Positions 1 through 21,634 of a stretch of DNA of 21,634 nucleotides are shown here, one piece after another. The DNA lies in IMG/VR virus record IMGVR_UViG_3300008470_000542, positions 1 through 21,634 of that record; one strand, given 5' to 3'. The stretch is from a virus. How positions within the stretch are numbered: position 1 is the first letter of the stretch; each line of letters begins with the position of its first letter. The position numbers and the translations under genes are program-made. The notes under the pieces are model-generated. The model did no database searches, had not been told where the DNA came from, and saw only the letters and a program-made list of their open reading frames with translations.

Positions 1-2
1 CG

Positions 3-182
3 CTGAAGGCCTATCGTCGCGAAGTACTGGAACAAACACGTCTGTATGGCGAGATGCATCGGTTTATCCCTGCCCTGGCCAGCTGGTCCGGTGCCAGCAT
101 CACGGAGTGTGTGGTGAATCATCGTCCGCGCACTGCTGGTGTGGCCAAGTACGGACTCGGAAGAACCTTCAAGGTCGTGTGG
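3..182 (+). CDS. Partial family-2 glycosyltransferase (DPM1-like), foreign fragment
   Basis: Reading frame 3 is open from the window edge. It encodes a stretch typical of polyprenyl-phosphate hexose transferases of family GT2: a segment beginning LKAYRREVLEQTRLYGEMHR, then RFIPALASW, then a basic HRPR..G..KYGLGRTFKV motif. In these enzymes this is the end of the catalytic domain, just before the C-terminal membrane helices. Both ends are missing: the N-terminal part lies outside the window, and homology stops near base 180, where the frame runs into AT-rich phage sequence on the other strand. The DNA is visibly GC-rich with bacterial codon choice (CTG, GCC, CGC), unlike everything after base 180. 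The likeliest explanation is a chimeric contig end; a real junction with host DNA is the alternative. The family call is firm, the substrate unknown. Confidence 0.7.
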
Positions 183-412
183 TTTTCTTGTTCCTTAGTT
201 TCTTTCTTAACATCAGCTTTATGTAATGCCCCAAATAATTTCTTTTTCATGTCCCCATCATCAGATGGTTCATTTTTCACATTATTCACATCACTATCAA
301 CCGCGTTTTTTAACCCTTTTTTCTTAAATATCTTTGATAGACTACGACCTTCATTAATCGATTCATTAAGTTGTATAATTCTATCTTTTTGTTCTTGAAG
401 TTCTTTTTCCAT
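180..412 (-). CDS. Small charged coiled-coil-like protein, 3' end lost at the junction
   Basis: Starts MEKELQEQKDRIIQLNES and continues as a hydrophilic Lys/Asp-rich protein. Its first 18 residues are nearly the same as those of the next gene upstream (MEKQLQEQIDRIKELNER), so the two are tandem paralogues with a short N-terminal helix. It begins a few bases after the TAA of that gene and is probably cotranscribed with it. The reading frame formally continues to base 119, but the last ~20 codons fall in the GC-rich glycosyltransferase segment, so the true C-terminus is missing. Residues near the junction (KKETKEQE) resemble KEAKEQEE in the paralogue. Function unknown. The N-terminal helix followed by a disordered acidic tail resembles other presumed virion-precursor proteins in this window, but that link is an inference. 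Confidence 0.6.
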
Positions 413-416
413 AATA

Positions 417-758
417 TTATTTTTTATCTTCAGGTGTTACCATGAAACCATTTCTTTCATCGATATTATAATTTTCCATTTCACCTAATTCAAATTCATC
501 ATTTGATGCATTATCGTTAACTTTACCTATATCGTCATCATCAGGTTCATTACTACCATTTAGACCTTTACCAACCCATTCTTTTGTTTCTTCTTTTTTT
601 GTTTCTTCATCTTCTTCAGATATATCTACTTCGGGTTCTTCTTGTTCTTTCGCTTCTTTAGGGACTTTAAATCCATTTTTATCGTCGATTCCGGGTAACC
701 CGAATCTTTCGTTAAGTTCTTTAATTCGATCTATTTGTTCTTGTAGTTGTTTTTCCAT
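417..758 (-). CDS. Small acidic protein, paralogue of the next gene downstream
   Basis: 113 aa, strongly acidic, low complexity in the middle (runs of Glu and Asp around residues 40-85). The N-terminus MEKQLQEQIDRIKELNER predicts a short amphipathic helix. The protein carries two copies of a short motif, DKNGFKV (about residues 26-32) and ERNGFMV (about residues 101-107); a third version, DKNGFYV, is in the neighbouring gene upstream. The ATG lies 3 nt after a TATTTATT motif (minus strand). No enzyme motif, signal peptide or membrane helix is visible. I do not recognise the family; capsid-targeted internal protein is one possibility. Confidence 0.65.
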   Translation of the reverse strand: MEKQLQEQIDRIKELNERFGLPGIDDKNGFKVPKEAKEQEEPEVDISEEDEETKKEETKEWVGKGLNGSNEPDDDDIGKVNDNASNDEFELGEMENYNIDERNGFMVTPEDKK

Positions 759-761
759 TAT

Positions 762-769
762 AATAAATA
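762..769 (-). promoter_or_regulatory. TATTTATT motif, 3 nt before the ATG at 758
   Basis: Minus-strand TATTTATT followed by ATA and the ATG of the acidic-protein gene. It is one of the window-wide TATTTAT(A/T) motifs that sit upstream of genes in gene orientation. The 3-nt distance would leave almost no 5' leader if this is a -10-like element. Confidence 0.45.
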
Positions 770-784
770 TTAGTAATCTGTTAT

Positions 785-1144
785 TTATCCAGTAGATTCA
801 ATAAAATTAATTTCTGTTACTGTGATTTTATCGGGGGTTGGTTTTGATTTTGATCGCGCTCTATGTGTGTAAACATAAAACCCGTTTTTATCAGCACCCA
901 TACTAACGCCTTGTGATTTTGTGGATTTTTCTCGTAATATATTAGGTTTACTTAAACCATGGACTCTACCTCCCATACGATATGTGGCGCCGCCAGTAAA
1001 ATATTTAAGAATTTCTTCTTTCATTTCCTTGGAAATAGATTTGGACCTCATCAATGAATTTTTCTGATTACTGTACTTACTTTCAGTAATTAACGACATG
1101 ATATCAAGAATTCGATTGGTTTCTTCCAATAAGGTTTGTGTCAT
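785..1144 (-). CDS. Small basic protein with N-terminal 'RIxxIMSLITE' motif
   Basis: 119 aa, basic. The N-terminus LLEETNRILDIMSLITESK is an amphipathic helix ending in ITE, the kind of leader I associate with many small proteins of marine/freshwater T4-like phages; a prohead-protease site after Glu would fit but is not shown. The middle has a Gly/Arg stretch (TYRMGGRVHGL). The C-terminal third holds DKNGFYVYTHRARSKSK, which shares the DKNGF.V motif with the gene downstream. The ATG is 3 nt after a TATTTATT motif. No known catalytic domain is seen. Function unknown; a DNA-binding or internal head protein would fit the charge but is inference. Confidence 0.65.
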   Translation of the reverse strand: MTQTLLEETNRILDIMSLITESKYSNQKNSLMRSKSISKEMKEEILKYFTGGATYRMGGRVHGLSKPNILREKSTKSQGVSMGADKNGFYVYTHRARSKSKPTPDKITVTEINFIESTG

Positions 1145-1147
1145 TTA

Positions 1148-1155
1148 AATAAATA
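1148..1155 (-). promoter_or_regulatory. TATTTATT motif, 3 nt before the ATG at 1144
   Basis: Minus-strand TATTTATT, then TAA, then ATG. It lies between the last tRNA gene of the array and the basic-protein gene, so it would give that gene its own start of transcription separate from the tRNA transcript. Confidence 0.45.
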
Positions 1156-1176
1156 TAAGGATGTTGGAAATATTTG

Positions 1177-1259
1177 CACGCCTGGTAGGATTCGAACCCA
1201 CGAACTCTTTCGAGATTGGTTTTGGAGACCAACGCATTTGACCGCTCTGCAACAGACAT
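1177..1259 (-). tRNA. tRNA with anticodon CCA (Trp codon) but type-II, Ser-like body
   Basis: Acceptor ATGTCTG/CAGGCGT pairs over 7 bp with two G-U pairs. The D arm is GCA...TGC (3 bp). Anticodon stem TTGGT/ACCAA holds loop CTCCAAA, giving anticodon CCA. T arm GTGGG-TTCGAAT-CCTAC, discriminator G. The region between anticodon stem and T stem is 14 nt with a small CTC-GAAA-GAG hairpin, as in class-II tRNAs (Ser, Leu, Tyr). Normal tRNA-Trp is class I. The 3-bp D stem, long arm and G73 are Ser-like, so the amino acid is uncertain: Trp by anticodon, Ser by body. A canonical Trp tRNA follows directly upstream (1266-1338). Confidence 0.8.
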
Positions 1260-1265
1260 ATTTTG

Positions 1266-1338
1266 CACGCATGGAGGGATTCGAACCCCCGACACCTGGT
1301 TTTGGAGACCAGTGCTCTACCAACTGAGCTACATACGT
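1266..1338 (-). tRNA. tRNA-Trp (CCA), canonical
   Basis: Acceptor ACGTATG/CATGCGT, D arm GCTC...GAGC, anticodon stem CTGGT/ACCAG with loop CTCCAAA, 5-nt variable loop, T arm GGGGG-TTCGAAT-CCCTC, discriminator G. A regular class-I cloverleaf, next to a second CCA tRNA with a different body. Confidence 0.9.
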
Positions 1339-1343
1339 ATTAG

Positions 1344-1425
1344 CACGGATCAGGGGATTTGCACTATCTAGAATACCCTATTTCTTCCGGTGAAGGAAGT
1401 GTCTTAGCTGTTAGACGACATCCGT
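1344..1425 (-). tRNA. Degenerate Glu-like tRNA, possibly a tRNA pseudogene
   Basis: The 5' half is a good Glu-type tRNA: acceptor strand ACGGATG, then TC, then D arm GTCT...AGAC as in the Glu tRNA at 2550-2621. The anticodon stem CTTCC/GGAAG leaves a loop of only six bases (TTCACC), so the anticodon cannot be fixed; TTC by homology, TCA or CAC by position. The 3' half is abnormal: no TTCRA T-loop; instead a stretch with TGCAAAT before CCCCT, and the acceptor closes 6 of 7 pairs. An insertion or rearrangement in the variable/T-arm region would explain it. Confidence 0.5.
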
Positions 1426-1435
1426 ATTTTAATTG

Positions 1436-1519
1436 TACCCCCACTCGGACTCGAACCGAGACGCCGCAATTAGCACTAGAGCTTAAATCTAGCGTGACTA
1501 CCAATTCCACCATAGAGGC
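1436..1519 (-). tRNA. tRNA-Leu (TAA), class II
   Basis: Acceptor GCCTCTA/TGGGGGT, D arm GTGG-AATTGGTAGTCAC of Leu type, anticodon stem CTAGA/TCTAG with loop TTTAAGC (TAA), long variable arm, T arm CTCGG-TTCGAGT-CCGAG, discriminator A as expected for Leu. Decodes UUA, a very common codon in this AT-rich phage. Confidence 0.9.
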
Positions 1520-1530
1520 AATTATATTTG

Positions 1531-1605
1531 TACACCTAAAGGGACTCGAACCCTTGAAAAACAGCGCTTAAAACTGTTGCGTAGTCCCGCGTCCGCCACA
1601 GGTGT
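1531..1605 (-). tRNA. tRNA with anticodon TAA (Leu codon) but short variable loop
   Basis: Acceptor ACACCTG/TAGGTGT, D arm GCG...CGC with a G-rich loop, anticodon stem ACAGT/GCTGT with loop TTTAAGC (TAA), T arm AAGGG-TTCGAGT-CCCTT, discriminator A. Only about five bases (TTTTC) separate anticodon stem and T stem, so it lacks the long variable arm that normal Leu tRNAs have, although its anticodon loop is identical to that of the Leu tRNA at 1436-1519. Confidence 0.8.
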
Positions 1606-1708
1606 ATTTGTTATCTTTACAGCGTATGTAGATTTGCTGATGGTTAATAACATCCAAGTTGAGTATTCGTCCGTATCAATAGAACTCCTTATAAACTACC
1701 TCTCCTTG
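1606..1708. other. 103-nt spacer inside the tRNA array, no tRNA seen
   Basis: No T-arm consensus or cloverleaf can be drawn on either strand. Short complementary segments are present (GATG...CATC, GAGT...ACTC). It may be a decayed tRNA or a structured processing spacer. Confidence 0.4.
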
Positions 1709-1781
1709 TGGATACGCAGGGACTTGAACCCTATCCTCCGCATTGCAAGTGCAGCACTCTATCCATTTGAGCTAACGACCC
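1709..1781 (-). tRNA. tRNA-Ala (TGC), imperfect acceptor stem
   Basis: D arm GCTC...GAGT, anticodon stem CTGCA/TGCGG with loop CTTGCAA (TGC), T arm TAGGG-TTCAAGT-CCCTG, discriminator A. The acceptor strands GGGTCGT and CGTATCC pair at positions 1-4 with a G3-U70 pair, the main Ala identity element, but the inner part needs a bulge. Either a drifting gene or an unusual acceptor. Confidence 0.75.
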
Positions 1782-1787
1782 ATAATT

Positions 1788-1865
1788 TGGTGGAGACGAA
1801 GGGAATCGAACCCTCCACACGGACCTTGCAAGGGTCTGTCGCCTGCCATTGGAACATGCGCCCCC
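1788..1865 (-). tRNA. tRNA-Ala (TGC) with encoded CCA end
   Basis: Acceptor GGGGGCG/CGTCTCC pairs fully and contains G3-U70, the Ala identity pair. Discriminator A is followed by a gene-encoded CCA (bases 1788-1790), the only one evident in the array. Anticodon stem around loop CTTGCAA (TGC) has four good pairs; T arm GAGGG-TTCGATT-CCCTT. The D arm is weak (wobble pairs). Second TGC tRNA in a row. Confidence 0.8.
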
Positions 1866-1941
1866 ATTTTCGCTTAGTTGTAGACCATAATTCTACACCT
1901 TGGTGTTAGGAACTTACTATCGTTACCCTGAATAAACCTTG

Positions 1942-2023
1942 TACGGATGAAGGGAATCGAACCCTCACACCTTGCGGTACTAGATCCTAAATCTAGCGCG
2001 TCTACCTATTCCGCCACATCCGC
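1942..2023 (-). tRNA. tRNA-Leu (TAG), class II
   Basis: Acceptor GCGGATG/CATCCGT, Leu-type D arm GCGG-AATAGGTAGACGC, anticodon stem CTAGA/TCTAG with loop TTTAGGA (TAG), long variable arm, T arm GAGGG-TTCGATT-CCCTT, discriminator A. Reads CUA and other CUN codons. Confidence 0.9.
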
Positions 2024-2029
2024 ATATTA

Positions 2030-2092
2030 TAATAATTGGTAATGTCATGCGGGATCACAACGAACGTATTTACCGTCCCCGACCAATTATTA
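2030..2092. repeat. 11-bp inverted repeat spanning the spacer between two Leu tRNAs
   Basis: TAATAATTGGT at 2030-2040 is the exact reverse complement of ACCAATTATTA at 2082-2092. The arms enclose about 41 bases and would bring the ends of neighbouring tRNAs together in the transcript, like a processing stem. Confidence 0.55.
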
Positions 2093-2097
2093 TTTTG

Positions 2098-2179
2098 TCA
2101 CGATGGAGAGAGTTGAACTCTCACGCCTTTCGGCACTTGCTCCTTAGACAAGCGTGTCTACCAATTCCACCACATCGCG
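2098..2179 (-). tRNA. tRNA-Leu (AAG), class II
   Basis: Acceptor CGCGATG/CATCGTG, Leu-type D arm GTGG-AATTGGTAGACAC, anticodon stem CTTGT/GCAAG with loop CTAAGGA, which gives anticodon AAG. Long variable arm with TGCCGAAAGGC, T arm GAGAG-TTCAACT-CTCTC, discriminator A. An A at position 34 is rare in bacterial Leu tRNAs, which normally use GAG for CUU/CUC; A34 may need deamination to inosine. Confidence 0.85.
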
Positions 2180-2188
2180 TTTAGTAAT

Positions 2189-2239
2189 TTATCGGTTAAA
2201 ATACCGATAAATGGTGTTTATCGGTATTTTAACCGATAA
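2189..2239. repeat. Perfect 23-bp hairpin between tRNA genes
   Basis: Bases 2189-2211 and 2217-2239 are exact reverse complements separated by the 5-base loop TGGTG. Each arm is itself nearly palindromic (ATCGGTTAAAATACCGAT). No U-run follows in the tRNA direction, so it does not look like a rho-independent terminator. An RNase III-type processing site or a protein-binding site are alternatives. Confidence 0.85.
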
Positions 2240-2242
2240 TTG

Positions 2243-2328
2243 TACATCCTGAAGGATTCGAACCTCCGTTATACTATTCGCCTCCTGCGTGTAAAACAGG
2301 TGCTCTTGACCGACTGAGCTAAGGATGT
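2243..2328 (-). tRNA. tRNA with anticodon TAC (Val) and a 16-nt variable region
   Basis: Acceptor ACATCCT/AGGATGT, D arm GCTC...GAGC, anticodon stem CCTGT/GCAGG with loop TTTACAC (TAC), T arm GGAGG-TTCGAAT-CCTTC, discriminator A. Between anticodon stem and T stem there are 16 bases (AGGCGAATAGTATAAC) instead of the 5 of a normal Val tRNA, and no clear stem forms within them. A canonical TAC tRNA lies directly upstream. Confidence 0.8.
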
Positions 2329-2334
2329 ATATTG

Positions 2335-2409
2335 TGTTTCCAGTAGGATTCGAACCTACGACCCTCTGGGTGTAAACCAGATACTCTGAACCAACTGAGC
2401 TATAGAAAC
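2335..2409 (-). tRNA. tRNA-Val (TAC), canonical
   Basis: Acceptor GTTTCTA/TGGAAAC, D arm GCTC...GAGT, anticodon stem TCTGG/CCAGA with loop TTTACAC (TAC), 5-nt variable loop GGGTC, T arm GTAGG-TTCGAAT-CCTAC, discriminator A. Confidence 0.9.
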
Positions 2410-2413
2410 ATTT

Positions 2414-2481
2414 GAAATAGATAATATATTGTCTATTTCGTCGTTTTTTGGTTATAATAGATAATATATTGTCTATTATAA
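2414..2481. repeat. Two direct-repeat hairpins (22-nt core, 40-nt period)
   Basis: A 22-base core beginning AATAGATAATATATTG occurs at 2416-2437 and 2456-2477 without mismatches. Each copy is the heart of a hairpin: GAAATAGA/TCTATTTC (2414-2439) and TTATAATAGA/TCTATTATAA (2452-2481). The flanking stem bases differ but stay complementary, which suggests selection for pairing. Confidence 0.75.
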
Positions 2482-2544
2482 TGAATATTATAGTAGCCGT
2501 TAAGACCATTTTTACTAGTTAATGGATATTATAGTAGCCATTAA
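2479..2544. repeat. Second pair of direct repeats in the same spacer (41-nt period)
   Basis: A 25-base element with core ATATTATAGTAGCC occurs at 2479-2503 and 2520-2544 with two differences. The second copy folds as TTAATGG/CCATTAA. Together with the hairpins just before, it fills the 140-base spacer between the Val and Glu tRNAs. Confidence 0.7.
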
Positions 2545-2549
2545 CTCAG

Positions 2550-2621
2550 TACTCGGACGGAGAATCGAACTCCGATTACCAGGATGAAAACCTGGCGTCC
2601 TAGCCGTTAGACGACCCGAGC
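2550..2621 (-). tRNA. tRNA-Glu (TTC), canonical
   Basis: Acceptor GCTCGGG/TCCGAGT, D arm GTCT...GGAC typical of Glu, anticodon stem CCAGG/CCTGG with loop TTTTCAT (TTC), T arm CGGAG-TTCGATT-CTCCG, discriminator A. Confidence 0.9.
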
Positions 2622-2626
2622 ATAGA

Positions 2627-2663
2627 GTGTAGATGGAAGATATCATTCCTGTGGTTACTACAC
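2627..2663. repeat. Nested hairpin in the spacer between two Glu-anticodon tRNAs
   Basis: Outer arms GTGTAG (2627-2632) and CTACAC (2658-2663) enclose an inner GGAA...TTCC pair. It cannot be drawn as a tRNA because no T-loop is present. Confidence 0.45.
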
Positions 2664-2682
2664 ATTTTACCCACTTTAAAAG

Positions 2683-2772
2683 TACAACGTATGGGATTCG
2701 AACCCACGATGTCAGTAAACCCAACATATCAGATTGAAAGTCTGACGACCTAAGCCACTAGTCGAACGCTGC
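2683..2772 (-). tRNA. tRNA with anticodon TTC (Glu) and a true type-II variable arm
   Basis: At 90 nt this is the longest of the array. Acceptor GCAGCGT/ACGTTGT pairs fully with wobbles, D arm GACT...GGTC, anticodon stem TCAGA/TCTGA with loop CTTTCAA (TTC), T arm GTGGG-TTCGAAT-CCCAT, discriminator A. The variable region is 21 nt and folds as ATGTT/GACAT around a 9-nt loop. Glu tRNAs are class I in all well-studied bacteria, and the canonical Glu tRNA lies 60 bases downstream. Confidence 0.8.
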
Positions 2773-2777
2773 ATTTG

Positions 2778-2862
2778 CGGTTCCAACGGGATTCGAACCC
2801 GTCTGTCCATTTCTGGTTCCGGAGTGACAGTCCGGTGGCCACGCCTAGCAGCCCCTGAAACC
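2778..2862 (-). tRNA. tRNA with anticodon GTC (Asp codon) but type-II, Ser-like body
   Basis: Acceptor GGTTTCA/TGGAACC, 3-bp D stem GGC/GCC, anticodon stem CCGGA/TCCGG with loop CTGTCAC (GTC), a 16-nt variable region containing CCA-GAAA-TGG, T arm ACGGG-TTCGAAT-CCCGT, discriminator G. The body is of Ser type while the anticodon is Asp. Two class-I GTC tRNAs follow upstream. Confidence 0.8.
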
Positions 2863-2869
2863 AATTTGC

Positions 2870-2939
2870 CGACTCCGTGGGATTCGAACCCCACCTCCAC
2901 CGTGACAGGGTGGCATACTAACCATTATACTACGGAATC
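2870..2939 (-). tRNA. tRNA-Asp (GTC), class I
   Basis: Acceptor GATTCCG/CGGAGTC, D arm GTAT...GTAT, anticodon stem CCACC/GGTGG with loop CTGTCAC (GTC), T arm TGGGG-TTCGAAT-CCCCA, discriminator G as expected for Asp. The variable loop is only about 3 nt (AGG), slightly short. Confidence 0.85.
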
Positions 2940-3004
2940 GATTTACTCTTTATTCATCACAAACACGTTATATCAGAGTTATCCAGTGTTGATTGGATAT
3001 GTTG

Positions 3005-3077
3005 CAGTGTATACGGGACTCGAACCCGCGATCTCCTGGCTGACAACCAAGCACTCTACCAACTGAGCCAATACACT
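3005..3077 (-). tRNA. tRNA-Asp (GTC), class I, third GTC tRNA
   Basis: Acceptor AGTGTAT/ATACACT, D arm GCTC...GAGT, anticodon stem CTTGG/CCAGG with loop TTGTCAG (GTC), variable loop AGATC, T arm GCGGG-TTCGAGT-CCCGT, discriminator G. It is the promoter-proximal tRNA of the array. Confidence 0.85.
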
Positions 3078-3111
3078 ATATTTCCAACATGTCAAAGAAC
3101 CAAGAATCGTT

Positions 3112-3243
3112 TTAAAATTTTTCGAACCAAACTTTACCAGTAAAATGGCTAAAGTATTGATGTTCTCTTGTTCTGTAATTTGTTCCGATACGATTCTTAA
3201 AATAGGAACTAATACATTTCTTAATATATTCTATCGTTTTCAT
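3112..3243 (-). CDS. 43-aa basic small ORF
   Basis: Begins ATG AAA ACG ATA and encodes a Lys/Arg/aromatic-rich peptide: MKTIEYIKKCISSY, then FKNRIGTNYRTREHQY, ending GKVWFEKF. It lies between the terminator at 3264-3295 and the first tRNA gene, on the tRNA strand. The start is about 20 bases past the terminator, so it needs read-through or a promoter I cannot identify. The composition looks protein-like (no internal low complexity), but the short length keeps confidence low. No family recognised. Confidence 0.35.
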   Translation of the reverse strand: MKTIEYIKKCISSYFKNRIGTNYRTREHQYFSHFTGKVWFEKF

Positions 3244-3263
3244 AACCTTAATTTTTAAACATA

Positions 3264-3295
3264 AAAAAACCCGACCATCTTACGATTGTCGGGTT
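3264..3295 (-). terminator. Rho-independent terminator after the 30-aa ORF
   Basis: Arms AACCCGAC (3268-3275) and GTCGGGTT (3288-3295), with an inner ATC/GAT pairing and one mismatch. On the minus strand the hairpin is followed by a run of seven T, so it terminates leftward transcription. The plus strand has only a weak T-tract. Confidence 0.75.
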
Positions 3296-3323
3296 CTTTA
3301 AAAGAATATATATGTTAACTCTT

Positions 3324-3416
3324 TCAAGTTACATTCCCGACAATACGCATTGCTTCCTCATCATCCCATAATAGGACTTCGGCTAAAACTAATAATATGT
3401 CGAGTAATTTTTTCAT
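3324..3416 (-). CDS. 30-aa hydrophobic small protein gene with own promoter and terminator
   Basis: ATG (3416-3414) to TGA (3326-3324). The peptide starts MKKLLDILLVLAEVLLWDDE and ends AMRIVGNVT: a Lys-Lys start, a Leu/Val-rich helix of about 15 residues and an acidic turn, which could lie on or in the membrane or form an amphipathic helix. Support for a real gene comes from context: a consensus Bacteroidota promoter (3482-3512) sits about 65 bases upstream and a strong terminator follows 29 bases after the stop. It uses TGA while almost all other genes here use TAA. No family recognised. The unit could instead be a small RNA or leader with a chance ORF. Confidence 0.5.
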   Translation of the reverse strand: MKKLLDILLVLAEVLLWDDEEAMRIVGNVT

Positions 3417-3481
3417 GATTTCTGTTTAATAAATATTGTTAATAATTAATTTTCTAATTGTTTTATTCTTTAATGATGGCA

Positions 3482-3512
3482 CAAATGTACGCATTATTTT
3501 AATAAATACAAA
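3482..3512 (-). promoter_or_regulatory. Bacteroidota-type primary-sigma promoter, minus strand
   Basis: On the minus strand TTTG (3512-3509), 19-bp spacer, TACATTTG (3489-3482). This fits the -33 TTTG / -7 TAnnTTTG consensus of Bacteroides and Flavobacterium vegetative promoters. It points at the 30-aa ORF and, past its terminator, at the tRNA array. Confidence 0.7.
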
Positions 3513-3690
3513 CTATTTTAGAAAAAAAATTTTATTTTTTCTTTTTTTTATTAATATTCACTTACTTCAACACTAGGTATTTTACCTATTACCTTTCATA
3601 ATCAATGGTTTAACCCAAATCAAAGAAAAATATGAGTTTAAATAGGAATAGAGATATTATTTATCATCTGAACAAAAGGTTATAATATTA

Positions 3691-3698
3691 TATTTATT
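3691..3698 (+). promoter_or_regulatory. TATTTATT motif 39 nt before the PAS gene
   Basis: Plus-strand TATTTATT in gene orientation upstream of 3738, the start of the three-gene plus unit 3738-4800. Confidence 0.4.
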
Positions 3699-3737
3699 GT
3701 AAACAAAAGAATTTCATACAAAAATAAGTAACAAATT

Positions 3738-4175
3738 ATGAGCGACATTGAATTAGTTGAAGACCACGAAAAAAAAGTAATTAAAATGAAGGAAGACACC
3801 GAAGCAATTAGGAAGTTGGTGAGTGTTTATATGTTGGAAGGAGATTTATTGGAGAATATATGGGATAATATCCCTGCGATATTATTCTATAAGGACAAAG
3901 AAAACAAATTAATTAAGGTTAACAAATATTTTACTAAAATTTTAGGTGTTAAAAAATCTGACGTTGAGGGGAAAAATATTAATGACTTAATGGATAATCA
4001 AATCTTAGCTGCAAAATATGCCTCTAATGATATTGAAGTAATAAATAATGGTGTATCAAGAATTGGTATCCTCGAAGAATTATTCGACACAGGAATAAAA
4101 TTAAGAACAGATAAATTTCCTGTTCGTAAAAACGGAAAAGTTTGTGGGGTGTTAGGATTCTCAGTAATATTATAA
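3738..4175 (+). CDS. Stand-alone PAS-domain protein
   Basis: 145 aa. Residues ~1-38 form a charged helix; residues ~39-145 form a PAS fold: NIWDNIPAILFYKDKENKLI, then KVNKYFTKILGVKKSDVEGK, then the NDLM...AAKYASND helix, and the C-terminal strands FPVRKNGKVCGVLGFSVIL. The order 'D-N-x-x-x-VN..F...LG....-EG+' is that of classic PAS sensor domains. There is no attached histidine kinase, GGDEF or DNA-binding domain, so it can only act by binding a ligand or a protein partner. Phage-encoded lone PAS proteins are uncommon. It heads a plus-strand unit with two small membrane-linked proteins; the next ATG lies 6 bases after its TAA. Its ligand is unknown. Confidence 0.8.
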   Translation: MSDIELVEDHEKKVIKMKEDTEAIRKLVSVYMLEGDLLENIWDNIPAILFYKDKENKLIKVNKYFTKILGVKKSDVEGKNINDLMDNQILAAKYASNDIEVINNGVSRIGILEELFDTGIKLRTDKFPVRKNGKVCGVLGFSVIL

Positions 4176-4181
4176 AGGAAG

Positions 4182-4493
4182 ATGGAAGAAACAAATATTA
4201 TGTTATTACAAACAATCTTGAATAAATTAGATAGTCAAGATAAAGGTATTGAGTCCCTATCAAAAGATTTAACTGATGTTAAAATAAAAATAGTGAAGAT
4301 TCAAGGGGAAATTACTAATATGGGGCTACATAGTTATGCCAGAGATATAGATGGGGTTGAGGAAGTTTTTGAACGGCTTATTCTTAAAAGGGAAGTTAAA
4401 AAACCCGCAAAAAATAGAGAACTCATATTATGGGGACTTACTATTATTAATGGTTTATTTGTTCTAGCGTTTACATTTGAAAAATTATTTTAA
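4182..4493 (+). CDS. Coiled-coil protein with C-terminal membrane anchor
   Basis: 103 aa. Residues ~1-50 are helical with heptad-like hydrophobics (LLQTILNKLDSQDKGIESLS and ITNMGLH). Residues ~80-102 (LILWGLTIINGLFVLAFTFEKL) form one transmembrane helix near the C-terminus. The arrangement resembles XhlA-like holin accessory proteins and small phage membrane-anchored coiled coils, but the sequence is not specific enough to name a family. The start is preceded by AAGGAAG, one of the few Shine-Dalgarno-like sites here. It lies between the PAS gene (6-nt gap) and another membrane protein (1-nt gap). A role in lysis or in tethering the PAS protein is inference. Confidence 0.65.
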   Translation: MEETNIMLLQTILNKLDSQDKGIESLSKDLTDVKIKIVKIQGEITNMGLHSYARDIDGVEEVFERLILKREVKKPAKNRELILWGLTIINGLFVLAFTFEKLF

Positions 4494-4494
4494 A

Positions 4495-4800
4495 ATGGGG
4501 GTTTTTACAAAAATAAGGGGGTTTTTATCTTGTCTACTTCACGAGAACTGTGAATATTCAATTAAAAAAATATTAACATACGTTTTTTCAACGGTGGCGA
4601 TTTATGTGATAATCTTTACAGATAAAGATTATTATGAATTGTTAGGTTTTATACTAATATTATTAGGTATTAGAGGTTGGGAGAGAATTCGTTTATGGAA
4701 AGGAAGTTCTGACAATGCACCACCCGAAGAAGATTTACCAAATGGTGGTATGAATGATGATTCGACATTAGGTAATAAAAAACGAATATTAACTGACTAA
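4495..4800 (+). CDS. Small two-helix membrane protein
   Basis: 101 aa from the ATG at 4495, one base after the upstream TAA. An in-frame TTG at 4477 would give a 6-residue longer form overlapping the upstream gene; the ATG is preferred. Two hydrophobic segments, around residues 24-41 (ILTYVFSTVAIYVIIF) and 47-60 (YELLGFILILLGIRG), are followed by a hydrophilic, Pro/Asp-rich tail (~35 residues). Short size and two helices fit a holin-like protein, but no family match is claimed. The 3' end overlaps the convergent gene 4789-5127 by 12 bases. Confidence 0.65.
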   Translation: MGVFTKIRGFLSCLLHENCEYSIKKILTYVFSTVAIYVIIFTDKDYYELLGFILILLGIRGWERIRLWKGSSDNAPPEEDLPNGGMNDDSTLGNKKRILTD

Positions 4801-5127
4801 TTCATTATATATTTTCATAACCACAGTACAAGTTTCATATTCTTCTATATTTTCAAAATATGGATTAATAACATCTATTAGAATATTACTATTTTCTTTG
4901 GTATAATTCAATACAGATTTAACCTCACCATCAGCGATAAACCCGTGAATATTGATGGTTACACTATCATATTCCTTCAACTCAATGAAAGACCTTAGAA
5001 TTGTTCGATAAATCGACTCTCTATTATCATCCATAAAAGAATCAAAATCATCATATGATTCGTTAAAACTTAAATTATGTCTCCCTGTTACTTTTACACT
5101 AAAATCCTTAGTAATATGTAATTCCAT
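4789..5127 (-). CDS. Hypothetical protein
   Basis: 112 aa, acidic, mixed alpha/beta composition (MELHITKDFSVKVTG, then FDSFMDDNRESIYRTILRSF, then SVTINIHGFIADGEV). No signal peptide, membrane helix or known motif. The ATG lies 25 nt after a minus-strand TATTTATA motif, which itself lies just downstream of the clpC-like gene's terminator, so it is a single-gene unit. It converges with the membrane protein gene on the plus strand and overlaps its last 12 bases. Confidence 0.65.
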   Translation of the reverse strand: MELHITKDFSVKVTGRHNLSFNESYDDFDSFMDDNRESIYRTILRSFIELKEYDSVTINIHGFIADGEVKSVLNYTKENSNILIDVINPYFENIEEYETCTVVMKIYNELVS

Positions 5128-5152
5128 TATATTTTATTTTCGTTTAATAAAA

Positions 5153-5160
5153 TATAAATA
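5153..5160 (-). promoter_or_regulatory. TATTTATA motif before the gene at 5127
   Basis: On the minus strand TATTTATA, 25 nt before the ATG. The copy is in the reverse orientation to those of the plus-strand head genes, in keeping with the direction of its gene. Confidence 0.5.
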
Positions 5161-5181
5161 AAATATTTGAGAATAACAAAT

Positions 5182-5211
5182 AAAAAACCCCGACAAGTAC
5201 TGTCGGGGTTT
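5182..5211 (-). terminator. Rho-independent terminator of the clpC-like gene
   Basis: An 11-bp stem (AAACCCCGACA at 5185-5195, TGTCGGGGTTT at 5201-5211), loop AGTAC. Minus-strand reading ends in six T. It lies about 105 bases past the clpC-like stop. Confidence 0.85.
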
Positions 5212-5315
5212 AGGTCTTTGATGGTGTTCAACGCCATCTGTCTGTTAAACGAAAAGGTTATCGACAAAGAGAACCTACAAGGAGATAAATAGTCTAATAA
5301 TTACCAAAAGATTGG

Positions 5316-7319
5316 TTATGATAAAACTAATTCACTTTTTTTAGTATATTTTATTGTCGATTTAATATTTTGTTGAATATTTCCTTTTAAAATCTCATCA
5401 CTTAAAAAATCTTCACAAAGATTTTGGATGATTCTTTTAATTGGTCGAGCTCCATATTCTTCCTCAGTATTTAACTCAAAAATACGATCTGAGACACTTG
5501 AATGGAAGTTAATTAGGTATTCCTTCTGAAGTAACCTTTTGTTTAAATTTTTCATCTCAATCGAAATAATTTTTTTTAGTGCATCATTATCTAATGGATT
5601 GAACATGATATGGCCATCTAAACGATTTAAAAATTCCGGATTGAATCGTTTTTTCAGTTCTTTTAGGATAATAAGTTTCTTTTTTTCTGTGGTATCGCCA
5701 TTACCAGGTAAGTTGAAACCTAATCCACCACCAAAATCTTCAACCTTCTTTGCTCCGGTATTTGATGTCATGATAATAAGACAATTTGTGAAGTTAACTC
5801 TTCGACCGAATGAGTCAGTTAAATGACCTTCATCAAGAATTTGAAGTAGCATATTATACACATCCTTATGTGCCTTTTCAATTTCATCAAATAATATTAC
5901 TGAGAATGGGTTATTTTTAACGGCTTCAGTCAATTGGCCACCTTCTTCATAACCAACATATCCCGGAGGAGACCCAATAAGACGAGAGACGTTATGTTTT
6001 TCCATAAATTCACTCATATCAATTCTAATCATATTATCGGCAGAACCGAATAATAATTCCGCAATACTTTTGGCTAAATAGGTTTTACCAACACCTGTTG
6101 ACCCTAAGAACATGAATGACCCAATTGGTTTATCACTACCTTTAATACCAACACGGTTTCTTCTGATTGCTTTGGAGATAGTTGAAATAGCGTCTTCCTG
6201 TCCAATTACCTTTGAGGTAAGTTGTTCTTCGAGAGTTAGGAGATTTGATGTTTCTTTTTGGTCGAGTTTTGAAACTGGTACACCTGTAATGGCTGTGACA
6301 ATTGAATATACGTCTTCAACAATTATGGGGTCTTTGTTATCTTCTTTTCGATTTTCCCAAGCTTCTTTTTCTTTATTCAATTTTTTAATTATCTTCTCAC
6401 CATCATCCCGTAATTGTGCGGCGGACTCATAATCTTGATTCTTAACTACTTCTTTCTTCTTGATGTAAATTGCTTCAATTTCATCTTTGAGTAATTCAAT
6501 CGATTTTGGCATCTCTGAGGATACTCTTTTCTCTGCACCTAATTCATCTAAAACATCGATAGCTTTATCAGGGAAATTTCGATCTGTTATAAATTTACCC
6601 GATAACATCACGATGGTTTCCATTACCTTATCACCATATGATACTTTATGATAATTTTCATACGAATCTTTAATATTGTGTAATATTTCAATGGTTTCTT
6701 CAGGTGTAGGTTCTTTTAGAATTACCTTTTGAAACCTACGGGTCAAAGCCGCATCTTTTTCGATGTGTTTCTTAAATTCATCGAATGTTGTTGAACCTAT
6801 ACATTGTATTTCACCTCTCGCTAGCGCGGGCTTAAATATATTTGAAGCATCCATTGAACCACTAGCGTTTCCTGCTCCGACCATCATATGTAACTCATCG
6901 ATAAACAGAATAACATCTCTATTTTCTTGGAGTTCAACTAATATACCTTTAACTCTTTCCTCAAATTGTCCACGGTACTTTGTTCCCGCAACTAATGAAG
7001 TTAAGTCAAGTGCGACTATTCGTTTATCCAATAAATTGGTTGAACATTCTCCATTAACAATTAATAACGCTAGTTTCTCAACTAACGCTGTTTTACCAAC
7101 CCCTGCGTCACCTACTACGACCGCATTGTTCTTTTTCTTACGAGATAATATTTGTGAAATTCTAAGAACCTCTTTATCTCTACCAACAACTGGGTCTATC
7201 ATACCATCTTCAGCCAATTTGTTTAAGTCTCTTGAAAAATTGTCAAGAATTGGTGTTTTTTATCCAGTTTTTTTAGTTTTATTCTGCTTCGGTGAATCTT
7301 CAAAAAAATCTACGCCCAT
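5316..7319 (-). CDS. ClpC-like double-AAA+ unfoldase without N domain, in-frame TAA at codon 20
   Basis: Two AAA+ modules. D1 has Walker A GDAGVGKT and Walker B VILFIDE; a middle region holds a UVR-like motif (NQDYESAAQLRDDGEK); D2 has Walker A GSTGVGKT, Walker B VILFDEIEKAH, sensor 1 IIMTSNTGA, Arg finger NRLDGHIMF and sensor 2 GARPIKRI. GGGLGFN after sensor 1 matches the (V/I/L)GF loop by which ClpC/ClpA dock on ClpP, so it could feed substrates to host ClpP. The ~150-residue Clp_N domain is absent. The conserved lead-in KTPILDNFSRDLNKLAEDG lies upstream of the longest open frame and is cut from the ATG at 7319 by TAA at 7262-7260 in the same frame; without read-through, translation must start at TTG 7217 or ATG 7202. 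Eight bases after the upstream membrane gene. Confidence 0.9.
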
Positions 7320-7327
7320 ATTAATAA

Positions 7328-7567
7328 TTATTTATTGTTGTTAGTTTGTGTTGCTTTAATAAGTATACCAAATACCCATACTAAACATACAGATACCCAC
7401 CAATCCAATTGGCCAGCAATCCAACCTTCTTCAACTAATTTTGGAAAAGCCATTGGTACCGCAACAGGCCAAATCCAATAAAGAATCGTGCCACTTAATA
7501 CCGCTAATAGGGCTACCGTTGCTACAATTCCAATTCCACTAAGTAATATTTTAATTACGTTATTCAT
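7328..7567 (-). CDS. Small two-helix membrane protein
   Basis: 79 aa. Helix one spans residues ~5-32 (ILLSGIGIVATVALLAVLSG, then TILYWIWPVAVPMAF), helix two residues ~52-71 (GQLDWWVSVCLVWVFGILI); it ends hydrophilic (KATQTNNNK). Trp-rich and compact. It resembles small membrane proteins I have seen beside head or chaperone genes in uncultured aquatic phages, but no function is known. It has a consensus Bacteroidota promoter at 7604-7635 and is followed after 8 bases by the clpC-like gene, so the two probably form an early-type operon ending at 5182. Confidence 0.7.
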   Translation of the reverse strand: MNNVIKILLSGIGIVATVALLAVLSGTILYWIWPVAVPMAFPKLVEEGWIAGQLDWWVSVCLVWVFGILIKATQTNNNK

Positions 7568-7603
7568 GATAATAATTTATTAATTTATAATTTATTTACG
7601 AGG

Positions 7604-7635
7604 CAAATATAACACAATTTTTTGAATATCTCAAA
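7604..7635 (-). promoter_or_regulatory. Bacteroidota-type promoter for the membrane protein/clpC-like operon
   Basis: Minus strand TTTG (7635-7632), 20-bp spacer, TATATTTG (7611-7604), matching the -33/-7 consensus. The ATG at 7567 is ~36 bases past the -7 box. Confidence 0.75.
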
Positions 7636-7683
7636 TAAAATAAACTAAACTGTCAATTTCGGGGTTTTTTTACCCCCCATATG

Positions 7684-7691
7684 TATTTATA
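7684..7691 (+). promoter_or_regulatory. TATTTATA motif before the 'ESQL' gene set
   Basis: GTATTTATAG, 34 nt before the ATG at 7726. It starts the unit that ends at the terminator 8674-8706, and faces away from the host-type promoter at 7604-7635. Confidence 0.5.
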
Positions 7692-7725
7692 GAAAACAAA
7701 TAAATAATCTTATAGAAATATAACC

Positions 7726-8067
7726 ATGACAAAACGAATCGTAAAAATTAAAGAATCTCAACTTAATGAAATTATAAATAAAGTAATTAAGGAACAAGAA
7801 AGTGCACAAGTTATGACCACAGGTCCTAGTGCTGAACAAACAGTAGGTACTCCTGAAGGGGAAAATGATAGTGAACCAATGACAAATGAAGGTCCAGATT
7901 TTACTGAATTTGTTGGATGTGCTAAAGAATTAATGAATCAAGGTGTTACTATTGGTAATTTAATTGACCAAGTTTTAGAAGCGGAGGAAGCTGAACCTGA
8001 AAATGGTGAAATGATGCCAAATCCTGATACTGAAGGTGGTGTTGACCCTAATGCTCCAATGAATTAA
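7726..8067 (+). CDS. Small acidic protein with N-terminal ESQL motif, copy 1
   Basis: 113 aa. The N-terminus MTKRIVKIKESQLNEIINKV is a basic amphipathic helix that ends in KEQ, followed by an acidic, Asn/Pro-rich body. The central block GPDFTEFVGC, then GVTIGNLIDQVLE, is shared with the next gene (GPNFGNFIMC, GVTIGELIDKLTE), and both end in PNAPMN / PMAPM, so they are tandem duplicates. Leaders of this type are frequent in T4-like phages of uncultured marine bacteria; a capsid-targeting or protease-cleaved propeptide role is my inference, by comparison with T4 internal proteins. No catalytic motif. Confidence 0.7.
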   Translation: MTKRIVKIKESQLNEIINKVIKEQESAQVMTTGPSAEQTVGTPEGENDSEPMTNEGPDFTEFVGCAKELMNQGVTIGNLIDQVLEAEEAEPENGEMMPNPDTEGGVDPNAPMN

Positions 8068-8069
8068 AA

Positions 8070-8366
8070 ATGGGACGGAAAGTCAGAATTACTGAATCAC
8101 AATTAGATAAAGTCATCAAAGAACAACTTATTGGTGGGTTTGTTGCACCTGGAGAGGAAGCTACTTTCACCACAGAGAAACAAGGCCCAAATTTTGGGAA
8201 TTTTATTATGTGTTCAGAAAAATTACTTGAAAGCGGTGTTACAATTGGCGAGTTAATAGATAAACTCACAGAATTACCACCAACTACCCCAAAAGAACGA
8301 GAGCCTAATAACGATTATGAGTATCCAAAAGACGCTCAAATCATAGTTCCAATGGCACCTATGTAA
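8070..8366 (+). CDS. Small protein with N-terminal ESQL motif, copy 2
   Basis: 98 aa, beginning MGRKVRITESQLDKVIKEQL, a close relative of the preceding protein (shared leader, central GVTIG.LID block and PMAPM end). It starts two bases after the TAA of copy 1. Its own TAA (8364-8366) is followed without frame change by a third copy of the leader that lacks an ATG, so a read-through product is possible. Function unknown. Confidence 0.7.
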   Translation: MGRKVRITESQLDKVIKEQLIGGFVAPGEEATFTTEKQGPNFGNFIMCSEKLLESGVTIGELIDKLTELPPTTPKEREPNNDYEYPKDAQIIVPMAPM

Positions 8367-8654
8367 ATTATTAAAAAAGTAAGAATAACAGAAAGTCAGT
8401 TAGATAACGTTATAAAAACCCGTATATTAGAACAAGATATTACGGCTGATTCTCATTCGAATGATATTGACCATACTGAAATCGATGATGATCCACAAAT
8501 AGTTTTTAAAAACGCGCTATGGGACATTGATGCTGCTGAAAAAAAATTTGAAACAATTGTTAATGATGATAGAATGGGAGAACTTATGAGGAAACTCAAT
8601 GAGCTCTCTGTCGAAATACAACAAGAATATACTAATCGATATTTACATAAATAA
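8367..8654 (+). CDS. Third ESQL-leader protein, no ATG start
   Basis: Directly after the TAA of copy 2 and in the same frame, 95 codons are open: IIKKVRITESQLDNVIKTRI, then LEQD, then an acidic linker and a helical C-terminal half (MGELMRKLNELSVEIQQEYT). The leader matches the two preceding genes, so it is protein-coding. The first candidate start is ATT at 8367 or 8370; the first ATG is at about 8574, far inside. Options are ATT initiation, TAA read-through giving a fusion with copy 2, or a sequencing error that removed an ATG. The gene ends just before a terminator. Confidence 0.6.
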   Translation: MIKKVRITESQLDNVIKTRILEQDITADSHSNDIDHTEIDDDPQIVFKNALWDIDAAEKKFETIVNDDRMGELMRKLNELSVEIQQEYTNRYLHK

Positions 8655-8673
8655 GTTTATTCTACGATATAAT

Positions 8674-8706
8674 AACCTCAACCAAAAGTTGGGGTTTCTT
8701 TTTTTA
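8674..8706 (+). terminator. Rho-independent terminator of the ESQL unit
   Basis: A 9-bp stem (AACCTCAAC at 8674-8682, GTTGGGGTT at 8688-8696, one G-U pair), loop CAAAA, then TTTCTTTTTTT. Confidence 0.85.
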
Positions 8707-8713
8707 TAATAAT

Positions 8714-8721
8714 TATTTATA
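8714..8721 (+). promoter_or_regulatory. TATTTATA motif before the KTSC gene
   Basis: Lies directly after the ESQL terminator and 24 nt before the ATG at 8746, as expected for a new transcription start. Confidence 0.5.
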
Positions 8722-8745
8722 TTATACTATAAAAATTATTTAATT

Positions 8746-8988
8746 ATGGCTATTATATCAGAACAAATTTCAGGCACATCAATCAACATTATTATCAAAT
8801 CATCGAACTTAAAGTTCGCAACTTATTACACAGATTCTAGTACATTACAGGTTACTTTCAAAAATGATACTATTTATGAATATTATGAAGTTCCTTGGGA
8901 TATCTTCACGAAATTGAGGATGTCAGACTCTCAAGGGAAATATTTTAATGCAAACATAAGTAGAAATTATAAATTTAAGAAAAAATAA
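8746..8988 (+). CDS. KTSC-domain protein
   Basis: 80 aa. The pattern SSNLKFATYYTDSSTLQVTF, then NDTIYEYYEVPWDIFTKLRM, then SQGKYFNANISRNYKFKK matches the KTSC domain (Pfam family named after the lysyl-tRNA-synthetase C-terminal association): a short beta-rich module with the signature 'S..i....Y......L.v.F.nG..Y.Y..VP......l..a.S.G.yfn..I...y'. Its biochemical role is unsettled; it occurs as small stand-alone proteins in phages and bacteria. Its TAA overlaps the ATG of the next gene (TAATG), so the two are translationally coupled. Confidence 0.85.
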   Translation: MAIISEQISGTSINIIIKSSNLKFATYYTDSSTLQVTFKNDTIYEYYEVPWDIFTKLRMSDSQGKYFNANISRNYKFKKK

Positions 8989-9752
8989 TGAAAGAAAAAT
9001 CATTAGTAGACGAATTATCAGAAGATAAAGAACAGGATGAAAAGATATTAAAGTCTTTTTCAATTAAAAATTCTTTGTACTCAGATATCTTTGAGAAAAG
9101 TGATGGTTCTTATAAAATGTTAGACTCCGTAAGAGATAAATTATTAATTGTTTCGGATAAATTCATGGATTTTCTCGGGGTCGACTTCTTCGTATATGAT
9201 GTCGTTCTTACAGGTTCGTTAGCTAATTATAACTGGTCGGAATTCTCCGATGTTGATTTACACATTCTTATCGATTATGATGAAACAGATTATAACAATA
9301 TGTTACTTTCTGAATTTTTCAATGCCAAAAAAAATGTGTGGAATAATTTACATGATATCAAGATTAAAAATTATGAGGTTGAAATTTATGTTCAAGACAT
9401 AAAAGAAAAACACATTGCTAGTGGGGTATATTCCGTATTAAACAATAAATGGGTTATTGAACCTAAAAAAGAAAAGAAGGATATTGAAGATAAATTAATT
9501 ATTGAAAAAGGAACTGAATACGCAAGCTTAATTGATAATTTAATTCAAAAAAATAATAAAGGAATCGATGTTTCAAAAGAGATTGATAAAATCAAAAAGA
9601 AACTAAAACGATTTAGACAAAGTGGTTTAGATAGGGGTGGAGAATATTCATATGAAAACCTCACATTTAAATTACTAAGAAGAAATGAGTATATAAAAAA
9701 ACTAATTGACCTTAAAAAGAAAGTCATAGATAATAAATTATCAGTAGATTAA
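8988..9752 (+). CDS. Nucleotidyltransferase-fold protein (pol-beta superfamily)
   Basis: 254 aa. Residues ~70-135 carry the minimal nucleotidyltransferase signature: hG(S/T) as LTGSLANYNW, then SDVDLHILID with the two metal-binding Asp, and a third acidic strand in YEVEIYVQD. This arrangement is that of MNT/KNT-like enzymes that move a nucleotide onto a protein, RNA or small molecule; the substrate cannot be read from the sequence. The C-terminal ~90 residues are Lys-rich and helical (IDKIKKKLKRFRQSGLDRGG), possibly nucleic-acid or tRNA-binding. It starts inside the TAATG overlap with the KTSC gene. No HEPN partner is visible nearby, so a HEPN-MNT toxin pair is not supported. Confidence 0.75.
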   Translation: MKEKSLVDELSEDKEQDEKILKSFSIKNSLYSDIFEKSDGSYKMLDSVRDKLLIVSDKFMDFLGVDFFVYDVVLTGSLANYNWSEFSDVDLHILIDYDETDYNNMLLSEFFNAKKNVWNNLHDIKIKNYEVEIYVQDIKEKHIASGVYSVLNNKWVIEPKKEKKDIEDKLIIEKGTEYASLIDNLIQKNNKGIDVSKEIDKIKKKLKRFRQSGLDRGGEYSYENLTFKLLRRNEYIKKLIDLKKKVIDNKLSVD

Positions 9753-9784
9753 CTGTTAATATCAATTTTTTATGGTTATACTTG

Positions 9785-9792
9785 TATTTATT
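9785..9792 (+). promoter_or_regulatory. TATTTATT motif before the virion-precursor operon
   Basis: 31 nt upstream of the ATG at 9824, at the head of the five-gene unit that closes with the terminator at 13834. Confidence 0.45.
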
Positions 9793-9823
9793 GATAAGAA
9801 TAAAAACATTTAACATTATACAT

Positions 9824-10324
9824 ATGGGAGAGTTAAAACCAATAGGTAGCGAGAAACTAAAAGGATCCGAAAAAATCAAACGTATTCTTGAGATCGCAAA
9901 TTACCAATCAAACAGAGGGTCTAAGGTATCTTCAGAACTTATAAAAGAATCTAAATCTGGTGTTTACGGTATTGTAAAAGAGCGAGACGGATATTATGTG
10001 AAGAAAGGTCTTAATGAAAATTCCTTGGATTATATCGGGGGTATGTTCATGAAAAACAAGAACAGATTTACATCATATAAAGAAGCGTTTAAGAAACTTG
10101 ACTTCCTTACTGAACAAGAAAATGTGCAGGAAGCAACGAAATATGTTTTAAAACAAAACAAACCCGTCCCAGCACCAGAAATGGCTGCGCCAGCACCAGA
10201 AATGGCTGCACCACCACCAGACGGTGGAATACCTACTCCTGTTGAAGAACCAATGGGTGATGAGTTTGGTGGAGAAGCACCTGAAGGTGATGGCCCTAAT
10301 GACTTTATGAAAGTTCTTCAGTAA
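9824..10324 (+). CDS. Phage structural-type protein, Pro/Ala-rich linker, ends at same-frame TAA
   Basis: 166 aa from ATG 9824 (a TTG 42 bases upstream would lengthen it, but lies inside the promoter motif). The N-terminus MGELKPIGSEKLKGSEKIKR, then ILEIANY, resembles a conserved hypothetical of uncultured T4-like phages. Residues ~45-60 read GVYGIVKERDGYYVKKG. After FLTEQENVQEA comes a linker with PAPEMAAPAPEMAAPPP repeats. It ends FMKVLQ, TAA, and the next gene's ATG follows with no gap in the same frame. From memory of related phages the sequence around the stop (KVLQ / MTGRLQQKM) is continuous in one protein, so this may be half of a split or read-through gene. Function unknown; a head-core role is inference. 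Confidence 0.65.
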   Translation: MGELKPIGSEKLKGSEKIKRILEIANYQSNRGSKVSSELIKESKSGVYGIVKERDGYYVKKGLNENSLDYIGGMFMKNKNRFTSYKEAFKKLDFLTEQENVQEATKYVLKQNKPVPAPEMAAPAPEMAAPPPDGGIPTPVEEPMGDEFGGEAPEGDGPNDFMKVLQ

Positions 10325-10864
10325 ATGACAGGTAGACTTCAACAAAAAATGAACACCTACAAGGAAAAACTTGAAAGTGAAAATTATAAAGCTATTATTA
10401 ATCAAATATTAAGTGCTGTTGATTTTGATAAACTATCTCCCGAAGATACGGAAGAGATTCTTTCACAATTTGAAGATGATGATCTTGGAGGTGCAGAACC
10501 TACATCAGATTTCCCAACTGATAATCAAGGTGAAGTTCCAGCTCCACAACCAACAAATGAGTTAGATGGTGTTGATGCGTTAGAAGAATTAATTAACACA
10601 CCACTTGAAGATGATTACGAGGGTGAAGAAAATTTTGATTTAGGTAATGAATTTTCATCTGATTTAGCAAGAGGGGACGAAGGACTAAACAACGACCATA
10701 TTCCATTATACACAGGTGGAAATGATGAGGACGAGCTTGATGAAAGTCTACCAATCGCTGGTTCTAATGAGGGTGAAGATCAAGTTGTTGAATTAGACTT
10801 AGATGAATTAACCAACGCGGTTAATAATAGCGTTAAACAAAGTCTAGGTAAATATTTTGAATAA
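10325..10864 (+). CDS. Acidic structural-type protein, possible second half of the preceding gene
   Basis: 179 aa. It starts MTGRLQQKMNTYKEKLESEN, a basic helix, then IINQILSAVDFDKLSPEDTE, then a long acidic, low-complexity region (~residues 50-150), and a C-terminal helix ELDLDELTNAVNNSVKQSLG. The ATG abuts the TAA of the upstream gene in the same frame. Disordered acidic composition with short helices is common in prohead-core components. Its TAA overlaps the ATG of the next gene (TAATG). No enzyme motif. Confidence 0.65.
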   Translation: MTGRLQQKMNTYKEKLESENYKAIINQILSAVDFDKLSPEDTEEILSQFEDDDLGGAEPTSDFPTDNQGEVPAPQPTNELDGVDALEELINTPLEDDYEGEENFDLGNEFSSDLARGDEGLNNDHIPLYTGGNDEDELDESLPIAGSNEGEDQVVELDLDELTNAVNNSVKQSLGKYFE

Positions 10865-11268
10865 TGTTTTTAGTTTATATCAACGAACTTGGTAGAGACT
10901 ATAAAGGTCAGAGACAATACGAATTTATATTCAGTAAGAAAGAAGACGTAATGGAAGATGATTGGTATCAAATCCCTTCATCAGGTAGATCTGACCCGCC
11001 AGAACTTAGTTCAATTGACTTAGTGGGATTATTAAAAAATTCCGACCTAGAATTAGATTTAATACAAAATTCCGATTACTTTGGTGTCGTAGACGCTTGT
11101 GACGGAATTGTCGCATTAGGATGGGAGCCATTTGATATGGACGCTGAAGAAAGACCAATAAGATTAATGTTCCATTATGGAAACACATTGGAAGAAGTTG
11201 CTGAAAAATTAACAACTAAAGGTCTTAGATTAATAAACGATGAAATACAATACAAATTACGAAAATAA
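10864..11268 (+). CDS. Conserved-looking hypothetical protein
   Basis: 134 aa, compact, mixed alpha/beta: FLVYINELGRDYKGQRQYEF, then IPSSGRSDPPELSSIDLVGL, then IQNSDYFGVVDACDGIVALG, then LMFHYGNTLEEVAEKLTTKG. It is the only well-folded-looking protein in an operon of disordered acidic ones. The overall pattern recalls a hypothetical protein kept next to head genes in aquatic T4-like phages, but I cannot name a family or function. Overlaps both neighbours by one base (TAATG at each end). Confidence 0.65.
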   Translation: MFLVYINELGRDYKGQRQYEFIFSKKEDVMEDDWYQIPSSGRSDPPELSSIDLVGLLKNSDLELDLIQNSDYFGVVDACDGIVALGWEPFDMDAEERPIRLMFHYGNTLEEVAEKLTTKGLRLINDEIQYKLRK

Positions 11269-12446
11269 TGAAGAGACAAGACATTGTAAAAAGGTTAATC
11301 AAAGAAGGGTTTTCTGAGACAACATTAGTTAGTTTGAACGATAAACAACTTAGTCTATTATCAGACAGAATCCTTGCTGAACAAGCTCCGATGTCTGATT
11401 CATTGGGGATACCAAATGTATCAAAAACAGATTTATCAACTCAATCTGAATTAAAAAGAGATAAAAAACCATTTTCAACATATGAAGGAGAAATTAAAGA
11501 AGAAGATAAAGAAGAAAAAAAATGGTTTCAGACTAAAGACGAAGACAAAAAAGAAGAGAAAAAGGGTGATAGTAACTATGTTAAGAAACTCAAGCACAAA
11601 ATTGCCAATTTAAAAGATAAGGACAAAGTTGATAAATTCAAAAGAATCCTTGCCGCTTTAGAAAACAAGAAAACTGAGCCTAAAGAAGTTTCAAGTAATG
11701 AGTTTATCGAACAAGAAGAGAAACCTAAGTTTAAAAGTAAAACTGAATGGTTGAAGAGTAAAGGTATTATTAAAGACGACGGTAAGAAAGAAGAAACTAA
11801 AGAACAAAGTGATATTGACGATTTAACTGACACATCAGTCACCATGAATGAACAAACAGTTTATAAATTAACTAATTCATCAATTGGCGAAATGCATATA
11901 ATGTCGAAAAGACCAGGTTATGGTAAGGGTACATCGAAAGATTTAAAAGAAGCAAAATCAATAGCATTATCGACAGCGACTAAAAATTACCGCAATTCCA
12001 TAGGGAAACCTGAAATACCTGTTATGATAAAAGATAAAAAGATATGGAGAGATAAGAGTGGTCTCTATATATATTGTGTTAATGTTGAAGCTAAAGGTGG
12101 TGAAAGATTATCAACGTTAAACGAGTGGGTTGATAACATCGTTAGTAAAAATGTCCATCCATTCACTTCTAAAAATGATATAATGAATTTGATTACGGAT
12201 AAATTAAATGAACAAAATGTTGCGGAGCCTGAAGTAAAAAAGGGTGTCCCTAATTTTTTAACATATGACGATATCAAAAACGCAGGAGATGATAGAGAAG
12301 TAGAAGTTGCTGAACCTATTGTTAAACCAGGTACACGACCAACAACAACACCAAATCCAAAAAAACCATTGGATCCTTACAAACCAGGCCGTGGTATTAA
12401 CCCAGCGCCTAAAGCGATGAGAAAAAAAGTAAATAAATTTGCGTAA
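11268..12446 (+). CDS. Long Lys/Glu-rich virion-precursor-like protein
   Basis: 392 aa. The N-terminus MKRQDIVKRLIKEGFSETTL, then LLSDRILAEQAP, is a leader of the same general type as the ESQL proteins. Residues ~65-190 are very charged (runs of Lys-Glu-Asp), with helix KKLKHKIANLKDKDKVDKFK. Residues ~195-300 look folded (VYKLTNSSIGEMHIMSKRPG, then GLYIYCVNVEAKGG). The end is Pro/Lys-rich and basic. Several 'xEQ' sites (LAEQ, FIEQ, TKEQ, MNEQ, LNEQ) punctuate domain borders and could be processing sites for the prohead protease; this is inference. Followed after 3 bases by the next gene in the same frame. Confidence 0.65.
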   Translation: MKRQDIVKRLIKEGFSETTLVSLNDKQLSLLSDRILAEQAPMSDSLGIPNVSKTDLSTQSELKRDKKPFSTYEGEIKEEDKEEKKWFQTKDEDKKEEKKGDSNYVKKLKHKIANLKDKDKVDKFKRILAALENKKTEPKEVSSNEFIEQEEKPKFKSKTEWLKSKGIIKDDGKKEETKEQSDIDDLTDTSVTMNEQTVYKLTNSSIGEMHIMSKRPGYGKGTSKDLKEAKSIALSTATKNYRNSIGKPEIPVMIKDKKIWRDKSGLYIYCVNVEAKGGERLSTLNEWVDNIVSKNVHPFTSKNDIMNLITDKLNEQNVAEPEVKKGVPNFLTYDDIKNAGDDREVEVAEPIVKPGTRPTTTPNPKKPLDPYKPGRGINPAPKAMRKKVNKFA

Positions 12447-12449
12447 AGT

Positions 12450-13832
12450 ATGAAAAAAATTATAAAAGCTAAAAACTTATCGAAAACTATTAGAAAAAAT
12501 TTAAGAGAAATGGCAATGGATTTACCCCCGGATAACGTGCCACATCCTGATATTACAGACAAATTGGCTCAAGGTGAAACTCCGTATAAAAAAGTCGAAT
12601 TTCCTCCAACAGAAGAAGAAGCTCCTGAAAGTAATTTTCAAGAACTATTAGCTTCTGAAAGATATAAAGATGTTATTGCAAAAATGCAACAATACACGGG
12701 ACAAGAAATTTCATTAAATGGTGAAGATGGTATTATGCCATTAGCAGGGATGATACAACAAACATTGATGAGTATTATGGAAACCGAAGCAAATTTTAAA
12801 CCTCAATTAGAACAACTAGCTGTCGAATTAGTTAAAAAAGAAATGGGAATTCCAGAGGGGTCATTTCAATTTGATGCAAAACTTGTTGGTATCGGTGGTG
12901 TTGACCCAGAAGGTTTTCAAAACGACCAACCAGAACAGCCAGAACAACCAGAACAACCAGAAGACCAAGAAGCCGCTGTTGAAAATGAAGTAGAAATCGC
13001 TGCAGAGTTGGAACATCTTGATTTAGAAAAAGCAAAGAGAAGATTAATCAATAGTATTATACAAGGCTCTGCGATGAAAGGATATTATATGTATCACTAT
13101 GTCGCTGAAAAACTTATCGAAATTACTGGTTCAGAAGAACTAATTAAAGATTACGGTATTATGATGTCAGTTAATGATTCATTATACTGGCAACTTGGTG
13201 ACCAAATGGTCGGTCAAGCAATGCAAGGTGGTGCCGCAATGGCGGGAAAAGAGGAAGTAGATAGAAATACAGACCCACCAACAATTAGAGCTCGTGGAGT
13301 ATCTTTCCCTGTTTTAGTACACGAATTAATTAAAGGTGTTATGGAAATATTTGCTGTCCAAGGTCAGCCTGAACATGGTTGGGAGGAAGTAAGTAGATCT
13401 GAGGACACTTTAGAAAAAGAAGTTTGGGATATCCGATTAGGACCTTCTATATGGGATAGAATTAGATCGAGATTTCCTCAAGAAATATTAATTGACGAGA
13501 ATAAAGTAGAACTACAAAATTATCTACTTCTTGCAATATTCAAATTACCGGCAAGAGAATTTTTAGTATTCATGAAAGAAGCACTTACAGGTACTCCTGA
13601 AGGTGACGCTATGGTACAACAATTAATGGACGGAGTAGAAGCCGCTTTCAATCATGAAGATTATACGGAAGATGTTCAAGAACTCCAAGCTGGTATAAAG
13701 AATGTTTCGGATAATGTGGACGATGTAGACCTTACTGACTTCTTAAATGGATTAGGGCTTAGTACTGAGGGTGGTGACCCACCTGACGACAATCCTGACG
13801 ATAATCCGGGCTTCGATCCGAGGTTAAACTAA
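12450..13832 (+). CDS. Large conserved-type structural protein (460 aa), function unknown
   Basis: Begins MKKIIKAKNLSKTIRKNLRE, a basic leader ending REM, then a Pro/Glu-rich stretch with four QPE repeats around residues 155-170. The C-terminal ~270 residues look globular and helical: RLINSIIQGSAMKGYYMYHY, then VSFPVLVHELIKGVMEIFAV, then WDIRLGPSIWDRIRSRFPQE, then LAIFKLPAREFLVFMKEALT. VLVHELIKG looks like half of a zinc-peptidase motif but lacks HExxH. I recall similar proteins upstream of terminase in uncultured aquatic phages, all unannotated. It ends with an acidic PDDNPDD tail just before a terminator and is the last gene of the 9824-13832 unit. Confidence 0.7.
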   Translation: MKKIIKAKNLSKTIRKNLREMAMDLPPDNVPHPDITDKLAQGETPYKKVEFPPTEEEAPESNFQELLASERYKDVIAKMQQYTGQEISLNGEDGIMPLAGMIQQTLMSIMETEANFKPQLEQLAVELVKKEMGIPEGSFQFDAKLVGIGGVDPEGFQNDQPEQPEQPEQPEDQEAAVENEVEIAAELEHLDLEKAKRRLINSIIQGSAMKGYYMYHYVAEKLIEITGSEELIKDYGIMMSVNDSLYWQLGDQMVGQAMQGGAAMAGKEEVDRNTDPPTIRARGVSFPVLVHELIKGVMEIFAVQGQPEHGWEEVSRSEDTLEKEVWDIRLGPSIWDRIRSRFPQEILIDENKVELQNYLLLAIFKLPAREFLVFMKEALTGTPEGDAMVQQLMDGVEAAFNHEDYTEDVQELQAGIKNVSDNVDDVDLTDFLNGLGLSTEGGDPPDDNPDDNPGFDPRLN

Positions 13833-13833
13833 T

Positions 13834-13860
13834 AAAAGGAGGATATTTCCTCCTTTTTTT
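13834..13860 (+). terminator. Rho-independent terminator between precursor operon and terminase
   Basis: A 10-bp stem (AAAAGGAGGA/TCCTCCTTTT), loop TATT, then an unbroken T-run that leads directly into the TATTTATA motif of the terminase gene. Confidence 0.9.
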
Positions 13861-13861
13861 G

Positions 13862-13869
13862 TATTTATA
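13862..13869 (+). promoter_or_regulatory. TATTTATA motif 3 nt before terminase ATG
   Basis: TATTTATA-GGT-ATG. It lies between the upstream terminator's T-run and the start codon, so terminase must either start its own mRNA here, nearly leaderless, or rely on read-through. Confidence 0.5.
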
Positions 13870-13872
13870 GGT

Positions 13873-15675
13873 ATGGGTACAAACATTGCACAACTAAAAG
13901 AATACGCTCGTATTATCAAAGATACGCCGTATGCGTTAAAAACTTATCTCCAAACTTTTGATAACACTCAAGGCGGGAATGTTCCTTTAGAGTTATTTCC
14001 AGACCAAGAATCTTTACTTTCTGATTATGATACATATAATGAAAACATAACAAGAAAATATCGTCAGGCAGGTGTTTCAACTGTAACCGCCGCTTGGGTA
14101 TCAAAAATATTACAAATTGCAAGTAAGGATAAACCTGAAAAAGTTCTAATCGTAGCAAATAAGAGAGATACTGCAATTGAAATGGCGAATAAGATTCGTG
14201 GTTTCTTAATGCAATGGCCATATTGGATGAATGTCGGGTTCTCACCTGATAAAAACTCTGAAAGTAGATTTAGATTAAAGAATGATTGTGAAGTAAAAGC
14301 TGTTGCGACATCAAAGGATGCATTAAGGGGTTATACTCCGACCATCCTAATATTTGATGAGGCCGCATATATTGAAGCTGGTGATGATTTTTGGGCTGCA
14401 TCTATGGCTTCGTTATCAACGGGTGGTAAAATTATACTTATTTCAACGCCAAACGGTTTCGACCCAATTTATTATACTGTGTTCGATCAAGCTCTCAAAG
14501 GAATTAATAATTTTCACATTAGTGATTTAGCTTGGTACAAAGACCCAAGATACGCTAAAAACTTACAATGGATAAAAGTGAAAGACATGGTTCACTATAT
14601 GTTAAATCGTGGTGTTTATGATGATATGGAGAAAGGTTTCATATTACGTGATGTCCCACAAAAAGATTACAAACAAACACTTGAAGATGGATATAAACCG
14701 TATTCCCCATGGTTCGAAAGTATGGCGAAGAAACTTAAATTTGACCCGAGAAAGATTGCTCAAGAGATTGAATGTGACTTCTTGGGTTCAGGCGATAGTG
14801 TTATTCCATATGAAACTAGAGAGAATATTGTTAAGAATATGCTTCGAGAACCAAAAGAAAAAATGATGAGTGGTGATATGTGGTATTGGAAAGAACCAAT
14901 TGAAGGTCATCGTTATATTATGGGTATTGATGTGTCTAGGGGCGATAGTGAAGATTTCTCTTCTATTTGTGTCTTAGATTTTGATGATAGAGAACAAGTA
15001 CTTGAATATGTGGGTAAAATCCCACCAGATGACCTGGCTCAAGTCGCATATAGATGGGCTGTATTATTTAAAGCGTATGTAGTAATCGATATTACAGGTG
15101 GTATGGGTATTGCTACAGCACGAAAGTTCCAAGAAATGGGGTATCGTGATATGTTTATCGATGGTATTAACACACAAAATATATGGGAATATAGTTCTAA
15201 AATGATGGACAAAATCCCGGGCATCAACTTTAATAATAAACGAACACAAATTGTCGCATCATTTGAAGAACAATTAAGACATGGTTTTATAGTTAGGTCT
15301 CAAAGGATGGTTAATGAAATGGGAACATTTGTTTACCTTAATGGTCGTCCTGACCATATGAAAGGTACACATGATGACGCTATTATGGCTTGTGCAATTG
15401 CATTGTATGTCGGGGACATATGTTTCAGTCAGTTACAAAAAGCTGGAGCGGTTAATAAAGCAATGATGGAGTCTTGGGTATTGTCAGAAAGAGAATATGA
15501 CCCACAACAATCGTTCTACTCTTATGGTAAAGCTTTCGACCCACTTGGTACTATGACTTTGGATGGTCGACCAGTTGATGATAACCCTTTATTTCAAAAC
15601 GATACCGTTCAAAGTGCGAAACAACAATATAAGAATTATTCATGGTTATTTGGTAATCCATATAAACATAGATAA
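13873..15675 (+). CDS. Terminase large subunit (T4 gp17-like)
   Basis: 600 aa, the usual length of gp17. It packages DNA into the prohead: an N-terminal ATPase and a C-terminal RNase H-fold nuclease. ATPase: adenine-motif region near residues 38-50, Walker A-like KYRQAGVST (~residues 62-70; GVS in place of GKT, as in many RQxGxST terminases), Walker B ILIFDEAAYI (~157-166), coupling motif ISTPNG (~195). Nuclease: YIMGIDVSRGDSEDFSSICV (~residues 350-369) with the first catalytic Asp, DITGGMG (~405) and GTHDDAIMA (~498) with the later Asp pair. It is monocistronic by layout: terminator before, a new motif after. No small terminase is recognisable in the window. Confidence 0.95.
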   Translation: MGTNIAQLKEYARIIKDTPYALKTYLQTFDNTQGGNVPLELFPDQESLLSDYDTYNENITRKYRQAGVSTVTAAWVSKILQIASKDKPEKVLIVANKRDTAIEMANKIRGFLMQWPYWMNVGFSPDKNSESRFRLKNDCEVKAVATSKDALRGYTPTILIFDEAAYIEAGDDFWAASMASLSTGGKIILISTPNGFDPIYYTVFDQALKGINNFHISDLAWYKDPRYAKNLQWIKVKDMVHYMLNRGVYDDMEKGFILRDVPQKDYKQTLEDGYKPYSPWFESMAKKLKFDPRKIAQEIECDFLGSGDSVIPYETRENIVKNMLREPKEKMMSGDMWYWKEPIEGHRYIMGIDVSRGDSEDFSSICVLDFDDREQVLEYVGKIPPDDLAQVAYRWAVLFKAYVVIDITGGMGIATARKFQEMGYRDMFIDGINTQNIWEYSSKMMDKIPGINFNNKRTQIVASFEEQLRHGFIVRSQRMVNEMGTFVYLNGRPDHMKGTHDDAIMACAIALYVGDICFSQLQKAGAVNKAMMESWVLSEREYDPQQSFYSYGKAFDPLGTMTLDGRPVDDNPLFQNDTVQSAKQQYKNYSWLFGNPYKHR

Positions 15676-15714
15676 GCTTCAATAATATAAAAAAAATGTT
15701 TACATTATAATCAA

Positions 15715-15722
15715 TATTTATA
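15715..15722 (+). promoter_or_regulatory. TATTTATA motif 3 nt before portal ATG
   Basis: TATTTATA-TCT-ATG, the same geometry as at the terminase gene. It heads the unit 15726-18378. Confidence 0.5.
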
Positions 15723-15725
15723 TCT

Positions 15726-17654
15726 ATGGGAAAACAAGATTTAACTATCTATCAAAAGTTGACACGATCATTCGGGTTTCAGGGTAATACAATTGCTCCG
15801 CCACCCCCTTCGTTTGAATTCGACAAAAATGAATCATTAAGAACAGATAGTAAAGAAGAGTACGAAAACGCTTTATTACAAGCGAAACAGTCACAATATA
15901 TTGCGGACAAATGGTCAAAACTTGACATGTCACTTTATAATCAGTCGGTTTATTATGAACCAAATAGATTATCAGCGTATTATGATTATGAAAGTATGGA
16001 ATTTACTCCTGAAGTATCTGCCGCACTTGATATCTACGCAGAAGAATCAACAACTAAATCGGAAAAAGGTGAGATTCTCACAATACATTCCGATTCAAAA
16101 AGAATTAAAGCTATCTTAGATGACCTATTCTACAATGTGTTAGACATTAATACTAATATTCAAATGTGGACGAGAGGAATGTCTAAGTATGGTGATAACT
16201 TTGTATATTTAAAAATAGACCCTGATAAGGGTATTATAGGTTGTCAACAATTACCAAACATTGAAATACAAAGACTTGAAGGTGCTAGGCAATCTAGCCC
16301 AAATCAAAGTGATAGAGTTAGTAGTAAATTCCCAACCCGAGAACTTCGATTCACTTGGAACAACAAAGACATGGAATTCCAAGCATGGGAGATAGCTCAC
16401 TTTAGAATCCTTGGTGATGATAGAAAATTACCATACGGTACATCGATGTTAGATAAGATTAGACGTATTTGGAAACAATTACTTTTAGCGGAAGACGCGA
16501 TGTTAATTTATAGAACATCAAGAGCACCTGAACGAAGAGTATTCAAAGTATTCGTTGGTAACATGGATGATAACGATATCGAACCTTACGTACAGAGAAT
16601 TGCTAACAAGTTTAAAAGAGACCAAGTTGTAGACCAAAAGAACGGTCAGGTAGACATGAGATACAATCAAATGGCTGTGGATCAGGATTATTTCATTCCT
16701 ATGCGTGACATATCTCAAAGTAGTCCTATCGAAACATTACCAGGAGCACAGAATTTAGGTGAAATTGCTGATATTGAGTATATTCAAAAGAAAATGTTAG
16801 CTGCACTTAGAATCCCGAAAGCTTTCTTAGGTTTTGAAGATGTATTAGGTAACGGTAAAGGTTTAGCATTACTTGATATTCGTTTCGCAAGAACGATTAA
16901 TAGAATTCAACAATCATTAGTACAGGAATTAAATAAGATTGCGTTAATTCAATTATTCCTTTTAGGAATGGAAGATGAGTTAAACAACTTTACTTTAATG
17001 ATGACTAATCCATCAGGTCAATCAGATTTATTGAAAATTGAATCATGGAAAGAGAAAATTACAATGTATAAAGACGCCACATCTGACCAATCTCAAATGG
17101 GTATTCTTCCTGTGTCACACACATGGGCTAAAAAGAATATTCTTGGGTTTAGTGATAATGAAGTTATTCTTGATTTACAACAACAAAGAATGGAACGAGC
17201 TATTGGTGCAGAACTAATGAACACATCTCAGATTATTAGGCGTACTGGTGTATTCGATGATGTTGATAAGAAGTATGGTATTCCTGAAGAAGAAAGAACC
17301 AAAATTGAAGACGCTCTTGCTGCCAGCGGTGGTGAGGAAGGTGGTGAAGGAGGTATGCCAGGTGGTGGAGGTTCTATGGGTGGGGATCCATTAGACTCAC
17401 CATTAGGTGGTGAAGACGCTATGCCAGGTGCCGCACCTGAATCCCCAATAGGTGATGCTGGCCCATTAGCTGAAAGTCAAACAAGGAAATTTAATTTATT
17501 ATCTGAATTAAATGAAGATACGACTTTACCGAATTTATTTGACACTAAAAAGGCTCAACAGAATATTTATGAAATAGACAACGCAATAACAGAAATGTTA
17601 AATGAAAACGAGAACAAAATAAAAGATAATTTAAATGAAAAAGATAATGGATAA
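15726..17654 (+). CDS. Portal protein (T4 gp20-like)
   Basis: 642 aa; T4 gp20 is 524 aa and the surplus is mostly the C-terminal tail. The portal forms the dodecameric ring through which DNA enters the head and to which the tail is joined. Diagnostic stretches: FTPEVSAALDIYAEEST (~residues 92-108), NFVYLKIDPDKGIIGCQQLP (~158-177), IAHFRILGDDRKLPYGTSML (~223-242), SRAPERRVFKVFVGNMDDND (~263-282), and the helix NRIQQSLVQELNKIALIQLF (~395-414). The C-terminal ~100 residues are Gly/Met/Pro-rich (GGMPGGGGSMGGDP) and probably flexible. Its end overlaps the next gene by 20 bases. Confidence 0.95.
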   Translation: MGKQDLTIYQKLTRSFGFQGNTIAPPPPSFEFDKNESLRTDSKEEYENALLQAKQSQYIADKWSKLDMSLYNQSVYYEPNRLSAYYDYESMEFTPEVSAALDIYAEESTTKSEKGEILTIHSDSKRIKAILDDLFYNVLDINTNIQMWTRGMSKYGDNFVYLKIDPDKGIIGCQQLPNIEIQRLEGARQSSPNQSDRVSSKFPTRELRFTWNNKDMEFQAWEIAHFRILGDDRKLPYGTSMLDKIRRIWKQLLLAEDAMLIYRTSRAPERRVFKVFVGNMDDNDIEPYVQRIANKFKRDQVVDQKNGQVDMRYNQMAVDQDYFIPMRDISQSSPIETLPGAQNLGEIADIEYIQKKMLAALRIPKAFLGFEDVLGNGKGLALLDIRFARTINRIQQSLVQELNKIALIQLFLLGMEDELNNFTLMMTNPSGQSDLLKIESWKEKITMYKDATSDQSQMGILPVSHTWAKKNILGFSDNEVILDLQQQRMERAIGAELMNTSQIIRRTGVFDDVDKKYGIPEEERTKIEDALAASGGEEGGEGGMPGGGGSMGGDPLDSPLGGEDAMPGAAPESPIGDAGPLAESQTRKFNLLSELNEDTTLPNLFDTKKAQQNIYEIDNAITEMLNENENKIKDNLNEKDNG

Positions 17655-18378
17655 ATTCGGAGAATTAAAATTAAAGGTAATACATAATCTAACTGAAGGT
17701 TTCAATAGTGGTAATAAATCTTCTGTTAAAGAAATTTTGAAATTAGTAACTGAGAATAAAGAATTTAAAGATTTGTATTTGTTCTATGAGGAAGTGGAAA
17801 ATTTATATATCGAAGACAAAGAATCCGCAAAGTTATATGTTGAGAATGTGGAAAAACAGTTACAAACAAAATCTGATGATTTTACTAAGTATTGTGATAA
17901 AGTCAATAAAAAACTTATCAAGGAAGATTTTACCACTATTGAACTATATAATCATCTAGATACATTATCTGAAGAAAATACTTTAAGAAATATTGGTAAA
18001 AAGATATTGAGTCGGCACAAATTAGTTGAACATATAATTTCAGAGAAGCAATTGAAGGAAGTTGCTGACCTACATACAAGTAACGAAAATTTATTAAATG
18101 TAGTTTTAACTAATAATTTTAATAATGAATTTGGGAAATCTTTAACTAAGGAAGAAAGAGTTGAATTGAAAACATTATTATCAACAACAGATGACCAACT
18201 CGAAACTAATTTTATTACTTTGAAAGAAGATGTCTCAGAACAACTTAATGGTCTAATTGTTGAAGAAAAGAGTAATGACCTTAAAAATAAATTTAATGAA
18301 GTTTTGTCAGGGGTAAATGTGATGAAGACGACAAAATATAACTACTATAAACTACAACAACTGAAAAAAGGACTTTAA
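17635..18378 (+). CDS. Helical hypothetical protein after portal
   Basis: 247 aa (or 243 from ATG 17647), overlapping the end of the portal gene by 20 bases. Almost wholly helical and charged: FGELKLKVIHNLTEGFNSGN, then YLFYEEVENLYIEDKESAKL, then LSRHKLVEHIISEKQLKEVA, then KLQQLKKGL. No transmembrane segment or catalytic motif. Its position between portal and prohead protease and its coiled-coil character suggest a prohead-core or portal-associated role, an inference only. The stop codon lies inside the hairpin of the terminator at 18364-18390. Confidence 0.65.
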   Translation: MKKIMDKFGELKLKVIHNLTEGFNSGNKSSVKEILKLVTENKEFKDLYLFYEEVENLYIEDKESAKLYVENVEKQLQTKSDDFTKYCDKVNKKLIKEDFTTIELYNHLDTLSEENTLRNIGKKILSRHKLVEHIISEKQLKEVADLHTSNENLLNVVLTNNFNNEFGKSLTKEERVELKTLLSTTDDQLETNFITLKEDVSEQLNGLIVEEKSNDLKNKFNEVLSGVNVMKTTKYNYYKLQQLKKGL

Positions 18379-18390
18379 GTCCTTTTTTTT
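18364..18390 (+). terminator. Terminator containing the stop codon of the preceding gene
   Basis: AAAAAAGGACT (18364-18374) pairs with AGTCCTTTTTT, loop TTA, then a long T-run. The TAA at 18376-18378 is part of the loop and stem, so ribosomes reach into the hairpin at termination. Confidence 0.85.
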
Positions 18391-18459
18391 TTTGGTATTC
18401 CCGATTATTATCATTATATTTTATATACACCATAAAATTGAGATATATGAAGACATAGA

Positions 18460-18885
18460 ATGAAGACAGGGAAGTTTATAACTTTGGGTTATTACAACAA
18501 TGTAAAAATAGGATACGGAACAGTAGACTATAAGAATTTAAAGACAATTTACATAAAATTAAACTCATGGTTATTACCAGAGAACGAAGAAGACGACTTT
18601 GATAATATCATATCAAAAGCTAAGAGAAAAGTAAAATTAAGAATATACAATAAACAATTCGAGTTATTTAAAAAAGAATCCATTGTCGACCTAAACATTA
18701 GGACAAAGGGCATTAAGCTCGGAAAAAAATCATTTCTAAATTTAGAAATCACATTATTCACAGAAAATCCTTTTGATTTTAAATCGAAAGAATTACGAAA
18801 TGATATGGAAAATTTGATTAAAGATATTGTGAATGGTGATTTAAACGATAAAAACTTATTTAATTTTCACAAAAATAAAAAATAA
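18460..18885 (+). CDS. Conserved-type hypothetical protein before prohead protease
   Basis: 141 aa, basic. N-terminal beta-rich half (MKTGKFITLGYYNNVKIGYG, then YKNLKTIYIKLNSWLLPENE) and a helical C-terminus (NDMENLIKDIVNGDL). The pattern 'MKTGKF.tLGy.n.v..GYGt.dYKnLKT.Yi.l.sW..P' looks familiar from aquatic T4-like phages, where it stays unannotated. An odd local duplication, ATGAAGACATAG followed by ATGAAGACAG, precedes the start: the first ATG opens a 3-codon ORF ending in TAG just before the true ATG. No canonical TATTTAT motif; ATATTTTATATA lies 40-50 bases upstream. Confidence 0.6.
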   Translation: MKTGKFITLGYYNNVKIGYGTVDYKNLKTIYIKLNSWLLPENEEDDFDNIISKAKRKVKLRIYNKQFELFKKESIVDLNIRTKGIKLGKKSFLNLEITLFTENPFDFKSKELRNDMENLIKDIVNGDLNDKNLFNFHKNKK

Positions 18886-18900
18886 GTTCCAATACCTGCA

Positions 18901-18908
18901 TATTTATA
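18901..18908 (+). promoter_or_regulatory. TATTTATA motif 12 nt before prohead protease ATG
   Basis: Plus-strand TATTTATA, the copy with the shortest non-minimal spacing (12 nt). Confidence 0.5.
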
Positions 18909-18920
18909 TTAAAACTATAA

Positions 18921-19613
18921 ATGAAGGTATTAGGTCGAAACGATATAGGCGTACGTGGTTATTTAATTGAATATGATTCAGGTCATATCTCACCACACGA
19001 CGATAAGAACAAGCAGATAATTTCCGAAATGAAGAATATGGACTTTTCACAAGACCTTATTCTTTATGCCGTTTTACAAAAATATGATACGCCAAATAAA
19101 AATGGCAGAATCTATCCTGAGTTTGTATTAAGACGAGAAAACGATAAATACCAAACCCTTATTCAGAATGGTGGTGCGTTAAGTGAACTTAACCACCCAA
19201 CATCATCTCTCATCGATTTAGATCGAGTGTCTCACTCTATCCTTGAAACGTGGTGGGAAGGTAATGCCTTAATCGGGAAAATAAAAATCTTTACTTCGCC
19301 AGGTTGGAAAAAAGCTGGGATAATTTCATGTAGAGGTGACCAAGCCGCTATGTTATTAATGAATGGAGCTACTTTAGGAATTTCTTCTCGTGGTGTTGGG
19401 TCGTTAAAAAATCTTAAAGGACAGAATGTAGTTCAAGAAGATTTTGAACTTGTTTGTTTTGACTTAGTATCATCACCATCTACTCCGGGAGCCTATGTAT
19501 TTAGTGACCTGGACGATAGAGGTAACTACGAAGAATCGGTAGAAGAACCCAAACCTGTGGAGGACAGAACATCACAATTAATGTATAAACTAGATAACTT
19601 TTTATCGAAATAA
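18921..19613 (+). CDS. Prohead core protease (T4 gp21-like)
   Basis: 230 aa, close to the 212 aa of T4 gp21. It is a serine-type protease that cleaves scaffold, capsid N-terminus and internal proteins during head maturation. Signature parts: the start of the domain DLILYAVLQKYDTPNKNGRI (~residues 44-63), GGALSELNHPTS with the catalytic His (~residues 86-97), LLMNGATLGISSRGVGSLKN with the catalytic Ser in the GISSRG turn (~residues 143-162), and FDLVSSPSTPGAYV (~180-193). All key residues are present. It is directly upstream of scaffold and capsid, the T4 order 21-22-23. The C-terminal ~35 residues are acidic and hydrophilic. Confidence 0.95.
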   Translation: MKVLGRNDIGVRGYLIEYDSGHISPHDDKNKQIISEMKNMDFSQDLILYAVLQKYDTPNKNGRIYPEFVLRRENDKYQTLIQNGGALSELNHPTSSLIDLDRVSHSILETWWEGNALIGKIKIFTSPGWKKAGIISCRGDQAAMLLMNGATLGISSRGVGSLKNLKGQNVVQEDFELVCFDLVSSPSTPGAYVFSDLDDRGNYEESVEEPKPVEDRTSQLMYKLDNFLSK

Positions 19614-19667
19614 GGAATTATTTTGTGATTTAAAGTGCATAAAGACAAACTTTTAATAATAATTGAA

Positions 19668-19675
19668 TATTTATA
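19668..19675 (+). promoter_or_regulatory. TATTTATA motif before scaffold gene
   Basis: 18 nt upstream of the ATG at 19694; probably also serves the capsid gene, which has no motif of its own. Confidence 0.5.
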
Positions 19676-19693
19676 AACACAAACTAAACAAAA

Positions 19694-21247
19694 ATGGCTG
19701 AAAAAACGATTTTAGAACAAGCTTTACTTCAAGTAGAAACACTTGAAGAAGCTGTGAAAGCAAACGCAAAAGGTATACTTGCTTCAACTATGAAGGAAGA
19801 ACTAACTGATTTGCTCAAGGAACAAGAGGATATTAATCCTGAAGAAGAAGAAAAAGATCTTAACGGTATTACACCTGATGATGACCCCACTTCGATAAGC
19901 GACGAACCCGAAACTGATGGATTAGATCCTGAATCGGAATCAACTCCTGATCTTGATGATCTCGCAGATGATCTCGCAGATGAGTCTTCAGAAGACGACG
20001 ATGTTCTTGACATGACTGGTGCTTCGGAATCAGAAGTTTTGAAAGTTTTCAAAGCTATGAAACCTGAAGATGGTATTGTTGTTAAGAAAGACGGAGATAC
20101 TGTACAGTTCTCAGATGAAGGAAACGATTATATTATTAAGCTAGATGGAGAAGATGCGGCTGAACCAAAATTACCTGTTGACGGTGAAGAATTACCTGTT
20201 GACGGTGAAGAAGATTTAGAAACACCTGAATTTCCTGAAGGACTTGACGAACAAGAAAATTCAGCTGACTCAAGTACTGAAGAAGTGGTATATGAAATCG
20301 AACTCGATGAAGATGAAAACGAACCATTTACTGAAAAAGCTAAAAAATCTGAAGCTAAAGAAGGTGTAACTGTTACTGATACTGTTGGTGACAACGAACC
20401 ATTCGATAGGGAATCAGAAGCTCAAGTTGGTAAAGGTGTGAAGAAACTTCAAGCTAATGAACAAGAGGGAACAAAAAGACCTGGTACTCCAATCTCTGGA
20501 ACGGGTAACCCAAAAACAGAGGAACCTGGTAAAGGTGGCTCGAAGACTACACAAGCAGAAAAATTTGACGGAACATCCGTTCCCGGAGTAAGTAATCCAA
20601 AGTCAGAAGAACCTGGTAAAGGCGGAACTAAAACTACCCAATTTGAACCTTTCGAAGGAAAAGCAGTTCCCGGAACTGATAATCCTATTAAGAAAGAGCC
20701 AAAAGAAGGTGTAGAAGAAGAATGTGATGAATGTGATGATAAAAAAATTGAAGCTTCAGAAGCAGCAAGAACTAAATGGAACCCTCATGGTGACAAAGGT
20801 GAAGCTAATCGTGCTGGGATTAAATCTAAGAAGATTTTTAAAACAGGTTCTGGAAACATCAACGAAGAAGTAGAAACTTTAAGAAAACAAAATGGTGAAT
20901 ATAGAAAAGCCCTATTGTTATTTAAAGACAAACTTAATGAAGTCGCTTTATTCAACGCAAATTTAGCCCACGCTACTCGTCTATTTACAGAGAACACAAC
21001 AACTAAAAAGGAGAAAATGGGTATCTTAAAAAGATTTGACTCAGTTTCTACTATAACAGAATCAACTAATCTATACACTTCTATACAAGGTGAACTTGAA
21101 ACAGGTAAACCAATTACAGAAGCTGCTGTAGAAAAAATATCAGCAACTCCAAGTTCTTCATCTACTGAAGTATTATCAGAAGCTAACGCTTATGTTAACC
21201 CTCAGTTCGCAAGAATGAAAGAATTGATGAATAAAATGAACAAATAA
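19694..21247 (+). CDS. Prohead core scaffold (T4 gp22-like), enlarged by acidic repeats
   Basis: 517 aa, about twice T4 gp22 (269 aa). The N-terminus MAEKTILEQALLQVETLEEA is helical. Residues ~45-260 are acidic and low complexity, with tandem DDLADDLADE and ELPVDGEELPVDGEE. Residues ~264-340 hold a 29-residue repeat (see separate entry). The C-terminal ~120 residues are the recognisable gp22-type core: EEVETLRKQNGEYRKALLLF, then DKLNEVALFNANLAHATRLF, then KKEKMGILKRFDSVSTITES, ending FARMKELMNKMNK. It lies between protease and capsid, as in T4. It is expected to fill the prohead and be degraded by the protease. Confidence 0.85.
   Translation: MAEKTILEQALLQVETLEEAVKANAKGILASTMKEELTDLLKEQEDINPEEEEKDLNGITPDDDPTSISDEPETDGLDPESESTPDLDDLADDLADESSEDDDVLDMTGASESEVLKVFKAMKPEDGIVVKKDGDTVQFSDEGNDYIIKLDGEDAAEPKLPVDGEELPVDGEEDLETPEFPEGLDEQENSADSSTEEVVYEIELDEDENEPFTEKAKKSEAKEGVTVTDTVGDNEPFDRESEAQVGKGVKKLQANEQEGTKRPGTPISGTGNPKTEEPGKGGSKTTQAEKFDGTSVPGVSNPKSEEPGKGGTKTTQFEPFEGKAVPGTDNPIKKEPKEGVEEECDECDDKKIEASEAARTKWNPHGDKGEANRAGIKSKKIFKTGSGNINEEVETLRKQNGEYRKALLLFKDKLNEVALFNANLAHATRLFTENTTTKKEKMGILKRFDSVSTITESTNLYTSIQGELETGKPITEAAVEKISATPSSSSTEVLSEANAYVNPQFARMKELMNKMNK
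20483..20707 (+). repeat. 87-nt tandem repeat inside the scaffold gene (2 full, 1 partial copy)
   Basis: Units start at 20483, 20570 and 20657, exactly 87 bases (29 codons) apart. The encoded units run G(T/K)..(S/P)G..NPK.EEPGKGG.KTTQ.E.F(D/E); the third stops after about 17 residues. Confidence 0.85.
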
Positions 21248-21275
21248 AATAAAACAAACCAAAAATATAAAAAAA

Positions 21276-21634
21276 ATGGGAGCATTATTAGAATCAGGTA
21301 TGGTCGGTAACATTGGTCTAAAACACCTTAGAGTTATTAAAGAAGATACCATCAAAAAATGGGATGAATTAGGATTCCTTGAAGACCTTGAAGGTCATGA
21401 AAAAGATAATATCGCACAATTATATGAGAACTAAGCAAGTTTCCTTATTAACGAAGCTGCAGTTTCAGATTCATCAGGATCTTTCGAAACAGTTGTTTTT
21501 CCTATCATTAGACGTGTTTTCTCTAAACTTTTAGCTAACGACATCGTGTCGGTACAAGCTATGAACTTACCAATTGGTAAATTATTCTTCTTCATTCCTA
21601 AAATTCAGGAAAGAAATTCAGGAGAACATTACGC
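21276..21634 (+). CDS. Major capsid protein (T4 gp23-like), partial, in-frame TAA at codon 53
   Basis: Open from ATG 21276 to the window edge except for TAA at 21432-21434. Before it: WDELGFLEDLEGHEKDNIAQ, then LYEN. After it, in the same frame: ASFLINEAAVSDSSGSFETV, then VFPIIRRVFSKLLANDIVSV, then QAMNLPIGKLFFF. This is the N-terminal part of gp23-type capsid proteins, where the prohead protease removes the first ~65 residues. T4 gp23 has ENQ in the matching place, so Gln (CAA) is expected where TAA stands. Homology on both sides is too good for a chance junction. Sequencing error, a real nonsense mutation, or TAA decoded as Gln are the options. The gene runs out of the window. Confidence 0.85.

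Follow-up and report, generated by a model that had tools for sequence, protein, structure and literature searches.

Neighbouring tRNA genes share anticodons

The purpose of phage tRNAs is a long-standing open question, and the DNA analysed here (positions 1 to 21,634 of the viral record IMGVR_UViG_3300008470_000542, hereafter the window) adds to it: why should one array supply the same anticodon twice, on different tRNA bodies? Using ARAGORN, 15 tRNA genes were found on the minus strand at 1176-3077. In the direction of transcription these are three Asp GTC, two Glu TTC, two Val TAC, Leu AAG and Leu TAG, followed by two Ala TGC, two Leu TAA and two Trp CCA genes. The Rfam tRNA model supported 14 of them at 38.6-70.6 bits (cut-off 29). 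The features are listed below; ARAGORN and Rfam agree on each unless stated otherwise.

3004-3077, minus: tRNA-Asp(GTC), variable region 5
2868-2940, minus: tRNA-Asp(GTC), variable region 3; comparable genes, likewise with variable region 3, in phages G021 and G028
2777-2862, minus: tRNA-Asp(GTC), class II body, 16-nt variable arm with stem CCA-GAAA-TGG (Asp-II)
2682-2772, minus: tRNA-Glu(TTC), class II body, 21-nt variable arm (Glu-II); orthologue in L088
2549-2621, minus: tRNA-Glu(TTC), ordinary, variable region 4
2334-2409, minus: tRNA-Val(TAC), ordinary
2242-2328, minus: tRNA-Val(TAC), 16-nt variable region AGGCGAATAGTATAAC, conserved, apparently unstructured (Val-II)
2097-2179, minus: tRNA-Leu(AAG), ordinary class II
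1941-2023, minus: tRNA-Leu(TAG), ordinary class II
1788-1863, minus: tRNA-Ala(TGC), CCA encoded, D arm weak; ARAGORN, with a sub-cut-off Rfam score of 22.8 bits
1710-1781, minus: tRNA-Ala(TGC), G3:U70 retained, extra base in the acceptor 3′ strand
1530-1605, minus: tRNA-Leu(TAA), class I body, variable region 5
1435-1519, minus: tRNA-Leu(TAA), ordinary class II
1352-1420, minus: Glu-like tRNA element, apparently degenerate; read from the sequence, absent from the ARAGORN and Rfam calls
1265-1338, minus: tRNA-Trp(CCA), ordinary
1176-1259, minus: tRNA-Trp(CCA), class II body, 14-nt variable arm CTC-GAAA-GAG (Trp-II)

The sharing of anticodons among neighbours described in the first-pass annotation was confirmed: 7 of the 14 adjacent pairs have a common anticodon, a number reached by 3 of 200,000 shuffles, and by its ARAGORN calls the array does not show the low redundancy of one gene per anticodon. 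Neither ARAGORN nor the Rfam tRNA model called the Glu-like member counted in that annotation, and it looks degenerate, with a 6-nt anticodon loop and an insertion in its T loop. A tmRNA-like identity of the weak Ala gene was rejected, as the clan match reached only 27.2 bits (cut-off 47). Comparison of the leftmost 170 bases of the window with E. coli sequence gave no match.

The variable-region lengths that we measured match those noted earlier, being 5/14 nt for Trp, 15/5 for Leu TAA, 5/16 for Val, 4/21 for Glu and 5/3/16 for Asp. Short and long variable regions are combined in four sets (Trp, Val, Glu and Asp). The Leu TAA switch runs the opposite way, the class II gene being ordinary and the class I body the odd copy. 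The bodies of the two Ala tRNAs also differ, with short variable regions in both (4 and 5 nt). The Val-II insert forms no clear stem.

A leader and putative attenuator precede the array

A stronger clue to the role of the array than the pairing is the putative attenuator upstream of it, which the first-pass annotation had missed. It comprises the following elements.

3482-3512, minus: promoter-like TTTG-N19-TACATTTG, Bacteroidota type, by motif match
3324-3416, minus: leader ORF of 30 amino acids, MKKLLDILLVLAEVLLWDDEEAMRIVGNVT (beginning MKKLLDILLVLAEVLLWDDEEA), by reading frame and conservation
3336-3344, minus: antiterminator segment A, ATTGTCGGG, within the end of the leader ORF, pairing with the terminator 5′ arm
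3262-3295, minus: intrinsic terminator AACCCGAC...GTCGGGTTTTTTT, segments B and C, by fold and script
3089-3099, minus: boxA-like TTCTTTGACAT, a short way upstream of the first tRNA gene, by its CTTTGA motif

The promoter assignment follows what we take to be the Bacteroidota promoter consensus; TTG-N17-23-TAnnTTTG lies at most 160 nt upstream of the leader in 49 of 62 cases. The element at 3089-3099 resembles the boxA of rRNA operons, and in 47 of 62 operons CTTTGA occurs no more than 260 nt past the terminator.

Among 30 homologous leaders, the frame, the start and the LLDIL/LLW blocks are all kept. Differences in the MKNLLDIL block are distributed 419/174/655 over the codon positions, which by this count shows a coding-type substitution pattern. 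In the window leader, 18 of the 22 scored residues belong to the array's own isotypes (D, E, V, L, A or W). Segment A is a 9-nt perfect complement to the terminator 5′ arm, and the fold has -17.9 kcal/mol (z -4.3) for A-B and -18.1 kcal/mol (z -5.2) for the terminator hairpin. A consensus terminator scan lists none at this place, probably since its loop limit is 8. In attenuator-led operons the median distance from the start of A to the end of the stop codon is 21 nt. Three features of a leader-peptide attenuator are present, namely a short ORF matched to the product, a terminator before the first gene and an exclusive antiterminator pairing.

The same design precedes other phage tRNA operons

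A pattern search specifying neither leader nor tRNA (GTCGGG..CCCGAC..GTCGGGTTTTT) returned 41 stretches from 2.9 million viral contigs. All 41 precede a tRNA gene, usually 13-210 nt off. The same pattern occurred once in 395 Bacteroidota genomes, as tandem terminators with neither leader nor tRNA. The A segments represent 37 different sequences, each pairing with its own terminator. We also analysed 55 terminators located at most 250 nt before a tRNA in loci not chosen by attenuator. An alternative upstream pairing of at least 6 bp was found for 75% of these, compared with 6% of shuffled controls and 10% of 488 other terminators.

For comparison of leaders with their operons, tRNA sets were defined as ARAGORN calls within 6 kb. 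Leader residues matched downstream isotypes in 73% of cases against 39% expected (0 of 20,000 permutations; 27 leader families, those within one phage lineage not being fully independent). The match was also seen for loci not selected by attenuator (21 families, z = 9.2, 0 of 50,000), and 97% of cluster isotypes were found in their own leader, compared with 62% after permutation. Different operons carry different leaders: one with ..NIQHQPVQHPQ.. precedes genes for P H P P H Q Q, one with ..NKTYYGYKSYKK.. precedes Y K Y K genes, and in the 735-kb record LR756501 ..KHSKHFSSSSKW.. precedes genes for W H H F K S K. A tblastn comparison of leader peptides with named phages gave nothing at E<1, which is unsurprising for short peptides. 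An early leader and A match in Xanthomonas phage X1 failed a stricter detector and was not relied on.

Proposed regulation of the operon

Most probably (we estimate about 0.78), the array forms a single operon in a phage system for tRNA supply, under ribosome-mediated transcription attenuation. RNA polymerase starting at the promoter would first transcribe the 30-codon leader. Most of its codons specify Asp, Glu, Val, Leu, Ala and Trp, which are also the amino acids of the tRNAs encoded downstream. A ribosome reaching the leader stop codon would cover A, leaving B to pair with C, so that the terminator would form and no tRNAs would be made. If charged tRNA were scarce for any leader codon, the ribosome would stall earlier, A would pair with B, and the operon would be transcribed in the absence of the terminator. 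With three segments only, the antiterminator would form also on an untranslated leader. The leader, the three segments, the match of leader to tRNAs, their conservation and the association with phages are read directly from the sequence. We infer leader translation, stalling and switching, and likewise the natural trigger, which would be tRNA loss in infection through a host nuclease, host shut-off or starvation. If the leaders work in this way, a tRNA operon comes on when the tRNAs it encodes run short, and the leaders list the tRNAs each phage expects to lose. The attenuator also provides a new signature by which tRNA operons can be recognised in viral sequences.

Alternatively, the attenuator might sense general amino-acid starvation or slow translation and not tRNA cleavage, the tRNAs just restoring decoding. 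Classical leader-peptide attenuators respond to slow reading of regulatory codons at amino-acid shortage (PMC1183508). The encoded anticodons can read 86% of the leader codons for cluster amino acids, a value compatible with both amino-acid-level and tRNA-level sensing. We regard this explanation as rather doubtful: extra tRNA is no help against a lack of the amino acid as such, the operon products are tRNAs and not biosynthesis enzymes, and phage defence is documented to cause tRNA loss (PMC10264068, PMC11555353, PMC13096335).

Origin and role of the second copies

Same-anticodon pairing was looked for in related phage contigs, as the first-pass annotation had proposed, and about 30 of these phages show it too. 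Of 497 pairs of adjacent genes in phage tRNA clusters led by an attenuator, 80 have a common anticodon. The ordinary arrays of remoter relatives (e.g. L074, L077) hold mostly one gene per anticodon. Some arrays with the same leader design (L074, L076) have hardly any doubled or switched genes, or none. Codon demand as the sole cause was rejected, given that the Trp codon is infrequent (10 per 1000) and tRNA-Trp is doubled nonetheless.

The operon would supply many anticodons twice, the second copy sharing acceptor and anticodon identity with the first but having a changed core or variable arm. Duplication followed by body change, as suggested earlier, fits these genes: the D-arms nearest to those of Glu-II and Asp-II belong to Glu and Asp tRNAs, and the main paralogues each have their own orthologues in other phages. 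Nearest-neighbour typing of D-arms was mixed overall, with some switched tRNAs Ser/Leu-like and others keeping the D arm of their own isotype.

The second copies might serve dosage, their bodies having diverged without function since homologous recombination deletes identical tandem copies. Members of same-anticodon pairs do adjoin each other, and tandem amplification of the phage T6 tRNA locus is documented and unstable without selection (PMC13096335). Against this, class II tRNA-Trp genes mostly occur at loci that have no class I partner for them, their variable arms carry stems of at least 3 bp in 91% of cases compared with 51% of shuffles, and switched orthologues keep their arms across phages, so that we lean away from this explanation. 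The 14-nt arm of Trp-II is the same in G021 and G028, a near-identical 16-nt Val insert occurs in L167 and L089, and Asp-II has orthologues in L088 and L089, the changes in L088 falling on both sides of stems. We give next to no credence to the idea that the odd copies are decaying pseudogenes, which the first-pass annotation had named as a possible objection. The weak Ala gene does appear degenerate, as does the element at 1352-1420, and broken tRNAs stand at the syntenic place in G001 (L071), but Trp-II, Asp-II, Glu-II and Val-II score 38-62 bits with Rfam, and other phages carry close orthologues of them with intact structures. The one-base acceptor bulge of the Ala tRNA at 1710-1781 is also seen by eye in L167 (3054-3128). 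A GIY-YIG-like reading of an ORF in L089 found no support in Pfam.

A switched body could also lead to charging with another amino acid, for instance Ser on a class II Trp anticodon, and hence to recoding of phage proteins. In favour of this, Trp-II has a Ser-like D arm and G73; its acceptor (A1-U72, G73) is Trp-like. This reading is very unlikely because the acceptor ends hold identity elements of their anticodon. G-1:C73 is present in 9 of 11 class II tRNA-His and in none of 308 other class II tRNAs, U73 in 12 of 13 class II Cys/Gly/Thr tRNAs, and the combination of A/G1-U72 and G73 in 73 of 82 tRNA-Trp of class II; G1-U72/A73 in Glu and C1-G72 in Pro likewise follow the anticodon. Such elements are present mainly in His, Trp, Cys, Gly, Thr, Glu and Pro and are weaker for Gln and Lys. 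Acceptor ends thus track the anticodon rather than the body, judging by these positions. The second copy should carry the same amino acid as the first, and charging of one anticodon with another amino acid, as had been proposed, is unsupported.

Escape of the second copies from tRNA-cutting defences, also raised in the first-pass annotation, is a plausible hypothesis. Escape from a simple anticodon-loop cutter is not what the sequences indicate, because both members of the Trp, Val, Ala and Leu TAA pairs have the same anticodon loop; the loops differ in the Glu pair and one Asp, in a comparison between pair members. A better fit would be a cutter such as Septu (PMC13096335), which reads the variable region or the core. 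We tentatively suggest, at a little under even odds, that the changed core or variable arm provides a version that a tRNA nuclease or another core-reading factor does not handle. With similar reserve, many large phages may sort their tRNA genes into operons whose multi-isotype leader peptides sense depletion of just the tRNAs made from each operon, and may combine these sensors with core-changed copies unrecognisable to host tRNA nucleases. If both parts are true, the system is a self-adjusting counter-defence against tRNA-destroying immunity.

Comparison with known systems

In the literature searched, with most subscription papers and preprints outside its scope, neither the leader attenuator nor the pairing was found described. 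Like the trp and his leader-peptide attenuators, the phage design has a short ORF rich in regulatory codons, a terminator, an antiterminator and a stop codon near the antiterminator segment. Unlike them, it would govern tRNA genes, and in phages, a single leader covers up to about 15-20 isotypes, and there are three segments instead of four. Because its regulatory codons correspond to the tRNAs of the operon, the product would itself remove the signal. T-box riboswitches also sense charged-tRNA shortage through transcription antitermination, whereas here sensing is proposed to occur by a translated leader, and the Rfam T-box model had no match in the window. Nematode nev-tRNAs carry Leu, and allo-tRNAs (PMC7609411) resemble tRNA-Ser. 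Both share with the phage tRNAs a long variable arm on unexpected anticodons. In the phage tRNAs, by contrast, the acceptor ends fit the anticodon and the stems are 7/5, not the longer acceptor forms. We know of no leader-peptide attenuator for the phage T4 tRNA operon. Transcriptional control of tRNA subclusters is a feature in common with that operon, as far as it is reported in a citing paper (Goldfarb & Daniel 1980, cited in PMC9693318).

Defence-escaping phage tRNAs differ from those of the host at a possible nuclease site (PMC10264068, PMC11555353); T5 tRNA-Tyr has a distinctive variable loop, and Septu cuts variable loops (PMC13096335). The present case differs in that whole class-switched copies stand beside ordinary ones for many isotypes, resistance being hypothetical here. 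This large set of natural tRNAs, with a body class uncoupled from the amino acid, should lend itself to work on how tRNAs are recognised and on the specificity of nucleases. Class-switched tRNAs are widespread across phages, and the viral loci include 27 distinct class I Leu tRNAs.

A probable leader attenuator precedes the tRNA array

Upstream of the tRNA array of this T4-like myovirus (a 21.6-kb virus record), reading of the sequence identified a leader ORF and a terminator, and the end of the ORF contains a candidate antiterminator segment, A:

3416-3324, leader ORF of 30 codons, upstream of the array
3344-3336, segment A in the end of the leader ORF, complementary to the 5′ arm of the terminator
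3295-3262, terminator, between the leader ORF and the array

The antiterminator and terminator folds are each far stabler than shuffles. The leader, MKKLLDILLVLAEVLLWDDEEAMRIVGNVT, is composed of amino acids matching the tRNAs of the array. Leader ORF, terminator and complementary ORF end are also found in three relatives, and in the conserved leader block substitutions fall mostly on third and least on second codon positions (419/174/655). Comparable leaders precede tRNA genes in other phage records:

G021, second operon (Pro, Arg, Pro, His, three Gln, Leu): own leader MRTLLHQRPQGQPP, terminator and antiterminator
G028, Pro/His/Gln genes: leader with QHQPVQHPQ
G028, Tyr/Lys genes: leader NKTYYGYKSYKK
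G028, Cys, Ile, Ser, Asn, Phe, Gly, Thr, Arg cluster: leader NININITSGTTISRNGNGIFCS
LR756501, Trp, His, Phe, Lys, Ser genes: K/H/S/F/W leader
LR756501, five Leu genes: Leu-rich leader
LR756501, Met, Gln, Ile genes: M/I/Q/E leader

A leader/antiterminator detector yielded 62 non-redundant leaders. Among 27 families (<40% identity), downstream-encoded isotypes made up 73% of leader residues compared with 39% expected (0 of 20,000 permutations); this statistic covers only clusters of at least three genes within 6 kb, and some odd tRNAs are missed by ARAGORN. When loci found by the attenuator pattern were left out, 21 families still gave z = 9.2. The three-segment pattern alone, specifying neither leader nor tRNA, matched 41 stretches in IMG/VR, every one of them upstream of tRNA genes; IMG/VR loci in general are fragments and partly redundant. 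Only one of 395 Bacteroidota genomes contained the pattern, at a site with neither leader nor tRNA. An upstream antiterminator accompanies 75% of terminators preceding tRNAs, compared with 6% after shuffling and 10% of other terminators. By these sequence comparisons, anatomy, leader-tRNA matching and conservation of the putative attenuators are shown.

Same-anticodon pairs are shared with related phages

ARAGORN places 15 tRNA genes on the minus strand between 1176 and 3077, 14 of which exceed the cut-off of the Rfam tRNA model. The first-pass annotation had reported same-anticodon neighbours with differing variable regions, and both points hold: 7 of 14 adjacent pairs have a common anticodon (equalled in 3 of 200,000 shuffles), and variable regions measure 5/14 (Trp), 15/5 (Leu-TAA), 5/16 (Val), 4/21 (Glu) and 5/3/16 (Asp) nt. 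It had proposed to seek the pairing in related contigs. Collinear arrays occur in L087/L167, L088 and L089, the contigs whose ClpA gene is nearest (79% identity), and in G026 and G028, both records of >320 kb, the latter with 50 tRNA matches. The class II (long-armed) Asp tRNA recurs in L088, with stems changed on both sides, and L089. L088 also has the class II Glu tRNA, both L089 and L167 have the Val insert, and class II Trp with an identical 14-nt arm occurs in L167 and G028. Therefore, the main paralogues have their own orthologues, and the underlying duplications predate divergence of these phages. Across attenuator-led clusters, 80 of 497 neighbouring pairs share an anticodon.

Acceptor ends of class-switched tRNAs match the anticodon

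Class-switched tRNAs, whose body class is unusual for the anticodon, are common among phages. A gapped class II tRNA-Trp pattern matches at least 119 viral stretches, and ARAGORN confirmed the gene in nearly all of 78 viral loci examined; in 84,980 cellular genomes the same pattern gave 62 matches, with class II Trp in only 11. Stems are far commoner in the variable arms of class II Trp than in shuffled arms, so the class II arms are not random insertions. Named-phage examples are the 86-nt tRNA-Trp of Caulobacter phage CcrColossus and, in Xanthomonas phage X1, adjacent genes for Asn (83 and 73 nt) and for Lys (73 and 82 nt).

Among 978 distinct viral tRNAs, acceptor ends of class-switched genes track the anticodon: G-1 with C73 in 9/11 class II His (0/308 other class II tRNAs), U73 in 12/13 class II Cys/Gly/Thr, A/G1-U72 with G73 in 73/82 class II Trp, C1-G72 in 5/7 Pro and G1-U72 with A73 in 4/4 Glu. 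This does not support the earlier idea that one anticodon might be charged with another amino acid, and recoding is unlikely.

Proposed mechanism

The switching steps are taken from the established ribosome-mediated attenuation model (PMC1183508). A ribosome at the leader stop codon would cover A and allow termination. A ribosome stalled at a regulatory codon would expose A for pairing with terminator arm B, blocking termination, so that shortage of any encoded isotype would turn the operon on. Defences that destroy tRNA are documented (PMC10264068, PMC11555353, PMC13096335) and would provide a natural trigger; starvation or host decay would serve equally. The final step, in which changed-body copies escape a nuclease or factor reading the tRNA core, is only a hypothesis, and dosage with drift, the copies being shielded from recombination, is nearly as likely.

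Additional features

The terminase (13873-15675) shares 28-29% identity with its closest named relatives. A PAS-domain protein (3738-4175) adjoins the operon. Positions 1 to about 165 are GC-rich, differ from the remaining contig and by eye resemble a glycosyltransferase gene end; searches of E. coli genomes and Pfam gave no match, and this end is probably an assembly chimera. The 735-kb phage record LR756501 (L398, minus strand) has same-isotype runs (five Leu, three Asn, three Met, Gln, three Glu) accompanied by leader attenuators.

Within-array ORFs (L089 13761-14408, L088 17370-17840) by eye resemble GIY-YIG homing endonucleases (IYKTINTLNGRYYYGLHS), a reading that Pfam did not confirm; if real, they could be an engine of tRNA duplication, for which SegB in T6 is a precedent (PMC13096335). 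At L071 7152-7561 (G001), in a locus syntenic to the window array, a GOLLD RNA (309 bits) lies next to degenerate tRNAs and to a tmRNA whose tag is GNVYNNMEVAGLLATSKVAA.

The tRNA-Ala genes at 1710-1781 and at L167 3054-3128 (detected by Rfam, missed by ARAGORN) have G3:U70 and one additional base in the 3′ acceptor strand. Between tRNA-Ala and tRNA-Leu(TAA), a conserved noncoding element (1607-1709, minus strand; L167 3131-3250) matching no Rfam family has long invariant blocks, e.g. CTATTGATACGGA and CTACATACG. AT-rich, near-perfect hairpins of TTATCGGTTAAAATACCGATAAA and GAAATAGACAATATATTATCTATTTC types lie between tRNA genes at 2185-2245 and 2430-2545 and may be processing signals or mobile palindromes.
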